Shown: positions 1 to 64,000 of the stretch, one piece after another
How positions within the stretch are numbered: position 1 is the stretch's first letter
Layout of the letters: each line of letters opens with the position of its first letter
NCBI RefSeq assembly: GCF_001513675.1
Contig: NZ_CP013859.1
Span: 1,799,081-1,863,080, forward strand
Direction: 5' to 3'
Length of the DNA stretch: 64,000 nt
Origin: Microbacterium sp. XT11
GTDB lineage: Bacteria; Actinomycetota; Actinomycetes; Actinomycetales; Microbacteriaceae
Program-made: the position numbers and the translations under genes
The notes under the pieces: generated by a model
Database searches by the model: none
Seen by the model: only the letters and a program-made list of their open reading frames with translations
Told to the model about the DNA's origin: nothing

Positions 1-31
1 GCGCGGCGAACCGGACGATGGCGTTCTTCAT
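1..31 (-). CDS. possible 5' end of a gene running off the left edge
   Basis: An ATG on the minus strand at 31-29 opens a frame reading MKNAIVRFAA to the window edge. It would follow the TetR gene in the same direction, 59 bases downstream of its stop. I see no Shine-Dalgarno sequence, and ten residues are too few to assign a family. It may be no gene at all. Confidence 0.25.
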   Translation of the reverse strand, partial: MKNAIVRFAA

Positions 32-90
32 GCGACCAGAATCCCACACCGGCCGCGGAGCGGCATCATGGGCGGCGCGCATCGTCGACG

Positions 91-657
91 TCAGGCGTCG
101 CGGGGGAATGCGCGCTCCACGGCGTCGAGCACGGCCGTGTATGCGGCATCCCAGTCGGCGACGCCGGAAGCCACGCCGGCCAGCTCCAGGCTGACGGCGC
201 CGTGCACCTGCGCCCAGACCGTCAGCGCCGCCGTCGTGACCTGGGCTTCGGGCACCCTGGCGGAGAGGGCGCGCACGAGAGGGGCCATCGCGGAGGAGGT
301 CACCGCCGGGTCCGGCGCGCAGTCGTCGGCAGTGGCGAGTGCGCCGCCGAACATCAGGCGGTACAGCGCCGGGTTCGACGTCGCCCAGTCGCGGTAGGCG
401 CGCCCGAGCGCGCGGAGACCGTGCGGCTCGGTGGCCGCCTGGGCTGCCCCGAACGACGCGAACGCGTGCTCGATGACCGCCGCGAGCAGGCGGGCCTTGC
501 CGCCGAAGAGCGAGTAGATCGCGGTCGTCGAGGTCCCCGCGGCCTGGGCGACGTCGCGCAGGCTGATCCTCTCCGGGCCTTTGGCGTCGACCATCTCTGC
601 GGTGATGCCGAGAAGCCGGTCGCGCAGGGCGGCGTCATGGGAAACGGGTCTTGCCAT
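91..657 (-). CDS. TetR/AcrR family transcriptional regulator
   Basis: A 188-residue one-component regulator. The N-terminal helix-turn-helix (about residues 10-55) contains ISLRDVAQAAGTSTTAIYSLF, the usual TetR recognition-helix pattern, followed by an all-helical ligand domain. The frame is open further upstream, but the start at 657 gives a normal TetR N-terminus and keeps the palindrome at 673-698 in the promoter. The gene is divergent from the DUF4188 gene at 721, so it probably represses that gene and itself. The inducer is unknown. Confidence 0.85.
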   Translation of the reverse strand: MARPVSHDAALRDRLLGITAEMVDAKGPERISLRDVAQAAGTSTTAIYSLFGGKARLLAAVIEHAFASFGAAQAATEPHGLRALGRAYRDWATSNPALYRLMFGGALATADDCAPDPAVTSSAMAPLVRALSARVPEAQVTTAALTVWAQVHGAVSLELAGVASGVADWDAAYTAVLDAVERAFPRDA

Positions 658-672
658 GGCATCGATCGTATC

Positions 673-698
673 GTAACGTTGTTGTATAACGATGTTAC
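673..698. promoter_or_regulatory. candidate TetR operator (26-bp imperfect palindrome)
   Basis: The arms GTAAC (673-677) and GTTAC (694-698) flank an AT-rich, partly symmetric core. A second perfect 10-bp palindrome, GTTACGTAAC, overlaps the right side (694-703). This is the only AT-rich stretch between the divergent TetR and DUF4188 genes, which is where a TetR autorepressor site is expected. It is predicted from symmetry and context only. Confidence 0.6.
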
Positions 699-720
699 GT
701 AACAGTGTGATGGGAGTGAG

Positions 721-1197
721 ATGGTTCAACAGGTCTATCCCGGCCGCTTCACGGCCACGCCGGAGGGCTCGGACGTCACGGTCTTCCTCATCGGCATGCG
801 CGCCAACCGGTGGTGGGAGCTGGGCAAGGTGTGGTGGACGGCGAGCAGGATGCCGCCCATGCTGCGCCACCTCGCGAGGCATCCCGACGCGGGCATGCTC
901 GGGGCGCACAACTGGTTCGGTCGCACCACGCTCCTGCTGTCGTACTGGCAGAGCCCCGAGCATCTGCAGCGGTTCGCCGCCGACCGCGACGCGCCGCACC
1001 TGCAGCCATGGCGCGACTACATGCGCCGTCTGCAGGGATCAGGGAGCGTGGGGGTCTGGCACGAGACCTACCAGGTGCCCGTGGCCGATCTCGAGGCCGT
1101 GTACGTCGACATGCCGGCCTTCGGTCTCGCCGCAGCGACGACGCACGTGCCGATCGGCCCGGGGATGAAGACGGCACGTCAACGGCTGGGTCGCTGA
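721..1197 (+). CDS. DUF4188 domain-containing protein
   Basis: A 158-residue protein of the DUF4188 type (monooxygenase-like, dimeric alpha-beta barrel fold). Family-type stretches are FLIGMRANRWW near residue 25 and LLLSYWQSPEHLQRF near residue 73. A GGGAG Shine-Dalgarno lies a few bases before the ATG at 721. It is divergent from a TetR gene, an arrangement common for this family and suggesting inducible expression, possibly for detoxification. The substrate is unknown. The family name is from memory; a role in heme or aldoxime chemistry would be a guess. Confidence 0.7.
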   Translation: MVQQVYPGRFTATPEGSDVTVFLIGMRANRWWELGKVWWTASRMPPMLRHLARHPDAGMLGAHNWFGRTTLLLSYWQSPEHLQRFAADRDAPHLQPWRDYMRRLQGSGSVGVWHETYQVPVADLEAVYVDMPAFGLAAATTHVPIGPGMKTARQRLGR

Positions 1198-1249
1198 CGC
1201 CTGCCCGCCGCTCGTGCAGACAGGAGCGCTGAAGGCCGACGCGATCGGT

Positions 1250-1283
1250 CGCCCTCAGGCCTCAGGCCTGAGGCCTGAGGGCG
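1250..1283. terminator. 34-bp perfect palindrome at the ends of convergent genes
   Basis: The sequence from 1250 to 1283 equals its own reverse complement, centred between 1266 and 1267. It is built from CAGGCCT/AGGCCTG blocks. It covers the last codons and stop of the minus-strand gene (stop at 1257-1255) and faces the plus-strand gene ending at 1197. A bidirectional terminator is the simplest reading. It has no U tract and almost no loop, so a protein-binding or cruciform site is also possible. Confidence 0.5.
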
Positions 1284-2004
1284 CCTGCGCTGCGCCCATC
1301 GTGCTCTCGACGCCGGTGATGCGCGCGTGCTCGTCGAACCGGAACGTCATTGATCCGCTGGAGTCAGACACGACGGCACCCGTGAACGCGTCGTCGGTCC
1401 AGGTCAGCGGCCATTCGGCCAGCCGCGCCAGGTCCCACACCGAGGTGCGCGCGTCGGGAAGCGCGAGTCCCGACAGCACGCGCGGCAGGACGATCGCCGC
1501 TGCGGCGACCGTGAGAGAGGGCAGGGGAGCGTCGAGCAGGAACACGGCTCGCGTGCCACCGCCGATCGGCGCGGAATAGTACGGGGAACGCCCGGTGATC
1601 TCGACAGCCGCGCCTCCCACCGTGTGCGCCGCCGCGGCGATCCAGTCGCTGTCGCCCGACGCGCCCTCGGGGAAGGGAAGCTCACCGCTCGTGAGCTCGG
1701 AGACGCCGTTGGCCTCGCCGAAGGCGCGCAGCGGCGCCGCGACGCCCTGCCGGTCGCCGTGCGGGTGAGCCCACGCCCAGAGCAGTGAGCGGGGACCGGG
1801 CGCGATCGTGGCGACGAGGTGCGCGTGGGTGACGAGCTGTCGTGACGGATCGTCGTTCGCGCTGAAGGTGATCGTCCCCGCCGTCATGTCGGCGTCCCAC
1901 CGGTGGTCGCCCAGGGCCTCCGTCGCCGCGGCGAGCTGGTCCTGGCGGAGGGCGGTGTAGAGGGCGGCGCGGTCGGCGAGCGGCTGGAGTGCGGCGAACG
2001 TCAT
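1255..2004 (-). CDS. conserved hypothetical protein (DUF6882-like)
   Basis: A 249-residue soluble protein with no transmembrane segment or signal peptide. Its features (TAGTITFS near residue 42, LLWAWAHP near 74, then an ELTSGELPFP stretch) resemble the actinobacterial DUF6882 family, but I am not certain of the name and no function is known. There is no Shine-Dalgarno before the ATG at 2004. Instead GAGACT (2016-2011) ends six bases upstream, suggesting a leaderless transcript. The last codons are built by the 34-bp palindrome at 1250-1283, so the C-terminus has probably been altered by that element. Confidence 0.6.
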   Translation of the reverse strand: MTFAALQPLADRAALYTALRQDQLAAATEALGDHRWDADMTAGTITFSANDDPSRQLVTHAHLVATIAPGPRSLLWAWAHPHGDRQGVAAPLRAFGEANGVSELTSGELPFPEGASGDSDWIAAAAHTVGGAAVEITGRSPYYSAPIGGGTRAVFLLDAPLPSLTVAAAAIVLPRVLSGLALPDARTSVWDLARLAEWPLTWTDDAFTGAVVSDSSGSMTFRFDEHARITGVESTMGAAQAPSGLRPEA

Positions 2005-2026
2005 GTCCCCAGTCTCGCCGTGATTG

Positions 2027-3265
2027 CTATGAATCCGCCACCGCTTGCGGCGCGATGGCCCCCTCTGCGCGCCCCATCCGCCAGACGCTCGGCACGAGCA
2101 TGGTGCCGAGGGCGATGACGACGTAGATGACGGCGGAGGTGACGAGCAGCGTCGCGACGTCGACGTGCCCGATCAACCAGCCGAAGGCGAGCGTGCCCAG
2201 CGGCATGGCCACGAAGCTGGCGAGCATGTCATAGCTGGCCACGCGCGAGAGCTTGTCGCCGGGGATCTGCTCCATCTCGGTCACGTTCCACCCCGTGTTG
2301 AACACTTCGACGCCCGCTCCCGCGATGAATGCGGCGACCGCCACGACGACCGCGTGCGGGTGGAGACCGAGCATCGCGAGCGGGATGGCCAGCGCGCTGA
2401 TGGCGAGCATGCCCCAGCGCAGCGGACGCTTGAGCGGCAGCCACATCATCAGCAGGGTCATCACGAGGATGCCTGCGCCCTCTGCGCTGAGGACCCAGCC
2501 CCATCCGGCGATCCCGAGCCGCGGATCGTTCTTTGCGATGTACGGGCCCGCGACGGCCCAGGCGCCGATGTGGATCGCGTTGAGCAGCATGAAGGCCAGA
2601 CAGATGCTCCACATCCAGGTGCGCGACCAGAACTCGTTCCAACCGGTACGGAGATCGCGGAGGAAGCTCGATCCGGACGGGGCGGGCGCGGGCAGGCGGA
2701 CCATCGCCAGGAGCACGATCGCGATCGCCCAGCCTGCGGCCTGGATCAGCATCACCCACGCGGGACCCGCCGTCGCCACCAGGATGCCGGCGATGATCGG
2801 GCCCCCGATCGTCGTCGCGGAGCGCACGAACGACAGCATCGCGTTCGCCTGCTGCAGGTGCGCTGGGGTGGTCAGCTGGGGGATGATCCCCTGCATGGCG
2901 GGCATCACGAACGCCGAGGAGGCGCCGTTCACGGCAGACAGCACGGCGAGCAGGGGCACGGATGCCGTCCCGCTGAACAGCAGCACGGCGGTCGTGCCGA
3001 TCGAGAGGATGTCGACCACGTAGCAGGTCCGGATGACCAGGGCACGGGGGAGCCGGTCGGCCACGACGCCGCCGAACACCAGGAACACGACGTTCGCCAG
3101 GGTGAAGACCGTGAGGACGAAAGCGAGGGACTGAGGAGAGTTGTCGATCCCCAGCACCGCGAACGCGAGAGCTATCGACGACATCGAGCCGGCCGTCATC
3201 GTGATGGCGCGCGCCAGGAAGAACCACCGGAATCCTCGGTCATGCAGGGCGGCGAGAGACGGCAT
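2027..3265 (-). CDS. MFS transporter, DHA3/EntS-like
   Basis: A 412-residue integral membrane protein with about 12 hydrophobic segments. The family motif between TM2 and TM3 appears as GGVVADRLPRALVIRTCYVV (near residue 70). The N-terminal RGFRWFFLARAITMTAGSMS is typical of the enterobactin-exporter-like MFS group, so drug or siderophore efflux is likely. The start at 3265 was chosen because the next upstream Met adds a non-conserved tail. CAAGAT (3277-3272) six bases before it suits a leaderless start. It follows the hpa operon on the same strand after a hairpin, so co-transcription is possible but not needed. Confidence 0.8.
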   Translation of the reverse strand: MPSLAALHDRGFRWFFLARAITMTAGSMSSIALAFAVLGIDNSPQSLAFVLTVFTLANVVFLVFGGVVADRLPRALVIRTCYVVDILSIGTTAVLLFSGTASVPLLAVLSAVNGASSAFVMPAMQGIIPQLTTPAHLQQANAMLSFVRSATTIGGPIIAGILVATAGPAWVMLIQAAGWAIAIVLLAMVRLPAPAPSGSSFLRDLRTGWNEFWSRTWMWSICLAFMLLNAIHIGAWAVAGPYIAKNDPRLGIAGWGWVLSAEGAGILVMTLLMMWLPLKRPLRWGMLAISALAIPLAMLGLHPHAVVVAVAAFIAGAGVEVFNTGWNVTEMEQIPGDKLSRVASYDMLASFVAMPLGTLAFGWLIGHVDVATLLVTSAVIYVVIALGTMLVPSVWRMGRAEGAIAPQAVADS

Positions 3266-3307
3266 CCGCCTATCTTGGCAGGCAGCCGCCGCGCCGCCGG
3301 GATTCAG

Positions 3308-3357
3308 GTCGCATGAATCGCCCGTTTCCGGTCTCGGAGAGGGCAAAACATGCGACC
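3308..3357 (-). terminator. hairpin downstream of hpaI
   Basis: The nine-base arms GGTCGCATG (3308-3316) and CATGCGACC (3349-3357) are perfect complements around a 32-base loop. The hairpin lies just after the stop of the hpaI-like gene (3374) and before the MFS gene. It is a likely terminator or processing site for the catabolic operon. No U run follows. Confidence 0.4.
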
Positions 3358-3373
3358 CGAACGGGGAGAGGGG

Positions 3374-4177
3374 TCAGTAGCTGGCGCGAGCGGAGGTGTC
3401 GGATGCCGGGATGAAGCGTGCGGCGAGGCCCTCCGAGGCGCGCGCGAGGAGGGCCACGTCGGCCCCGACGGCGACGAAGTCCGCCCCGCCGTCGATGTAT
3501 GCGTCGGCCGCCACCGGATCGAAGGCGTTCACCCCGACGGGCTTGCCGGCTGCCTTCGCCGCGGCGAACACGCGCTCGACGGCTGCCACGACGTCGGGGT
3601 GCGTCTGCTGTCCCAGCAAGCCCATGGAGGCGGAGAGGTCGGACGGCCCGACGAAGACCGCGTCCACACCGTCGACGGCGGCGATCGCGGCGGCGGCGTC
3701 GACACCGGATGCCGTCTCGATCTGGACCGTCAGCGAGGTGTGCTGCGCCGACTCCTGCAGGTAGCGGTCGACGCGGTTCCAGCGTGCGCTGCGGGCGAGC
3801 GCGCTGCCGACCCCTCGCACGCCCTCGGGCGGGTACCGGGTCGCGGCGACCGCGGCCCGCGCCTCGTCGGCCGACGACACCATGGGCACGATGATGTCCT
3901 GCGCGCCCAGGTCGAGGACCTGCTTGATGGCCACGGAGTCGTTCCAGGGCACCCGGACAACCGGAGCGATGGGGTAGGCCGCGACGACCTGCAACTGCAC
4001 GAGCACGCTCTCCAACGTGTTCGCCGAGTGCTCCATGTCGATGAGCAGCCAGTCGAGGCCGGACCCCGCGGCGACCTCGGTGACGAGCGGACTGCCGGAG
4101 CACGCCCACATGCCGATGAGAGAGCGGTCGGCGTCGGCCAGCCGCTCGCGGAACGACGGATTCAGACGAAGCGGCAT
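3374..4177 (-). CDS. hpaI: 4-hydroxy-2-oxoheptane-1,7-dioate aldolase (HpcH/HpaI family)
   Basis: A 267-residue class II aldolase of the HpcH/HpaI family. It cleaves 4-hydroxy-2-oxoheptanedioate to pyruvate and succinate semialdehyde, the last step of homoprotocatechuate meta-cleavage. Visible active-site signatures are LLIDMEHS (His50), VVRVPWND, VQIETASG (metal-binding Glu) and FVGPSDLSASMG (metal-binding Asp). The start at 4177 overlaps the hpaH stop by 16 bases, indicating translational coupling, and length fits the family. HpaI-like aldolases are promiscuous, but the operon context supports the assigned step. Confidence 0.88.
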   Translation of the reverse strand: MPLRLNPSFRERLADADRSLIGMWACSGSPLVTEVAAGSGLDWLLIDMEHSANTLESVLVQLQVVAAYPIAPVVRVPWNDSVAIKQVLDLGAQDIIVPMVSSADEARAAVAATRYPPEGVRGVGSALARSARWNRVDRYLQESAQHTSLTVQIETASGVDAAAAIAAVDGVDAVFVGPSDLSASMGLLGQQTHPDVVAAVERVFAAAKAAGKPVGVNAFDPVAADAYIDGGADFVAVGADVALLARASEGLAARFIPASDTSARASY

Positions 4178-4947
4178 GTGATGGTTCCCATCGGTCCGTA
4201 GTCGCACAGCACCTCATCGCCGCGCGACACCCACATCGGGCGCGTGAACGATCCTGCCAGGATGATCTCCCCTGCTTCCAGGCGCGCGCCGTGCTGGTGG
4301 AACTTGCTCGCCAGCCAGGCGACACCGGTGGCGGGGTGGTTCAAGACGCCCGCGGCGACGCCGGTCTCCTCGATCTCGCCGTTCCTGAAGAGCAGCCCCG
4401 GCACCCAGCGCAGGTCGATCTCATCGGGGCGCTTGCGCACGTCGCCGAGCACCATCGCGCCGTAGGCGGCGTTGTCGCTGATGGTGTCGACGATCGTGCG
4501 GCCCTCCAGCTCGATGTGCGAGTTCAGCACCTCGAGGGCGGGCACGGCGTAGTCGATCGCCGCCAGCGCATCGTCGAGCGTGCACTCGGGGCCCTCGAGC
4601 GGATGCTTCAGCACGAAGGCCAGCTCCACCTCGATGCGCACGTTCGAGAAGTGGTCGACCGGGATCTCGGCGCCGGACCGGTACACGGTGTCGTCGAACA
4701 TGACGCCGTAGTCGGGCTCGGTGATGCCGGTCGCCTGCTGCATCGCCTTGGAGGTCAGCCCGATCTTGCGGCCGATGAGCCTGCGCCCCGCGGCGATCTG
4801 CGAGTCGCGCCACACGCCCTGGATCGCGTACGAGTCCTCGACGGTCGCCTCGGGGTAGCGCGCGGTGATGCGCGGGATCACGCCGTGCGTGCGGTCGGCC
4901 TCGGCGAGCTCGGCCGCGATCTGCGCGATGGTGTCTGCTGACAGCAT
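4162..4947 (-). CDS. hpaH: 2-oxo-hept-4-ene-1,7-dioate hydratase (HpaH/HpcG)
   Basis: A 261-residue hydratase of the FAH/MhpD superfamily, adding water to 2-oxohept-4-enedioate. It contains GRKIGLTSKAMQQATG (near residue 54), the YGVMFDDTVY stretch and RIEVELAFVLK with the metal-ligand Glu pair, all typical of HpaH. AAGGAA precedes the ATG at 4947. It lies between hpaD and hpaI and overlaps hpaI. The 156-base gap to hpaD holds the 5020-5084 hairpin, which could set differential expression inside the operon. Confidence 0.9.
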   Translation of the reverse strand: MLSADTIAQIAAELAEADRTHGVIPRITARYPEATVEDSYAIQGVWRDSQIAAGRRLIGRKIGLTSKAMQQATGITEPDYGVMFDDTVYRSGAEIPVDHFSNVRIEVELAFVLKHPLEGPECTLDDALAAIDYAVPALEVLNSHIELEGRTIVDTISDNAAYGAMVLGDVRKRPDEIDLRWVPGLLFRNGEIEETGVAAGVLNHPATGVAWLASKFHQHGARLEAGEIILAGSFTRPMWVSRGDEVLCDYGPMGTITCRFV

Positions 4948-5019
4948 CCGTTCCTTCTTCCTTCCCTGCACCCGCCGATACGAGCTGCGGCTGACGCCGA
5001 CGCGCGCGTCCGGGCGAAG

Positions 5020-5084
5020 CGATGTTCCTGGTGAGGACAATCGGGGGTAGGGGGTCCCCGCTCTTGTCCTCACCAGGAACATCG
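5020..5084. repeat. 21-bp perfect-stem hairpin between hpaD and hpaH
   Basis: Bases 5020-5040 and 5064-5084 are exact reverse complements (21 bp) around a 23-base G-rich loop. The right arm begins TTGTCCTCACC. The stem is longer and cleaner than a normal terminator and lacks a U tract. In architecture it matches the hairpins at 6305-6361, 18189-18247 and 54703-54753, but its sequence differs. I see no second copy in this window. Confidence 0.75.
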
Positions 5085-5103
5085 CGGAGCCTCCACACGA
5101 GGC

Positions 5104-6270
5104 CTAGAGCTGGTGACCCAGCTTGTACTCGCCCTGCTTCCATTCCGGCATGGACTTCTCGCCCTCGTCGGCGCGGGTGTAGCTGAACCCGTCGGCGCCG
5201 ATGGTGACGGCCATCTCGGAGCTGTCGGTGCGCGCGACGACCGGCTGCGGGTTGCCGTCGAGGTCGAGCACGAGCGAGGCATCCGTGTACCACGACGGGA
5301 CGACCGGGTTGCCCCACCAGTCGCGGCGCTGGTTGTCGTGGACGTCCCACGTGATGACGGGGTTGTCGGGGTCGCCGGTGTAGTAGTCCTGCGTGTACAC
5401 CTCGACGCGGTGGCCGTCGGGGTCGCGCAGGTAGAGGTAGAACGCGTTGCTCACGCCGTGGCGGCCGGGGCCCCGCTCGATGGCGTCGGAGCGACGGAGA
5501 GCGCCGAGCTTGTCGCAGATCGCGAGGATGTTGTGCTTCTCGTGCGTCGCGAAGCACACGTGGTGCATGCGGGGGCCGTCGCCGCCGGTCATGGCGGTGT
5601 CGTGCACGGTGGGCTTGCGGCGCATCCACGCGGCGTAGACCGTGCCCTCTTCGTCCTGGATGTCCTCGGTGACGCGGAAACCCAGGTCCTGCATGAACTT
5701 CACGGCGCGCGGCACGTCGGGGGTGACCTGGTTGAAGTGGTCGAGGCGCACGAGCTCGCCGGGGATGTGCAGGTCGTAGCGCCACGACATCCGCTCCACG
5801 TGGGTGGTCGCGTAGAAGAACTCGTAGGGGAAGCCGAGTGGGTCGACGACGCGCACCGAGTCGCCGATGCCCTTGACGAAGCCGTCGGGGTTGCGGCGTA
5901 CGTCGCAGCCGAGCTCGGTGTAGAACGCGACGGCGCGGTCGAGGTCCTCCGGCGTGCGCACGCGGTACGAGAACGCGGCGACGGCGGCGATCGGCCCCTT
6001 GCGCAGCACGAGGTTGTGGTGGATGAACTCCTCGGTCGAGCGCAGGTAGATGGCCTCGTCGTCCTCCTCCGTGACGTACAGGCCGAGGATGTCGACGTAG
6101 AACTGGCGCGAGGCGGCGAGGTCGGTGACGACGAGCTCCATGTAGGCGCAGCGCAGCACGTCGGGCGGAGTGCTCTTGGGGGTGGGCGTCGGGTTGTCGG
6201 TCTGGATCGGTGCTTCCTGCGATACGTAGTATCCCGAGGAGGTCAGCGTCATCTCGTCGCGGTGTGTCAT
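5104..6270 (-). CDS. hpaD: 3,4-dihydroxyphenylacetate 2,3-dioxygenase, extradiol type I
   Basis: A 388-residue vicinal-oxygen-chelate ring-cleavage dioxygenase that opens homoprotocatechuate to 5-carboxymethyl-2-hydroxymuconate semialdehyde with Fe(II) or Mn(II). Metal ligands are visible as His178 (RLDHFNQVTPDV), His237 (RMHHVCFATH) and Glu290 (GHRVEVYTQDYY). Their spacing of 59 and 112 residues equals that of the Brevibacterium enzyme (H155, H214, E267). An AAGGA motif sets the start at 6270. It lies downstream of hpaE, with the 6305-6361 hairpin in the gap. Confidence 0.94.
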   Translation of the reverse strand: MTHRDEMTLTSSGYYVSQEAPIQTDNPTPTPKSTPPDVLRCAYMELVVTDLAASRQFYVDILGLYVTEEDDEAIYLRSTEEFIHHNLVLRKGPIAAVAAFSYRVRTPEDLDRAVAFYTELGCDVRRNPDGFVKGIGDSVRVVDPLGFPYEFFYATTHVERMSWRYDLHIPGELVRLDHFNQVTPDVPRAVKFMQDLGFRVTEDIQDEEGTVYAAWMRRKPTVHDTAMTGGDGPRMHHVCFATHEKHNILAICDKLGALRRSDAIERGPGRHGVSNAFYLYLRDPDGHRVEVYTQDYYTGDPDNPVITWDVHDNQRRDWWGNPVVPSWYTDASLVLDLDGNPQPVVARTDSSEMAVTIGADGFSYTRADEGEKSMPEWKQGEYKLGHQL

Positions 6271-6304
6271 CTCAGCGTCCTTGCCTGGTGATCGTCGCCC
6301 CGCC

Positions 6305-6361
6305 TCCGGTATGAGTTGTGGTCGGGAAATCGGCGATTTTCCGACCACAACTCATACCGGA
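6305..6361. repeat. dispersed palindromic repeat, copy 1 (GGTATGAGTTGTGGTCGG family)
   Basis: Arms 6305-6325 and 6341-6361 are perfect 21-bp complements with a 15-base spacer that is itself partly self-complementary. The 18-base core GGTATGAGTTGTGGTCGG recurs, again as both arms of a hairpin, at 54703-54753, some 48 kb away. Here it sits between hpaE (stop at 6387) and hpaD (start at 6270). A shared sequence at unrelated loci marks it as a repeat family rather than a one-off terminator. Confidence 0.85.
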
Positions 6362-6386
6362 GCGGGGGGTGTGAGAGGGGAGGGGG

Positions 6387-7886
6387 TCAGTTCTTGCCGA
6401 AGGTGGGGTTGTGCGGCGTGGAGGCGAGCGTGATGTGCACGCTCTGCTGGTCGGTGTAGAAGTCGATCGAGCGATAGCCGCCCTCGTGCCCGAGGCCCGA
6501 CGCCTTCACCCCGCCGAACGGAGTGCGCAGATCGCGCACGTTGTTGCTGTTCAGCCACACCATGCCGGCCTCGACCGACTGCGCGAAGTTGTGCGCGCGC
6601 TTGAGGTCGTTGGTCCAGATGTACGCTGCGAGCCCGTACTTCGTGTCGTTCGCGAGCGACAGCGCCTCCTCCTCTGAATCGAAGGGCGTGATCGCGACGA
6701 CCGGCCCGAAGATCTCCTCCTGGAAGATGCGGGCATCGGGGGCGACGTCGGCGAACACGGTCGGTGCGACGAAGTTGCCCTCGGGGAAGCCCTCGGGGCG
6801 GCCGCCGCCGGCGACGAGACGACCCTCCGTCTTGCCGATCTCGACGTACGACATGACCTTCTCGTAGTGCTCCGGGTGCACGAGGGCGCCGACCTCGGTG
6901 GCGGGGTCGTGCGGGTAGCCGACGCGCACGCGCTTCGCCTGCGCGGCATAGCGCTCGACGAAGTCGTCGTAGATCGACCGCTCGACGAGGATGCGGGACC
7001 CCGCGGTGCAGCGCTCGCCGTTGAGGGAGAAGACGCCGAAGATGGTGGCGTCGACGGCGGCCTCGATGTCGGCGTCGGCGAAGACGACCGCGGGCGACTT
7101 GCCGCCGAGCTCCATCGAGAGCCCCTTGAGGAACGGGGCGGCGTTGCCGAAGATGATCTGCCCCGTGCGGCTCTCGCCGGTGAACGAGATGAGCGGCACG
7201 TCCGGGTGCTTCACCAGGGCGTCGCCGGCGTCTTCGCCGAGGCCGTTGACGAGGTTGAAGACGCCCGTCGGGAGGCCGGCCTCTTCGAAGATGCCCGCCC
7301 ACAGCGATGCCGACAGCGGCGTGAACTCGGCGGGCTTGAGCACCACCGTGTTGCCGGTGGCGAGCGCGGGGCCGAGCTTCCACGACTCGAGCATGAACGG
7401 CGTGTTCCATGGCGTGATGAGCCCGGCCACGCCGATGGGCTTGCGATTGACGTAGTTCATCTGGCGGCCGGGCACCTTGAAGGCGTCGTCGGCCTGCGCG
7501 ACGATGAGGTCGGCGAAGAAACGGAAGTTCTCGGCCGCGCGGCGGGCCTGACCGAGCGCCTGCGTGATCGGCAGGCCCGAGTCGTACGACTCCAGCTCGG
7601 CGAGACGCGCGTCGCGGGACTCCACGATGTCGGCGATGCGGTGCAGCACGCGGCTGCGCTCGCGGGGGAGCATGCGCGGCCAGGGGCCCTCGTCGAAGGC
7701 ACGCTTGGCGGCGGCCACGGCGAGCTCGATGTCGGCCTTCTTGCCGGCGGCGGCCGTGGTGTAGGTCTCGTTGGTCACCGGGTCGAGCACGTCGAAGGTG
7801 TCGCCGTCGACGGAGTCGACGAACGCGCCGTCGATGTAGTGCTGGATGTGGTCGGGCAGGTCGGCGGGGATGCGGGAATCGGTCAT
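6387..7886 (-). CDS. hpaE: 5-carboxymethyl-2-hydroxymuconate semialdehyde dehydrogenase
   Basis: A 499-residue NAD-dependent aldehyde dehydrogenase that oxidises the HpaD product to 5-carboxymethyl-2-hydroxymuconate. Catalytic residues are visible: Asn161 (ITPWNTPFM), Lys184 (VVLKPAEFTP), Glu259 (LSMELGGKSP) and Cys293 (NGERCTAGSR). Length is normal for the family. The start ATG at 7886 has GGAGAAGG upstream and overlaps the GntR stop by four bases (ATGA). Substrate assignment rests on the operon and on HpaE-like end motifs such as MVWLNSNNVRDLRTPFGG; other semialdehydes cannot be excluded from sequence. Confidence 0.9.
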   Translation of the reverse strand: MTDSRIPADLPDHIQHYIDGAFVDSVDGDTFDVLDPVTNETYTTAAAGKKADIELAVAAAKRAFDEGPWPRMLPRERSRVLHRIADIVESRDARLAELESYDSGLPITQALGQARRAAENFRFFADLIVAQADDAFKVPGRQMNYVNRKPIGVAGLITPWNTPFMLESWKLGPALATGNTVVLKPAEFTPLSASLWAGIFEEAGLPTGVFNLVNGLGEDAGDALVKHPDVPLISFTGESRTGQIIFGNAAPFLKGLSMELGGKSPAVVFADADIEAAVDATIFGVFSLNGERCTAGSRILVERSIYDDFVERYAAQAKRVRVGYPHDPATEVGALVHPEHYEKVMSYVEIGKTEGRLVAGGGRPEGFPEGNFVAPTVFADVAPDARIFQEEIFGPVVAITPFDSEEEALSLANDTKYGLAAYIWTNDLKRAHNFAQSVEAGMVWLNSNNVRDLRTPFGGVKASGLGHEGGYRSIDFYTDQQSVHITLASTPHNPTFGKN

Positions 7887-8569
7887 GAGCCTTCTCCAGG
7901 AGTGTGGGTGGAACGTGCATGCAGCGCGTCGAGGAACGCATCCCTCGTGCGCCAGCGGTGGTTTCGGGCGGCGAGCTCGATCTCCAGGGCGTCTGCGCCA
8001 CCGCGGATGAGCTCGAGGATCTGGGTGTGCTCGTCGACCGAGTGCTGGGCGCGGCCCGGCACGTACGCGAACGTGGAGTCGCGGATGCCGGACAGTCGCG
8101 CCCACCCGCGGTGCACGAGATCGAGCAGGTGCGGATTGGGGCACGGCTCGAAGAGCACGGAGTGGAACTCCCGGTTGAGCTCGGTGAACGCGTGCGCGTC
8201 GAAGTGCTCCAGCATCCGCGCCATCTTGGCGTTGACCTCGGCAGCCTCGTCCAGCGCCGCCTCGTCGAGCAGGGGAGCGGACAGGGCGGTGGCCGCGCCC
8301 TCGACGAGCCCGAGCGTCTGCATCGCGTGCGCGTACTCGCTCTCGTCGACGAGCGTCACGCGCGCGCCGACGTTGCGCTCGAAGGTCACCAGACCTTCGG
8401 CCTCGAGCCGTCGGATCGCCTCGCGCACGGGCACGACGCTCATGTTCAGCTCCTCGGCGATCGAGCCGAGCACGAGCCGGTAACCGGGGCCGAAGGCGTG
8501 CGCCGAGATGCGGGAGCGGATCCAGGTGTACGCCTGCTCCGACTTGCTGGCGCTGGCGACGGAGGTCAT
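7883..8569 (-). CDS. GntR family (FCD subfamily) transcriptional regulator
   Basis: A 228-residue regulator with an N-terminal winged helix (LNMSVVPVREAIRRLEAEGLV, residues about 42-62) and a C-terminal all-helical FCD ligand domain with conserved His residues (ELNREFHSVLFE and DEHTQILELI). It sits inside the hpa operon, overlapping the genes on both sides by ATGA, so it is produced together with the enzymes. It probably senses an aromatic acid or pathway intermediate and controls the divergent promoter region at 10030-10169. In many hpa clusters the local regulator is GntR, MarR or AraC type. Confidence 0.88.
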   Translation of the reverse strand: MTSVASASKSEQAYTWIRSRISAHAFGPGYRLVLGSIAEELNMSVVPVREAIRRLEAEGLVTFERNVGARVTLVDESEYAHAMQTLGLVEGAATALSAPLLDEAALDEAAEVNAKMARMLEHFDAHAFTELNREFHSVLFEPCPNPHLLDLVHRGWARLSGIRDSTFAYVPGRAQHSVDEHTQILELIRGGADALEIELAARNHRWRTRDAFLDALHARSTHTPGEGS

Positions 8570-10029
8570 GCCCGCCCCGTCTCCGCCGAGTACTTCGCGC
8601 GCCACTCGGCGTTCATCGGGAACAGTCCGTCGACGGGGTGTCCAGCCGCGACCTGCTCGGCGATCCAGGCGTCTTCGGCCTCCTGCGCGAGCGCGTCGTC
8701 GACGACCTCCTCGACGAGCGCGGGCGGGATGACGATCACGCCGTCTCCGTCGCCGATGATGATGTCGCCCGGCTGCACGGTCGCTCCGCCGCAGGAGATC
8801 GTGACGTCGACGTCCCACGGCACGTGTTTGCGTCCGAGCACGGACGGATGCGGGCCCTGCGAGAACACCGGAAGGCCGATCTCCGCGACCGCATCGAAGT
8901 CGCGCACGCCGCCGTCGGTCACGACCCCAGCGGCGCCGCGGGCCTTCGCGCGCAGGGCGAGGATGTCGCCGAGTGTGCCGGTGGTCGCGTCTCCGCGCGC
9001 CTCGATGACGATGACCTCACCCTCGCCGACGGCGTCGAAGGCGCGCTTCTGGGCGTTGTAGCCCCCGCCGTGGCCGGCGAAGAGGTCTTCGCGGAAGGGC
9101 ACGAAGCGCAGCGTCTTCGCCGTGCCGACGATCTTGGAGCCGGCGATGTTCGCCGAGACGCCGTCGATGAAGCACGAGTGGTGGCCGCGCTTGCGCAGCT
9201 GGGCCGAGAGCCCGGCCGTCGGGGCCTCGAGCAGCTTGGCGCGCAGTTCGGGGGAGAGGCCGTGCGTGGTCTCCTCGGCCGGCGGGAGCCCGGCCGCCTC
9301 ACGGGAACCCCACGCCTCGGTGCGCTGCAGGTCGTCGACCGCAGGGAGCGATCCGAGCTCGCCGTCGAAGGGCATCTCGCCCTGCGTGACGGTGGTCACC
9401 AGCCGGCCGGAGGTCGGGGCGCCAGGAGCGTCGGGGGCGTCGACCTCGATCTCGACGACGTCGCCCGGCACGATCACAGACGATCCGGCGGGGGTGCCGG
9501 TGAGGATGACGTCTCCCGGTTCGAGCGTGAAGTGCTGCGACAGGTCGGCGATCAGCTGTGCGAGCGGGAAGATGAGGCCGGCCGTGGTGTCGTCCTGCCG
9601 CAGTTCGCCGTTCACCCACGCCCGCACGCGCAGGGCCGCGGGGTCGACGGCGCTCGCGTCGATGAGCTCGGGGCCGAGCGGGGTGTAGCCGTCGCCGCCC
9701 TTGGACCGGACGTTGGAACCCTTGTCGTTGGCGCGGAGGTCGTACAGGCCGAGGTCGTTGGCCGCCGTCACCCAGGCGACGTGCTTCCAGGCGTCGTCGA
9801 GCGAGACTCTGCGGGCGGCTGCGCCGATGATGAGCGCGATCTCGCCCTCGAATGCGAGCAGCTCGGTGCCTGCGGGGCGCTCGACCGTGCCACCGGAGAC
9901 GCCGACGGAGCTGGCGGGCTTGAAGAAGTACGACGGGTGGGCCGGGCGTCGGCCGCGCTGGTCGGCGCGGGAGGCGTAGCTCAGGTGGATCGCGATGATC
10001 TTGCCGGGGCGGGGGATTGATGCCGTCAC
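8566..10029 (-). CDS. FAH-family hydrolase fused to an RraA-family domain (HpaG-like)
   Basis: A 487-residue two-domain protein. Residues about 1-235 form a fumarylacetoacetate hydrolase domain (LAFEGEIALIIG, YDLRANDKGSNVRSKGGDGY, DVILTGTPAGSS), as in HpaG isomerase/decarboxylase. Residues about 265-480 form an RraA-like domain (GGVRDFDAV, QPGDIIIGDGDGVIVIP), a fold with oxaloacetate decarboxylase and HMG/CHA aldolase members. Classical HpaG has two FAH domains; here the second is replaced by RraA. The start is GTG at 10029 with AGGAGG seven bases upstream. As first gene of the hpa operon it probably decarboxylates or isomerises the tricarboxylate intermediate. The split of activities between domains is inference. 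Confidence 0.85.
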   Translation of the reverse strand: MTASIPRPGKIIAIHLSYASRADQRGRRPAHPSYFFKPASSVGVSGGTVERPAGTELLAFEGEIALIIGAAARRVSLDDAWKHVAWVTAANDLGLYDLRANDKGSNVRSKGGDGYTPLGPELIDASAVDPAALRVRAWVNGELRQDDTTAGLIFPLAQLIADLSQHFTLEPGDVILTGTPAGSSVIVPGDVVEIEVDAPDAPGAPTSGRLVTTVTQGEMPFDGELGSLPAVDDLQRTEAWGSREAAGLPPAEETTHGLSPELRAKLLEAPTAGLSAQLRKRGHHSCFIDGVSANIAGSKIVGTAKTLRFVPFREDLFAGHGGGYNAQKRAFDAVGEGEVIVIEARGDATTGTLGDILALRAKARGAAGVVTDGGVRDFDAVAEIGLPVFSQGPHPSVLGRKHVPWDVDVTISCGGATVQPGDIIIGDGDGVIVIPPALVEEVVDDALAQEAEDAWIAEQVAAGHPVDGLFPMNAEWRAKYSAETGRA

Positions 10030-10169
10030 GGATGCGCCTCCTCGCGCTCGTCGTCGATGCTTGTGCGTCGTATCCGAAATCATATATCATCGGCTCCACC
10101 CCGGCAAGCACGCCGTTCCCCCTCGGATGTGCGCCGTGACAACGCCGTCACCAGCAAAGGAGACACCCC
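10030..10169. promoter_or_regulatory. divergent promoter region of the hpa operon and MFS permease
   Basis: This gap holds the only AT-rich block nearby (about 10077-10090). On the minus strand TATGAT (10084-10079) is a good -10 hexamer about 50 bases before the GTG start of the hpa operon. A direct repeat ATCAT (10079-10083 as ATCAT, and 10086-10090) overlaps it and is a candidate binding site for the operon's GntR regulator. The plus-strand permease has its own AAGGAG Shine-Dalgarno at 10157-10162. Confidence 0.5.
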
Positions 10170-11549
10170 ATGAGCGGGCAGTCACAGGGCGGATTCACGC
10201 CCACCGGAACCATCGCATCCGCGGCAGACCGCCGCCGCGTGGTCTTCGCCACCATCGTCGGCACCACCGTGGAGTGGTACGACTTCTTCATCTACGCCAC
10301 CGCCGTCGGCCTCGTGTTCGGCCAGCTCTTCTTCGAGCCGCTCGGGGCGAACAGTGCACTCATCGCGTTCGCCACCGTCGGGGTGAGCTTCCTGTTCCGC
10401 CCGCTGGGCGCTTTCCTCGCGGGTCACTTCGGTGACAAGCTCGGCCGCAAGACCGTGCTGATGTGGACGCTGATCCTCATGGGTGCGGCGACCGCGCTCA
10501 TCGGCGTGCTGCCCACGTATCAGACGATCGGCCTCGCAGCACCGATCCTCCTCGTGCTCCTGCGCATCCTCCAGGGGATCTCCGCCGGCGGCGAGTGGGG
10601 AGGAGCGGTGCTCATGGCCGTCGAGCACGCGCCGCGCACCAAGCGCGGCATCTTCGGCGCCTCGCCGCAGATCGGGGTCCCGCTCGGACTGCTGCTGGCT
10701 TCGGGCGTGATGGCCCTGATGACCGCGCTCGCCCCCGGCGACCAGTTCGTCGCGTGGGGGTGGCGCATCCCGTTCCTCTTCAGCATCGTGCTGATCCTCG
10801 TCGGCTACTACGTGCGACGCCGCGTGGAGGAGAGCCCGGTGTTCGCCGAGCTGGCCGAACGCAAGGAGATGGCCCGGATGCCCATCGTGCAGCTGTTCCG
10901 CAAGCACCTGCTGCTCGTGATCATCGCCGCGCTGGTCTTCGCCGGCAACAACGCGGTCGGCTACATGACCACGGGCGGGTACATCCAGGGCTACGCCACG
11001 AACCCCGACGGCCCCATCGGGCTGGAGCGCGGCCCCGTGCTCTGGGCCGTGACCGGATCCGCCGTGACGTGGCTGCTGACGACGCTGATCGCCGGCTGGG
11101 TCTCCGACCGCATCGGACGCCGCACGACCTACATCGTCGGCTGGATCCTGCAGCTGATCGGTGTGTTCACGCTGTTCCCGCTGGTGAACACCGGGCAGAT
11201 CTGGCTGGTCTTCGCGGGTCTCGCGATCCTCACGATCGGGCTCGGGTTCACGTACGGGCCGCAGGCTGCGCTGTACACGGAGCTGTTCCCCGCGAGCATC
11301 CGCTTCTCCGGGGTGTCGATCTCGTACGCGATCGGCGCCATCGCCGGGGGTGCGTTCGCCCCCACCATCGCGACCGCGATCGTGCAGGCGACCGGCTCGA
11401 CGGAGGCCGTGACGTGGTACCTCGCCGGCATGACGGTGATCGGCCTGGTGGCGACCCTGCTGCTGCGCGATCGTTCCGGCATCCCGCTCGGCCCCGACCG
11501 CGAGGATGAGCAGACCGTGAGCCCGATCTACGGGGTCGCAAAGGCCTGA
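10170..11549 (+). CDS. MFS transporter, metabolite:H+ symporter (MHS) family
   Basis: A 459-residue, 12-TM permease of the MHS family, which imports organic acids and osmolytes with protons. Diagnostic sequences are VGTTVEWYDFFIYATA (near residue 30), the loop GHFGDKLGRKTVLMWTL and the TM5 region RILQGISAGGEWGGAVLMAVEHAP. It is divergent from the hpa operon and shares its control region, so uptake of 4-hydroxyphenylacetate, homoprotocatechuate or a related aromatic acid is the likely role. Shikimate and alpha-ketoglutarate permeases belong to the same family, so substrate is inferred from context. Confidence 0.85.
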   Translation: MSGQSQGGFTPTGTIASAADRRRVVFATIVGTTVEWYDFFIYATAVGLVFGQLFFEPLGANSALIAFATVGVSFLFRPLGAFLAGHFGDKLGRKTVLMWTLILMGAATALIGVLPTYQTIGLAAPILLVLLRILQGISAGGEWGGAVLMAVEHAPRTKRGIFGASPQIGVPLGLLLASGVMALMTALAPGDQFVAWGWRIPFLFSIVLILVGYYVRRRVEESPVFAELAERKEMARMPIVQLFRKHLLLVIIAALVFAGNNAVGYMTTGGYIQGYATNPDGPIGLERGPVLWAVTGSAVTWLLTTLIAGWVSDRIGRRTTYIVGWILQLIGVFTLFPLVNTGQIWLVFAGLAILTIGLGFTYGPQAALYTELFPASIRFSGVSISYAIGAIAGGAFAPTIATAIVQATGSTEAVTWYLAGMTVIGLVATLLLRDRSGIPLGPDREDEQTVSPIYGVAKA

Positions 11550-11659
11550 GGTGCTCGCGTCGCCCGGGTGCGTCGTGCACCCGGGTGGCGCTGTGTGCGT
11601 CGTGCATCCGGGCGGCGCGTGTGTCTGGGCGCCGGTGCGTGGACCTGCGGCGAAGTGTT

Positions 11660-11740
11660 CGCTTTGTCGGGAGCTGTCCCGTTCGTCGGGAGAAACCGGT
11701 GCGACACGCCGAGTCTCGGCCGGGTGCTCCCGACAGAGCG
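11660..11740. repeat. hairpin with a degenerate dispersed-repeat core
   Basis: Arms 11660-11674 and 11726-11740 pair over 15 bases with one mismatch and enclose 51 bases. The enclosed stretch 11684-11713 (CGTCGGG...CCGGTGCGACACGCCGAG) resembles the arms of the repeats at 20388-20468 and 23110-23189, sharing CGTCGG and GCGACACGCCG at similar spacing. It lies between the convergent MFS (stop 11549) and IclR (stop 11745) genes, so it may also terminate transcription both ways. No gene is visible between 11550 and 11744. Confidence 0.55.
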
Positions 11741-11744
11741 GACG

Positions 11745-12446
11745 TCAGCCCTCGAGCGACGCGCGGATAGCGGATGCCGAGCGCTGCAGACGCGCAGCGA
11801 TCTCGCGGTCGTCGATCGCGGTGGCGACGTGCACGACCGCGATCGCGGCTGCGCGCTGCCCGCGGAGCGGCAGGGGCACGGCGACCGATTGCACCGTCGG
11901 GATGACCTCGTCGTGGCTCGTCGTGTACCCCCGCTCGCGAGAAGCGGCGACCTCGGCCCGGAGCGCCGGTGCGGCATCCGCCGGCCACTCTGCGGAGTCG
12001 AGCTGGGCGAGGATCGCCTTTCCCGGTGCGCCCACGGTGATCGGATGCCGTGCGCCGGGGCGCTGAGCGACGCTGGCGACGGCGTGCCGCGGTTCGATGC
12101 TCGCCAGGGTGATGCAGTCGTCGCCGTCGAGCACGGCGAGGAACGCCGTCATGCCGAGTTCGTTGGCGATCGCCGTCAGCTCGGGGAGGGCTTCGGACTG
12201 CAGATCGTGGGCGACTCCTGCCGCCAGCGCGGCCATGCGGGCGCCGAGGCTCACGGCCCCTGATCCGTCGCGGGCGACGAGGCGATGGTCCTCGAGCGTG
12301 CGCAGGAGCCGGTACGCGATCGATCGGTGCACGCCGAGTCGAGCCGCGATCTCGTCGATCGTGAGAGGTTCTCGGGCGTCCGCGAGCACCTCGAGAATCC
12401 GGATGCCGCGGCTGAGTGTCTGCGAGGCGGGTGCGGTGTCGGGCAT
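11745..12446 (-). CDS. IclR family transcriptional regulator
   Basis: A 233-residue regulator. A winged helix-turn-helix (LTIDEIAARLGVHRSIAYRL, residues about 28-47) is followed by the IclR effector domain with GARHPITVGAPGKAILAQL near residue 131. AAGGGAG precedes the ATG at 12446. It is divergent from the flavin hydroxylase at 12579, and two spaced operator-like sites lie between them, so it most likely controls that gene in response to an aromatic acid. The IclR family includes PcaR, PobR and MhpR-type regulators of aromatic catabolism. Confidence 0.88.
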   Translation of the reverse strand: MPDTAPASQTLSRGIRILEVLADAREPLTIDEIAARLGVHRSIAYRLLRTLEDHRLVARDGSGAVSLGARMAALAAGVAHDLQSEALPELTAIANELGMTAFLAVLDGDDCITLASIEPRHAVASVAQRPGARHPITVGAPGKAILAQLDSAEWPADAAPALRAEVAASRERGYTTSHDEVIPTVQSVAVPLPLRGQRAAAIAVVHVATAIDDREIAARLQRSASAIRASLEG

Positions 12447-12491
12447 GCGGGGTGCTCCCTTGCGCGCGGCGGAGGTGATGTCTACGCTGAT

Positions 12492-12526
12492 GTTCAATAG
12501 TAGAACAGTACGTTCGAATATAGAAC
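12492..12526. promoter_or_regulatory. paired IclR operator sites GTTC-N7-GAAC
   Basis: Two copies of GTTC-N7-GAAC lie at 12492-12506 and 12512-12526, with centres 20 bases apart, about two helical turns on the same DNA face. IclR proteins bind as dimers of dimers to such paired palindromes. The sites sit between the divergent IclR gene (start 12446) and hydroxylase gene (start 12579), in the only AT-rich part of the gap. Confidence 0.7.
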
Positions 12527-12578
12527 ACGCAGTTCGGAGCCGCAAACCTCGCAACGCAGCGGAAGGAAATCGACGACG

Positions 12579-14429
12579 ATGCAATTCCACCACCACGGCT
12601 ACGTGTCGGGAGACCCCCGCGTCCTGCCCGCAGGCGTGTCTGATCGTCCAGCCGAGCTCCCGGAAGAGGTCGACGTGCTCATCGTCGGCTCGGGCCCAGC
12701 CGGCATGCTCCTCGCGGCCCAGATGTCGCAATACCCGTCCATCACGACACGCATCATCGAGAAGCGCGACGGCCGCCTCGTGCTCGGCCAGGCCGACGGC
12801 ATCCAGCCGCGCAGCGTCGAGACCTTCCAGGCCTTCGGCTTCGCCGAGCGCATCATCGCCGAGGCGTACAACATCGGCTGGATGAACTTCTGGGGCCCGA
12901 ATCCCGACAAGCCCGACGAGATCATCCGCACCACTAGGACGGCCGACTACGCGTACGACATCTGCGAGTTCCCGCACCTCATCGTCAACCAGGCGCGCGT
13001 GCTGGACTACTTCGCCGAGGCCGCAGCGCACGGGCCGGGGCGCATCGTGCCCGACTATGGCGTGGAGTTCCTCGGCCTCACGGTGCACGACGAGGGGGAG
13101 TACCCGGTCGAGATCTCGGTGCGCGAGCGCGGGATCGAACGCACCGTGCGCGCGAAGTACGTCGCCGGATGCGACGGCGCGCGCAGCCGGGTCCGCGACG
13201 CGATCGGGCGCACGCACGTCGGCGCCATGGCCGCGCACGCGTGGGGCGTGATGGACGTTCTCGTCAACACCGACTTCCCGGACTGGCGCATCAAGTGCGC
13301 CATCAACTCGGCGGCGGGCAACATCCTGCACATCCCGCGGGAGGGCGGATACCTCAGCCGCATGTACATCGACCTCGGCGAGGTCGCGGCCGACGACGAC
13401 CACCGGGTGCGGCAGACGCCCATCGAGGAGATCATCCGCCGCGCCAACGCGATCCTGCATCCGTACTCGATCGACGTGAAGCAGGTCGCCTGGCACAGCG
13501 TGTACGAGGTCGGCCACCGCGTCACAGACGGGTTCGACGACGTGATCGACGAGTCCGGTCGCACTCCGCGCGTGTTCCTCACCGGCGACGCCTGCCACAC
13601 GCACAGCGCCAAGGCGGGTCAGGGCATGAACGTCTCGATGCAGGACGGCTTCAACCTGGGATGGAAGCTCGGCTCGGTGCTGACCGGTCGGGCGCCGGAA
13701 TCGCTGCTGGCGACGTACGGGGCCGAGCGCCGCCCGGTCGCGCAGCAGCTCATCGACTTCGATCGCGAGTGGTCTTCGCTCATGGCCCGCAAGCCTGAGG
13801 AGATCTCCGATCCCGACGAGCTGGCGACGTTCTACCTCGGTACTGCCGAGTTCCCCTCTGGGTTCATGACGCAGTACACGTCGTCGATGATCATCGGCAC
13901 GGATGCGCACCAGGACCTCGCGGTCGGGTTCCCGCTGGGCAAGCGGTTCAAGTCGGCCGAAGTGGTGCGCGTCGGCGACGGGAACGTGATCCATCTCGGC
14001 CATCACGCGAAGGCCGACGGCCGTTGGCGCGTGTACGCGTTCGGCGACCGCGACGGCTCGGCCCTCGAGGCCTGGGCGGATGCCGCGGCGCCGGTGTTCG
14101 CGCGGTTCACGCCGGCGGATGCCGACGTCGACGCGGTGTTCGACGTGAAGGCGGTGTATCAGCAGCCGTTCGAGCAGGTCGAGGTGACGACGACCCCCGC
14201 GCTGTTCCAGCCGAAGACGGGGCCTCTCGGCCTCACGGACTGGGAGAAGGTCTATGCGGCCGGCCCGTCGAAGTGGACCGAGACCGACATCTTCGAGGCG
14301 CGCGAACTGTCGCGCGACGGCGTCGTGGTCGTCGTGCGCCCGGACCAGTACGTCGCGGCGGTATTCCCGCTCGACGGCGTGGACGAGCTGGCGGGGTTCC
14401 TGGAGGGGGCCTTCCTCCCGGCATCCTGA
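12579..14429 (+). CDS. FAD-dependent aromatic hydroxylase (MobA / phenol 2-monooxygenase type)
   Basis: A 616-residue class A flavoprotein monooxygenase. The FAD-binding GSGPAG is at residues 37-42, the second NAD(P)H/FAD motif is AGCDGARSRVR, and the ribityl-binding GD motif is GDACHTHSAKAGQGM (Asp336). The C-terminal 200 residues form the thioredoxin-like domain of the phenol hydroxylase group. Length and the opening MQFHHHGYVSGDPRV match 3-hydroxybenzoate 4-monooxygenase (MobA). It would para-hydroxylate a phenolic acid to a 3,4-dihydroxy product. The hpa genes 2.5 kb away suggest hydroxyphenylacetate or hydroxybenzoate; which one cannot be read from sequence. Confidence 0.85.
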   Translation: MQFHHHGYVSGDPRVLPAGVSDRPAELPEEVDVLIVGSGPAGMLLAAQMSQYPSITTRIIEKRDGRLVLGQADGIQPRSVETFQAFGFAERIIAEAYNIGWMNFWGPNPDKPDEIIRTTRTADYAYDICEFPHLIVNQARVLDYFAEAAAHGPGRIVPDYGVEFLGLTVHDEGEYPVEISVRERGIERTVRAKYVAGCDGARSRVRDAIGRTHVGAMAAHAWGVMDVLVNTDFPDWRIKCAINSAAGNILHIPREGGYLSRMYIDLGEVAADDDHRVRQTPIEEIIRRANAILHPYSIDVKQVAWHSVYEVGHRVTDGFDDVIDESGRTPRVFLTGDACHTHSAKAGQGMNVSMQDGFNLGWKLGSVLTGRAPESLLATYGAERRPVAQQLIDFDREWSSLMARKPEEISDPDELATFYLGTAEFPSGFMTQYTSSMIIGTDAHQDLAVGFPLGKRFKSAEVVRVGDGNVIHLGHHAKADGRWRVYAFGDRDGSALEAWADAAAPVFARFTPADADVDAVFDVKAVYQQPFEQVEVTTTPALFQPKTGPLGLTDWEKVYAAGPSKWTETDIFEARELSRDGVVVVVRPDQYVAAVFPLDGVDELAGFLEGAFLPAS

Positions 14430-14473
14430 GGCCGGGAGGCGGCATGCGCGGCACGCGGACGTGCAGTCTCGGA

Positions 14474-14489
14474 GGAAGATCCATCTTCC
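14474..14489. terminator. short hairpin after the hydroxylase gene
   Basis: GGAAGAT and ATCTTCC (14474-14480, 14483-14489) are perfect complements with a two-base loop, 45 bases after the stop at 14429. It is probably a terminator or mRNA 3' end. The rest of 14430-14664 holds no gene, but it does hold the palindrome at 14592-14607. Confidence 0.35.
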
Positions 14490-14591
14490 GGCTGAGGATT
14501 CCGCACCGAAGCTCAGCCCGAGAGGCGGTTCTCCTCCCGAGCCGCAGAGGATGCGGCGGGGTAGGGATGCAGTGCTGGGTAGGTATGCCCC

Positions 14592-14607
14592 CATGACACG
14601 TGTCATG
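14592..14607. promoter_or_regulatory. 16-bp perfect palindrome upstream of the ABC exporter operon
   Basis: CATGACACGTGTCATG is exactly self-complementary, with an E-box-like CACGTG centre. It lies 58 bases before the start of the ABC/two-component operon, a natural place for a regulator site. The response regulator at 17541 is a NarL-type protein that could bind such a symmetric site, which would make the operon self-regulating. This link is inference. Confidence 0.5.
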
Positions 14608-14664
14608 CCGAAGACGTGACAGCGGCATCCGGAGCCGCTGGCCGCGGTTCAGGATGCTGGATGC

Positions 14665-15582
14665 ATGGACACATCAGCATCCGCCGTCATCGAACTGACC
14701 GACGTGCGGCGTCATTTCGGGTCGGGAGAGCGTCGCGTGCAGGCCGTCGACGGCGTGAGCCTCCGCATCGAGCGGGGAGAGGTCGTCGCCCTGCTCGGCC
14801 CCAACGGCGCAGGCAAGACCACCACGCTCGACATGCTGCTCGGGCTCGCGGAGCCGAGCTCCGGAGAGGTCGAGGTGCTGGGCGGACGCCCTGCCGTCGC
14901 CTCGAAGTCGGGCGCCATCGCCGCCGTGCTGCAGACCGGCGGGCTGCTCGGCGACCTCACCGTGGGCGAGACCGTCGAGCTCATCGCCTCACTGCATGGC
15001 AGGGCCGCGCTCGACCGTGTGCCCGTGGTGATGCTCCGCGCGGACCTCGACGGCCTCGCCCGGCGCAAGGTGTCGAAGTGCTCCGGCGGTGAGCAGCAGC
15101 GCGTCAAGTTCGCGCTCGCCATGGTGCCCGACCCCGACATCCTCGTGCTCGACGAGCCGACGGCGGGCATGGACGTCACCGCCCGCCGCCACTTCTGGGA
15201 CGTGATGCGTGCCGACGCCGACGCCGGCCGCACCATCGTGTTCGCCACCCACTATCTCGAGGAGGCGGAGCAGTTCGCCCGCCGCACCGTCGTGATGCAC
15301 CGGGGCACCGTCGTTGCCGACGCCCCGACCGCGCAGCTGCGCGCCGGTCTCGGGTCGCGCACGGTCTCGGCGACGGTCGCCGCGGCCGACTCGTCCGCCC
15401 TCGTCGATACCCTGTCGGCGCTTCCCGGCGTCGACGGCATCCGCATCGACGCCGATCGGCTGAGCCTGCGCGCCGCCGACTCCGACGCCGCTGCCCTCGC
15501 TCTGCTCCAGGCGGGTGCCCGCGATCTGGAGATCGCCGCGCCCACCCTTGAAACCGCATTCACCGCTCTCACGGAGGCCTGA
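14665..15582 (+). CDS. ABC transporter ATP-binding protein (ABC-2 exporter)
   Basis: A 305-residue nucleotide-binding subunit. The Walker A is GPNGAGKTT (residues 45-53), the Q-loop lies near AAVLQTGGLLGDLT, the signature is KCSGGEQQR (residues 138-146, Cys in place of the usual Leu), and Walker B is ILVLDEPTAGMD. A C-terminal extension of about 85 residues follows, as in DrrA-type drug exporters. No Shine-Dalgarno is visible; GATGCT at 14653-14658 lies six bases before the ATG, suggesting a leaderless start. It forms an exporter with the next gene. Confidence 0.9.
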   Translation: MDTSASAVIELTDVRRHFGSGERRVQAVDGVSLRIERGEVVALLGPNGAGKTTTLDMLLGLAEPSSGEVEVLGGRPAVASKSGAIAAVLQTGGLLGDLTVGETVELIASLHGRAALDRVPVVMLRADLDGLARRKVSKCSGGEQQRVKFALAMVPDPDILVLDEPTAGMDVTARRHFWDVMRADADAGRTIVFATHYLEEAEQFARRTVVMHRGTVVADAPTAQLRAGLGSRTVSATVAAADSSALVDTLSALPGVDGIRIDADRLSLRAADSDAAALALLQAGARDLEIAAPTLETAFTALTEA

Positions 15583-15585
15583 CCG

Positions 15586-16341
15586 ATGCTTCTCTCATCC
15601 ACCATGCTGCGCATCGAAGCCGTCCGCCAGCTGCGCAACCCCTACACGCTCGCGTTCACCCTGGCGATGCCGGTGGCGATGTACCTCCTGTTCGGCGCGA
15701 GCATGAGCTACGGCAAGCTCTCCGCGGGCCACGGCAACGTCGCGTTCTACGTGATGACCTCGATGGCCGCCTACGGCACGGCCGTGGCGATGAGCTCGCT
15801 CACCTCCCTCGCCGCCACAGAGGCGAAGCAGGGCTGGGGCCGCCAGCTCGCCATGTCGCCGCTGTCGACCACCGGGTACGCGCTCACCAAGCTGCTCACC
15901 GCCGTCTCCTATGCCGCGCTGTCGGTGCTGGCCGTGTTCTTCGCCGGCCTCGTCACAGGCGCGGAGGCCGCCGAGGCCTGGCGCTGGTTCGCGACCGCGG
16001 GGATCGTGCTCGGACTCGGACTGATCTACGGCCTGTGGGGCCTCGGCGTCGGACTGTTCTTCAACGGCGACTCCGCCACCGCGCTCGCCTCGATCTCGAT
16101 GACCTTCTTCGCGTTCTTCGGCAACGTCTTCATGCCGCTCGACGGCGTGATGCTCGACATTGCCCGGTTCACGCCCCTGTACGGCTTCGTGGCGCTGTGC
16201 CGGTGGCCGCTCACCGAGGGTCGCCTCACCACGGGGCAGACGGATCAGCTCTGGATGCTGGTGCTCAACGTCGCCGTCTGGGTGGTGCTGTTCGCGCTGC
16301 TGGTCATGGCCGGTGCCAAGCGCTCCCGGGCTCGTCAGTAA
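15586..16341 (+). CDS. ABC-2 type transporter permease
   Basis: A 251-residue membrane subunit with six hydrophobic segments of the ABC2_membrane type (LAFTLAMPVAMYLLFGASMS near the N-terminus, ASISMTFFAFFGNVFMPLDG near residue 165). It starts three bases after the ATPase stop and has GGAGG upstream, so the two are translated together. Followed by a sensor kinase and response regulator, this is the Actinobacteria/Firmicutes layout in which a two-component system controls a drug, lantibiotic or lipid exporter. Confidence 0.88.
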   Translation: MLLSSTMLRIEAVRQLRNPYTLAFTLAMPVAMYLLFGASMSYGKLSAGHGNVAFYVMTSMAAYGTAVAMSSLTSLAATEAKQGWGRQLAMSPLSTTGYALTKLLTAVSYAALSVLAVFFAGLVTGAEAAEAWRWFATAGIVLGLGLIYGLWGLGVGLFFNGDSATALASISMTFFAFFGNVFMPLDGVMLDIARFTPLYGFVALCRWPLTEGRLTTGQTDQLWMLVLNVAVWVVLFALLVMAGAKRSRARQ

Positions 16342-16344
16342 GTT
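16339..16344 (+). promoter_or_regulatory. candidate -10 hexamer for a leaderless kinase transcript
   Basis: TAAGTT ends exactly six bases before the ATG at 16351, so transcription would begin at the A of the start codon. The gene has no Shine-Dalgarno. The hexamer overlaps the permease stop codon. This would give the kinase/regulator pair its own promoter inside the operon. Confidence 0.4.
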
Positions 16345-16350
16345 GGACGC

Positions 16351-17544
16351 ATGAGGGATCATCGCGGCGATGCCGCCGACTTCGCCGCCGCGGGAGCACC
16401 CCCGGCGGCGTGGGCGGCGGCCGGTGCGCGCCCGGAGGCGACGACCGGTGCGGCCGGGGCACGCCCGGAGGTGGCGAAGGATCCCTGGGCGCGGTTCGGC
16501 TGGCTCATGGCGGTGATCTGGCTGGTGTTCCTGCTCTACCCGCTGTTCGCGCTGATCGGCTCGGAGGCGCCGACGGCGTGGGTGGTCGTGGGCTGGGTCG
16601 CCCTGGTCGCGTTCGTCGTGCTGTACGTCAACGGCTTCATGTTCGGCATGCGGGGAGGCGGGGGACTGGGGCGTCCGGTCGCCCCGCGGCAGTGGGTGAC
16701 GTTCGCGCTGCTCATCGTGTGTGCGCTGGTGTCCGTGCCCGCCGAGGGCGGATCGGCGCTGAGCTTCCTGCCGTTCATCATGTCGTTCGCCTCGTACGGG
16801 CTGACGCGGCTGTGGCACTGGATCACGCTCGGGGCCTCCGTCGCGGTGACCGCGGCGTGCGTGTTCTTCATCCCCGGCGGACTCGACTACATCTCCGTGC
16901 TGGCGATCGTGGCGCTGCTCGGCGTGGTGAACACGGTGTCGACCTGGCTGATCGTGCGCTCGAGCGAGGCCGATCGTCTGGGCCTGGAGCTCGCGACGAG
17001 CGAGGGCCGCGAGGCGGTGGCCCGCGACGTGCACGATCTGATCGGCCACTCCTTGACGGTCGTCGGGCTGAAGGCGCAGCTCGTGCGGCGCCTCATCGAC
17101 ACCGACCCCGAGCGGGCAAAGGCGGAGCTCGCCGACATCGAGCAGCTCACGGCCGAGGCGATCGCCGGCGTTCGTTCGACCGTGGCCGGGGCCAGGGCGA
17201 CGAGCCTCGTCGAGCAGCTGGCGTCGTGCCGCGAGGCGCTGCAGGCGGGAGACGTGGAGCTGGTCGTCGAAGGCGCGCCGGGCGCGCTGTCGGCGGCGCA
17301 GGCGCTCACCGCGGCGTGGGTGCTGCGCGAGGCGACGACGAACACGCTGCGGCACGCCGGCGCCTCGCGCGTCGAGGTCATCATCGCTCCGGGGCGGTTC
17401 GTGGTGTCGGACGACGGGGTCGGCGGGGACAGGCCGGAGGGCAACGGCATCCGTGGCATGCGCGAGCGGGCATCGGCCGCGGGGGCGACGTTCTCGATCG
17501 GCCGCGGAGAGGGTGGCGGCACCCGCGTGGAGGTGACGTGGTGA
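16351..17544 (+). CDS. sensor histidine kinase (HisKA_3, DesK/NarX-like)
   Basis: A 397-residue membrane kinase. An Ala/Gly-rich N-terminal tail (1-45) precedes about five or six transmembrane segments between residues 48 and 203. The HisKA_3 dimerisation helix carries the phospho-acceptor His228 in RDVHDLIGHSLTVV. The HATPase domain shows N (REATTNTLRHA), G1 (VSDDGVGG) and G2 (GNGIRGMRERA) boxes. It overlaps its cognate response regulator by four bases (GTGA). There is no large extracellular domain, so the signal is probably sensed in or at the membrane, perhaps together with the ABC exporter upstream. Confidence 0.92.
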   Translation: MRDHRGDAADFAAAGAPPAAWAAAGARPEATTGAAGARPEVAKDPWARFGWLMAVIWLVFLLYPLFALIGSEAPTAWVVVGWVALVAFVVLYVNGFMFGMRGGGGLGRPVAPRQWVTFALLIVCALVSVPAEGGSALSFLPFIMSFASYGLTRLWHWITLGASVAVTAACVFFIPGGLDYISVLAIVALLGVVNTVSTWLIVRSSEADRLGLELATSEGREAVARDVHDLIGHSLTVVGLKAQLVRRLIDTDPERAKAELADIEQLTAEAIAGVRSTVAGARATSLVEQLASCREALQAGDVELVVEGAPGALSAAQALTAAWVLREATTNTLRHAGASRVEVIIAPGRFVVSDDGVGGDRPEGNGIRGMRERASAAGATFSIGRGEGGGTRVEVTW

Positions 17545-18149
17545 GCATCCGTCTCGTGATCGTCGACGATCAGGCGCTCGTGCGGGGTGCGATGGGCGCG
17601 CTGCTCGACCTCGAAGACGACCTGGCTGTTGTGGGGATGGCCGCCGACGGCGCCGAGGCGCTGCGGTTGGTCGCGGAGCTCGCGCCTGACGTGTGCCTCA
17701 TGGACGTGCAGATGCCCGGCATGGACGGCATCGAGACCACGCGGATGCTGCGCGCGGCGAATCCTGGAACCCGGGTGCTGGTCGTGACGACCTTCGCCCG
17801 CCCCGGCTATCTGCGGACCGCGCTCGACGCGGGCGCGAGCGGGTTCATCGTCAAGGACACCCCGGCGGAGAAGCTGGCGGATGCCGTTCGGCGGGTGCAT
17901 TCCGGGATGCGGGTGCTCGATCCGGCGCTGGCGGAGGAGAGCCTGTTCAACGGAGCGAACCCGCTCAGTGATCGCGAGCGGCAGGTGCTGCGGCTGGCCG
18001 CGGACGGGCGCTCGGCCGCGGCGATCGCGGCCGAGGTCTTCCTCTCCGCAGGCACGGTGCGCAACCATCTGTCCGCGGCCATCGGCAAGACCGGCGCCGC
18101 CAACCGCGCCCAGGCGGTGCGCATCGCCCAGGACAAGGGATGGATCTGA
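17541..18149 (+). CDS. response regulator, NarL/FixJ family
   Basis: A 202-residue regulator. The receiver domain has acidic residues IVDDQ (9-10), phospho-acceptor Asp55 (CLMDVQMPG), Thr in VVTTFA and Lys in [11 protein letters not shown] LuxR-type HTH ([17 protein letters not shown]... to about residue 190) completes it. It starts at GTG 17541, overlapping the kinase stop, with GGAGGTGA upstream. It is expected to control the ABC exporter genes upstream in the same operon. Confidence 0.93.
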
Positions 18150-18188
18150 GGCTCGTGCGTGCCGGGGGAGCGAGCGCAGGAAGTCCGC

Positions 18189-18247
18189 CCGAGATCAGGA
18201 GATCCGCGCGGATTCTTGCTGTTCTCGCGCGGTTCTCCTGATCTCGG
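18189..18247. repeat. 22-bp hairpin after the two-component operon
   Basis: Arms 18189-18210 and 18226-18247 pair over 22 bases with one mismatch around a 15-base loop (the arm begins CCGAGATCAGGAGA). It sits 40 bases after the response regulator stop and 77 bases before the VOC gene. It may terminate the operon, but its size and lack of a U tract put it with the other long hairpins in this window. Confidence 0.7.
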
Positions 18248-18323
18248 ACGCCGGGGGCGCGGATGTCGGTGGCCCGGCGTAGGTTCGTCTCGTGCGGGAG
18301 GCTCCCGCGGAAGAAGGTGTGAC

Positions 18324-18716
18324 ATGACCTGGAAGATCGAGCTCATCTTCGTGCCGGTGACCGATGTCGACCGCGCGAAGGAGTTCTACACCAAGATCGG
18401 GTTCAACCCCGATCACGACCAGACTCCGTACGAGGGGCTGCGGTTCGTGCAGATGACCCCGCCGGGTTCGGCGTGCTCGATCGCGTTCGGCACCGGGCTC
18501 GACATCCCGCTCGAACCGGGCCAGCAGAAGACCATCCAGGTGGTGGTGCCCGATGCCGACGAGGCGAAGGCACAGCTCGAGGCGGTCGGCGTCGCGACGC
18601 GCGGTGTCGAAGACCTCGGCTGGGGCAGGTTCGTGTGGTTCGACGACCCCGACGGCAACACGTGGACGCTGCAGGAGCTCCCCGACTACGCCGCAGCGAA
18701 GCAGCAGGAGGGCTGA
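18324..18716 (+). CDS. VOC (glyoxalase/bleomycin resistance) family protein
   Basis: A 130-residue single VOC module, about the usual size (one pair of beta-alpha-beta-beta-beta units): ELIFVPVTDVDRAKEFYTKI at residues 6-25 and RFVWFDDPDGNTWTLQE near 104-120. The metal-ligand Glu in LQELP is present. AAGAAGG lies upstream of the ATG at 18324. Members include dioxygenases, glyoxalase I and antibiotic-binding proteins; nothing nearby fixes the substrate. A 21-bp tandem duplication covers the stop codon. Confidence 0.8.
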   Translation: MTWKIELIFVPVTDVDRAKEFYTKIGFNPDHDQTPYEGLRFVQMTPPGSACSIAFGTGLDIPLEPGQQKTIQVVVPDADEAKAQLEAVGVATRGVEDLGWGRFVWFDDPDGNTWTLQELPDYAAAKQQEG

Positions 18717-18736
18717 GCGAAGCAGCAGGAGGGCTG
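18695..18736 (+). repeat. 21-bp tandem duplication over a stop codon
   Basis: Bases 18695-18715 are repeated exactly at 18716-18736. The unit contains the last codons of the VOC gene and most of its stop (18714-18716). The duplication is in frame, so only the first copy is translated; it appears recent because the copies are identical. Confidence 0.85.
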
Positions 18737-18823
18737 AGCGGAGTCGTCTGGCGCGTCAGCGGGCGGCGAGGGCCAGCCGTTCCTCGGGGGCGCCCGCAGG
18801 AAGGGCGCCCGCCTGCGGGGTCG

Positions 18824-19678
18824 TCAGCCGATGCGTGTCGCGCCGCCCGACACCGTGATGCCGCCGGACGGCGGGATCGTCACGGCGAGCAGGCTCGGAC
18901 GTCCGACGTGAACTCCCTGACGGATCTGGATCGTGCGTCCGACGAAGCCGTGCTGGCGAAGGTACGCGCCCGTGGATGCGGCGGCTGAGCCGGTCGCCGG
19001 GTCCTCGGTGATGCGCCCCACGGGGAACAGGTTCCGCGCCTCGAACTCGAAGGGGCTCAGCGCGTTGAGCACGGTCACGGTGCCCAGCCACGCCTGTTCG
19101 CGCATGAGCGCGGCCACCCGGTCGGGTGCGAAGCGGAACTGGTGGAACAGGTCGCGATCGGCCAGCACGATGATCGGATGCCAGTTCCCGGCGAACGACT
19201 CCGCCGCGGGGAAGCGCGGATCGAGATCTTCCCAGGTCAGACCGAGCAGGTCGAGCAGCCGATCACGCACATCCGGTCGCAGCTCGCGGACCGCGGGTTC
19301 GACGCTCGTGAACGACACGGCGACGGCACCGGCGGCATCAGTCGTCGACTGCAGCTCGATCTGTCCGGCCTCCGTGTCGAACAGCACGGACCCGGGGCCG
19401 TCGCGTTCGGCCAGCGCTACGGCCGTCGCAACCGTCGCATGGCCGCAGAAAGGCACCTCCGCGGCAGGGGACCAATAGCGCAGCCGGTATCGCGGGACGG
19501 CGCCGGTGCGGTCCTCGCCGACCACGAACGCCGTCTCGGAGTAGCCGACCTCCGCCGCGATCCGTTGCATGGTGGCCGCGTCGAGCGATTGTGCGTCGAG
19601 CACGACTCCTGCCGGATTCCCGCCTTCGGGCGTCGCGGCGAAGGCGCTGAAGCGGAGGATCTCGGGAGCATCCGTCAT
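18824..19678 (-). CDS. PhzF family phenazine biosynthesis-like isomerase
   Basis: A 284-residue protein of the PhzF/diaminopimelate epimerase fold. The catalytic Glu (residue 48) is in EVGYSETAFV, and the second half-domain shows GRITEDPATGSAAAS, the conserved DPATGSA signature. NPAGVVLD near residue 21 is also typical. Most such proteins are not in phenazine pathways and have unknown substrates; no phz gene is nearby. TAGGCT at 19691-19686 lies seven bases before the ATG and there is no Shine-Dalgarno, so the transcript may be leaderless. Confidence 0.88.
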   Translation of the reverse strand: MTDAPEILRFSAFAATPEGGNPAGVVLDAQSLDAATMQRIAAEVGYSETAFVVGEDRTGAVPRYRLRYWSPAAEVPFCGHATVATAVALAERDGPGSVLFDTEAGQIELQSTTDAAGAVAVSFTSVEPAVRELRPDVRDRLLDLLGLTWEDLDPRFPAAESFAGNWHPIIVLADRDLFHQFRFAPDRVAALMREQAWLGTVTVLNALSPFEFEARNLFPVGRITEDPATGSAAASTGAYLRQHGFVGRTIQIRQGVHVGRPSLLAVTIPPSGGITVSGGATRIG

Positions 19679-19724
19679 GTTCAGGAGCCTATCGACGCGC
19701 GGGCGCCGCCGGGCCGACCGGGCC

Positions 19725-21488
19725 TCAGGAGTTCACGCGGATGATCTCCTGTTGGTACGGCGCGATGACGTCGCCTGAGATGCGCAGGTCGAGCACGAGG
19801 AACCTCCTGGTCGCCGGGTCTTCGGCCGTCCAGGCGCGAAGTCGGTCGAGGTCGCTCAGAGTGCGGACGACGATGCCTTCGGCGCCGACCGCCTCACCGA
19901 AGGCCGCGAAATCGACCTCCGGGATGCGCATCGGACCCTGCGCGAGGCCCTTGAGCCCGTAGAGGTTCACTTCGGCGCCGTAGGCCGCGTCGTTCCAGAT
20001 CACCGCGATCCCACGGCCGCCGGCGGCGCGCACCGCCGACTCGAGGTCCGCGATCGCCATGAGGCCTCCGCCGTCTCCCGACGTCAGCACGATGGTGGAG
20101 TCGCGGCGGGCGAGCGCCGCGCCGACCACGCTCGGCCAGCCCTGCCCGATGGACTGGAACGCGGTGCCGACCATCATCATGCGGTCGGGCGCCGCCACCG
20201 GCCAGTACATGTTCGCCCAGCCGATGAAGTGGCCGCCGTCGGACACGACGATGCGGTCATGAGGGAGGAACTCGGCGATGCGGCGGGCAGCCGACCGCGG
20301 ATCCAGACGCCCGTCCGGTGCGAGCTCATCGCCCTCGGGGTACGCCCGCGCCGCCGCCACGTCGACCGTCTCGCGCCATGGGGTGTGCGAAACGTCGGAT
20401 GCCGCGGCCGGCGCGCCGTCTGCCGGGCCGCCCTCCGCGGCGTGTCGCCCGGAATCTCCGACGTTTCGTTCGGGCCCGGGCCCGAACGCGGGCGCATCGC
20501 CGGATGCCGCGCGGCGAACCCGCGCGACCAGCTCCTCAGCGGCGAGCCGGGCATCGGCCCGCACGAAACCGCCCACGTGGGGGTGGGACGCGGCTGGAGC
20601 CGTGTCGATCTGGAACACGCGCGTTCCCGGTGCGAAGAGCTCGCCGAAGCGCATCGTGAACTGGTTGAGCGACGCGCCGAACACCACCGCCACGTCGGCG
20701 GTGCGGATCAGCTCCATGGCCCCGTCGGCCCCGAAGCCGCCGGTGACGCCGAGGTCGTACCGCGAATCGGGGAAGATTCCGCGGCCGAGCGCCGACGACG
20801 CGGTCAGCGCGCCGGTCGCGGCGGCCAGCTCGCCGAGAGCCGCGCCGGCATCCGCCAGCCACGCACCCCGCCCCGCGAGCAGGAACGGGCGCCGTGCGCC
20901 GCGCAGCGCGAGGGCGATCTCGTCGAGCATCCCGTCGGCGAACTCGCCGCGCGGCGCGAGAGGGGCGGGTACCCGCGGTTGCGGCGCGGGCGGCACCTCT
21001 CCGGCATCGAGCGCGGCCACGTCGTAGGGGATCGCGAGCACCACGGGCACGCGGTAGGTCAGCGCATGCTCGATCGCGATGACCGTCGTCGCGGCAGCAT
21101 CCGCCCGCCCCACGGTGTACGTCCGCGCGCCGACCGCCGAGGCGAGCGCGATCTGGTCCACATCCCACGGACGCGGGCCCGAGGTGGGCTCGTCACCGAC
21201 GACGAGCACGAGCGGCACGTGAGCCTGCACGGCCTCGGCCAATGCCGTGATCGTGTTGGTGAAGCCGGCTCCGTACGTGGATGTGCCCGCGGCGATCCGG
21301 CCGGAGGCGCGGTAGTGAGCATCCGCCGCGACCACGGCGCCCTGTTCGTGACGCACGGCTGTGAAGACGACGTCGGTCTGCGTCTCCAGCGCGTCGAGGA
21401 AGTAGGCGTTGCCGTTTCCCATCACGCCGAAGACCGCATCGATGTGCTGGGCGAGGGTGAGGGCGACGTGCGCGGAGACAGTGGGCAT
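19725..21488 (-). CDS. thiamine pyrophosphate-dependent enzyme, acetolactate synthase-like
   Basis: A 587-residue three-domain TPP enzyme. The PYR domain (1-170) has catalytic-type Glu in AVRHEQGAVVAADAHYR. The central domain spans about 185-315. The PP domain (about 385-587) has the GDGGGLMAIADLE...WNDAAYG cofactor motif (GDG-X-N). It resembles ALS/benzoylformate decarboxylase/oxalyl-CoA decarboxylase relatives, but active-site residues are insufficient to name a substrate. AAAGG precedes the ATG. Residues about 341-367, in the linker, are encoded by a palindromic repeat (20388-20468) and are unlikely to be ancestral. Confidence 0.82.
   Translation of the reverse strand: MPTVSAHVALTLAQHIDAVFGVMGNGNAYFLDALETQTDVVFTAVRHEQGAVVAADAHYRASGRIAAGTSTYGAGFTNTITALAEAVQAHVPLVLVVGDEPTSGPRPWDVDQIALASAVGARTYTVGRADAAATTVIAIEHALTYRVPVVLAIPYDVAALDAGEVPPAPQPRVPAPLAPRGEFADGMLDEIALALRGARRPFLLAGRGAWLADAGAALGELAAATGALTASSALGRGIFPDSRYDLGVTGGFGADGAMELIRTADVAVVFGASLNQFTMRFGELFAPGTRVFQIDTAPAASHPHVGGFVRADARLAAEELVARVRRAASGDAPAFGPGPERNVGDSGRHAAEGGPADGAPAAASDVSHTPWRETVDVAAARAYPEGDELAPDGRLDPRSAARRIAEFLPHDRIVVSDGGHFIGWANMYWPVAAPDRMMMVGTAFQSIGQGWPSVVGAALARRDSTIVLTSGDGGGLMAIADLESAVRAAGGRGIAVIWNDAAYGAEVNLYGLKGLAQGPMRIPEVDFAAFGEAVGAEGIVVRTLSDLDRLRAWTAEDPATRRFLVLDLRISGDVIAPYQQEIIRVNS
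20388..20468. repeat. palindromic repeat inserted in frame within the TPP enzyme gene
   Basis: Ends CGAAACGTCGGA (20388-20399) and TCCGACGTTTCG (20457-20468) are exact inverted repeats. The right arm, read in reverse complement, matches the left arm of the intergenic repeat at 23110-23141 with only two differences in about 32 bases, so both belong to one family. The element is 81 bases (27 codons), preserving the frame. It encodes the Ala/Gly-rich linker around NVGDSGRHAAEGG. Confidence 0.75.
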
Positions 21489-21566
21489 GCGAGAGCCTTT
21501 CGAGACAGGGACGGAGAGGTGCAGATTCCGTATGTGTCTCGCCCCCGCCTCGATGCGAGGGGCTTC

Positions 21567-21585
21567 GTGCCTCTTTTTCAGGCAC
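21567..21585 (-). terminator. small hairpin after the glutamine amidotransferase gene
   Basis: GTGCCT and AGGCAC (21567-21572 and 21580-21585 on the plus strand) flank a T-rich loop, 28 bases past the amidotransferase stop at 21613 on the minus strand. A weak terminator or part of the leader of the TPP enzyme gene is possible. Confidence 0.3.
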
Positions 21586-21612
21586 CGGCCGCGTGCGCCG
21601 GACCACTCGATT

Positions 21613-22416
21613 CTAGCGACGCTCCGGATGCAGCGCGACGGTGGAGGTCGTGAGGTCGGCGAGGTCGATGCTCGTCACCGACTCAGGAGGCAGTGCGTCC
21701 CAGTTGTATTCCGCGACGCCCGTCGAGCCGACGAGGAGCGTCCCGTCGTGGAGCCGCTTCCACCGCAACGCGAAGTAGTCCTCGTTGTGCTCCTCGGGCA
21801 GATGCGGGTGCAGCGCGAGCTCATCGAGGTCGGAATCCGAGAGCACGCTCCGAGCGCTGGCACGGACGACGACCATGTGGGTCGCGTCGAGGGCGATGGC
21901 GTTGAGGCTCGCGAGGGGGAACGCATCTCGCAGCCGGCGCGCGGCGTGGGCGACGGCATCGCGGAGGCCGATTCCCTTCGCGAGCCGCTCCCGGACGAGC
22001 CCGAAGTACATCTCGCTGTCGGTGTCGCCGCCCAGCGTCGCGAGGGTATCCGGCGCAAGCAGCTCACGGACGCGCGCCACCGGCGTGAGCGAGCCGTTGT
22101 GCTCGAACGCGACGCCGTCGGCGAAGAACGGGTGGGCGTTGCGTTCTGCGACGGGGAGTCCCGACGTCGCCCAGCGCAGGTGCACCATGGCGGCGTGCGC
22201 CGGCGTCGTGATCGCCTCGTCGAAGGTGGGGTCGGATGCTGCGGAGAGCGCGGACTTGCGCGCCATCGGCTGCTGTCCCGCGTCGGGCGTGCCGGCCCAG
22301 CCCCATCCGTCTCCGTGCAGGCGGGCGAGGGACAGCATCCGCTCCAGACCGGGGTCGCCGAGCAGTGCGCGTACGGACGATCGGTCGGGGGAGACGAAGG
22401 CGAACAGCCGGCACAT
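21613..22416 (-). CDS. class II glutamine amidotransferase
   Basis: A 267-residue Ntn-type amidotransferase domain protein (EgtC/YafJ-like). After Met removal the nucleophile would be Cys2 (MCRLFAFVSP). Other family features are LHGDGWGWAG, LRWATSGLPV, NAHPFF and HNGSLTP. A further upstream Met exists, but Cys must be exposed at position 2, which fixes the start at 22416; GAGGTC lies upstream. No ergothioneine genes are adjacent. Divergent from the phosphoribosyltransferase gene. Confidence 0.88.
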   Translation of the reverse strand: MCRLFAFVSPDRSSVRALLGDPGLERMLSLARLHGDGWGWAGTPDAGQQPMARKSALSAASDPTFDEAITTPAHAAMVHLRWATSGLPVAERNAHPFFADGVAFEHNGSLTPVARVRELLAPDTLATLGGDTDSEMYFGLVRERLAKGIGLRDAVAHAARRLRDAFPLASLNAIALDATHMVVVRASARSVLSDSDLDELALHPHLPEEHNEDYFALRWKRLHDGTLLVGSTGVAEYNWDALPPESVTSIDLADLTTSTVALHPERR

Positions 22417-22523
22417 GAAGACCTCGTGGAGAGAGCGGGTGTCCTTCGTTTGTACTGCATGCCGGGACTCGGTGCGGCTCGCTTGCGGGGCGGGTCGAGC
22501 AGCGCATGCGCGACAATGTATCG

Positions 22524-23033
22524 GTGACTGATGCATCGAACGAGCGGGAGACGCTCACCTGGGACGGCTTCGGAATCGCGACGAGAGACCTCGCGCGTCG
22601 CATCCTCGCCAGCGGCTTCGAACCGGAGGTGGTCGTCGCCATCGCGCGCGGAGGACTTCTTCCTGCGGGCGCCATCGCCTACGGCCTCGGCGTGAAGAAC
22701 TGCGGTGCGATCAACGTCGAGTTCTACACCGGCATCGGTACGGTGCTCGATGCCCCGGAGGTGCTGCCTCCCGAGCTCGACATGAACTACCTCGACGGAC
22801 GGCGCGTGCTGCTCGTCGACGACGTCGCGGATTCCGGTCGGACCCTCGCGCTCGCCGTGCAGCTGCTCAAGGACAAGGGTGCCGACGTGCGATCGGTCAC
22901 GATCTACACGAAGCCTTCGACGATCGTCCAGCCCGACTACGCGTGGAAGGACACCGATCTCTGGATCAACTTCCCGTGGTCGTTCCAGGGAACCGTGCGC
23001 GAAGAGGACCTCGGCCTGCCACCGACCGCGTAG
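22524..23033 (+). CDS. phosphoribosyltransferase (type I PRTase)
   Basis: A 169-residue type I phosphoribosyltransferase. The PRPP-binding loop is RVLLVDDVADSGRTL (near residue 95), and AIARGGLLPAGAIAYGLG near 40 is the usual PPi-binding region. The length suits a xanthine/guanine or similar purine salvage enzyme. The start was taken as GTG 22524, because GACAAT (22512-22517) ends six bases before it (leaderless geometry) and the protein then opens TDASNERETLTW as relatives do. ATG 22506 is the alternative. Confidence 0.8.
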   Translation: MTDASNERETLTWDGFGIATRDLARRILASGFEPEVVVAIARGGLLPAGAIAYGLGVKNCGAINVEFYTGIGTVLDAPEVLPPELDMNYLDGRRVLLVDDVADSGRTLALAVQLLKDKGADVRSVTIYTKPSTIVQPDYAWKDTDLWINFPWSFQGTVREEDLGLPPTA

Positions 23034-23344
23034 CCGCGTCCGCCGCGCACGCCGCGCGGTGTGCCCGACGCGCCCGCCGCGCGGTGTGCCGTGCGCCGTG
23101 TGCGGTGTACGAAACGTCGGAGTTTCGGGGCGACACGCCGCGTGCGGATGCCGTGCGGCGGCGTGTTGCGCGGAAACTCCGACTTTTCGCGCGGGCGCGA
23201 GGCGCGGGGCAGCCGCGAGGGCCGCACGCCGCGCACGCGTTCCGCCGCGCGGGCGCGGGGCGTGGGACCGCCGCGCGGGCGCGAGCCGCGGGACCGCCGC
23301 GAGGGCCGCGGGCCGGGAGCGGCCGCCGGCCGGACGCCTCGCCC
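23034..23344. other. gene-free, very GC-rich intergenic region
   Basis: About 310 bases between the PRTase stop and the convergent DNA ligase stop. It is dominated by CGC/GCG runs (GCGCGGTGTGCC-type short repeats around 23050-23110 and 23200-23335) and contains the palindromic repeat at 23110-23189. I see no Shine-Dalgarno-led frame with normal codon use and take it as non-coding. It probably serves as a bidirectional transcription end. Confidence 0.7.
23110..23189. repeat. dispersed palindromic repeat (CGAAACGTCGGAGTTTC family), intergenic copy
   Basis: The outer arms of this 80-base element pair over about 32 bases with four mismatches: CGAAACGTCGGAGTTTCG at the left (from 23110) against GAAACTCCGACTTTTCG at the right (ending 23189), then GCGACACGCCGC against GCGGCGTGTTGC. 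The same arm sequence recurs inside the TPP gene at 20388-20468 and, degenerate, at 11684-11713. Confidence 0.8.
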
Positions 23345-24868
23345 TCAGCCGCGGAGCAGCGCGCGGAGGGCCTGGATCGTATCGGCTTCGGCTGCGGTCT
23401 TGTCGGGGCGGTACTGCTTGACGCGCGCGAACCGCAGGGCGATGCCGCCCGGATACCGCGGTGACCGCTGCACTCCGTCGATGGCGATCTCGACGACCAG
23501 CTCGGGCCGCATGCTCATGGCGTAGGGCGTTCGCGACTCCTCGTACTGGGGAAAGGTGTCGGTCTGCCAGCGGAGCAGCTCATCGGTGAGGCCCTTGAAC
23601 GTCTTGCCGACCATCACGAAGCCGCCCGGTTCGCCGAACCCGCCGTCGGCATCGCGCGCCCCGAGGTGCAGGTTCGACAGCCATCCGCGGCGGCGTCCCG
23701 AGCCCCACTCCGCGCCCAGCACGACGAGGTCGTACGTGAGCACGGGCTTCACCTTCACCCAGGACTTGCCGCGCCGCCCCGCCGTGTAGGTCGAGTCGAC
23801 CGCCTTGACCACGACACCTTCGTGGCCGGCCGCCAGAGCATCGCGCGACACCTGCTCGGCGACCTCGGCGTCGTCGGTCACGGTCCCCGGCATGCGCCAG
23901 TCGCCGGCCACTCTTTCGAGCTCGGCCAACCGCACGGAGAGCGGCTCGTCGATGAGGTCTCGACCGTCGACGTGCAGGAGGTCGAAGAACCACGGACGCA
24001 GTGCGACGGTGCGCGCCACGTCGGCGCCGAAGCGCGACATCGTCTCCTGGAACGGTCGCGGAGCGCCGTCGTCGTCGAGCGACAGCGTCTCGCCGTCGAG
24101 GATCAGCTCGTCGGCGGGCAGGCCTCGCACGACCTCGACGATCTCGGGGACCCGATGCGTGACGTCGGCGAGGCTGCGCGTGTAGACGCTCACGTCGTCG
24201 CCGCGGCGGTGCACCTGGATGCGCGCGCCGTCGAGCTTGTACTCGACCGAGGCGCGACCGGTCAGCTCCAGCGCGGCCGTGGGCGTCGCCGCGGTGGAGG
24301 CGAGCATCGGGAGCACGGGGCGGCCGACCATCAGACCCACCTGCTCGAGGGCTTCGGGGTTGCCCGTGAGCGCGAGGAGCGCGGTCTCCCCGAGGTCTCC
24401 CGACAGCATCGCCGCCCGCCGCACCACACCGACCGGGCGACCCGCAGCCTTCGCGATCGCGTCGAGCAGCACTCCGCCGAGGGCTCCGGTGCGCAGTTCG
24501 CCGAGCATCGCGCGGGCGAGGAGATCCCACTCCTCTGCGGTGGCGCGCGAGGCGAGCCCACCGAGGGTCGCCGTGCGCGCAGCGGCGGAACCGGAGCCGG
24601 ATGCCGCGGCGAGAGCGTCGAGCTCATGGTCGACGTCGGCGATGCTCAGCGTCGGCTCGGTCGCGTGCGTGATGTCGAGCGAGGTGAGGCCGCGCCAGCC
24701 GACTCCCAGGCGTCCCTGCCGGGGTTTGGCGAGCAGCAGGCCAGCGAGGGGAAGGATCTCCGACGCATCCGCGCGGCGCAGCAGGGCGGCGAGGGTCTCG
24801 ATCTTCGCGAGACGCGACGATGTCGCTGCGACCTCCTCGGCGGCCTCGACCAGCTCTGACAGCTTCAT
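23345..24868 (-). CDS. ATP-dependent DNA ligase (LigB type)
   Basis: A 507-residue ATP-dependent ligase like mycobacterial LigB. An N-terminal DNA-binding domain (1-200) leads to the adenylation motif I with Lys211 (EYKLDGARIQ). Motifs III-V follow (DGETLSLDDDG, EGVVVKAV, GKSWVKVKP), and the OB-fold ends in RFARVKQYRPDK. It would seal nicks in repair rather than replication, which uses the NAD ligase. GACAAT (24880-24875) ends six bases before the ATG, suggesting a leaderless transcript separate from the upstream paa operon, whose last gene ends 67 bases away. Confidence 0.92.
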   Translation of the reverse strand: MKLSELVEAAEEVAATSSRLAKIETLAALLRRADASEILPLAGLLLAKPRQGRLGVGWRGLTSLDITHATEPTLSIADVDHELDALAAASGSGSAAARTATLGGLASRATAEEWDLLARAMLGELRTGALGGVLLDAIAKAAGRPVGVVRRAAMLSGDLGETALLALTGNPEALEQVGLMVGRPVLPMLASTAATPTAALELTGRASVEYKLDGARIQVHRRGDDVSVYTRSLADVTHRVPEIVEVVRGLPADELILDGETLSLDDDGAPRPFQETMSRFGADVARTVALRPWFFDLLHVDGRDLIDEPLSVRLAELERVAGDWRMPGTVTDDAEVAEQVSRDALAAGHEGVVVKAVDSTYTAGRRGKSWVKVKPVLTYDLVVLGAEWGSGRRRGWLSNLHLGARDADGGFGEPGGFVMVGKTFKGLTDELLRWQTDTFPQYEESRTPYAMSMRPELVVEIAIDGVQRSPRYPGGIALRFARVKQYRPDKTAAEADTIQALRALLRG

Positions 24869-24935
24869 CCCGGCATTGTCGCATCGGCCGCCGACATCCG
24901 GTGCCCCTCTTGACGGCGGCGGTGCTGCGCTGCGG

Positions 24936-25706
24936 TCAGCGCCCCCGGAACTCGGGTCTCCGCTTCTCCTGGAACGCCGCGAAGCCCTCCCGGTAGTCGT
25001 CGGTGTCGCACAGCGCCGCCTGCGTGCGGTTCTCGAGGGCCACCGAGTCCCATAGGGTCATCCGCTCGTCACGCATCCGCGCGATCAGCCGCTTGCTCGC
25101 CAGGAAGGCGGCCGTCGCGCCGTGCGCGGCTCGTGCCGCGGCATCCGTCGTCTCGCGCTCCACGTCGTCGTCGGGGAACACGCGCGAGAACAGCCCGGAC
25201 TGCACCGCCTCCGTCCCGGTCATCAGCCGCCCGGTGTAGATGAGATCGAGCGCCTTGTGCGCGCCGAGGCGGTCGAGGAACAACGCATGGCCGCCGGAGT
25301 CCAGCGTCGCGCCGAGCGCGGCGAACGGTGATCCGATCTTCGCGGACTCGGCGACGTACACGACGTCCGTCGCGATGAGCAGACCGAGGCCCACGCCAAG
25401 GCACGCCCCGTGCGCGGCGGCGAAGGTCGGGGCGGGGAACCGCGACATCCGCTGCAGCAGCGGCGTGACCAGTCCGTCGAGGTATCCGATCACGTCGTCC
25501 TCGCGCGGGTCGACCCCGGAGATGTCGCGGCCGGCGCAGAACGCCCTCCCCTCGCCGCGCAGCACGAGGGCGCGGACGCCGGCGGCCTCGGCCTCGGCGT
25601 ACGCCGCCCCGAGCTCGGCGATGGCCTGCTCGTCGAGCGCGTTCAGCTTCGCCGGAGCGTTCAGGACGACGGTGGCGACGCCGTCGGACAGGGTCAGCTC
25701 GATCAT
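24936..25706 (-). CDS. paaG: enoyl-CoA hydratase/isomerase, PaaG-like (epoxyphenylacetyl-CoA isomerase)
   Basis: A 256-residue crotonase-fold protein. The oxyanion-hole segments are GRAFCAGRDISG and AHGACLGVGLGLLIATD. The catalytic-type Asp of PaaG is present in ALGATLDSGG where hydratases have Glu, and the C-terminus DYREGFAAFQEKRRPEFRG matches PaaG ends. It would isomerise ring-1,2-epoxyphenylacetyl-CoA to the oxepin. It is the last gene after paaABCDE, 12 bases from the paaE stop with GGAG upstream. A generic beta-oxidation hydratase is the alternative. Confidence 0.78.
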   Translation of the reverse strand: MIELTLSDGVATVVLNAPAKLNALDEQAIAELGAAYAEAEAAGVRALVLRGEGRAFCAGRDISGVDPREDDVIGYLDGLVTPLLQRMSRFPAPTFAAAHGACLGVGLGLLIATDVVYVAESAKIGSPFAALGATLDSGGHALFLDRLGAHKALDLIYTGRLMTGTEAVQSGLFSRVFPDDDVERETTDAAARAAHGATAAFLASKRLIARMRDERMTLWDSVALENRTQAALCDTDDYREGFAAFQEKRRPEFRGR

Positions 25707-25718
25707 CGGACGCTCCGC

Positions 25719-26885
25719 TCAGACGTCGTAGTCGACCACGAGGCGGTCGCTCGTGGGGTGGGACTGGCAGGTGAGCACGTAGCCGCGCTCGAGCTCGTCC
25801 GGCTCCAGCGCGTAGTTCTCGGTCATCGTGACGCTGCCCTCGATGACGCGGGCCCGGCACGTGCCGCACACGCCGCCTGCGCAGGCGAACGGGGCGTCGG
25901 GTCGCACGCGCAGCGCGGCGTTGAGCACCGACTCATGCGCGTCGACCGGACTCTCGACGGTCGAGGAGACGCCGTCGAGGCTGATCTCGATCCGCACAGT
26001 CTTCTCGCCCTCGCGCACCGTCACGGGTCTCGCGGTGCGCAGCGGCTCGTCGCCGGTCGTGAAGAGCTCGAAGCGGATGTGCTCGCGGGAGACGCCGACG
26101 TCGGCGAGGACCTCGCGGCACAGGTCGACGAGAGACAGCGGGCCGCAGAGGAACCACTCGTCGACGTCGGACGGGTCGATCAGCACCCGCAGGATGGTCC
26201 GCAACTTCGGCTCGTCGATGCGGCCGGACAGGAGCGGGGCCGTCCGTTGCTCGCGCGAGAGCACGTGGTGCAGCGTGAGGCGGGTCGGATAGCGGTCCTT
26301 GAGGTCGGCCAGATCCTCCAGGAACATCACGTCGAGCGTCGAGCGGTTGGTGTAGAGCAGCGTGAACCTCGACGTCTCGGAGCGCGAGAGCACCGTGTGG
26401 GCGAGCGCCATGAGCGGGGTGATGCCGGAGCCGGCCGCGATGCCGACGACGTGCCGGTGGTCGAGATCGGGCAGCGCCGAGGTGAAGGTGCCCTGAGGGC
26501 TCATCACGTCGATGCGGAAGCCGGGGTGCAGTCCCGTCTGCGCCCAGGTGGAGAAGAGTCCGCCCTCGTCGCGCTTCACCGCGACGCTCAGGCGCGTGGG
26601 CTGCCCGTCGCCACGGTGCTCCGGCGGCCGGCACAGCGAGTACGAGCGGCGCACCTCCACGCCGTCCAGCGTCGTGCGCAGGGCGACGTACTGGCCCGGC
26701 AGGTGGTCGTACTCGTCGGCCAGCTCCGGCGGGACGGTGAAGGTGACCTCGACCGAATCCTCGGTGAGGGGGCGCACCTCCTCGACCGTCAGGGTGTGGA
26801 AGCGTGCACGCGTGCGAGGGGTCGCCGAGGTCTGCCGGGGAGCGGATGCCGCGGAGGGGCGCTCCGCCGATGTGAAGAGGGACAT
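25719..26885 (-). CDS. paaE: 1,2-phenylacetyl-CoA epoxidase, reductase subunit PaaE
   Basis: A 388-residue NADPH reductase that feeds electrons to the PaaABC diiron oxygenase. The FAD-binding motif RRSYSLC lies near residue 90, the NAD(P)-binding GIAAGSGITPLMALA near 135, and the C-terminal plant-type 2Fe-2S ferredoxin domain has Cys in CAGGVCGTCRARV and the fourth in YVLTCQSHP. The ATG at 26885 shares one base with the paaD stop (TGATG). Confidence 0.94.
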   Translation of the reverse strand: MSLFTSAERPSAASAPRQTSATPRTRARFHTLTVEEVRPLTEDSVEVTFTVPPELADEYDHLPGQYVALRTTLDGVEVRRSYSLCRPPEHRGDGQPTRLSVAVKRDEGGLFSTWAQTGLHPGFRIDVMSPQGTFTSALPDLDHRHVVGIAAGSGITPLMALAHTVLSRSETSRFTLLYTNRSTLDVMFLEDLADLKDRYPTRLTLHHVLSREQRTAPLLSGRIDEPKLRTILRVLIDPSDVDEWFLCGPLSLVDLCREVLADVGVSREHIRFELFTTGDEPLRTARPVTVREGEKTVRIEISLDGVSSTVESPVDAHESVLNAALRVRPDAPFACAGGVCGTCRARVIEGSVTMTENYALEPDELERGYVLTCQSHPTSDRLVVDYDV

Positions 26886-27394
26886 CAGTGCACCTTGAAG
26901 TGGTCGAAGGGCTCGAGGCAGGCGCGGCATTCGTAGAGCGCCTTGCACGAGGTGGACCCGAAGCGCGAGACCTCTCGGGTGTCGAGCGATCCGCAGCGGG
27001 GGCAGCGCACGCTGAGCGTCAGGCGGATCGGCCCCGCTCCCACCGCCGCCCGGCCGGTGGGCGGGGCGATGCCGTACTCCGCGAGCTTGCGCTTGCCTGC
27101 ATCCGTCATCCAGTCGGTCGTCCAGGCGGGCGAGAGCACGAGGCGCACGTCGACCCGGGCGAATCCGGCGGCGGTGAGCGCGAGGATGACGTCGTCGCGG
27201 ATGGCATCCATCGCCGGGCAGCCGCTGTAGGTGGGCGTGATGTCGACGCGCACCATGTCACCGTCGACCTCGACCGCGCGGAGCACGCCCAGGTCTTCGA
27301 TCGTGAGCACGGGCACCTCGGGGTCGGCGACGGATGCGGCGATCCGCCAGGCGGCGTCCTCGGCCACCGGTCCCTGAGCCCGTCGAGCGGTCAC
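26885..27394 (-). CDS. paaD: 1,2-phenylacetyl-CoA epoxidase subunit PaaD
   Basis: A 169-residue accessory protein: DUF59/MIP18-like domain (IASVADPEVPVLTIEDLGVL; YSGCPAMDAIRDDV) and a C-terminal zinc-ribbon (RCPRCGS...YECRACLEPFDHFK). PaaD is thought to mature the iron centre of the complex. No ATG is available in the conserved region. The start was taken as GTG 27394, which overlaps the paaC stop by GTGA and gives the usual length. Confidence 0.93.
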   Translation of the reverse strand: MTARRAQGPVAEDAAWRIAASVADPEVPVLTIEDLGVLRAVEVDGDMVRVDITPTYSGCPAMDAIRDDVILALTAAGFARVDVRLVLSPAWTTDWMTDAGKRKLAEYGIAPPTGRAAVGAGPIRLTLSVRCPRCGSLDTREVSRFGSTSCKALYECRACLEPFDHFKVH

Positions 27395-28230
27395 CACGTC
27401 GCCCCCGGGTGCCGTCGTGCGAGCACCTGCATCTCGGCGAGGATGTGGCCGAACGGCGTGGAGTGCGAGCCGCGGCGCCCTCCCGCCGACGACGAGGCCA
27501 CGGTGGGGACCTCGAGCTCCGCCTCGGCGAACACGGTGTCCACGACCCTGTCGAACGCCGCACGCAGCGACGACGGCCGGACTGCCGCGTCGCCGAGCCG
27601 GTCGATGAGAGGCTCGTCGCGGAAGAGCTCGTCGACGTAGGGCCACACGTCGGCCACCGCGCGGATGATGCGCCGCCGTGACTCGTCTGTGCCGCCGGCC
27701 AGGCGCAGCATCCACTGGACTGCATGGTCGCGGTGATAGTCGACCTCCTTGACAGCCTTCTCGGCGATCGCGGCGAGCGTCTCGTCTGTGCTCGACCGCA
27801 GGGCCGAGTGCAGCTCGAACATGTACGTCGACGCCACGAACTGCCGGGCGATCGTCTGCGCGAAGTCGCCGTTGGGCTGCTCCACGAGCCAGCAGCTGCG
27901 GAAGTCAGGCTCGTCGCGGAAGTACGCGAGGTCGTCTTCGCTGCGGCCGTCGTAGGAGCCGGCGTAGTGCAGCAGCGAGCGGGCGTGCCCCAGCAGATCG
28001 AGGGCGATGTTGGCGAGCGCGACGTCCTCCTCCAGCTCGGGTGCGCGGGAGATCCAGGCGCCGAGCTGCTGGGAGAGGATGAGGGCGTCGTCGCCCAGCC
28101 ACAGCGCGTACTCCGCGACGTCGGCGGATGCCGCGACCGCCCCGGTGCCCGCGAGCTCCTCGCTGAGCACGAGCTGGTCGACCGAGACGTCTCCGTGGAC
28201 GTCGCCCCGGACCTCGTCGTGGGCGCTCAC
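27391..28230 (-). CDS. paaC: 1,2-phenylacetyl-CoA epoxidase structural subunit PaaC
   Basis: A 279-residue ferritin-like helical subunit that pairs with PaaA and stabilises it without its own diiron site. Family stretches include YALWLGDDALILSQQLGAWI, ALDLLGHARSLLHYAG and EVDYHRDHAVQWMLRLAGGT. It starts at GTG 28230, overlapping the paaB stop (GTGA). The C-terminal 40 residues include a Ser/Gly-rich linker before the end. Confidence 0.93.
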   Translation of the reverse strand: MSAHDEVRGDVHGDVSVDQLVLSEELAGTGAVAASADVAEYALWLGDDALILSQQLGAWISRAPELEEDVALANIALDLLGHARSLLHYAGSYDGRSEDDLAYFRDEPDFRSCWLVEQPNGDFAQTIARQFVASTYMFELHSALRSSTDETLAAIAEKAVKEVDYHRDHAVQWMLRLAGGTDESRRRIIRAVADVWPYVDELFRDEPLIDRLGDAAVRPSSLRAAFDRVVDTVFAEAELEVPTVASSSAGGRRGSHSTPFGHILAEMQVLARRHPGATW

Positions 28231-28535
28231 AGGTGCGGCACCCCCTCGGATGCCGTGTAGTACACGGCGTGCCGGTAGTTCTTGCCCGCAGGGCTCTCGA
28301 AGTAGGCGCCCTTCGCGTCGGGGTCGCTCGTGATGATGGCGTCGGCGGGCACCGCCCAGATCGACACGCCCTCGCCGCGGCGGGTGTACAGATCGCGCGC
28401 GTTGCGGATCGCCATCTCGGCATCCGGAGCGTGCAGGGATCCGACGTGCACATGGCTGAGTCCGCGGTTGGCGCGCACGAAGACCTCCCACAGGGGCCAG
28501 GGCTCGCGGGCGTCGGCGCCGGGCGTCGTCATCAT
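28227..28535 (-). CDS. paaB: 1,2-phenylacetyl-CoA epoxidase subunit PaaB
   Basis: A 102-residue subunit, normal size for PaaB, needed for assembly and activity of the epoxidase. It contains [39 protein letters not shown] and IWAVPADAI, all typical. The start ATG at 28535 (followed directly by a second ATG) overlaps the paaA stop by ATGA. Confidence 0.94.
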
Positions 28536-29503
28536 GCCACCGCCTTCGCCGCCTGCTTGCGGGCGTACTCCGCCGCCGCCTCGCGCACCCAGGCGCCCTC
28601 CTCGTGCGCGGTGCGGCGGCGTTCGAGCCGCTCGGCGTTGCACGGGCCATTCCCCTTGAGCACCTCGAAGAACTCGTCCCAGTCGATCTCGCCCATGTCG
28701 TACCGCCCTGCCTGCTCGTTCCACCTCAGTTCCGGGTCCGGGAGGGTGACTCCGAGGATCTCGGCCTGCGGCACGAGCATCCCCACGAAGCGCTGGCGCA
28801 GCTCGTCGTTGGAGAAGCGCTTGATCTTCCACTTCATCGACTGGGCCGAGTTCGGCGACTGGTCGTCGGGCGGCCCGAACATCGCCAGGCTCGGCCAGTA
28901 CCAGCGGTTCACGGCATCCTGCGCCATCTGCCGCTGCTCCTCGGTGCCGCGCATGAGCGTCAGCAGGATCTCGAAGCCCTGACGCTGGTGGAACGATTCC
29001 TCTTTGCAGATGCGCACCATGGCGCGTCCGTACGGGCCGTACGACGCACGGCACAGCGGCACCTGGTTGCAGATGGCCGCGCCGTCGACGAGCCAGCCGA
29101 TCGCTCCCATGTCGGCCCAGGTCGGGGTGGGGTAGTTGAAGATCGAGGAGTACTTGGCCGTGCCGCTGATGAGCTGGTCCATCATCTCTTCGCGCGTGAT
29201 GCCGAGCGTCTGCGCGGCGGAGTAGAGGTAGAGCCCGTGGCCGGCCTCGTCTTGCACCTTTGCCATGAGGATCGCCTTGCGCTTGAGGCTCGGCGCCCGG
29301 GTGATCCAGTTGCCTTCCGGCTGCATGCCGATGATCTCCGAGTGCGCGTGCTGCGAGATCTGGCGGATGAGCGTCTTGCGATACCCCTCGGGCATCCAGT
29401 CCCGGGGCTCGATGCGCTGCTCGTTCGCGATGAGCTCGTCGAACAGGCGCTCCTCGGGCGACGGCTCGGACTCGACGAGGGAGAGGTCTGCGGGACTGGT
29501 CAT
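28532..29503 (-). CDS. paaA: 1,2-phenylacetyl-CoA epoxidase catalytic subunit PaaA
   Basis: A 323-residue diiron oxygenase that epoxidises the ring of phenylacetyl-CoA. Metal-ligand motifs are visible as [11 protein letters not shown] and [11 protein letters not shown] (E-X2-H pairs), and substrate-region [16 protein letters not shown] is present. Start 29503 was preferred over 29527 because GAGGAG lies about eight bases upstream of it, while the upstream ATG has no ribosome site. It is the first gene of the paaABCDE-G operon and has a PaaR-like operator at 29535-29552. Confidence 0.95.
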
Positions 29504-29534
29504 CTTCGACTCCTCGGCATCGGTCATCTTTACT

Positions 29535-29552
29535 GACCGCTCGTTTGGTAAT
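29535..29552. promoter_or_regulatory. candidate PaaR operator upstream of paaA
   Basis: GACCGCTCGTTTGGTAAT differs at only three of 18 positions from the site at 37498-37515 between the thiolase operon and paaR. The shared pattern GACCG(A/C)TCGTT(C/T)(A/G)GTAAT is partly palindromic (ACYGANCGNTCRGT), as expected for TetR-type PaaR. Its position 32 bases before the paaA start fits repression. Confidence 0.75.
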
Positions 29553-29590
29553 TCTGGCACAGCGGGATGCCGCGCGCAAGGAACCGGCGT

Positions 29591-30010
29591 TCAGCGTGAG
29601 CGGGAGATGAGCTCGAGGAGGGCGAGGCCGTAGGCCTCTGCGGGGTCGGGATGCTCGAACCGACAGGTCTCGCCGGCGATCTCGATCTGCACGGCGAAGG
29701 CGTCGGGCAGACGCACGAGGGAACGGAACGTCCCACGCAGCAGGTCGCGCAACTGATCCTCACGGGGGAGCCACACCGCGTCGGCGAGGGTGACGGCGTC
29801 GAGGGCCCACTCCGTGGTGCCGTTGAAGGCGAGGTCCGTGCCGCTCGGCGTCTGCCGCGCCTCGATCGTCATCTCGCTGACCGTGAAGACGTCGGCCTCG
29901 GCCTCGAGCTCGACGTCGTCGGGGAGGTCGAGCTGGAAGCGGTCGCCCTCGGCGGGGTGCCAGACCAGTCCCGCGTCGCGCAGTGCGATGGCGAGCTCTC
30001 GGGTGATCAT
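29591..30010 (-). CDS. conserved actinobacterial hypothetical protein
   Basis: A 139-residue acidic soluble protein with no signal or membrane segment. It begins MITRELAIALRDAGLVWHPA and contains a beta-rich middle (DVELEAEADVFTVSEMTIE) and LREDQLRDLLRG-like region (LPREDQLRDLLRGTFRSLVR). I recall close relatives annotated, doubtfully, as CpaE-like, but there is no P-loop or receiver domain here. Function unknown. TACGCT (30022-30017) six bases before the ATG indicates a leaderless transcript; GGAGGG is too close to act as a ribosome site. Divergent from recQ. Confidence 0.7.
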   Translation of the reverse strand: MITRELAIALRDAGLVWHPAEGDRFQLDLPDDVELEAEADVFTVSEMTIEARQTPSGTDLAFNGTTEWALDAVTLADAVWLPREDQLRDLLRGTFRSLVRLPDAFAVQIEIAGETCRFEHPDPAEAYGLALLELISRSR

Positions 30011-30016
30011 CCCTCC

Positions 30017-30022
30017 AGCGTA
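30017..30022 (-). promoter_or_regulatory. candidate -10 hexamer, leaderless gene
   Basis: TACGCT on the minus strand ends six bases before the ATG at 30010, placing the transcription start on the start codon. One of about a dozen genes in the window with this geometry. Confidence 0.4.
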
Positions 30023-30088
30023 GGCGGCGCCGGTCGCGGCCGGGCGGCTCGCCGGTCGATGTCGGTCGTGTGAGGCAGAGTGGAGGGC

Positions 30089-32188
30089 ATGAGTTCCACC
30101 ACCGCCGGCATCCGCGACGAGGCGCTCGCCGCGCTCCGAGAGCTCGTCGGGCGCGCCGACGCCGTCTTCCACGACGGGCAGTACGAGGCGATCGAGGCGC
30201 TGGTCGAGCGCCGCCGCCGCGCGCTCGTCGTGCAGCGCACGGGCTGGGGCAAATCGGCGGTGTACTTCGTGGCCACCCTTCTGCTGCGGCGCCAGGGGAC
30301 GGGGCCCACGGTGCTCGTGTCGCCGCTGCTGGCCCTCATGCGCGACCAGATCGCGGCCGCTGAGCGCGCGGGGGTGCGAGCCGTCGCCATCAACTCCACG
30401 AACGCGCACGAATGGTCCGACGTGCTCGCGCAGCTCGATCGCGACGAGGTCGACGTGCTGCTCGTGTCGCCCGAGCGTCTGAACAATCCGTCGTTCCGCG
30501 AGGAGCAGCTGCCCGCGCTCGTCCGGCGGCTCGGGATGCTCGTCGTCGACGAGGCCCACTGCATCAGCGACTGGGGCCATGACTTCCGCCCCGACTATCG
30601 ACGGCTGCGCGACCTCATCGCGCAGATGCCGGCCGACGTGCCGGTGCTGGCCACGACCGCCACCGCGAACAGCCGCGTCGTCGCCGACGTCGCCGAACAG
30701 CTCGGGGGAGAGGCGTCGGGTGTGCTCACGATCCGCGGCCCGCTCGCGCGGGCATCGCTGCGGCTCGGGGGGCTGCGACTGCCCGACTCCGCGAGCCGGC
30801 TGGCCTGGTTGCTGAGCCACCTCGAAGACCTGCCCGGCTCCGGCATCATCTACACCCTCACGGTCGCCGCCGCCGTCGACACGGCGCGCCTGCTGCGCGA
30901 GCACCGCCACGAGGTGCGCGCCTACACGGGACAGACGGACGCCGACGAGCGGGCCGAGTCCGAGGCGATGCTGAAGCGCAACGAGGTCAAGGCGCTCATC
31001 GCAACGAGCGCCCTGGGAATGGGGTTCGACAAGCCCGACCTCGGCTTCGTCGTACATCTCGGCGCGCCGTCGTCGCCCGTGGCCTACTACCAGCAGGTGG
31101 GCCGCGCCGGGCGCGCGAGCGAGAGCGCCGATGTGCTTCTGCTGCCGGGAGCGGAGGACCGCGACATCTGGCACTACTTCGCCACCGCGTCGATGCCAGA
31201 CCAGGGTCGCGCCGAGCGGGTGCTGGCGGCGCTGGGCGACGCTCCCGTGTCGACGCCGGCGCTCGAGGCTGTGGTCGACATCCGCCGCACACCGCTCGAG
31301 CTGCTGCTGAAGGTGCTCGACGTCGACGGCGCGGTGCGTCGGGTGCAGGGCGGTTGGATCGCCACGGGGGTGCCCTGGGTCTACGACGCCGAACGATACG
31401 AGCGCATCGCGGCCGAGCGCGTGGCCGAGCAGCAGAGCATGCTCGACTACGAGCAGACCGGCGGATGCCGCATGGAGTTCCTGCAGCGCGCGCTCGACGA
31501 TGACACCGCCGCACCCTGCGGTCGGTGCGACAACTGCGCCGGGGCGTGGTTCCCCCGCGAGATCGCCGCCGCAGCGCAGCAGACGGCGGCCACGTCGATC
31601 GACCGCGTCGGCGTGCCGATCGAGCCCCGACGTGCGTGGCCGACCGGAGCCGACCGGCTCGGAGTGCCGGTGAAGGGCCGCATCCCGCCGGGCGAACAGG
31701 CCTCGGAAGGACGAGCGCTCGCACGGTTGACCGATCTCGGCTGGGGCGGCGCGCTGCGCGAGCTGTTCGGTGCCGGTGCCGCCGACACCGCGGTGCCGCC
31801 GCAGCTCCTCACCGCGTGCGTGCGGGTGCTCGCCGACTGGGGGTGGGAGCGGCGGCCGGTCGCCGTCGTGTCGATGCCCTCGCGGTCGCGCCCGCAGCTC
31901 GTCGGGTCGCTCGTCCGTGGCATCGCCGAGATCGGCCGACTGCCGTACCTGGGCGAGCTGGGTCTCGTCGACGGAGGTCCGACCGGTCAGCCGGGCGGCA
32001 ACAGCGCGTTCCGCCTCGCGGGGCTGTGGGATCGGCTGACCGCCGACGGGCTCGACGTGCCAGACGGGCCGGTGCTGCTCGTCGACGACCAGGCCGACAG
32101 CCGTTGGACTCTCGCGATCGCGGCCCGAGCGCTGCGTCGCGCGGGTGCGACCGAGGTGCTGCCGTTCGTGCTCGCCCTCCGCGGCTGA
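30089..32188 (+). CDS. recQ: RecQ-family DNA helicase with C-terminal phosphoribosyltransferase-like domain
   Basis: A 699-residue helicase. The RecQ core has FHDGQYEAIEAL, Walker A TGWGKS (residues 51-56), VVDEAHCISDWGHDFRPDY (DEAH at 154-157), TATANSRV and QVGRAGRA. A zinc-type Cys set follows (GGCRMEF, PCGRCDNC). Instead of an HRDC domain, the last 120 residues look like a type I PRTase with VLLVDDQADSRWTLA (DD at 666-667) in place of the PRPP loop. The role would be recombination or fork repair, with an unknown second function. ATG 30089 was chosen because CAGAGT (30076-30081) precedes it by seven bases; GTG 30080 is possible. Confidence 0.9.
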   Translation: MSSTTAGIRDEALAALRELVGRADAVFHDGQYEAIEALVERRRRALVVQRTGWGKSAVYFVATLLLRRQGTGPTVLVSPLLALMRDQIAAAERAGVRAVAINSTNAHEWSDVLAQLDRDEVDVLLVSPERLNNPSFREEQLPALVRRLGMLVVDEAHCISDWGHDFRPDYRRLRDLIAQMPADVPVLATTATANSRVVADVAEQLGGEASGVLTIRGPLARASLRLGGLRLPDSASRLAWLLSHLEDLPGSGIIYTLTVAAAVDTARLLREHRHEVRAYTGQTDADERAESEAMLKRNEVKALIATSALGMGFDKPDLGFVVHLGAPSSPVAYYQQVGRAGRASESADVLLLPGAEDRDIWHYFATASMPDQGRAERVLAALGDAPVSTPALEAVVDIRRTPLELLLKVLDVDGAVRRVQGGWIATGVPWVYDAERYERIAAERVAEQQSMLDYEQTGGCRMEFLQRALDDDTAAPCGRCDNCAGAWFPREIAAAAQQTAATSIDRVGVPIEPRRAWPTGADRLGVPVKGRIPPGEQASEGRALARLTDLGWGGALRELFGAGAADTAVPPQLLTACVRVLADWGWERRPVAVVSMPSRSRPQLVGSLVRGIAEIGRLPYLGELGLVDGGPTGQPGGNSAFRLAGLWDRLTADGLDVPDGPVLLVDDQADSRWTLAIAARALRRAGATEVLPFVLALRG

Positions 32189-32221
32189 GGGTGCTCCGCG
32201 ACCGCTCCGCACCGCGGAGGG
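32175..32221. terminator. bidirectional terminator hairpin between recQ and paaI
   Basis: CCCTCCGCGG (32175-32184) and CCGCGGAGGG (32212-32221) are perfect 10-base complements. The stem starts in the last codons of recQ, its loop contains the recQ stop, and its right arm touches the paaI stop at 32225-32223. The genes converge here, so it probably ends both transcripts. Confidence 0.6.
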
Positions 32222-32222
32222 G

Positions 32223-32612
32223 CTAATCGGCCGTGCGGTTCGTGGTGAGCGAGCGACCGCGGAACTCGGCCACGACGTCGCCGGTCTCATCGGTCACCGT
32301 GACGTCATAGAGCCCGCTGCGACCGCTGACGACGCGCCGCACGGCGGTCGCCGTGAGCACCTGGCCCGCGCCGGTCGACTTCAGGAAGGTGATGTCGGCA
32401 CCGGCCGCGACGGTGATCCGGTCGTCCTCGTTGCAGGCGATCGCGAAGGCCGTGTCGGCGAGCGCGAACACGAGCCCGCCGTGGGTGATGGCGAAGCCGT
32501 TCAGCATGTCGTCGCGCACCGTCATCGACACGACGGCGCGACCCGGCTCGTCGAGTTCCACGGCGATGCCGAGCATGGCCGAGGCCGCGTCTCGGCGCAT
32601 CATCTCCCTCAT
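32223..32612 (-). CDS. paaI: hydroxyphenylacetyl-CoA thioesterase PaaI
   Basis: A 129-residue hotdog-fold thioesterase. The catalytic region is AITHGGLVFALADTAFAIAC, with the PaaI-type Asp. It rescues CoA from dead-end phenylacetyl-CoA ring-hydroxylated products. It overlaps the paaZ stop by ATGA, the last gene of the thiolase-paaF-paaH-paaZ-paaI operon. Confidence 0.92.
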   Translation of the reverse strand: MREMMRRDAASAMLGIAVELDEPGRAVVSMTVRDDMLNGFAITHGGLVFALADTAFAIACNEDDRITVAAGADITFLKSTGAGQVLTATAVRRVVSGRSGLYDVTVTDETGDVVAEFRGRSLTTNRTAD

Positions 32613-34690
32613 GCCGGCACGGCCTCGGCAGCCTGCTGCTTCGCGACCAGGGTGAGCACGTCGTACGTCGCCACGATCTCGTCGTCCTGGTTGCGGATCA
32701 CCGCGTCCCAGCGCACCTCGCCGTAGTCATCGGTCTCGCGCGGCGTGATCTGCTTGGCCGTGAGCTCGACGCGGATCGCGTCGCCCGGAGACACCGGGGT
32801 CACGAAGCGCAGGTTCTCCAGCCCGTAGTTCGCGAGCACGGGGCCCGGTTCCGGATCGACGAACAGGCCCGCCGCCCACGACACGAGCAGGTAGCCGTGT
32901 GCGACACGGCCGGGGAAGAACGGGTTCGCCGCCGCGGACTCCTCGTCCATGTGCGCGTAGAACGTGTCGCCCGTGAAGTGCGCGAAGGTCTCGATGTCGT
33001 CGAGGGTCACCTCGCGCGACGCGGAGACGACCTGGTCGCCGATCTGCAACTCGGCGAGCGACTTGCGGAACGGATGCCGTCCGTCGCTGCGGGCCGCGGC
33101 CCCGGCGTGCCACACGCCCGTGAGCGCCGTGAGCATCTCGGGGGATCCCTGCACGGCCGTGCGCTGCATGTGGTGCAGCACGGCGCGGATGCCGCCGAGC
33201 TCTTCTCCGCCGCCCGCGCGGCCCGGGCCGCCGTGCACGAGGGTCGGGAGGGGGGAACCGTGGCCCGTCGAGGAGCGGGCGTCGTCGCGGTCGAGCAGCA
33301 GCATGCGCCCGTTGAAGGGGGCGATGCGCGTGGCGAGTTCGACCGCCTGGGCCGGGTCGTGCGTGGCGATGCTCGTGACGAGCGAACCGCCGCCGCGCGC
33401 GACGAGGCGCGCCGCCTCGGCGGGGGACTCGTACGTGAGCAGCGACGACACCGGCCCGAACGCCTCGACCTCGTGCACGGCATCCGCCTGCGGGTCGTCG
33501 AAGCGCAACAGCAGGGGTGCGACGAACGCCCCCTCGGGGACGACGGCGTCCGAGCCGTCGGCGAGACGCACCCGCGGTGCCTCCGTCGAGCCGACGACCA
33601 CCCGTCCGCCGGCGTCCTCCAGCGCGCGCACCTGGCGCAGCACCTCGTCGCGCTGCGCGGTCGAGGCGAGCGGCCCCATCGTCACGCCCTCGGCGCGCGG
33701 GTCGCCGAGCACCGTCTTGCCGGCGATGCGTGCGCGCACGGCGTCCACCACGGCATCCGCGCTCGCCGCGGGCACGATGGCCCGCCGGATCGCCGTGCAC
33801 TTCTGGCCGGCCTTCGTCGTCATCTCGGTGACGAGCTGGCGCACGTAGGCGTCGAACTCGGGCGTCCCCTCGACCGCGTCGGTGCCGAGCACGGAGGCGT
33901 TGATCGAGTCGGTCTCGGCCGTGAACCGCACGCCCTCGGTCTGCACCGACGGATGCCGACGCAGACGCTCCGCCGTCGACGCGCTGCCGGTGAACCCGAC
34001 GAGGTCGCCGAGCGTCAGGTGGTCGAAGAGATCGGGGACGCTGCCGCTCACCAGCTGCAGCGATCCGTCTGGCAGCAACCCCGACTCGACGAGGATGCGC
34101 ACCATCGCCTGGGCGAGGTAGCCGGTCGGCGTCGCGGGCTTGACGACCGTCGGCATGCCGGCGAGGAAGGCGGGGGCGAACTTCTCCAGCGACCCCCACA
34201 CGGGGAAGTTGAAGGCGTTGATCTGCACGGCGACACCCGGCAGCGTCGTGTACACGTGGCGCCCGAGGAAGGACCCGTCCTTCGACAGCGGCTCCACCGG
34301 CCCGTCGACGTGCACGGTGCTGTTGGGCAGCTCTCGTCGCCCCTTTCCGGAATACGAGAACAGCACGCCGATGCCGCCGTCGATGTCGACCCACGAGTCC
34401 GTCTTCGTCGCTCCCGTGCGCGAAGACAGAGCGTAGAGCTCGTCCTTGCGCTCGGTGAGGGCGAGGGCGAACCTCTTGAGCAGCACGGCGCGCTGGTGGA
34501 AGGTGAGTGCGGCGAGGCTCGCATGTCCCGTCGTGCGGGCGTACTCCAGCACCCCGGCCAGGTCGAGTCCCTCTGTGCTCACCCGCGTCACGAGCTCACC
34601 GGTCGATGCATCGCGCACCTCGGTGGCGTGCGCGGGCGACGAGGGCGTCCACCAGGCGCCCCGGACGTAGCTGGGCAGGTACTCGGTCAT
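32609..34690 (-). CDS. paaZ: bifunctional oxepin-CoA hydrolase / 3-oxo-5,6-dehydrosuberyl-CoA semialdehyde dehydrogenase PaaZ
   Basis: A 693-residue fusion that opens the oxepin ring and oxidises the resulting aldehyde. The aldehyde dehydrogenase domain (about 1-520) has Glu259 ([11 protein letters not shown]) and Cys298 ([11 protein letters not shown]), each three residues beyond the E. coli positions. The C-terminal MaoC-type hydratase domain (about 540-685) has [17 protein letters not shown] and [23 protein letters not shown] precedes ATG 34690, which overlaps the paaH stop. Both active sites are present, so no separate PaaY-like or dead-end shunt is required. Confidence 0.95.
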
Positions 34691-35547
34691 CTCTCCTCGT
34701 TCCATTCGTAGAAGCCGCGTCCGCTCTTGCGGCCCAGGTGACCCTCTGCGACCAGGCGGCGCAGCAGCGCGGGTGGGGCGAAACGTTCGCCGTAGGCGCG
34801 CTCGAGCTCCTCGGCGATCCCGAGGCGCACGTCGAGCCCGACGATGTCGGTGGTGCGCAGCGGTCCCATCGGATGCCGGTATCCGAGAGTCATCGCCGCG
34901 TCGATGTCGGCGGCCGACGCCACTCCGTCTTCGAGCATGCGGATCGCCTCCAATCCGAGCATCACGCCCAGGCGCGACGAGGCGAAGCCGGGGGAGTCGC
35001 GCACGACGATCGGCGTCTTGCCCAGCGCCTCGACCCAGACCCGTGCCTCGTCGACGACCGCGCCGTCGGTGGCCGCGCCGCGCACGATCTCGACGAGCGC
35101 CGAGGCCGGTACCGGGTTGAAGAAGTGCAGGCCGAGGAACCGTCCGGGGCGCCGTCGCTGCGCGGCGAGGTCGTCGATGGAGATCGACGACGTGTTGCTG
35201 GCGAGCACGGACGTCGCGGGCATGGCCTCCTCCGCGCGCGCGAGCGATCGCTCCTTGAGCGCGCGGTCCTCCGGTACGGCCTCGACCACGAGGTCGCAGT
35301 CCGCGAAGGCCGCGATGTCGGTGCCGGCTGAGAGTCGCGCCTGCAGATCGCCGCGGTCGAGCGGGTCGTCGCGTTCGACCGAGCGTCGGATGCTCCCGCC
35401 GATGCGCTGCGCGGCGGCATCCGCGCTGTCGTCATCGCGCTCGACCACTGTGACCCATGACCCGGAGAGGAGGAACGCGTGGGCGATCCCCGCCCCCATG
35501 CGTCCGCCGCCCAGCACGCCGACGCGCGCCGGTGCGTTGCCTGTCAT
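34687..35547 (-). CDS. paaH: 3-hydroxyacyl-CoA dehydrogenase PaaH
   Basis: A 286-residue NAD-dependent dehydrogenase acting on 3-hydroxyadipyl-CoA. The Rossmann motif is GVLGGGRMGAGIAHA (13-20 core), the catalytic His141 is in LGLHFFNPVP, and the C-terminal helical domain ends with HLGRKSGRGFYEW. AAGGAG lies upstream; ATG 35547 overlaps paaF by ATGA. Length suits the single-domain form. 3-hydroxybutyryl-CoA is a possible alternative substrate, but the operon decides. Confidence 0.92.
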   Translation of the reverse strand: MTGNAPARVGVLGGGRMGAGIAHAFLLSGSWVTVVERDDDSADAAAQRIGGSIRRSVERDDPLDRGDLQARLSAGTDIAAFADCDLVVEAVPEDRALKERSLARAEEAMPATSVLASNTSSISIDDLAAQRRRPGRFLGLHFFNPVPASALVEIVRGAATDGAVVDEARVWVEALGKTPIVVRDSPGFASSRLGVMLGLEAIRMLEDGVASAADIDAAMTLGYRHPMGPLRTTDIVGLDVRLGIAEELERAYGERFAPPALLRRLVAEGHLGRKSGRGFYEWNEER

Positions 35548-36275
35548 CTCGCTCTCCTTTCCAGGAACGCGGTCATCCGCCGGTGCTTCTCCGGCGACGC
35601 GAACAGCTCGGCCTGCAACTCCAGCTCGACGGCCGGATGCGCGCTTCGCGGGGCCCGCAGCGCGCGCTTCGTGTGCTGCGTGGCGAGCGGATCGTTCGCC
35701 GCGATGCGATCGGCGATCGCATGGGCGGTGTCGAGCAGGTCTTCGGCGGGCACGATGCGCGAGACCAGTCCCCAGGCCAGAGCCTCGTCGGCGTCGAGCG
35801 CTCTGCCCGTGAGCAGCAGTTCGCTCGCCCGTGCCTCGCCGACGATCTCCGGGAGGCGCCACGTCGCTCCGGCGGCGGCCATGATGCCCAGCCTCGTCTC
35901 GGGATTGCCGATCGTGAGCGAGGGTGTGCCGATGCGGAGATCGGCGGCGTAGGCGAGCTCTGCCCCGCCCCCGAGGGCGTGTCCGTCGATCGCCGCGATC
36001 ACGGGCATCGGCAGTTCGCGCACGCGGAGGAAGGCCATGGCGTTGATGCCGCGGCGAGCGTCATCGGGCGTGCGTTCGCGCAGTTGCGCGATGTCGGCGC
36101 CCGCGGCGAAGGTGCCGCCGGAGCCGGTGAGGATGAGCGTGCGCGGGTCGTCCTCCAGCCCGGCGCAGAGCGCATGGATCGCGTCGATGGTCGCCTGATC
36201 GATCGCGTTGCGCTTCTCGGGGCGGTCGAGCGTGGCGACGACGCGATCGGCCGACTCCTCGACGCGCAGGGTCAT
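35544..36275 (-). CDS. paaF: 2,3-dehydroadipyl-CoA hydratase PaaF
   Basis: A 243-residue crotonase. Both catalytic-type Glu residues are visible (GHALGGGAELAYAADLRIG and IGNPETRLGIMAAAGA), together with the GSGGTFAAGADI oxyanion segment. It hydrates 2,3-dehydroadipyl-CoA before PaaH. ATG 36275 overlaps the thiolase stop by ATGA. Confidence 0.88.
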   Translation of the reverse strand: MTLRVEESADRVVATLDRPEKRNAIDQATIDAIHALCAGLEDDPRTLILTGSGGTFAAGADIAQLRERTPDDARRGINAMAFLRVRELPMPVIAAIDGHALGGGAELAYAADLRIGTPSLTIGNPETRLGIMAAAGATWRLPEIVGEARASELLLTGRALDADEALAWGLVSRIVPAEDLLDTAHAIADRIAANDPLATQHTKRALRAPRSAHPAVELELQAELFASPEKHRRMTAFLERRAR

Positions 36276-37459
36276 CGCACGCTCTCCACGATCATCGCCG
36301 TGCCCTGGCCGACGCCGACGCACATGGTGGCGAGGCCGTAGCGCGCTCCCTCACGCTCCATGCGGCCGAGCAGCGTGACGAGCAGCCGGGAGCCGCTCGA
36401 TCCCAGCGGATGCCCGAGCGCGATGGCGCCGCCGTCGGCGTTCACTATCTCGGGGTTGAGCCCCAGGCGGCGCATGCAGGCGAGCGACTGTGAGGCGAAC
36501 GCCTCGTTGAGCTCGACCGCACCGAGGTCGTCGGCGGTGAGTCCCGCCTTCGCGAGCGCCTTCTCGCTCGCGGGCACGGGACCCAGGCCCATGATCTCGG
36601 GCGCGAGCGCGGCGGATGCCGAGGCGACGATGCGTGCGCGGGGGCGCAGGCCGTGCCTCTCGACCGCCTCGGCGCTCGCGACCACGATCGCGGAGGCGCC
36701 GTCGTTGAGGGAGCTGGAGTTGCCGGCCGTGACCACGGTACCCCCGGCGACGACGGGCCGGAGGGCGGCGAGGGCTTCGGCCGACGTCTCGCGTCGCGGG
36801 CCCTCATCGGTGTCGACGATGCCGGCGGCGGTCTCGACGGGGACGATCTCGGGGACGAAGCGGCCCCCGTCGATCGCGGCGATCGCGCGCCGGTGGCTGT
36901 GCAGCGCGAAGGCGTCGGCATCCTCCCTCGTGACGCCGTCGACCCTCGCGACCTCCTCCGCCGTCTCCGGCATCGAGAAGGTGGCCTTCTCCCGTGCCGC
37001 GAGGCGCGGATTCGTGAAGCGCCAGCCGATCGACGTGTCGAACGCGGCCCCGGGTTTGGCCCATGCCCGCTCCGGCTTCGCCTGCACCCAGGGGGCGCGC
37101 GTCATCGACTCCACGCCGCCGGCGACGATCAGGTGCGCGTCGTCGGCGCGCACCGCGTTCGCCGCGAGCGCGACTGCTGACATGCCCGACGCGCAGAGCC
37201 GGTTGACCGTCAGCCCCGGCACCGAGTCGGGGAGTCCGGCCAGCAGCACCGCCATGCGGGCCACGTTGCGGTTGTCCTCTCCGGCCTGGTTGGCGGCGCC
37301 GAGCATGACCTCGTCGATCTCCTCGGGTGGGATGCCGGCGCGGTCGACGGTCGCTCGCACGACGAGGGCGGCGAGGTCGTCGGGGCGGATGCCGGCGAGC
37401 GCGCCGCCGTAGCGGCCGACCGGGGTGCGCACGCCATCGACGAGGTAGGCCTCGGACAT
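36272..37459 (-). CDS. paaJ: 3-oxoadipyl-CoA / 3-oxo-5,6-dehydrosuberyl-CoA thiolase
   Basis: A 395-residue thiolase releasing acetyl-CoA and succinyl-CoA from 3-oxoadipyl-CoA. Catalytic residues: Cys89 (VNRLCASGMSAV), the His in GGAIALGHPLGSSGS and the Cys in ATMCVGVGQG. GAGAGG six bases upstream selects ATG 37459 over two upstream candidates. First gene of the paaJ-F-H-Z-I operon, divergent from paaR with a shared operator at 37498. In some actinobacterial annotations this gene is called paaE or pcaF. Confidence 0.9.
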   Translation of the reverse strand: MSEAYLVDGVRTPVGRYGGALAGIRPDDLAALVVRATVDRAGIPPEEIDEVMLGAANQAGEDNRNVARMAVLLAGLPDSVPGLTVNRLCASGMSAVALAANAVRADDAHLIVAGGVESMTRAPWVQAKPERAWAKPGAAFDTSIGWRFTNPRLAAREKATFSMPETAEEVARVDGVTREDADAFALHSHRRAIAAIDGGRFVPEIVPVETAAGIVDTDEGPRRETSAEALAALRPVVAGGTVVTAGNSSSLNDGASAIVVASAEAVERHGLRPRARIVASASAALAPEIMGLGPVPASEKALAKAGLTADDLGAVELNEAFASQSLACMRRLGLNPEIVNADGGAIALGHPLGSSGSRLLVTLLGRMEREGARYGLATMCVGVGQGTAMIVESVR

Positions 37460-37497
37460 CGTCATCCTCTCGATCGTGAGCACCGGTGCGAATTGCA

Positions 37498-37515
37498 GAC
37501 CGATCGTTCAGTAAT
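37498..37515. promoter_or_regulatory. candidate PaaR operator between the thiolase operon and paaR
   Basis: GACCGATCGTTCAGTAAT, the second copy of the motif found before paaA (29535-29552). Its core ACCGATCGTTCAGT matches its own reverse complement at 10 of 14 positions. It lies 38 bases before the thiolase start and 56 before paaR, where one TetR site could control both directions. Confidence 0.75.
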
Positions 37516-37571
37516 ACGATGTCAGATCGTGGTGCGCTTGGCAACAGGCCGCGGGTGTCAGACTGGACGCT

Positions 37572-38183
37572 ATGTCGCAGACCGAGTCCCCGCGCCGTGC
37601 GCCCAAGCGGGGCAGGCCCGGATACGACCGCGATCACGTGCTCGCGGTGGCGGTGAAGGTCTTCAACGAGCACGGCTACGACGCCACCAGCGTCGCCGAC
37701 CTGACCGCCGCCCTGGGACTGACGAAATCCGCCCTCTATCACCACTTCGACTCCAAGTCGGCCATCCTCGACGTGGCGCTCGGGGAAGCTCTCGACGGGC
37801 TGGAGCGCGTGGTCGACGACGCGGTGTCGCGGCATCCGCTCGCCTCCGACCGCCTGCGTGCGATCGTGCGCGGGGCCGTGCACGTGCTGACCGAGAAGCT
37901 CCCCGCCGTGACGCTGCTGCTCCGGGTGCGCGGCAACAGCGACGTCGAGACGCGCGCGCTCGAGCGCAGGCGGGCCTTCGATCAGAGGGTCACCGCGATC
38001 GTGGCCGAGGCGCAGCGCGAGGGGCTCATCCGCGGAGACGTCGATGCGGCGGTCGCGACCAGACTCATCTTCGGCATGATCAACTCCGTCGTCGAGTGGT
38101 ACCGGCCCGGCGGTGCCGTCGACCCCGACGAGCTCGGCGAGGACATCCTGCGGGTCAGCCTCGACGGGCTGCAGTCGCGCTGA
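37572..38183 (+). CDS. paaR: TetR family regulator of phenylacetate catabolism (PaaR)
   Basis: A 203-residue TetR regulator. The HTH is DATSVADLTAALGLTKSALY (about residues 37-56) followed by HHFDSKSAIL, the classic TetR pattern. C-terminal TetR_C-type helices end with YRPGGAVDPDELGEDI, as in PaaR proteins. It probably represses both paa operons through the two matching sites and is released by phenylacetyl-CoA. CAGACT (37559-37564) seven bases before the ATG suggests a leaderless start. It converges with the next gene, with only nine bases between the stops. Confidence 0.85.
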   Translation: MSQTESPRRAPKRGRPGYDRDHVLAVAVKVFNEHGYDATSVADLTAALGLTKSALYHHFDSKSAILDVALGEALDGLERVVDDAVSRHPLASDRLRAIVRGAVHVLTEKLPAVTLLLRVRGNSDVETRALERRRAFDQRVTAIVAEAQREGLIRGDVDAAVATRLIFGMINSVVEWYRPGGAVDPDELGEDILRVSLDGLQSR

Positions 38184-38192
38184 CCGTCGCGC

Positions 38193-38960
38193 TCAGTCCT
38201 CGTCGGGGGCGACGCGGGGCGGCCACGTGGGCGCTCCGAGCTCTCGTGAGATGTTGCGTGCCGTCTCGCGCAGAGCGTCGATGTCGGCATCCGTCGCAGG
38301 GCCGGCTGATGTGGGCATCACCAGGGCGATCGCCGCGACGATGTCGCCGCGGGCATCGGCCACGGGGGCGGCCACGGACGATTCGCCCAGCACGGCCTCG
38401 TCGACCTCGGTCGCCGTGGCGCGCTCGGCGATCGCGGGCAGATCGAGCGTGAGCCGGGCGACGTCGGTCACGGTGTCGCCGGTGAGGCTGCGCAGCGGCT
38501 GGTCGAACACGCTGCGCTGGAACCCGAGGTCATAGGCCAGCAGCACCTTGCCCATCGCCGACGCGTGCGCGGGGATCGCGACGCCGGTCTCGAGCATCTG
38601 CTGGCTGTCGTCGGGGCGGAGGTTGTGGTGGATGACGAGGACGTCGGTGAAGTGCGGCGCTCCCAGTCGCACGGAGAGCCCGGTGCGCCGGGCGAGCTCC
38701 TGCGTCCACCGCATGGCGCGGGCGCGGACATCGAGAGTGTCGAGGTAGACGTTGCTCAGCCGCAGCAGCGTGGGGCCGAGCATGTACCGCTGGCCGCCGC
38801 GCTCTTTCGCGACGAGGCCGTGCTCGCGCAGCGACTTGACGATGCCGTGCACGGTCGACGGCGGCAGGTTCAGCGCGAGTGCCAGGTCGGTGATGCCGAG
38901 GTGGCGGGCCCCCTGCAGCAGTTCGAGCACCTTGGCGGCGCGGTCGATGGCCTGGATCAC
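38193..38960 (-). CDS. IclR family transcriptional regulator of the dha operon
   Basis: A 255-residue regulator with an N-terminal winged helix (LGITDLALALNLPPSTVHGI, about residues 21-40) and IclR effector domain (VAIPAHASAMGKVLLAY near 127). No ATG fits; GTG 38960 has GAGGAGG upstream. It is divergent from dhaK, and operator-like palindromes overlap the dhaK promoter at 39023-39088, so control of dihydroxyacetone/glycerol use is likely, comparable to GylR-type regulators. Confidence 0.85.
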   Translation of the reverse strand: MIQAIDRAAKVLELLQGARHLGITDLALALNLPPSTVHGIVKSLREHGLVAKERGGQRYMLGPTLLRLSNVYLDTLDVRARAMRWTQELARRTGLSVRLGAPHFTDVLVIHHNLRPDDSQQMLETGVAIPAHASAMGKVLLAYDLGFQRSVFDQPLRSLTGDTVTDVARLTLDLPAIAERATATEVDEAVLGESSVAAPVADARGDIVAAIALVMPTSAGPATDADIDALRETARNISRELGAPTWPPRVAPDED

Positions 38961-39022
38961 GGGCCGTCCTCCTCTCCGGTTCGTCGTCGAGCCGGCGTTC
39001 GCGTCGGATCTCCGGAACGATC

Positions 39023-39088
39023 TTGACAACCCGACCGAGTCCGAGCATATTCGACATTGACGAATAACTTTCCAATTTTTGCGAAAGT
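39023..39088 (+). promoter_or_regulatory. dhaK promoter with overlapping operator palindromes
   Basis: TTGACA (39023-39028) and CATATT (39046-39051) are separated by 17 bases, a good sigma-70-type promoter for dhaK. ATTCG-N7-CGAAT (39049-39065) overlaps the -10 box, and ACTTTC-N10-GAAAGT (39067-39088) lies just downstream. Their placement over the promoter and start point suggests repression by the divergent IclR protein. They stand out as the most AT-rich bases in this part of the window. Confidence 0.65.
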
Positions 39089-39132
39089 CGCGTCGCGAGA
39101 GCCGTACCCGACAGATCAAGGGAGATCGCACG

Positions 39133-40125
<993 letters not shown>

Positions 40126-40165
40126 CTGCCGCACCGGCCTCCGCATCGACGACGAAGGAAGACGC

Positions 40166-40810
40166 ATGACCTCCACCATCGACACCACAACGCTGCTCGC
40201 CTGGATCACCGGGTTCCGGGACGCCGTCACCGAGAAGCGCGAGTGGCTCACCGAGCTCGACTCCGCGATCGGCGACGCAGACCACGGTGCGAACCTGGCG
40301 CGCGGCATGGATGCCGTGGTCGAGAAGCTCGGCGCGGGGGCGCCCGCGACCGTCGACGAGCTGCTCAAGGGCGTGGGGATGACCCTCGTCAGCTCGGTCG
40401 GCGGCGCGAGCGGTCCGCTGTACGGCACGTTCTTCCTCCGCATGGGGATGGCAGCAGGTGCCGTCGACTCGCTCGACGGAGCGGCGCTGGCTGCGGCGCT
40501 GCGCGCCGGGCTCGAGGGCATCGTGGCACGCGGCAAGCCCGAAGCCGGCGACAAGACCATGTTCGACGCGATGGCGCCGGCGGTGGACGCGCTCGACGAG
40601 AGCCTCGCGGGCGGCGCGGACCTGAGCGTCGCGCTCGCCGCAGCCGCCGAGGCTGCCGCGGCCGGACGCGATGCCACGCTGCCGCTCGTCGCGAAGAAGG
40701 GCAGGGCCAGCTACCTGGGCGAGCGCAGCGCCGGTCACCTCGACCCCGGTGCTGCGTCGACCGCGATGCTGTTCGCGTCGCTGTCGTCCGCGATCGCGGG
40801 CGCCTCCTGA
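40166..40810 (+). CDS. dhaL: dihydroxyacetone kinase ADP-binding subunit DhaL
   Basis: A 214-residue helical subunit that keeps ADP as a cofactor. The Mg-binding acidic cluster LDSAIGDADHG (Asp32, 37, 39) and the loop MTLVSSVGGASGPLYGTFF are typical; GDKTMFDAMAPA is the conserved hinge. GGAAGACGC precedes the ATG. Its stop shares one base with the dhaM start (TGATG). Confidence 0.95.
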   Translation: MTSTIDTTTLLAWITGFRDAVTEKREWLTELDSAIGDADHGANLARGMDAVVEKLGAGAPATVDELLKGVGMTLVSSVGGASGPLYGTFFLRMGMAAGAVDSLDGAALAAALRAGLEGIVARGKPEAGDKTMFDAMAPAVDALDESLAGGADLSVALAAAAEAAAAGRDATLPLVAKKGRASYLGERSAGHLDPGAASTAMLFASLSSAIAGAS

Positions 40811-43440
40811 TGATCGGCATCGTCGCCGTCTCCCACAGTGCCAGGCTCGGGGAGGCGGCGCTCGAACTCGCCCTGCAGATGGTGCACGGCGGGAACGTGC
40901 AGGTGAGAGTCGCCGCGGGCGCGGGGACGGATGCCGATGGCGATCCCATCCTCGGCACCGACGCTGCCGCCGTCGCGACGGCCATCGACGAGCTCGCGGA
41001 GGACTGTGACGGCGTGCTCGTGCTCATGGACCTGGGTTCCGCGATCATGAGCGCCGAGCTCGCGCTGGAGTTCCGGACGAGCGATGTCACGGTGCGGCTG
41101 GTCCCCGCGCCGTTTGTCGAGGGGTTGCTGGCGGCCGTGGTGGCCGCGGCCGGGGGCGGCTCGCTCGACGAGGTCGCGGTCGAGGCCAGCGCGGCGCTGG
41201 CGGGCAAGGCCGGTCAGCTCGGGGATGCCGGCGCGGCCGGGAGCGATGCAGGCGCGGCCGAGGGCGATGCCGGAGCGGCCGGGGGCGATGTCGGCGCTGC
41301 GAGGAGCGATGCCGGCGCAGCTGGGGGCGATGCCGCGGGTGACGCCGGAGCGGGTGTGAACGGGAATCCCCACATCGAGGGGGACAGGCCGCCGCGCCGG
41401 GTTTCGCGCGTCGTCGTCGTGCGGAATCCGCTGGGCGTGCACGCCCGTCCGGCCGCCCTCATCGCCGAGGCGTCGGCGGGAGCGGACGTGCGGGTGCGGC
41501 GCCTCCCGGACGGCGCGGAGGTGCCCGCAGCCAGCCTCACCCGCCTGCTCACGCTCGGCGCGCGTCAGGGGACCGAACTCGAGCTGTCCGCGTCGGGTGA
41601 CGGTGCGGATGAGGTGCTCGACCGGCTTGCAGCGCTGTTCCACGACGGTTTCGGCGAGGGCACGGGCGGCGAGGCGGGCGAGGGCACGGGCGGCGAGGCG
41701 ACCCAGGGCACGGGCATCCCGCCCGCCTCGGCTGCGCAGACGTCACCGGCCGTGGCGACGCACGCCGCGGCATCCGTCCTGATGCCTGCGGGGAGCATCC
41801 TGCGTGGCCGCGGCGTGAGCGCCGGGCTCGCGGCAGCCGTCGCGGTGCATCTCGCGCCTGCCCTGCAGGAGCCGCAGGCCGGACCGGTGATCGCCGAGGC
41901 CGACCGCGAGTCCGAGGCGTCGGCCATCCACTGGGCCGCCGTCGCCGTCGCCGATGAGCTGCGCAGGCGCACGGAGTCCGCGTCCGGCGAGGCCAGAGCG
42001 ATCCTCGACGCCTCGCGTCTGCTGGCCTCCGATCCGGAGCTGGCGTCCGACGCCACGGCGCTCGTGCGCTCGACGGGTGTGTCCGCCGCCCGCGCGGTGT
42101 GGGAGGTCGCGGCGCAGCACGAGCAGGCGCTCTCGGCACTCGGTGGACGCATGGCCGAGCGCGCGGCCGACATCCGCGACGTGCGTGACCGCATCGTCGC
42201 CGAACTCCTCGACATCGAGCTTCCGGGGGTTCCCGACCGTGACGAGCCGTTCGTGCTCGTCGCGGGCGACCTCGCTCCGGCCGACACGGCCGCGCTGGCG
42301 GGCGGGCGCCGCGTGGCTCTCGTCACCGAACACGGCGGCCCGACCTCGCACACGGCAATCATCGCCCGCGCGCTGGGGCTGCCCGCCGTGGTCGGGGTGG
42401 ATGCGGCCGCCGCGATCCCGGCAGGGGCCACGGTGCTGGTCGACGGCGATCGAGGGTTGGTCGAGATCGAGCCGCCGGCCCAGCGCATCGACGACGCCCG
42501 GCGATCCGCGGTGGTCGTGCCGTTCGACGGCGCTGGGCGGCTCGCCGACGGCGCTCCCGTGCCGCTCCGCGCGAACGTGGGCTCGGCCTCCGATGCGGAG
42601 GCGGCGGCGTCCGCCGGGGCCCAGGGGATCGGTCTCTTCCGCACGGAGTTCTGCTTCCTCGATCGCACCGACGCCCCGTCGGTCGACGAGCAGGTCGCGG
42701 CGTACCGCGGCGTGCTCGCGGCCTTCCCCGCCAGCACGGTCGTGGTGCGCACGCTCGACGCCGGCAGCGACAAGCCCCTGCCGTTCGCGACCCCGGAGCA
42801 CGAGGAGAACCCCGCCCTCGGGGTACGCGGGCTCCGCATCGCACGCCGGGTGCCAGCGCTGCTCGACGACCAGCTGCGTGCTCTCGCCGAGGCGGCGGCC
42901 GAGGAGTCCGCCCTTGTCGAGGTCATGGCGCCCATGGTGGCGACGGTCGAGGAGGCCGGCGACTTCGCGGAGCGCGCCAGGGCGGCCGGGATCGCCAGGG
43001 TGGGCGTCATGATCGAGACGCCGTCGGCGGCCCTGCTCGCGCGTGAGCTGCTCGAGATCGTCGACTTCGTGAGCCTCGGCACCAACGATCTCGCGCAGTA
43101 CACGCTCGCCGCCGACCGGCTGCTCGGCGACCTCGGCGACCTCAACGACTCTTGGCAGCCCGCCGTGCTCCGGCTCATCGGCGCGGTCGGTGCGGCGGGA
43201 CGCGACGCGGGCCGGTCGGTCGGCGTCTGCGGAGAGGCTGGGGGAGACCCCGCGCTCGCTCCGGTGCTCGTCGGGCTGGGCGCGACGAGCCTGTCGATGA
43301 CGCCACGAGCGCTGGGGCGCGTGGCGGCCGCGCTCGCCTCGGTCACCGCAGCGCAGTGCCGAGAAGCGGCAGAGGCTGCGCTGCACGCAGCCACCGCCGA
43401 GCAGGCGCGAGCGGCGGCATCCGCTGTGCTGTCGCGCTGA
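40810..43440 (+). CDS. dhaM: multi-domain phosphotransferase DhaM (EIIA-HPr-Enzyme I fusion)
   Basis: An 876-residue protein. EIIA-mannose-like domain 1-132 with His9 (VAVSHSARLG); Ala-Gly-Asp heptad linker about 138-185; HPr domain 198-282 with His211 (NPLGVHARPAALI); Gly-rich linker 282-304; Enzyme I 323-870 with His514 (EHGGPTSHTAIIARALG), FRTEFCFLDR, RTLDAGSDKPLPF and Cys807 (GVCGEAGGDP). It would carry phosphate from PEP through its own EI, HPr and EIIA to DhaL-ADP. E. coli DhaM has only a truncated EI, whereas this EI looks complete, so the kinase may run without the general PTS. Confidence 0.94.
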   Translation: MIGIVAVSHSARLGEAALELALQMVHGGNVQVRVAAGAGTDADGDPILGTDAAAVATAIDELAEDCDGVLVLMDLGSAIMSAELALEFRTSDVTVRLVPAPFVEGLLAAVVAAAGGGSLDEVAVEASAALAGKAGQLGDAGAAGSDAGAAEGDAGAAGGDVGAARSDAGAAGGDAAGDAGAGVNGNPHIEGDRPPRRVSRVVVVRNPLGVHARPAALIAEASAGADVRVRRLPDGAEVPAASLTRLLTLGARQGTELELSASGDGADEVLDRLAALFHDGFGEGTGGEAGEGTGGEATQGTGIPPASAAQTSPAVATHAAASVLMPAGSILRGRGVSAGLAAAVAVHLAPALQEPQAGPVIAEADRESEASAIHWAAVAVADELRRRTESASGEARAILDASRLLASDPELASDATALVRSTGVSAARAVWEVAAQHEQALSALGGRMAERAADIRDVRDRIVAELLDIELPGVPDRDEPFVLVAGDLAPADTAALAGGRRVALVTEHGGPTSHTAIIARALGLPAVVGVDAAAAIPAGATVLVDGDRGLVEIEPPAQRIDDARRSAVVVPFDGAGRLADGAPVPLRANVGSASDAEAAASAGAQGIGLFRTEFCFLDRTDAPSVDEQVAAYRGVLAAFPASTVVVRTLDAGSDKPLPFATPEHEENPALGVRGLRIARRVPALLDDQLRALAEAAAEESALVEVMAPMVATVEEAGDFAERARAAGIARVGVMIETPSAALLARELLEIVDFVSLGTNDLAQYTLAADRLLGDLGDLNDSWQPAVLRLIGAVGAAGRDAGRSVGVCGEAGGDPALAPVLVGLGATSLSMTPRALGRVAAALASVTAAQCREAAEAALHAATAEQARAAASAVLSR
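41224..41328 (+). repeat. five 21-bp tandem repeats encoding the DhaM linker
   Basis: Units starting GATGCCGGCGCGGCCGGGAG repeat every 21 bases from 41224 to 41328, encoding DAGAAG-type heptapeptides. The copies vary at third positions and at two or three residues. The repeat count could vary between strains without shifting frame, changing the tether between EIIA and HPr. Confidence 0.8.
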
Positions 43441-43481
43441 CACCTCCGCCGATCCCGTCCGCCGCCAGGTGTGTCGCCGTG

Positions 43482-43522
43482 GGGAGCGGGTCAGCCGCTG
43501 TCTCGCGTGCGTCGCCGCTCCC
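43482..43522. terminator. hairpin between convergent dhaM and bkdC
   Basis: GGGAGCGG (43482-43489) and CCGCTCCC (43515-43522) pair perfectly over eight bases, between the dhaM stop (43440) and the E2 stop (43530). It could serve transcripts from both sides. Confidence 0.4.
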
Positions 43523-43529
43523 GGCCGGG

Positions 43530-44993
43530 TCAGACGCTGCCGAAGGCGCGCAGCGGATGCTCGATGAGCTCGGTCACCCGACGCAGGAACGAGGCTGCGT
43601 ACCCACCGTCGCACACCCGGTGGTCGAACACGAGCGACAGCTGCGCGATGCGGCGCACGACGATGGCGCCGTCGACCACCCACGGGCGCTCCGTGATGCG
43701 GCCGATGCCGAGGATCGCGACATCCGGATGGTTGATGATCGCGGCCGACCCGTCCACGCCGAGGCCGCCGTAGTTGTTGAGCGTGAACGTAGATCCGCGC
43801 AGGCGCGCGGGGGCGATCGAGCCGGAGCGGGCGTCGGCGGTGAGGTCGCGCAAGGCTGCGTCGAGCTCGGCAACCGACAGGGCATGCGCGCGCGGGATGA
43901 CGGGCACCATGAGGCCGCGCGGGGTGTCGGCGGCGATGCCCAGGTTCACGCCGTCGAGCTCGACGATCTCGCCGGCGTCATCGCTCAGTCTGGACGAGAG
44001 AAGCGGATGCTCGGCGAGAGCGATGAGAACGAAGCGTGCGACGAGAGCGGTGAGCGACGGCGCGCGGCCATCCTCCGGTGCCATCTCGCGCCGGGCGTCC
44101 CAGAGCGCCGTGGCGTCGACGTCGACCCAGACGGTCGCTTCCGGGATCTCGGCGCGGCTGCGGGTGAGGGTGGCGTTGGCGGCCTTGCGCAGCGGAGACA
44201 TGCGCGTGCGGCTGCGCACGGCGAGGCCGTCGAGCTCTCCGCCTTCGGCCACGGTGCCTTCGGGTACGTCTCCGCGCGATCCGCGTGCGGCTGCGGCTCC
44301 GACGCCGTCGACGGCGTGGTCGACGGCGGCGCGCAGCACGTCTGCGCGCGTGACCGCGCCGTCGGCTCCGGTGGGGACGATGGTCCGCACATCGAGTCCG
44401 AGATCGCGCGCGAGTCGTCGGACCAGAGGCGACCGCACCGCGACGGTGCGTCGTGACCCGGCATCCGTGTCCCGGGTCGGCGTGGCACCGTCGGCATCCG
44501 TTCGCGCCGATGCAGGCGTCGCCGGGGGTGCCTGGCGGGATGACGCTGCCGGGCGTGACCCGGCATCCGTGTCCCGGCCCGCTACCGCGGCGGGGGATGA
44601 CGGGCGCGACGCGACGACGGGGCGGCGACGACGTCCGGCCGCCTTGCGGTCCGAGGTGCCGTAGCCGATCAGCACGTTCCCTGAGCCGGCGCGCTCCTCG
44701 GTGCGGTACGCCTCGTGCTCGTCGGCCGGCGCTGCGGCATCCGCTCCCTGGGCGACCTCCAGCACGGGAGCGCCGACGTCGATGGTGTCGCCGGGCTCGC
44801 CGTGCAGCGCCGTGACCACACCCGCGAACGGCGAGGGGAGCTCGACGACGCTCTTGGCCGTCTCGACCTCTGCGATGGCCTGATCGGTCGCGATGGTGTC
44901 GCCGACCTTCACGAGCCACTGCACGAGCCCCGCCTCGGTCAGGCCCTCTCCGAGGTCGGGCAGACGGAAGACCTGCACCACATCAGTGGTCAT
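43530..44993 (-). CDS. bkdC: branched-chain 2-oxoacid dehydrogenase E2 (lipoamide acyltransferase)
   Basis: A 487-residue E2. The lipoyl domain (1-80) carries Lys47 in EVETAKSVVELP. A long Ala/Asp/Arg linker (about 100-195) precedes the E1/E3-binding domain (RSPLVRRLARDLGLDV). The acyltransferase domain ends with His458 in SLVFDHRVCDGG. ATG 44993 overlaps the E1-beta stop. The linker DNA holds an exact 24-bp direct repeat (44452-44475 and 44554-44577), giving RDTDAGSR twice. No E3 lies in the window; it is probably shared from elsewhere. Confidence 0.92.
   Translation of the reverse strand: MTTDVVQVFRLPDLGEGLTEAGLVQWLVKVGDTIATDQAIAEVETAKSVVELPSPFAGVVTALHGEPGDTIDVGAPVLEVAQGADAAAPADEHEAYRTEERAGSGNVLIGYGTSDRKAAGRRRRPVVASRPSSPAAVAGRDTDAGSRPAASSRQAPPATPASARTDADGATPTRDTDAGSRRTVAVRSPLVRRLARDLGLDVRTIVPTGADGAVTRADVLRAAVDHAVDGVGAAAARGSRGDVPEGTVAEGGELDGLAVRSRTRMSPLRKAANATLTRSRAEIPEATVWVDVDATALWDARREMAPEDGRAPSLTALVARFVLIALAEHPLLSSRLSDDAGEIVELDGVNLGIAADTPRGLMVPVIPRAHALSVAELDAALRDLTADARSGSIAPARLRGSTFTLNNYGGLGVDGSAAIINHPDVAILGIGRITERPWVVDGAIVVRRIAQLSLVFDHRVCDGGYAASFLRRVTELIEHPLRAFGSV
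44452..44577 (-). repeat. 24-bp direct repeats in the E2 linker
   Basis: An exact 24-base sequence beginning CGTGACCCGGCATCCGTGTC occurs at 44452-44475 and 44554-44577, 102 bases apart and in the same frame. It encodes RDTDAGSR in the flexible interdomain linker. It probably arose by slippage or recombination in a region under weak constraint. Confidence 0.75.
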
Positions 44994-46018
44994 GACTCGT
45001 CCTCCCAGTGCAGCGAGTCGATCGCGTCCAGCACTCGGTCGACGTCTGGCAGATACCAGTGCTCGAACTTCGGCGGAGCGTACGGGGTGTCGAAGCCGGT
45101 GACCTTGCGCACGGGCGCCTCGAGGAACTCGAAGCACCGCTCGAACACCCGTGCCTGGATCTCCGAGGCAACGCTGACATACCCCGGCGCCTCGGCCACG
45201 ACGACCGCGCGGCCCGTCGCGCGCACCGCCGCGGTGACGGTCTCATCGTCGAACGGCGAGAGGGAGCGCACGTCGACGACCTGCACGCTGCGCCCCTCGG
45301 ACGCCGCGACCTCGGCGGCCTCGAGCGCGATGCCGACCGACGCGCCGTAGGCGAGGAGCGTGACGTCGGTTCCTTCGCGGGCGATTCGCGCGGTCCCCAG
45401 CTCCGCCGTGTGCGAGGTGTCGACCTCTCCCTTCGACCAGTACAGCTTCTTCGGCTCCAGGAAGATCACCGGGTCGGGGCACTCGATCGCGGCCCGCAGC
45501 AGCGAGTACGCATCCTGCGGCGTCGACGGACTCACGACCGTCAATCCGGGAGTGTGGGCGTAGTAGGCCTCCGACGAGTCGCAGTGGTGCTCGACGCCAC
45601 CGATGCCGCCCCCGAACGGAATGCGGATGACGATCGGCATCCGGATGCCGCCACGCGTGCGGTTGCCCAGCTTCGCGACATGACTGACGATCTGCTCGAA
45701 CGCGGGAAGGGCGAACGCGTCGAACTGCATCTCCACGACGGGGCGCAGGCCGTTCATGGCCATGCCGACGGCCGTGCCCACGATGCCGGACTCGGCGAGC
45801 GGCGTGTCGAAGCAGCGGTCCTCACCGAAGCGCGCGGTGAGCCCGTCGGTGACGCGGAACACCCCGCCGAGCGCACCCACGTCCTCGCCGAAGACGACGA
45901 CCTCCGGGTTCTCGGCGATCGCGTCGGCGAGGGCCCGATTGAGAGCGGCCGCCATGGTCATGGTCGCCGGAGCCTCGGCGGGGGTGTCGACGCGCACGTC
46001 GTCGTGGGCGATGGTCAT
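44990..46018 (-). CDS. bkdB: branched-chain 2-oxoacid dehydrogenase E1 beta subunit
   Basis: A 342-residue E1-beta. Typical sequences are FGEDVGALGGVFRVTDGL, DTPLAESGIVGTAVGMAMNG, MPIVIRIPFGGGIGGVEHHCDS and IFLEPKKLYW. It pairs with E1-alpha to decarboxylate 2-oxoisovalerate and related acids. Both ends overlap neighbours by ATGA. The EPKKLYW motif favours branched-chain over pyruvate substrate. Confidence 0.93.
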   Translation of the reverse strand: MTIAHDDVRVDTPAEAPATMTMAAALNRALADAIAENPEVVVFGEDVGALGGVFRVTDGLTARFGEDRCFDTPLAESGIVGTAVGMAMNGLRPVVEMQFDAFALPAFEQIVSHVAKLGNRTRGGIRMPIVIRIPFGGGIGGVEHHCDSSEAYYAHTPGLTVVSPSTPQDAYSLLRAAIECPDPVIFLEPKKLYWSKGEVDTSHTAELGTARIAREGTDVTLLAYGASVGIALEAAEVAASEGRSVQVVDVRSLSPFDDETVTAAVRATGRAVVVAEAPGYVSVASEIQARVFERCFEFLEAPVRKVTGFDTPYAPPKFEHWYLPDVDRVLDAIDSLHWEDES

Positions 46019-47118
46019 CTCGGTCCTCCCATGCTGTCGGCCGGGGTGCGGTCGATCTCGTCGCGCAGCAGTCGCCACTGCTCGTCGAGCTGCGGCGTGC
46101 GGCGTGCGGTGACGAAGCGGAACAGGTCCTCGGGGTCGAGGGCGGCGTCGGCATTGAGGGCCGAGCGCATCTCCTCCGCGATCCGTTCGGCGCCGGCCGC
46201 GTATGCGGCCTCGAGGTCGTCGTCGAGCGCGCCGGTCTCGCGGAGGTACGAGCGCAGGCGCGTGAGGGGGTCACGTGCCGCCCAGGCCTGCACCTCCTCG
46301 CGTTCGCGGTAGCGCGTGTCGTCATCGGCGTTGGTGTGCGCCTGCATCCGGTACGTGTGCGCCTCGACGAGAGAGGGGCCGCCGCCGCTGCGTGCACGGG
46401 CGACGGCCTCGCCGATCACGGCGAGCACGGCGGCGGCGTCGTTCCCGTCCACGCGCTGCCCTGGCATGCCGTAGCCGATCGCCTTGTGGGCGAGAGAAGG
46501 CGCCGCGGTCTGCCGCGCGAGCGGCACCGAGATGGCGAACTCGTTGTTCTGCACGAAGAACACGACGGGCACGTGGAACACGGCCGCGAAGTTCATGGCC
46601 TCGTGGAAGTCGCCTTCGCTCGTCGCGCCGTCACCGCACAGTGCCAGCACGACCGTGTCCTCGCCGCGCGTCTTGGCGGCGTAGGCGAAGCCCACCGCGT
46701 GCAGCAGCTGGGTCGCCAGCGGGGTGGCCTGCGGAGCGACGCGGTGCGCCTTGACGTCATATCCCGAGTGCCAGTCGCCCTTCAGCAGCACGAGCGCGTC
46801 GGCGGGCGAGACTCCGCGGCCGATCACCGCGACCGAATCGCGGTAGGTGGGGAAGAGCCAGTCGGTCTCGCCGAGCACGAGAGCGGCGCCCACCTGGCAG
46901 GCCTCCTGCCCGTGCGACGACGGGTACACGGCGAGGCGGCCCTGCCGCACCAGCGCGCTCGCCTGGTCGTTGATCCGACGGCCTTCGACGAGGGCCCGGT
47001 ATGCCCGGAGGAGGGTCTCGGCATCGGGCAGCGCGTACACCTCGTCCTCGTGACGAGCGCCCTCGTGATCGATGAGCTGCACCGCGACATCGCGCGGCAG
47101 CATGTCCGTGTGCTGCAT
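46015..47118 (-). CDS. bkdA: branched-chain 2-oxoacid dehydrogenase E1 alpha subunit
   Basis: A 367-residue E1-alpha. The TPP motif is LCGDGATSEGDFHEAMNFAA (GDG at 162-164, closing with NN at 191-192); PSSHGQEACQVGAAL and FPTYRDSVAVIGRG are family marks. GAGGAGG precedes ATG 47118. First gene of bkdABC, divergent from an Lrp/AsnC regulator. Together the complex makes isobutyryl-, isovaleryl- and 2-methylbutyryl-CoA for energy or for branched fatty acid synthesis, important in Microbacteriaceae membranes. Confidence 0.93.
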   Translation of the reverse strand: MQHTDMLPRDVAVQLIDHEGARHEDEVYALPDAETLLRAYRALVEGRRINDQASALVRQGRLAVYPSSHGQEACQVGAALVLGETDWLFPTYRDSVAVIGRGVSPADALVLLKGDWHSGYDVKAHRVAPQATPLATQLLHAVGFAYAAKTRGEDTVVLALCGDGATSEGDFHEAMNFAAVFHVPVVFFVQNNEFAISVPLARQTAAPSLAHKAIGYGMPGQRVDGNDAAAVLAVIGEAVARARSGGGPSLVEAHTYRMQAHTNADDDTRYREREEVQAWAARDPLTRLRSYLRETGALDDDLEAAYAAGAERIAEEMRSALNADAALDPEDLFRFVTARRTPQLDEQWRLLRDEIDRTPADSMGGPR

Positions 47119-47236
47119 CCGTCCGCCCTCCTCGCCGAATCCGGTGTCACCAGCATCCGAGCTCCGCGGCAGTTGTCCAAGGACTCGCGCCGAATACTGA
47201 ACGAATGATCGGAAATTGCTTCCCTGTATGCCGAAG

Positions 47237-47254
47237 TGTCAGAATTCGATGACA
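47237..47254. promoter_or_regulatory. candidate operator between bkdA and the Lrp/AsnC gene
   Basis: TGTCA-N8-TGACA is a perfect inverted repeat 15 bases before the regulator ATG (47270). Lrp/AsnC proteins often bind AT-rich symmetric sites in the gap to a divergent target. The whole gap (47119-47269) is less GC-rich than its surroundings and probably holds both promoters. Confidence 0.45.
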
Positions 47255-47269
47255 GGATGAAGGGGTGCC

Positions 47270-47707
47270 ATGATCACGCTCGATGACACTGATCAGGCGA
47301 TCCTCGCCGAACTCCGGCGGGATGCGCGCGCGTCGATGACGGCGATCGCGGATGCCGTGCACATCTCACGCGCCGGCGCGCACGCACGCATCAAGAGGCT
47401 CACCGACGCCGGCGTCGTCACGGGCTACACCGTGCGCACGGATCCGGTGCTGCTCGGCCACCACGCGAGCGCGTACGTCATGCTCGCTATCGAGCAGGCG
47501 ACGTGGCAGGAGGTCAGCGCACGGCTCCGGGCCATCCCCGAGATCGAGCACATGGCACTCGTCGGCGGAGACTTCGACGTCATCCTCCTCGTGCGCGCAA
47601 CCGACGCCCGCGACCTGCGCCGCATCGTGCTGGAGGACATCCAGGCCATCCCCTCGATCCGTTCGACGCGCACGACGCTCATCTTCGAGGACTTCACGCT
47701 GAGCTGA
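47270..47707 (+). CDS. Lrp/AsnC family transcriptional regulator (BkdR-like)
   Basis: A 145-residue regulator: HTH LDDTDQAILAELRRDARASM then AIADAVHISRAGAHARIKRL (up to about residue 45), followed by a RAM ligand domain (GGDFDVILLVRATDARDL). AAGGGG precedes the ATG. Divergence from bkdABC makes it the likely activator responding to branched-chain amino acids, as BkdR does in other bacteria. Confidence 0.88.
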   Translation: MITLDDTDQAILAELRRDARASMTAIADAVHISRAGAHARIKRLTDAGVVTGYTVRTDPVLLGHHASAYVMLAIEQATWQEVSARLRAIPEIEHMALVGGDFDVILLVRATDARDLRRIVLEDIQAIPSIRSTRTTLIFEDFTLS

Positions 47708-47769
47708 ACGTCAGGCGCCGGTCGAGGTGCCGGTGGTGTTCATCGCATCGACGCGCCCGGTCTGGTCGG

Positions 47770-47909
47770 TCTCGCCGGAGTGGTCGGTGTCTCGCCTGAG
47801 CGGTCGGTGTCTCGCCTGAGCGGTCGGTGTCTCGCCTGAGCGGTTGGTGTCTCGCCGGAGTGGTTGGTGTCTCGCCTGAGTGGTCGGTGTCTCGCCGGAG
47901 TGGTCGCTC
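47770..47909 (+). repeat. 20-bp tandem array, seven units, upstream of the HNH gene
   Basis: Seven units of exactly 20 bases begin TCTCGCC at 47770, 47790, 47810, 47830, 47850, 47870 and 47890. The consensus is TCTCGCCTGAGCGGTCGGTG, with variation mainly at positions 8, 12 and 16. Twenty is not a multiple of three and no gene needs to cross it. The inverted form of the same pattern lies on the other side of the HNH gene (49455-49594). No spacers, so not CRISPR. Confidence 0.9.
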
Positions 47910-47982
47910 TTCACTCTGGAATACCGCGCTGATCTGGCAAAAACACCCTCCCAATGTCGGTGGCCACGCGTTGAATCGGAGC

Positions 47983-49452
47983 ATGAACAGCGCCACGAGC
48001 ATCCTCGATCGGGTCATCTCCGACCTCGATCTCGTGCTGGGTGCCGAGGCCTTGGCGGGGCTGTCGCCGAGCGAACGCTCGAGGGTGCTTCGTCGGGCCG
48101 GTGACGCTCTGCGGCGGGTCGAGGCCGTGGTCGTCGAGACGATCGCCGACCTAGAGGCGGTGGAGCTGCCCGAGGCGCTCGGATGCCGTTCGATGAACGA
48201 GCTCCTGCAGCGGGCCCTTCGCGTCGACGGTGCGACGGCCGGGCGGTTCGTCAAGGCGTCCGCGGGCGCGCGGCGAGAGATGAATCTTCTCTCGGGCGAG
48301 CGCCTGCCCGCACGCTGGCCGAGCCTGCGCGAGGCGATGCTCGACGGCGAGGTCGGCCTGTCGGGCCTGCTCGCGGCCACGGCATCCCTCGATCGGGCAG
48401 GCGACAGGATCGGCATCGACGACCGGCTGCGGGCCGACGCCGAGCTCGCCGATCATGCGCGCGGCATCCTGCGCCGAGAAGACGGCGCTGCTGAGCCGGC
48501 TCCGCCGGCGACACCGGATGACCTGCGTCACTGCGCGCAGCTCATCGCGATGTACCTCGACCCCGACGGATCCGAGCCGACCGAGATCCGGGCGTCACGG
48601 CGGCGGGGCCTCACCCTGGGACGCCTGCAAGATGACGGCACGTATCCGATCCGGGGAAGTCTGCTCCCCGAGGTCACGGCGCAGCTGCAGGCGATCTTCG
48701 ACGCGCAGTTGAACCCGAAGACGGAAGGGCCCGCGGATCTCGGGGTGCGTTTCGTCCCCTCTGAGCAGCTGCCGAACGAGGGCTCGGACGACGTGTTCGA
48801 CGACGACCCGCTGAACCTGCTCGACACGCGCACTCGCGCCCAGAAGCAGCACGATGCATTCGCCGCGGCTCTCGGCATCGCCGCTCGACACGAGGAGATG
48901 CCATCCCTGGGCGGTGCGGCCCCCACCCTCGTCGTGCACGTCGATGCCGCCGAGCTGTCGTCGCTGCGCGGGGCGCAGGGGGCGTCCTCTCAGCCGAGCA
49001 TGCCGGGCTGGGCTTCGCTCCCCGGGATCGAGATGCCGGTGGCTGCTTCCGTGGCCGTGCACACCGCGTGCGTCGGGGCCGTGCAACGCGTGCTGTTCGA
49101 CGAAGGGCGCATCGTGGGGATCAACACGATCGATCGCGTGTTCACCGCGCCCCAGCGCAGGGCGATCGTGCTGCGTGATGCGGAGTGCCTGATCCCCGGG
49201 TGTCACGTGCCCGCATCGTGGTGCGAGATCCATCACGTGGTGGAACACTCGCAGGGCGGTCCCACACACACCGACAACGGGGTGCCGTTGTGCTGGCATC
49301 ACCATCGCACTCTGGATCGCTCCGGGTGGGAGATCCGCATGATTGAGGGGGTTCCGCAGATCCGCGGGCCCGCCTGGTGGGACCCGGATCAGGTGTGGAG
49401 GGTGCCGCGGAGATCGCGGATGCGGGGAGCGCGGGAGCCAGTCGTCGCTTGA
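47983..49452 (+). CDS. HNH endonuclease signature protein, DUF222 / 13E12 family
   Basis: A 489-residue protein of the actinobacterial 13E12 family: an N-terminal helical DUF222 domain (about 20-330; RLPARWPSLREAMLDGEVGL) and a C-terminal HNH nuclease domain with zinc-type Cys (CLIPGCHVP, LCWHH) and catalytic EIHHVVEHSQGG (His417-418) and HTDNGVPLC. GGAG before ATG 47983 fixes the start; the longer open frame would run through the tandem repeats. The role is unknown; such genes occur in many variable copies per genome and are suspected to be mobile or to diversify by recombination. Confidence 0.9.
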   Translation: MNSATSILDRVISDLDLVLGAEALAGLSPSERSRVLRRAGDALRRVEAVVVETIADLEAVELPEALGCRSMNELLQRALRVDGATAGRFVKASAGARREMNLLSGERLPARWPSLREAMLDGEVGLSGLLAATASLDRAGDRIGIDDRLRADAELADHARGILRREDGAAEPAPPATPDDLRHCAQLIAMYLDPDGSEPTEIRASRRRGLTLGRLQDDGTYPIRGSLLPEVTAQLQAIFDAQLNPKTEGPADLGVRFVPSEQLPNEGSDDVFDDDPLNLLDTRTRAQKQHDAFAAALGIAARHEEMPSLGGAAPTLVVHVDAAELSSLRGAQGASSQPSMPGWASLPGIEMPVAASVAVHTACVGAVQRVLFDEGRIVGINTIDRVFTAPQRRAIVLRDAECLIPGCHVPASWCEIHHVVEHSQGGPTHTDNGVPLCWHHHRTLDRSGWEIRMIEGVPQIRGPAWWDPDQVWRVPRRSRMRGAREPVVA

Positions 49453-49454
49453 TC

Positions 49455-49594
49455 GCCGGTGACTCGGGCGGTGTGGCAGTGAACCGGGCGTTGCGCCGGT
49501 GGCTCAGGCGGTGGGCCGGTGACTCAGGCGGCGGGCCGGTGCCTCAGGCGTTGCGCCGGTGGCTCAGGCTGTGTGGCTTGAATCAGGCGACGTG
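49455..49594 (-). repeat. 20-bp tandem array, seven degenerate units, downstream of the HNH gene
   Basis: Units of 20 bases start at 49455, 49475, 49495, 49515, 49535, 49555 and 49575 (GCCGGTGGCTCAGGCGGTGG type). The reverse complement contains CGCCTGAG-N4-CGG with the same internal spacing as the array at 47770-47909, so both arrays are one family in opposite orientation. The array begins two bases after the HNH stop, and its last unit reaches the 3' end of the HAD gene (stop 49585-49583). Confidence 0.85.
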
Positions 49595-50233
49595 CAGTTC
49601 GAAGCCGCTCTCGATGGGCACCACCGACACCTGCGTCAAGTCGGACACATGGAATTCGGGGGAGTGCGCCGTCGCGTGCTTCCCGACGCCGACCACGCGC
49701 ATGCCGGCCGCGTGCGCGGCCTGGATGCCGGCACCGGAGTCCTCGAAGACCACGCAGTCGGCGGGGGCGACGCCCAGCAGCTCGGCTCCGAGCAGGAACC
49801 CCTCGGGGTCGGGCTTGGAGCGGCTCACCCGCTCGGCCGTCACGGCGAGGTCCGGAACAGTCAGGCCGGCCTCGCCCATGCGCGCGTTCATGAGTCGCAC
49901 GTCCGCTGAGGTCACGATCGCATGCGGGTAGGGGCGGAGGTCGGCGAGCAGCCGCTCGGCGCCGAGGATCGCGACGACTCCGTCGACGTCCTCGGCCTCC
50001 GTGGCGAGCATGACCTGGTTCTCGGCGATGTTGATCGCGTGGTCGCGCTCGGGGAGCATGATGGCCATGCTCTGATGCCCCTGCCTGCCGTGGATCACGC
50101 TGAGCACGTAGTCGCGGTCGAGACCGTGCGGCTTCGCCCACTCGAGCCACAGTCTCTCCACGACGGCCGTCGAGTCGACGAGCGTCCCGTCCATGTCGAG
50201 GAGGACGGCGCGGGCGGGGACGATCTCGGTCAT
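49583..50233 (-). CDS. HAD-superfamily sugar-phosphate phosphatase
   Basis: A 216-residue HAD hydrolase, subfamily I. Motif I is LLDMDGTLVDS (nucleophile Asp and acid Asp), motif II is AIVTSADV, motif III has KPDPEGFLLG, and motif IV is CVVFEDSGAGIQAA. It resembles YfbT/DOG-type sugar phosphatases. TACCCT (50245-50240) lies six bases before the ATG and no Shine-Dalgarno is seen, so the transcript is probably leaderless. Its last four residues are encoded by the end of the tandem array. Confidence 0.87.
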   Translation of the reverse strand: MTEIVPARAVLLDMDGTLVDSTAVVERLWLEWAKPHGLDRDYVLSVIHGRQGHQSMAIMLPERDHAINIAENQVMLATEAEDVDGVVAILGAERLLADLRPYPHAIVTSADVRLMNARMGEAGLTVPDLAVTAERVSRSKPDPEGFLLGAELLGVAPADCVVFEDSGAGIQAAHAAGMRVVGVGKHATAHSPEFHVSDLTQVSVVPIESGFELHVA

Positions 50234-50239
50234 GGTCCC

Positions 50240-50245
50240 AGGGTA
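50240..50245 (-). promoter_or_regulatory. candidate -10 hexamer, leaderless HAD gene
   Basis: TACCCT on the minus strand ends six bases before the ATG at 50233; no ribosome binding site is present. Same geometry as the other leaderless candidates. Confidence 0.4.
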
Positions 50246-50358
50246 GTCGCGCTCCCGCGCAGGAACGCCGGCCGGCGCGGGCTCCCGGGAGACCGGGGGA
50301 CTGGTGGGAACGAGGTCGTCACCCACGACCCGGTGAAGCCGCGGTCACCGACGCCCTT

Positions 50359-50422
50359 GCGCGTCACGCCTTCTGCGCGTCACGGCTTCTGCTCGTCACG
50401 GCTTCGGTGCGTCACGGCTTCT
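50359..50422 (+). repeat. four 16-bp tandem repeats
   Basis: Units of 16 bases of the type GCGCGTCACGGCTTCT begin at 50359, 50375, 50391 and 50407. They lie in the gap between the divergent HAD and membrane-protein genes, ending 23 bases before the latter's ATG. They could influence the promoter there. No coding role. Confidence 0.8.
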
Positions 50423-50445
50423 AGGATGTGTGCGGAGGGAAAGCC

Positions 50446-51690
50446 ATGAGAGCGTTCGGCGCCAAGGTGGTGGGTGTGTTGCGCCAGCTCAGGGGTCCGG
50501 AGACGCCGGATGCCGTGCTGGAGGCGACGGCGCTCATCGTCGGCGCCGCCTTCCTCGCGGTGGGCTTCGTCGTCGCGTTCCCGGTGTTCTTCGGGCACCG
50601 GCTGGCGATCAGCGGGGACGGATCGATCGGCACGTTCGCGGCGTACGGCGGGGCGCTGACCGCGGCACTCGCGTTCCTCATCGGGCGGCTCGCGGTGAGA
50701 CCGCGGCGGATCACGCCCGAGATGGCACGCGACGGCTTCAGCGTCCCGGGTGACCGGCTGCGCTGGTACGACCTGATCGCGATCGGCTTCGCCCACGCGG
50801 CGATCGCCTACCTGGGGTGGCTCGGCATCGCCGAGCTCCTGGAACGCAGCTTCATCGGCGCCCCGGTGTTCGCCTTCCCTGGCGCCGTGCTCGTGAGCGT
50901 GGCGTTCGCCCTCACGGCGTACGTCGCGTTCCTCAGCGCCGCCGCCCTCACCCCGATGGTGCTGTCACTCGTGCTCGCAGTGTTCCTCGTCGTGGGGGCC
51001 TTCGCCGCCATGCTCGCCTCCAGCGATCCGGACTGGTGGAAGCTGAACCTCTCGGCGCTGGGCATGAGCACCAATCACGCGTCTCTCGCGTTCAACCTCA
51101 CGCTCGTCATCGCAGGCATCATGATCACCACGATCTCTCGGTACGCGACGGCAGGGCTACCCGTGGCTGACGATCGCTCCCGCCGGGGGCGGTTCGCGGT
51201 GCGTGGCGGACTGATCCTCATGGGAGTCCTGCTGGCATGCGTCGGACTGTTCCCCGTGGACGAGTTCTTCCTGCTGCACAACACGGTCGCGACCGGCATG
51301 GCCGTCGTGTTCGCCGTCGTCGTCGTCGGCCTGCCGTGGTTCCTGCCCTCCATGCCCCGCGTGTTCGTCGTGTTCGGCTGGGTTTACGTCACCGTGATCG
51401 CGTTGCTCGGCGCGTTCTTCGCCGTCGGCTATTACAACCTCACGGCCGTGGAGCTGATCGCGGCGGTGCTCATCTTCAGCTGGATCATCGTGTTCCTCCG
51501 CACGGCAGGTTCGGTCGTGGTCCACGACGACGCGACGGCCGTGGCGGACGCGACGGGTGAGACGGACGCGGCGGACGCGGCGGACGCGACCGACGAGACA
51601 GACGAGAAGGACCTGAAGGCGAAGAAGCACGCGAAGGCGGTAAAGGCAGTGAAGGAAGCGCTGTCTCGTGACGCCGGCGCTGTCTTCTGA
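50446..51690 (+). CDS. multi-pass membrane protein of unknown function
   Basis: A 414-residue protein with about nine or ten hydrophobic segments between residues 28 and 360 (first ALIVGAAFLAVGFVVAFPVF). I cannot place it in a named family with confidence; the YDLIAIGFAHAAIAYLG and GLFPVDEFFLLHNTVATGMA stretches look like the DUF998/Frag1-type group. A charged cytoplasmic tail (about 368-414) has an acidic Ala/Asp/Thr run followed by a Lys-rich helix. GGAGGGAA lies before ATG 50446. Neighbours give no functional hint. Confidence 0.7.
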   Translation: MRAFGAKVVGVLRQLRGPETPDAVLEATALIVGAAFLAVGFVVAFPVFFGHRLAISGDGSIGTFAAYGGALTAALAFLIGRLAVRPRRITPEMARDGFSVPGDRLRWYDLIAIGFAHAAIAYLGWLGIAELLERSFIGAPVFAFPGAVLVSVAFALTAYVAFLSAAALTPMVLSLVLAVFLVVGAFAAMLASSDPDWWKLNLSALGMSTNHASLAFNLTLVIAGIMITTISRYATAGLPVADDRSRRGRFAVRGGLILMGVLLACVGLFPVDEFFLLHNTVATGMAVVFAVVVVGLPWFLPSMPRVFVVFGWVYVTVIALLGAFFAVGYYNLTAVELIAAVLIFSWIIVFLRTAGSVVVHDDATAVADATGETDAADAADATDETDEKDLKAKKHAKAVKAVKEALSRDAGAVF

Positions 51691-51762
51691 TGCGAAGGCC
51701 GTCACCTGACACCGGCCCGTGTCGTGATGCGGCGGCCGTCTCCTGACGCGGGCCCGTGTCGT
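51689..51762 (+). repeat. two 37-bp tandem repeats after the membrane protein gene
   Basis: Units 51689-51725 and 51726-51762 begin GATGCGAAGGCCGTC and GATGCGGCGGCCGTC and end with CGGCCCGTGTCGT or GGGCCCGTGTCGT. They differ at a few positions. The array starts within the stop codon and lies in the gap to the convergent RpiR gene, which contains no gene. Confidence 0.75.
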
Positions 51763-51800
51763 GATGCAGCGTCACGCGGTCCATGCCGCGTCGGCGCACC

Positions 51801-52658
51801 TCATCCGTGCAGCGTGCGGGTCGCCTCTCTGGTGCGCTGCAGCGCATCCGCTGTCTCCGCGAAGCGCTTTTTCGCGACCCCGATGAAGAGGCAGTCGACC
51901 AGGGTCAGCTGAGCGATGCGGCTCACCATCGCGCCCGCCCGGAACGTCGACTCGCGCACCTCGGTGTAGAGGGTGTGGTCGGCTGCGCGCGTCAGCGGCG
52001 ACTCCTTCGCCGACGTCACGGCGATCGTGGCCGCGCTGTTGTCGCGGGCAGCTTCGAGGAAGCGCACTGTCTCGGGCGTGGAGCCTGTGTGCGAGAAGCC
52101 GATCGCGACGGTCGGCGCGGTCTGCAGCACTGCAGCTGCGATCGCCTCGTGCGGGTCGGCCAGGGCATGCGCGTTGCGGCCGACCCGCAGCAGCTTGTGC
52201 GCGAGATCGACGGCGACGAACTGGCTGGCCCCGATGCCGTAGAGCAGGATTCGCTCTGCCCTGTCGATGACGTCGACGGCGGCGTCGAGCGTGTCGAAGT
52301 CCAGCTGCGCGACGGTCTCCTCGACCGCGAGGATCTCGAGCGCCGCGAGCTTCGATACGGCCTCGCGGAGGGAGTCGTCCTGGGAGATCTCGGAACCGTA
52401 GGCACCCCGCGCCGAGAACTGCGCGGCCTCCTTGCCCAGCTCGGTCGCGAGGGCCATGCGCAGCGGCGCGTACCCGCTGAACCCGATGGCACGGCAGAAG
52501 CGCACCACCGAGGCCACCGACGTGTGACAGTCGGCGGCGAGCTCGTTGATGGTCTTGTCGATGACGACGGACGGGTTCTCGCGGATGGCGGCGGCGATCC
52601 GGGCGAGAGACGGCGGAAGGGTCGAGGCCGAGGCCTCGATCGTCGACTGGATGCTCAT
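51801..52658 (-). CDS. MurR/RpiR family transcriptional regulator
   Basis: A 285-residue regulator. The N-terminal HTH_6 domain (TINELAADCHTSVASVVRFC, about residues 36-55) is followed by a SIS sugar-phosphate-binding domain (ILLYGIGASQFVAVDLAHKL; AIGFSHTGSTPETVRFLEAA). GGAGGAG precedes ATG 52658. Divergent from the NAG-kinase/murQ operon, it probably represses that operon until N-acetylmuramate 6-phosphate is present, as E. coli MurR does. Confidence 0.9.
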   Translation of the reverse strand: MSIQSTIEASASTLPPSLARIAAAIRENPSVVIDKTINELAADCHTSVASVVRFCRAIGFSGYAPLRMALATELGKEAAQFSARGAYGSEISQDDSLREAVSKLAALEILAVEETVAQLDFDTLDAAVDVIDRAERILLYGIGASQFVAVDLAHKLLRVGRNAHALADPHEAIAAAVLQTAPTVAIGFSHTGSTPETVRFLEAARDNSAATIAVTSAKESPLTRAADHTLYTEVRESTFRAGAMVSRIAQLTLVDCLFIGVAKKRFAETADALQRTREATRTLHG

Positions 52659-52687
52659 CCGCTCCTCCGATATGTGGGACTCTCAGT

Positions 52688-52731
52688 ATGTCGCGGCGCG
52701 TCGCCATGGATGTCGCGGCACGTCGCCACGG
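52688..52731 (+). repeat. two 22-bp tandem repeats in the murR-nagK gap
   Basis: Units 52688-52709 and 52710-52731 (ATGTCGCGGCGCGTCGCCAT... and ATGTCGCGGCACGTCGCCAC...) differ at two positions. They lie between the divergent genes, upstream of the operator-like site at 52759. Confidence 0.75.
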
Positions 52732-52758
52732 GCGGGAGGCCATCAGGCGTCACGTCGT

Positions 52759-52770
52759 GAAAATTCTTTC
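52759..52770. promoter_or_regulatory. candidate MurR operator
   Basis: GAAA-ATTC-TTTC is a symmetric AT-rich site of the kind bound by RpiR/MurR proteins, placed 68 bases before the kinase start and in the only AT-rich part of the gap. A -10-like TATAGG follows at 52780-52785. Confidence 0.5.
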
Positions 52771-52837
52771 CAGAACATGTATAGGATGTGTAGCGGCTTT
52801 ACGCCAGAGCGTCGGTGAATCGGACAAGGGGAGCGGT

Positions 52838-53740
52838 ATGACCAGCGTGCGCACGACCGCCGCGGTCGACCTCGGCAAGACCAGCTGCCGCCTCGCCCTG
52901 GACGACGGCGGGCGCCGGATCATCGACGGACCCGGAGCCCCGGGGCTCGCCGCGCCGGGCGGCGTCGACCGCGCCACCGACGCCATCCTCGCGCTCCTCG
53001 ACCGCGTGCCGGCAACGACCCTCCGCGCACTCGGGGTCGGCGCGGCGGGCGCCTGGGCGGCACCGGATGCCGCGGCCGACCTCGCGGTCAGGCTCGCGCG
53101 GGCGACCGGTGCCGCGGTCGCCGTCGCCTCCGACGTCGTCACCGCACATGCCGGTGCGCTGCGTGGGGGAGACGGCGTGATCCTCATCTCCGGCACCGGT
53201 GCTGCCGCGATGGGTGTCGACGTCGACGGCATCCGCCTCGTCGACGGCTGGGGGCCGGACATCGGTGACTTCGGCAGCGGTTCCTGGCTGGGACGCGAAG
53301 CCGTGCGGGCGGTGCAGCGCGCACAGGTCGGCCTCGGGCCGGCGACGGAGCTGACGGATGCCGTGCGCGACGCCATCGCACCCGCTGCGGACCCCGTCGC
53401 CTGGGTGTCGCAGGACGGACCGGTCGCCCGCCGGCTGGGCACGCTCGCGCCGCTGGTGCTCGACGCCGCCCTCACGGGCGATTACGTCGCCCGCGAGATC
53501 GCGCAGGAGGCTGTTCGCCTGTTGACGGCATCCGCCGTCGCAGCGTCCTCGCACACGGCGGAGGTCGTCGTGCACGGAGGCCTCACCGGCCACGACTGGT
53601 TCCGCTCCCAGCTCGTCGCCTCTCTCGCCGAAGCCGGACGCAGCGTGGTCGCCGCACAGGGCGACGCTCTCGACGGCGCGGCGCTCCTCGCCGCCCATGC
53701 TGATCTGCCCCATGAAAGGTTCGTGCACCGTGCCGAATGA
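52838..53740 (+). CDS. N-acetylglucosamine kinase-like protein (BadF/BadG family)
   Basis: A 300-residue actin-fold (ASKHA) sugar kinase. The phosphate-1 loop is AAVDLGKTSCRLAL, phosphate-2 is LISGTGAAAMGVD, and GPDIGDFGSGSWLGREAV is the N-acetyl-sugar kinase motif. AAGGGGAG precedes ATG 52838. Together with MurQ it suggests phosphorylation of GlcNAc or anhydro-MurNAc/MurNAc from cell wall turnover. Which amino sugar is used is not decided by sequence. Confidence 0.85.
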   Translation: MTSVRTTAAVDLGKTSCRLALDDGGRRIIDGPGAPGLAAPGGVDRATDAILALLDRVPATTLRALGVGAAGAWAAPDAAADLAVRLARATGAAVAVASDVVTAHAGALRGGDGVILISGTGAAAMGVDVDGIRLVDGWGPDIGDFGSGSWLGREAVRAVQRAQVGLGPATELTDAVRDAIAPAADPVAWVSQDGPVARRLGTLAPLVLDAALTGDYVAREIAQEAVRLLTASAVAASSHTAEVVVHGGLTGHDWFRSQLVASLAEAGRSVVAAQGDALDGAALLAAHADLPHERFVHRAE

Positions 53741-54665
53741 CGACATCCGCCTCACCGCCCTTCTCGACGAGCTCTCGCGGCTGGGCACCGAGGCTTCGAC
53801 GACCGAGCGGGGCGACCTGGATGAGTACGCCACGATCGAGCTCGTGCGGCTCATGAACGAGGAGGACCGCCGCGTCCCCGTCGCCGTCGCCGAGCGGTCG
53901 GCCGAGATCGCACGCGCGGTCGACGGCATCGTCGAGAGGTTCCGGCGGGGCGGGCGGCTGATCTACATCGGGGCAGGCACCGCGGGTCGCATCGGCGTGC
54001 TCGACGCGAGCGAATGCCCTCCGACGTTCGGTACCGACCCGTCGATGGTCGTGGGACTGATCGCCGGAGGTGAGACGGCGATCCGCTCGGCTGTGGAGAA
54101 CGCCGAGGACGACGACACCGCGGCCGCCGCGGAGCTGCGGGAGCTGCGCCTCACCGCGGACGACACGGTCGTCGGGATCTCGGCATCCGGGCGCACGCCC
54201 TATGTGGTCGGCGGACTCCGGTACGCCGGAGACGTCGGCGCGCTCACGGTGGCGATCGCATCGAACGCCCGCTCGGCGATCGGCGCCGCCGCCGACATCG
54301 CCATCGAGGTCGTCACGGGACCCGAGTTCATCTCGGGATCCACGCGGCTGAAGTCCGGCACGGCGCAGAAGCTCGTGGTCAACATGCTCACGACGTTGTC
54401 GATGATCAAGCTCGGCAAGACCTATCGCGGCGTCATGGTCGACCTGCTCGCGACGAACGAGAAGCTGCACGCGCGCTCCCTGCGCACGGTGTCGCAGCTC
54501 GCCGGCGTCGGCGTGGACGAGGCCGCACGGGCGCTCGCCGCGGCATCCGGCTCGGTCAAGCTCGCCCTGCTCCTGCTGGCGACCGGGGCTTCGGCGGATG
54601 AGGCGTCTGCGGCTCTGGAGCGTGCCGGCGGCATCCTGCGCGACGCCATCTCCGCCCTCTCCTGA
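53730..54665 (+). CDS. murQ: N-acetylmuramic acid 6-phosphate etherase
   Basis: A 311-residue SIS-domain lyase that splits MurNAc-6-P into GlcNAc-6-P and D-lactate. GRLIYIGAGTAGRIGVLDAS and SECPPTFGTDPSMV, VGISASGRTPYVVGGL and NEKLHARSLRTV are MurQ signatures. GTG 53730 gives the usual length and overlaps the kinase stop by 11 bases; ATG 53712 is an alternative. It completes the kinase-murQ recycling pair under MurR-type control. No PTS or ABC importer for MurNAc is next to it. Confidence 0.93.
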   Translation: MPNDDIRLTALLDELSRLGTEASTTERGDLDEYATIELVRLMNEEDRRVPVAVAERSAEIARAVDGIVERFRRGGRLIYIGAGTAGRIGVLDASECPPTFGTDPSMVVGLIAGGETAIRSAVENAEDDDTAAAAELRELRLTADDTVVGISASGRTPYVVGGLRYAGDVGALTVAIASNARSAIGAAADIAIEVVTGPEFISGSTRLKSGTAQKLVVNMLTTLSMIKLGKTYRGVMVDLLATNEKLHARSLRTVSQLAGVGVDEAARALAAASGSVKLALLLLATGASADEASAALERAGGILRDAISALS

Positions 54666-54702
54666 CCCCGCCCGCCTCCCTGCCCTCACCCCCCGCGCTC
54701 AG

Positions 54703-54753
54703 GTATGAGTTGTGGTCGGAAAATCGCCCGAATACCGACCACAACTCATACCC
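54703..54753. repeat. dispersed palindromic repeat, copy 2 (GGTATGAGTTGTGGTCGG family)
   Basis: Arms 54703-54720 (GGTATGAGTTGTGGTCGG) and 54736-54753 are perfect 18-base complements around a 15-base spacer. Both arms equal those of the hairpin at 6305-6361. Here it lies between convergent murQ (stop 54665) and the SMR gene (stop 54803), where it may also act as a terminator. Confidence 0.88.
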
Positions 54754-54802
54754 GAGCGAGGAGGGGAGGTGGCGAGATGCGGGCTGTCGGGCCGTCGGAC
54801 CG

Positions 54803-55120
54803 TCAGCCGCCGAACTCCATGAGGCCGACGCCCAGAGCGATCAGGGCGACTCCGACGGCCATCTTCAGTGAGAAGTGATCCTTGAAGAGCACGCGGCCGA
54901 GGACCGCGGTGATCGCCACCCCGGCGGCCGCCCAGACTCCGTAGGCGACGCCCACCGGCATGCCCATCGCGAGAATCGCTCCGAGCAGGCTGAAGGCCGC
55001 GACGTAGCCGACGGCGATGACCGGGATCCAGCGCCGCCGCCTCAGTCCCTCCGACGCGCGCAGGCTCAGCGTCGCAGTGACTTCGCTCGCGATCGCGAGG
55101 GCCAGCAGCATCCACGTCAT
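54803..55120 (-). CDS. small multidrug resistance (SMR) transporter subunit
   Basis: A 105-residue, four-TM SMR protein. The essential Glu13 is in ALAIASEVTATLSLRASEG and the GMPVGVAYGVWAAAGVAI loop between TM2 and TM3 is typical. The VTATLSLRASEG pattern fits the paired (EbrAB/YkkCD-like) type. ATG 55120 overlaps the stop of a second SMR gene by ATGA, so the pair is likely a heterodimer exporting cationic compounds or guanidinium derivatives. Confidence 0.9.
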   Translation of the reverse strand: MTWMLLALAIASEVTATLSLRASEGLRRRRWIPVIAVGYVAAFSLLGAILAMGMPVGVAYGVWAAAGVAITAVLGRVLFKDHFSLKMAVGVALIALGVGLMEFGG

Positions 55121-55497
55121 GATGCGTGCGCCTTCGTGTGCGATGCCAGCTCGACCCTGTGCGATCCGAGCTCGACGAGCAGCACGCCGAGCACGATCAC
55201 ACCGATGCCGATGAGCTGCACCGGACCCAGCACCTCGCCGAACAGCACGGTGCCGAGAACGGCGGTGAGCACGACACCGATCGCCGACCAGATTCCGTAG
55301 GCGACGCCGACGGGCATGCCGCGGTCGAGAACGATCGACAGCAGCCACAGTGATCCGGTGTAACCCAGCACCACGATGATGAGCCACAGCGGATGCGTGA
55401 ATCCCTCTGCCGCTCGGAGAGAGAGTGTCGCGCTCACCTCGAGGGCGATCGCGGCGAGCAGCGGCGGCCACGCGGAGGGCCGTCTGGGTGATGTCAT
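55117..55497 (-). CDS. SMR transporter, partner subunit
   Basis: A 126-residue SMR protein with Glu20 (AAIALEVSATLSLRAAEG) and GMPVGVAYGIWSAIGVVLTA. A C-terminal tail of about 20 residues (SHRVELASHTKAHAS) is longer than in its partner. First gene of the pair; GAAAGG lies upstream. The unequal tails are typical of heteromeric SMR pairs with opposite membrane topology. Confidence 0.9.
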   Translation of the reverse strand: MTSPRRPSAWPPLLAAIALEVSATLSLRAAEGFTHPLWLIIVVLGYTGSLWLLSIVLDRGMPVGVAYGIWSAIGVVLTAVLGTVLFGEVLGPVQLIGIGVIVLGVLLVELGSHRVELASHTKAHAS

Positions 55498-55844
55498 CCA
55501 TGCGCCTTTCGTGTCTGGGAGGGCCAGGGGGCGAGGGCTGGTCGGGCGGCGGGGGCCGCAGGGAAGGGGGGAAGCGGGGAAGTGGGGAAGTGGGGCAGCG
55601 GGAGGGAACGCGCGTGCAGACGCGGCGAGTCCGCGGCTCGCGGCGGGCTCGTGCGCTCCCCATAGAAGCCTGGCATGCGGACCGGTCACAAGCGCGGATC
55701 GGCACGGAGGACGGGCAGGGCGCCGGATCGGATTCGTCGACGGCGACGCGGTACCCGTACCCTGGGAGCATCCCCCGATGCTTCACCCGGCAGACTCGTG
55801 CGCCGGCGATCCTTCGGCGCGCGCTCACACATGCAAGGACGCAG
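55498..55844. other. gene-free region between the SMR pair and gapB, with a G-rich tract
   Basis: The 347 bases hold a purine tract at 55561-55606 with repeated GGGGAAGT/GGGGAAGC octamers (several runs of three or more G on the plus strand), able in principle to form a G-quadruplex. It would be C-rich in the SMR leader. The rest is ordinary GC-rich sequence, and the gapB promoter should be near its right end. I looked for a guanidine riboswitch (expected before SMR pairs) and could not recognise one. Confidence 0.6.
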
Positions 55845-57293
55845 ATGACTGACGCACACGCACACCGTGACGACTGGACGGCGCGAGAGGAACTGGCCGA
55901 GCGGATGATCCCGCTCATCGGATCGCTCAAGCGCGAGAGGGACGTCGTGACGTCGCTGCACGGACATCGCCTGCTCGGGCTCTCGGCGACCGGCATCGTC
56001 GAGGTCCACGATCGCGTCGCACAGCTCGGGCACGCCGCGCTGCCCCTCGACGACACCCTGGCCGTGCTCGAGGCGCTGCACGCCCTGGCGCCGGGCTCCT
56101 CGTCGCTCGACGTCGCCCGGCTCGCCGAGGAGGCCGCCTCGGACGGACGGCCGATCGCCGAGTACCTGCGCGAGGCCATCGCCCCGGCCATGGGTGCGGT
56201 CGCCGCCGAGCCGACCGACGTCGTGCTGTACGGATTCGGCCGCATCGGCCGCCTGCTCGCGCGCATCCTGATCGCGCACACGGGCGGCGGCAGCGGACTG
56301 CGGCTGCGGGCGATCGTCGTGCGCCGCGGCTCCGAGAACGACCTCGTCAAGAGGGCTTCGCTGCTGCTGCACGACTCGGTGCACGGCCGGTTCGCCGGAT
56401 CGGTCACGGTCGATGAGGACGCAGAGCAGATCGTCGCCAACGGCACGCGCATCCAGGTGATCTACTCCGACGACCCCGCGTCGATCGACTACACCGCCTA
56501 CGGCATCCGCGACGCGATCGTCGTCGACAACACCGGCCGCTGGCGCGACGAGGCGGGTCTCTCGCAGCACCTCGCGTCGACCGGCGTCGCCCGCGTGCTG
56601 CTCACGGCCCCCGGCAAGGGCGCGCTGAAGAACATCGTGCACGGCATCAACCACGACACGATCGAGCTCGGCGATCGCATCCTCTCGGCCGCGTCGTGCA
56701 CGACCAACGCGATCACCCCGGTGCTGGCCGCGATCGACGAGGCATACGGCGTCGTCAAGGGCCATGTCGAGACGGTGCACTCGTTCACGAACGATCAGAA
56801 CCTCATCGACAACTTCCACAGGGGCGACCGTCGGGGGCGTTCGGCCGTGCTCAACATGGTGATCACCGAGACCGGGGCCGCCAAGGCCGTCGCGAAGGCC
56901 CTGCCGCAGCTGGAGGGCAGGCTCACCGGCAGCGCGATCCGCGTGCCGACGCCCGATGTGTCGCTGGCGGTGTTGCACCTCACGATCGAACGCCCGGCGA
57001 CGAAGGACCAGCTGAACGACTACCTGCGGCGCGTCTCGCTGCACTCGCGGCTGCGTCAGCAGATCGACTACGTGGAGTCGCCCGAGGTCGTGTCGACGGA
57101 CTTCGTCGGCTCTCACCGCGCGGGCATCGTCGACGGCCTTGCGACCATCGCCGACGACGACACCGTGATCCTGTACGTCTGGTACGACAACGAGTTCGGC
57201 TATTCGTGCCAGGTGATCCGCGTTCTGGAGACCATGGCCGGATCGCATCCGATCGTGCTGCCCACGCGCCGAGAGGTGACCCTGGAGGCATGA
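55845..57293 (+). CDS. gapB: glyceraldehyde-3-phosphate dehydrogenase, GapB-type with N-terminal extension
   Basis: A 482-residue GAPDH. An extra N-terminal helical region (about 1-122) precedes the catalytic core: NAD(P) motif YGFGRIG (GFGRIG at 130-135), catalytic Cys285 in SAASCTTNAITPV, and WYDNEFGYSCQ near the end. The length matches Corynebacterium GapB (about 480), a gluconeogenic, NADP-capable isoenzyme, rather than the 335-residue glycolytic form. AAGGA lies before ATG 55845. Proximity of pckG fits a gluconeogenic role. Confidence 0.92.
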   Translation: MTDAHAHRDDWTAREELAERMIPLIGSLKRERDVVTSLHGHRLLGLSATGIVEVHDRVAQLGHAALPLDDTLAVLEALHALAPGSSSLDVARLAEEAASDGRPIAEYLREAIAPAMGAVAAEPTDVVLYGFGRIGRLLARILIAHTGGGSGLRLRAIVVRRGSENDLVKRASLLLHDSVHGRFAGSVTVDEDAEQIVANGTRIQVIYSDDPASIDYTAYGIRDAIVVDNTGRWRDEAGLSQHLASTGVARVLLTAPGKGALKNIVHGINHDTIELGDRILSAASCTTNAITPVLAAIDEAYGVVKGHVETVHSFTNDQNLIDNFHRGDRRGRSAVLNMVITETGAAKAVAKALPQLEGRLTGSAIRVPTPDVSLAVLHLTIERPATKDQLNDYLRRVSLHSRLRQQIDYVESPEVVSTDFVGSHRAGIVDGLATIADDDTVILYVWYDNEFGYSCQVIRVLETMAGSHPIVLPTRREVTLEA

Positions 57294-57327
57294 CGCGGAT
57301 GTCGGCGGCCCCCGGCAGGATAGGGGG

Positions 57328-58392
57328 ATGACACCACGCGCACTGCTCTCCGAGAGGCTGAGATCGCATCGCCTCACGGCCCCGTCCAAGACCGTGACCG
57401 ATGCCGCCGCCCACATGCTCGCGGTGCAGAGCCAGGACTTCCTCGCCGGGCGATGGGCCCTTGGTATCCGCACTGCTGGCTCGCCGACGCTCGCGACGGT
57501 CGACCGTGCGTTCGCACGCGGCGATCTCGTGCGCACCTGGAGCATGCGCGGCACGCTGCACATCGTCCGTGCGGCCGATGTGCGTTGGGTGCTCTCGGTC
57601 ACCGCCCAGCGGCAGCTTCAGCGGGAGGCCGGTCGCCAACGCGAGCTCGGCATCGACGCTGAGCTGCTGGCCGCAGTCGAACGCGCGCTGCGGGTGAAGC
57701 TCGCCGGCGGCGGGCGCACGAGGGCGCAGTTGTTCGACGACCTGGCTGAGCTCGGCATCGATCCCGCGGCACAGCGGGGGGTGCACATCATCGGCGCGCT
57801 GTGCATCAGCGGCGTGCTCGTGCAGGGCCCTGTCGTCGCTCGTGATGGGGCGGTCGGGCGCGAGCAGTTGTTCGTGCTTTGCGACGAGTACCTCCCGGTG
57901 ACGCCGATGCCCGACGATCCACTCGCCGAGCTGTTCGTGCGGTATATCGAGGGGCACGGACCGGCGCGCGTCGAGGACTTCGCCTGGTGGTCGGGCCTCA
58001 CGCTGGGGAGCGCCCGAGAGGCCGTCGAGCGGGGAAGGCACCGTGTCACCGAGGTCTGTGAGGGTGTGTACGTGTCGTCGGTTCGTCCGCGGCCCGCGAG
58101 GGGCTCGAACGACGACGCCGTGTTCGCCCTGCCCATGTTCGACGAGTATTACATCTCCTACGCCGACCGCTCTCCCGTGGCCGATGCCGAGGCGATGACG
58201 CGCATCGGCCCGGGCAAGAACGGCATGGTGCGCGCCAGCCTCCTCGTAGAGGGGCGCATAGCCGGAGCCTGGACACACTCGGCCGCCGTGGGGCGCCACC
58301 GCGAGGCTCCCGTGGCGGAGCTGTTCGACGACGCCGATGCCCGTGCCGTCTCGCACGCGCTCGGGCGCTACAGCGCGTTCGTGAGCGGCTGA
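57328..58392 (+). CDS. winged helix DNA-binding domain protein (HTH_42 / AlkX-YcaQ type)
   Basis: A 354-residue protein of the winged-helix HTH_42 family. Family marks are MLAVQSQDFLAGRWALGIR near residue 30, LVRTWSMRGTLHIVRAADVRW near 67, and the GPARVEDFAWWSGL region near 210. E. coli YcaQ-like members are DNA glycosylases, others uncharacterised; no catalytic assignment is made here. CAGGAT (57316-57321) lies six bases before the ATG. It starts 34 bases after gapB and may be cotranscribed. Confidence 0.82.
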   Translation: MTPRALLSERLRSHRLTAPSKTVTDAAAHMLAVQSQDFLAGRWALGIRTAGSPTLATVDRAFARGDLVRTWSMRGTLHIVRAADVRWVLSVTAQRQLQREAGRQRELGIDAELLAAVERALRVKLAGGGRTRAQLFDDLAELGIDPAAQRGVHIIGALCISGVLVQGPVVARDGAVGREQLFVLCDEYLPVTPMPDDPLAELFVRYIEGHGPARVEDFAWWSGLTLGSAREAVERGRHRVTEVCEGVYVSSVRPRPARGSNDDAVFALPMFDEYYISYADRSPVADAEAMTRIGPGKNGMVRASLLVEGRIAGAWTHSAAVGRHREAPVAELFDDADARAVSHALGRYSAFVSG

Positions 58393-58420
58393 AGGTCGGC
58401 ACCCGTCTCTCGGCACATAC

Positions 58421-59863
58421 TCACTCGTCGGCGTGCCGTCCCAGGAAGTTGTACACCTCGTTGTCGTCGACGCCGGGGAACGCGCCGCGGGGGAGCGGGG
58501 AAAACATGTGCGTGTGCACGCGCGCGCTCGGCCATGCCTTTCCGTGCCAGCGCTCGGTGAGGTCCGCGGGTGGGCGACGGCAGCACGCCTCGTCGGGACA
58601 GGTCGACACGGCCCGGTCCGCGGTCTCGCGTCCACGCCACCAGCGCGCGTCGTCGAAGGGCACGCCGACGGTGACCGAGAACTCGCCCTCGGTCGACGAT
58701 CCGGTCTGCGTAGAGCACCAGAACGTGCCGGACGGCGTGTCCGTGTACTGATGATGCTCCGTCGTGCGGTTCTGCTGCGTGAAAGCGCTGCGCGCCTGGA
58801 ACTTGCGGCACACGCGCTGGCCCTCCACGGCCCCGGTGACGTCCATCGGCAGCGGTAGGTCGTCGTTCTCGTACACCCGCGTGATCGCGCCCGTCTCGTC
58901 GACGCGGAGGAAGTGCAACGGCATCCCCAGGTGCTGCGTGAGGAGGTTCGTCATGCGCATGCCCGCCGCCTCGTGCGTTACCCCGAAAGCGTCGCGGAAG
59001 TCCTCCACGGCGAGGTTGCGGTCCTTCTTCGCCTGCTGCAGGAATGCGACGGCCGCTGTCTCCGGCATGAGCGCGCACGCCGCGAAGTAGTTGATCTCCA
59101 GTCGCTGCTGGAGGAAGTCGGCGTAATCGGTCGGCGGCTTGTGGCCGAGCAGGCGATGCGCCATCGCCTGCAGCGCCATCGAACGCAGGCCGTGGCCGCC
59201 CGGGATGGAGGCGGGGGGAAGGTAGATTCGGCCGTTCTCGAGGTCGGTCACTGAGCGCGTGGAGTGCGGAAGGTCGTTGACGTAGATGAGCTCGAAGCCG
59301 AGCTTCTCCGCCATGATGCTCACCGTGCGGTGCGTGAGCGCCCCCTGCACGTGCCCGGCAGCCCTGAGCTGCTTCTCGGCCAGCTTCTCGATGTCGGGGA
59401 GGTAGTTGTTCTGCGCGCGCATCCGGAGCCGGAGCTCGGTGTTCGCGCGCCTGGCCTCCTCCGGCGTCGCGATGGCCTCGCGCTCGCGTCGCTGCAGCTC
59501 GCGGTGCAGGCCGAGGATCGACTCGATGGTCTCGTCGCTCATGCCCTTCGTGACCCGCACTGGCGCGATGCCGAGCTGCCGGAACACCGGGCTCGCCTGC
59601 GCGCGCTCCAGCTCGATCTCCAGCGCAGCGCGCCGGTTGGGCGGCTCGTCGGAGATCAGGTCGGCGACCTCGGTGCCGGTCGCCTGCGCGATGGCCTGGA
59701 GCAAGGAGAGCTTGGGCTCGCGCTTGCCGTTCTCGATGAGGCTCAGCTGCGATCCGGCGACGCCGACGAGAGCACCCAGCTCGTCGAGCGTGAAGCCGTT
59801 CTCGAGCCGGCGATGACGGATGCGGTGGCCGAGGGTCGTCAGGTGGATGCCGGAGGTCGCCAT
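58421..59863 (-). CDS. ramB: RamB-like XRE family regulator of acetate/C2 metabolism
   Basis: A 480-residue regulator. The XRE HTH covers residues 11-65 (TLDELGALVGVAGSQLSLIENG). A middle IrrE/ImmA-like domain lacks the zinc-protease HExxH (SMALQAMAHRLLGHKP stands there), and the C-terminus has the DUF2083/short-chain fatty-acyl regulator Cys-rich region (GTFWCSTQTG, STCPDEACCRR). Such proteins (RamB, ScfR) control acetate, glyoxylate and gluconeogenic genes. TATGCT (59875-59870) six bases before the ATG indicates a leaderless start. Divergent from pckG, its probable target. Confidence 0.88.
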   Translation of the reverse strand: MATSGIHLTTLGHRIRHRRLENGFTLDELGALVGVAGSQLSLIENGKREPKLSLLQAIAQATGTEVADLISDEPPNRRAALEIELERAQASPVFRQLGIAPVRVTKGMSDETIESILGLHRELQRREREAIATPEEARRANTELRLRMRAQNNYLPDIEKLAEKQLRAAGHVQGALTHRTVSIMAEKLGFELIYVNDLPHSTRSVTDLENGRIYLPPASIPGGHGLRSMALQAMAHRLLGHKPPTDYADFLQQRLEINYFAACALMPETAAVAFLQQAKKDRNLAVEDFRDAFGVTHEAAGMRMTNLLTQHLGMPLHFLRVDETGAITRVYENDDLPLPMDVTGAVEGQRVCRKFQARSAFTQQNRTTEHHQYTDTPSGTFWCSTQTGSSTEGEFSVTVGVPFDDARWWRGRETADRAVSTCPDEACCRRPPADLTERWHGKAWPSARVHTHMFSPLPRGAFPGVDDNEVYNFLGRHADE

Positions 59864-59869
59864 TCCTTG

Positions 59870-59895
59870 AGCATAGCGAAAGAACTCGAATTCTT
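59870..59895. promoter_or_regulatory. ramB -10 box and adjacent operator-like palindrome
   Basis: TATGCT (59875-59870, minus strand) lies six bases before the ramB ATG. AAGAA-N6-TTCTT (59880-59895) follows directly, in the gap to divergent pckG (start 59976). Such a site could give RamB autoregulation and control of pckG. Confidence 0.5.
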
Positions 59896-59975
59896 ACTAC
59901 CCGAAATCTCGGAAAGACGCGATGAACCCCGATCAAGATGGAATCAACGCCCCACACTTCAAAGGAGCAGCAGTC

Positions 59976-61838
59976 ATGGCCATCGCCGAAGCCTTCACCC
60001 CTCGTGCCGCATCCGTCACACCCGCGCGCTCGTTCGGTGCGGCGCCGACCTACGACACGCCCGCCATGGCGGAGCTCACGGCGTGGGTCGACGAGATCGC
60101 CGCTCTCACCAAGCCCGACTCCGTCCACTGGGTCGACGGCTCGCGTGCGGAGAACGACTGGCTCCTGCGCGGGCTCGTCGCCGAGGGCAAGCTCATCAAG
60201 CTCAACCCGGAATGGCGCCCCGGCTCGTACCTCGCGCGGTCCCACCCGAGCGACGTCGCACGCACCGAGGCGCGCACCTTCATCGCGTCGGAGCGCGAAG
60301 ACGACGCCGGCCCCACGAACAACTGGGCCGACCCGTCCGAGATGCGCCGCACGATGACCGAGATCTTCGACGGCTCGATGCGCGGCCGGACGATGTACGT
60401 CGTCCCGTTCTCCATGGGACCCGTCGGGGGTCCGCTGTCGCACATCGGAGTCCAGGTCACCGACAGCGCCTACGCGGTCGCGTCGATCGGCATCATGACC
60501 CGCGTCGGCGACGCCGTGACGCGCCAGATCGCCGACGGGGCGCCGTGGGTCAAGACCGTCCACTCCGTCGGCGCGCCGCTCGAACCGGGGCAGCCCGACG
60601 TCGAGTGGCCCTGCAACGACGAGAAGTACATCGTGCACTTCCCCGACACGCTCGAGGTGTACTCGTTCGGCTCCGGCTACGGCGGCAACGCCATCCTCGC
60701 GAAGAAGTGCTTCGCGCTGCGCATCGCCTCGGTCATCGCCCGCGACGAGGGGTGGCTCGCCGAGCACATGCTGCTCATCCGCGTGATCGACCCCGAGGGC
60801 AACGCCTACCATGTGGCCGCAGCCTTCCCGTCAGCGTGCGGCAAGACCAACCTCGCCATGCTGCGCCCGACGATCCCCGGCTGGAAGGTCGAGACGCTCG
60901 GCGACGACATCGCCTGGATCCGTCCAGGCGAGGACGGCCGCCTGTGGGCCATCAACCCCGAGGCCGGCTTCTTCGGCGTCGCGCCGGGCACCGGCGAGTC
61001 GACGAACGTCACCGCGGTGGAGACGCTGTGGGGCAACACGATCTTCACGAACGTGGCGCTGCGCCCCGACGGCGACGTGTGGTGGGAGGGGCTGACCGAC
61101 GAGGCGCCCGCGAACCTCATCGACTGGGAGGGCAACCCGTGGACGCCCGACTCCGGTCGTCCTGCCGCGCACCCCAACTCGCGGTTCACGGTGTCGGCGG
61201 CGCAGTGCCCGCAGATCTCCGAGGACTGGGAGTCTGCCGTGCCGCTCGACGTGATCCTCTTCGGCGGACGCCGCGCCACCAACGTGCCCCTCGTGGTGGA
61301 AGCGACCGACTGGACGCACGGCGTCTTCCTCGGCTCCAACATCTCGTCCGAGCGCACGGCTGCGGCCGAGGGCACGGTCGGCGAGCTGCGGCGCGACCCG
61401 TTCGCGATGCTGCCGTTCTGCGGATACAACATGGCCGACTACTTCGGGCACTGGCTGAAGGTCGGCCGCGGCCTCCGCTTCGACCGCGCGCCGCGCATCT
61501 TCCAGGTCAACTGGTTCCGCCGCGGCGCGGACGGTCGGTTCCTGTGGCCCGGCTTCGGCGACAACTCGCGCGTGATCGACTGGATCATCCGCCGGATCTC
61601 CGGCGACGTCCCGGCGGTCGACAGCCCGATCGGACGCCTGCCGCGCATCGAAGACCTGAACCTCGAGGGGCTCGACATCGCCGAGGCCGATCTGGAGGAG
61701 CTGTTCTCGGTCGACCCCGAGGCGTGGAAGACCGAGGCCGACCTCACCGAGAAGTTCTACGACACCTTCGGAGACAGGCTGCCCGCAGCTCTGCGAACCG
61801 AGCTGGCGTCGCTGCGGTACCGACTGCAGAACGCCTGA
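59976..61838 (+). CDS. pckG: phosphoenolpyruvate carboxykinase (GTP)
   Basis: A 620-residue GTP-dependent PEPCK converting oxaloacetate to PEP, first step of gluconeogenesis. The phosphate loop with reactive Cys288 is [14 protein letters not shown], the specificity region [18 protein letters not shown] and NSRFTV are present, and [14 protein letters not shown] is the guanine-binding region. AAAGGAG precedes ATG 59976. Divergent from ramB and near gapB, it forms a gluconeogenic block. Confidence 0.96.
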
Positions 61839-61844
61839 ACGACC

Positions 61845-61873
61845 GGGCGCCGGTATCGGGGGATCCGGCGCCC
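61845..61873 (+). terminator. terminator hairpin after pckG
   Basis: GGGCGCCGG (61845-61853) and CCGGCGCCC (61865-61873) are perfect nine-base complements with an 11-base loop, seven bases after the pckG stop. This is the best-placed terminator in the window, though without a U run. Confidence 0.65.
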
Positions 61874-61902
61874 CTCGGTCCTTCGGGCCACCGACCCGCG
61901 AT

Positions 61903-61953
61903 GGCGGGATGTCGGAGACGAACCCATGGCTGAGTGGTCTCCGGCATCCCGCC
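61903..61953. repeat. 17-bp inverted repeat downstream of pckG
   Basis: Arms 61903-61919 (GGCGGGATGTCGGAGAC) and 61937-61953 pair with one mismatch around a 17-base loop. It lies 30 bases after the first hairpin. It belongs with the other long intergenic hairpins by architecture, but has no sequence match within the window. Confidence 0.6.
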
Positions 61954-62020
61954 TTCGTGCTGTCCCCTCCTCGTGGCGCTTCCGCCTCCTCGTGGCCCCG
62001 TGGCGTCGGCTGCGGCCCTG

Positions 62021-62137
62021 GGCGGCGGCGGTGTGGACGCGGCGGCGGTGTGGACGCGGCGGCGGCGGTGTAGACGCGGCGGCGGCGGTGTGGACGCGGC
62101 GGCGACGGTGTAGACGCGGCGGCGACGGTGTAGGTGG
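62021..62137 (+). repeat. tandem array of about six 20-bp units
   Basis: Units of the type GGCGGCGGCGGTGTGGACGC start at 62021, 62041 (a 17-base unit lacking one GGC), 62058, 62078, 62098 and 62118. It lies in the otherwise empty 61954-62207 stretch before the DUF4232-type gene. The period of 20 equals that of the HNH-flanking arrays, although the sequence differs. I see no gene across it. Confidence 0.8.
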
Positions 62138-62207
62138 GGGTGTCGACGGCCGGGACGGGGTAGGGTCGGGGTGTCCGCCGCGGCGTGCGGACGAACGGGG
62201 GGATGCG

Positions 62208-63491
62208 ATGGTGCGCGGTGTGCTCGGCGGGGTGGTGCTCGCGATCCTCTGGGTCGGCGGCTCGTGGCTGTCGTACCTGCTCGCCGGCGCAGGCGGAAGC
62301 CTCAGCACCCTCGCGCTGCTCGTCCCGTCTCCCGGCGCACGCGGTGTCTTCGGCAGTCCGCTCGCCTGGGCCCTCCTCGTGCAGGCGCTCATGGTCGTCG
62401 TGCTGATCGTCGGCTTCACCGTGCTGGCACCGCGGCTCTCACCGGGGGACCCATCGGACGTGCCGCCCGGGGCTCCCGCCCGTGGAACGGTTCCTCCGAC
62501 CCCCGCGATGGCACCGACCGCGGGTGCAGCCTTCGCGGGAGGCTGGCTCGCAGCGATCCTCGTCGCCTTCGCCATCGGTGCCGCGCAGGACGTCGGCAGC
62601 TTCCTCGTCTGGCTCGGACCGTTCGGCGTGCACGGCGCCCTCCGCACGATGGGAGCGGCTTCCATGACGGCCTGGTGGGCCGTGCTCGTGGGATGGATCC
62701 CCGCCCTCGTCTGGGCGCGCTCACGCCGTCGCGTCGCCGTGCCGGCCGCCGTGGCTCCGGCACCGGCCGCGGCATCCGTCCCCGACTCGGTGTCCGCACC
62801 CGGCCCAGGGCGCGCATCCGTGTCGAAGCCTCTCGCTTCTCACGCTTCCGGTGTGCGGTGGGCCGTGACCTCGGCGATCGCCGCCATGGCGCTGATCCTC
62901 GTCCCGGTGGCGACCGCAGCCGGGGACGCCGCGACGCAGCAGCAACTCCGCGAAGACCAGGCCGTGTCCGAGGCGCAGGCCGATCCCGACGGCGCGGCGG
63001 CGCCGGATCCTGACGCTCCGGGGGAACCGGTGCCGACGGCCGCGCCAGACGGTACACCCTCGCCGGACGGCTTCTGCACCGCGGAGGACACGACGATCAT
63101 GGCTCCGGCGCCCGACGCTGCGACGGGGCACCGCGGGCAGTACCTGCAGGTCGTGAACGTGTCGGAGGAGCCGTGCACGTTCGACGGCTACCCCGACGTG
63201 GCGTACGGCGACCAGAACGGCCATCTGCTCGACGTGACCGTGGAGCACGGCCGCTCGTTCATGGCCGAGGACCCGGGCGCCGCGGCGTTCACGCTGCAGC
63301 CCGGTGACTCGGCGACCGCCGCGATCGGCTGGGATGCGAACTCCGTGCACGGGCAGCTCGCCGCGCGCAGTCTGTGGCTCGCCGTCCGTCCAGGTGAGCA
63401 GCGGCTCAGCTGGGAGGTGTCTCTCGACATCGTGCCCGGCGCGACCGTGCACGTGACGGCCTGGCACCTCGCGCCGTCTCCGGCGGGCTGA
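62208..63491 (+). CDS. membrane protein with C-terminal DUF4232-like domain
   Basis: A 427-residue protein. Four hydrophobic segments lie at about residues 5-25, 46-70, 106-127 and 144-165, a Pro/Ala linker follows, then another segment near 222-242 (SAIAAMALILVPVATAAGDA). The last 140 residues form an exported beta-sandwich (QYLQVVNVSEEPCTFDGYPDV, FTLQPGDSATAAIGWD) as in DUF4232 proteins, with a likely disulfide between FCTAED and EEPCTF. The start at 62208 avoids reading the tandem repeats. Function unknown; probably surface exposed. Confidence 0.75.
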   Translation: MVRGVLGGVVLAILWVGGSWLSYLLAGAGGSLSTLALLVPSPGARGVFGSPLAWALLVQALMVVVLIVGFTVLAPRLSPGDPSDVPPGAPARGTVPPTPAMAPTAGAAFAGGWLAAILVAFAIGAAQDVGSFLVWLGPFGVHGALRTMGAASMTAWWAVLVGWIPALVWARSRRRVAVPAAVAPAPAAASVPDSVSAPGPGRASVSKPLASHASGVRWAVTSAIAAMALILVPVATAAGDAATQQQLREDQAVSEAQADPDGAAAPDPDAPGEPVPTAAPDGTPSPDGFCTAEDTTIMAPAPDAATGHRGQYLQVVNVSEEPCTFDGYPDVAYGDQNGHLLDVTVEHGRSFMAEDPGAAAFTLQPGDSATAAIGWDANSVHGQLAARSLWLAVRPGEQRLSWEVSLDIVPGATVHVTAWHLAPSPAG

Positions 63492-63506
63492 ACCTCCGCC
63501 GGATCT

Positions 63507-64000
63507 TCAGGCGAGCAGCTGGTGTCGCGCGAGATCGCGGTAGAGCGGCACCTGCTCCACGAGCTCGGCGTGCGTGCCCTGGCCGACCACGACGCCGTCC
63601 TGCAGCACCACGATGAGGTCGCTGTCGACGACGGTCGAGAGGCGGTGGGCGATCACGACGAGCGTCCTGTCGGCGGAGACCGCGTCGATGGCCTCCCGCA
63701 TCCGCTGCTCGTTGACGCCGTCGAGCGATGACGTCGATTCGTCGAGCAGGAGGATCGGCGCCTCGGTGAGCAGGGCGCGCGCGATGGCGAGGCGCTGGCG
63801 CTCGCCGCCGGACAGCATCACGCCGTCCTCGCCCACGGGGGCCGCGAGGCCGAGAGGATTGCGCTCCAGCACGTCGCCGAGATTGACGGCGCGCAGCACC
63901 CGCTCGCATTCGGCGTCGGAGGCCGCCGGGGCGGCGAGACGCAGGTTGTCCGCGAGCGTGCCGGCCAGCGTCGGCGCGTCCTGCTCGACGTAGCCGAACT
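63507..64000 (-). CDS. ABC exporter, ATP-binding domain (3' part, cut by window edge)
   Basis: The frame enters from the right edge and ends at 63507, giving about 164 C-terminal residues. The Q-loop is GYVEQDAPTLAGTLADN, the signature VMLSGGERQRLAIARALL, Walker B APILLLDESTSSLD, and the switch His is in VVIAHRLST. This is the nucleotide-binding domain of a multidrug/lipid exporter of the MsbA/LmrA half-transporter class; the membrane domain should lie beyond 64000. The convergent DUF4232 gene stops 15 bases away. Confidence 0.9.
   Translation of the reverse strand, partial: FGYVEQDAPTLAGTLADNLRLAAPAASDAECERVLRAVNLGDVLERNPLGLAAPVGEDGVMLSGGERQRLAIARALLTEAPILLLDESTSSLDGVNEQRMREAIDAVSADRTLVVIAHRLSTVVDSDLIVVLQDGVVVGQGTHAELVEQVPLYRDLARHQLLA

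Follow-up and report, generated by a model that had tools for sequence, protein, structure and literature searches.

The window analyzed here, a stretch of 64,000 nt from the genome of Microbacterium sp. XT11, holds a DUF222/HNH gene of the 13E12 type that is probably induced by DNA damage and lies between two independent minisatellites private to its lineage. Many Actinobacteria carry several copies of DUF222/HNH genes, whose role is unsettled. The gene (47983-49452, + strand) encodes a protein of 489 residues. Its left neighbor (47270-47707, +), which we take from the translated sequence to belong to the Lrp/AsnC family of regulators (lrp), and its convergent right neighbor (49583-50233, −), presumably a HAD-type hydrolase gene by its translation, complete the locus. 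Collectively, the gene belongs to a known family and carries a clear regulatory signature, and the repeats that bracket it look ordinary and fast-changing; the nuclease-repeat unit proposed in the first-pass annotation is not supported. We favor an insertion-prone, damage-induced nuclease gene, in whose spacers the arrays would have arisen as minisatellites.

The window protein matches PF02720 (DUF222) with 88.2 bits (E 8e-25; Pfam cut-off 24.4) and also the HNH profiles PF13391 and PF01844, both just over the cut-off. An 11-sequence alignment places the HNH motif at 49186-49305 (+). C402, C407, H417, H418, N432, C437, and H441 are invariant in all 11 aligned sequences, and we take them to be the conserved Cys/His/Asn residues with HNH roles. 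Comparison with the closest named ortholog found, that of Microbacterium sp. MYb72 (75% identical), gave dN 0.19 and dS 0.80, which shows that the coding sequence is under purifying selection. An AlphaFold model built from two sequences was poor (mean pLDDT 36.8). Weak similarity to an McrA-type HNH restriction endonuclease (6ghc, E 0.02) and to the PADLOC mREase_IV model (E 3.5e-4) is confined to the HNH region, and these searches returned no similarity to these or other HNH enzymes outside it. The architecture of DUF222 plus HNH is the same as in the 13E12/REP13E12 family (PF02720) of Mycobacterium tuberculosis, which has several to many copies per genome, as do many of the genomes sampled here; the PF02720 search found six DUF222 genes in the 3.48-Mb genome of XT11. 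Carriage by plasmids or phages was rejected: tblastn against 72,556 plasmid records gave only distant, partial matches in five of them, the array sequence matched none of these records with the low-complexity filter on, and none of the 109 viral-contig stretches matching a pattern encodes a confirmed relative.

Upstream of the gene, TGTCGGTG (47955-47962, +) is followed by an 8-nt spacer (N8, 47963-47970) and the hexamer TTGAAT (47971-47976), and this RecA-NDp/PafBC-like element ends 6 bp before the start codon. The RecA-NDp consensus, TTGTCRGTG-N8-TANNNT, was reportedly given by Gamulin in 2004. Compared with its core, ATGTCGGTG at 47954-47962 agrees at 8 of 9 bases, with A instead of T at the first core position; in the hexamer, the spacing of N8 and the final T agree with TANNNT, and the second base is T instead of A. 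These mismatches to the consensus count against the promoter reading. The pattern TGTCRGTG-N8-TANNNT has six matches in the XT11 genome, among them one 28 bp before the start of a presumably uvrB-like gene, one 28 bp before that of a presumably ftsK-like gene, one at the very start of what we take to be a tagA-like gene, one 76 bp before a putatively hsdM-like gene, and one 190 bp before a small gene; all these names were taken from the protein sequences. Upstream of the recA gene of XT11 (L191), the exact core is absent and just the variants TGTCCGTAG and TGTCGGA are found, which also counts against the promoter reading. Two of the four WYL matches in this genome lie about 1 kb apart on the same strand, placed as would be expected of pafB and pafC. 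PafBC activates DNA-damage genes via RecA-NDp promoters, and this promoter class extends beyond mycobacteria (PMC6789036, PMC8223512). Judged from these sequence features, the window gene would most likely be switched on by DNA damage through a promoter of the PafBC (RecA-NDp) type.

The same type of promoter recurs across the DUF222 family. Genes were called with our own codon-score script, and in many relatives the position of the start codon is not certain; promoter patterns, picked after inspecting the data, were scanned from −220 to +60 around the called starts. TGTCRGTG was found at 45 of 98 DUF222 genes and at 20 of 1251 other genes, a comparison in which an upstream gap of 60 bp was required of the background genes and not of the DUF222 genes; the reversed pattern was found at 0/98 and 3/1251. 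Relaxing the core to TGTC[AG]G[TA]G raised the counts to 54/98 and 34/1251 (reversed control, 2/98 and 11/1251). With a gap of at least 60 bp in both groups, TGTCGGTG precedes 35 of 94 DUF222 genes and 9 of 1251 others. Of the 45 DUF222 genes bearing TGTCRGTG, 44 have T at position 21, where the hexamer after N8 ends. Furthermore, AATGTCGGTGG has 30 matches in 15 genomes (reversed control, 1), and 17 of the 30 lie upstream of a DUF222 match at a distance of at most 1 kb, counted against 66 of the DUF222 matches listed.

A second, LexA-box-like pattern (TCGAA[CT], 4-5 bases, and a TTCTA-like end) was found at 13/98 DUF222 genes and 6/1251 others; the half-site TCGAAC by itself shows no enrichment (17/98 versus 153/1251, p 0.15). 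When the 89 of 98 proteins with at least 350 residues were retained (9 dropped) and genes with both patterns were scored as NDp-like, 53 were NDp-like, 12 SOS-like, and 24 neither; 65 of 89 thus have one type, and the 24 genes with neither pattern count against the damage-promoter reading. Both types occur on either side of the midpoint root of the 89-protein tree, i.e., in both deep clades, and the promoter labels require 23 changes on this tree, fewer than in all of 200 shuffles. By eye, the window gene and the paralogs L003 and L004 of XT11 are NDp-like, and L001, L005, and L006 are SOS-like. In the latter three, a LexA/SOS-box-like TCGAACATANNTWCTA lies directly upstream of the start codon, so that two damage-type promoters occur within one gene family of this genome.

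These promoters connect the sampled genes to the mycobacterial family, since DNA-damage-type promoters occur in both. Rv0515, Rv1702c, Rv3074, and Rv3776 belong to the LexA regulon according to a source that also cites traits of mobile elements (PMC5005354); 13E12 HNH proteins have been proposed to act in a hypothetical LexA-controlled mismatch-repair system (PMC4181829), and REP13E12/HNH/DUF222 has been named as a repetitive element (PMC10589994). Two differences stand out: the sampled genomes favor the RecA-NDp/PafBC-like over the LexA-like type (53 versus 12 of 89), and the window gene is flanked on both sides by short private arrays. The putative DUF222 promoters share with the RecA-NDp/PafBC class the TGTCRGTG core, the N8 spacer, and a hexamer ending in T directly before the start, a layout that also precedes the uvrB-like and ftsK-like genes of XT11. 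They differ from it in that the hexamer is often NNGAAT, not TANNNT. No PafBC link of the 13E12/DUF222 family was found in the open-access papers searched. Under the reading we favor, the paralogs may be driven by the same promoter type or by a LexA-box-like one, and the HNH protein would then act on damaged, recombining, or foreign DNA. With a damage-type promoter sequence at 65 of 89 genes, the label of unknown function becomes a testable proposal, namely that these are damage-inducible nucleases.

Both arrays are genuine minisatellites, made of short units placed head to tail and unique to the locus. The upstream array (47769-47906, +) contains 6.9 copies of the 20-bp unit GTCTCGCCTGAGTGGTCGGT (93% matches, TRF score 220), so the repeats described earlier in front of the gene are real. 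The downstream array (49454-49573, +) contains 6.0 copies of the 20-bp unit CGCCGGTGACTCAGGCGGTG (76%, TRF score 128), or, read as a 60-bp superunit, two copies with 83% matches and a score of 168. Seven units had been counted here at first; six are full, and the seventh is a weak copy at 49579-49595 (82%) that overlaps the 3′ end of the HAD gene. Dinucleotide-preserving shuffling, repeated 1000 times per gap, produced TRF scores no higher than 80 for the upstream and 62 for the downstream gap; against the real 220 and 168, both arrays are therefore beyond chance. The upstream unit agrees with the 13-base promoter box at 8 positions, and so do 4 of 15 other units; the idea that the array is a multiplied promoter box was rejected on this ground. 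In being short, intergenic, and mostly unrelated between loci, the window arrays are like other bacterial minisatellites or VNTRs (PMC6749651).

The arrays may nevertheless have some connection with DUF222 genes as a class. With a strong array defined by a TRF score of at least 90 and at least 3 copies, 22 of 174 gaps beside DUF222 genes contain one, against 40 of 1130 other gaps, an approximately threefold enrichment, a point of difference from the bacterial minisatellites or VNTRs compared above. The excess is seen in the XT11 genome (20 stretches, 4 of them centered on DUF222 loci and the rest evenly spread, plus the window; 5/9 versus 11/236 gaps), in 60 stretches of the genus (9/100 versus 17/528), and in 40 stretches of the family (8/65 versus 12/366). 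In gaps of at least 120 bp, Fisher p values were 0.0009, 0.04, and 0.027, respectively, under the strong rule and 0.009, 0.007, and 0.14 under a looser array rule. With strata for set, type of gap, and length outside the array, the Mantel-Haenszel odds ratio was 4.1 (observed 22, expected 9.4); taken separately, the genus gave 2.6 (p 0.06) and the family 4.2 (p 0.008), and the two combined, without XT11, gave 3.2. Compared with the neighbors of other genes of low codon score, the odds ratio was 3.7 (observed 20, expected 14.3, p 0.016; raw counts 22/174 against 4/120 gaps). Around the 92 DUF222 genes of the genus and family stretches, 17 gaps bear an array, and 5.0 are expected from random genes of the same stretches; in XT11 without the window, 3 were found and 0.9 expected (P 0.06).

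These figures carry the marks of their sampling. Since each stretch from the genus or the family was positioned at a DUF222 gene, their background gaps belong to DUF222 neighbors, and the sample is not random because 20 genus stretches hold orthologs of the window gene and the others are top-ranked hits. Several stretches share genomes, so that gaps are not fully independent. Of the 100 stretches from genus and family, 8 yielded no called DUF222 gene; in the calling for the XT11 genome, the DUF222 gene in L056 was missed and a doubtful HNH-only gene (L045, E 3e-6) was counted as DUF222, and the sixth DUF222 locus (L005) lies outside the sampled stretches.

The enrichment gives most weight to an alternative in which the gene gives rise to the arrays as a by-product: the HNH protein, once induced by damage, would cut or nick near its own locus and repair with slippage would breed arrays in the flanks, or frequent recombination at DUF222 loci would do so, each array growing from local sequence. 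It is in line with the threefold excess, with its persistence against neighbors of low-codon-score genes, and with the strong upstream arrays of unrelated units that are found at two of the loci where DUF222 faces the HAD gene, those of XT11 and of the genus genome G001. Against it, only 15 of the 92 DUF222 genes have at least one strong array and 77 have none in either gap; the 40 array-bearing gaps of the background lie apart from any DUF222 gene; and the p values for the genus alone, for the family under the looser rule, and for XT11 without the window are not small; and the gaps in general are not fully independent. We regard this alternative as rather unlikely. A broader form, in which DUF222/HNH proteins are damage-induced nucleases whose activity or recombination breeds arrays, so that copies of the gene mark sites with private minisatellites, seems a little more doubtful still. 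Because of the enrichment, to call the minisatellites independent may be too strong. The excess is a modest clue that DUF222 loci may be hot spots of repair or recombination, and together with the damage-type promoters it is the part of the finding worth following.

An excess of arrays beside DUF222 genes is thus present, but it follows no cassette rule. Arrays of 13-20-bp units lie directly beside the gene at four of the six DUF222 loci of XT11 (the window, L001, L004, and L006), each with a different unit, and L003 and L005 have none directly beside the gene. The listed units differ from locus to locus in general, and the sampled stretches hold many unrelated minisatellites in their intergenic regions. 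The co-occurrence of arrays and DUF222 genes suggested at the outset therefore survives as a weak enrichment, and fails as a rule for the 77 genes without a strong array. In the open-access literature, the match for DUF222/HNH genes together with tandem repeats was work on archaeal plasmids.

Improbable, too, is a role of the arrays in insulating transcription, either through termination in the gap of the convergent genes or as a barrier before the promoter; transcription barriers had been among the earlier suggestions. The downstream array does occupy the convergent gap between the DUF222 and HAD genes, and among background gaps of at least 40 bp in the sampled part of the XT11 genome, 5 of 44 convergent ones hold a strong array versus 6 of 192 others. 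However, no terminator-like site was found in the arrays, they fold no better than shuffled sequence (z 0.49, 0.80, and −1.24), and in the genus genomes G001 and G074 the convergent pair has no array in the called gap. A search of Rfam at gathering scores returned zero matches; on this result, the missing terminator-like site, and the lack of excess folding, an RNA or terminator role was rejected.

The first-pass annotation read the two arrays as one inverted repeat family, serving as targets of the nuclease or as the termini of a cassette that moves or diversifies. What speaks for it is the common period of 20 bp and the motif CGCCTGAG-N4-CGG shared in opposite orientation, which is exact in 3 upstream units and 3 downstream units on the opposite strand and present with up to one mismatch in 5 and 5. 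With every rotation on either strand allowed, the two unit consensuses agree at no more than 13/20 positions, in inverted orientation, with uncorrected P = 0.022 from 20,000 letter permutations and P = 0.020 from 20,000 random intergenic 20-mers of the XT11 genome. When 15 units of 19-21 bp from arrays at different loci were paired, with 19-mers padded and 21-mers cut, 8 of the 104 pairs also agreed at 13 or more positions. The resemblance is weak, since permutations, random 20-mers, and unrelated pairs all attain it, and the arrays do not form terminal repeats related beyond chance. The exact pattern CGCCTGAGN4CGG has 21 matches in the XT11 genome, 6 in the arrays and 15 scattered elsewhere; it was rejected as a family signature. 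Nor does the pattern recur at the five further DUF222 loci of this genome.

Relatives at the same site bear on the cassette as well. Of the 99 genomes of the genus, 35 contain a match to the HAD gene (E ≤ 1e-60), and among 31 HAD loci, namely 30 of these 35 plus MYb72, the HAD gene is faced by a DUF222 gene at four (XT11, MYb72, G001, and G074). The MYb72 ortholog, the single locus found among named genomes, retains the promoter box; TRF finds no array upstream of it, and downstream a 17-bp repeat of 2.1 copies unrelated to the window arrays. G001 has its own upstream array (35 bp × 6.7), whose unit is unrelated to that of the window, and a weak repeat (15 bp × 4.3) that falls just within its DUF222 gene, at the 3′ end as called. 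By TRF, the orthologs in MYb72, G001, and G074 thus show other units or none, and the array ends do not travel with the gene. In five other relatives (L176, L178, L181, L182, and L183), lrp (87-91% identical) directly faces the HAD gene at 16-51 bp, and both the DUF222 gene and the arrays are absent; in L169, L173, L177, and L180, lrp is close to the HAD gene with another gene in between. That gene and arrays are missing together is compatible with a cassette, and the five empty sites fit an insertion of the gene and its spacers in the XT11 lineage. They could instead reflect loss or rearrangement, because in MYb72, G001, and G074 the DUF222 gene is preceded not by lrp but by what we take from its sequence to be a short-chain dehydrogenase (SDR) gene. 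It is not clear that the two arrays form a single family, and they do not belong to a conserved cassette. The compared loci revealed neither a common target nor a cassette with inverted ends nor a unit of diversification, and of all the readings an inverted repeat family is the one we hold least probable.

Several further observations were made along the way. An exact RecA-NDp-like match, TGTCGGTGGCCCGGCGTAGGTT, lies at 18264-18285 of the window, 60 bp before a gene that we take from its protein sequence to be glyoxalase-like. Genome G008 carries paralogs (L090, L094, L096, L098, and L100) with closely similar DUF222 proteins and an identical promoter type, suggesting recent multiplication. 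The 5′ gaps of the DUF222 genes at L090, L098, L105, L119, and L151 contain arrays of long palindrome-like units, e.g., GTTGAGCGAGCGCAGCGAGACGAAAC and CTTCGACAGGCTCAGGGACC, which presumably resemble the dispersed REP elements of actinobacteria. Additional, unrelated intergenic minisatellites occur in the window at 62021-62131 (20-bp units), 50358-50422 (16-bp units), and 23188-23326 (26-bp units).
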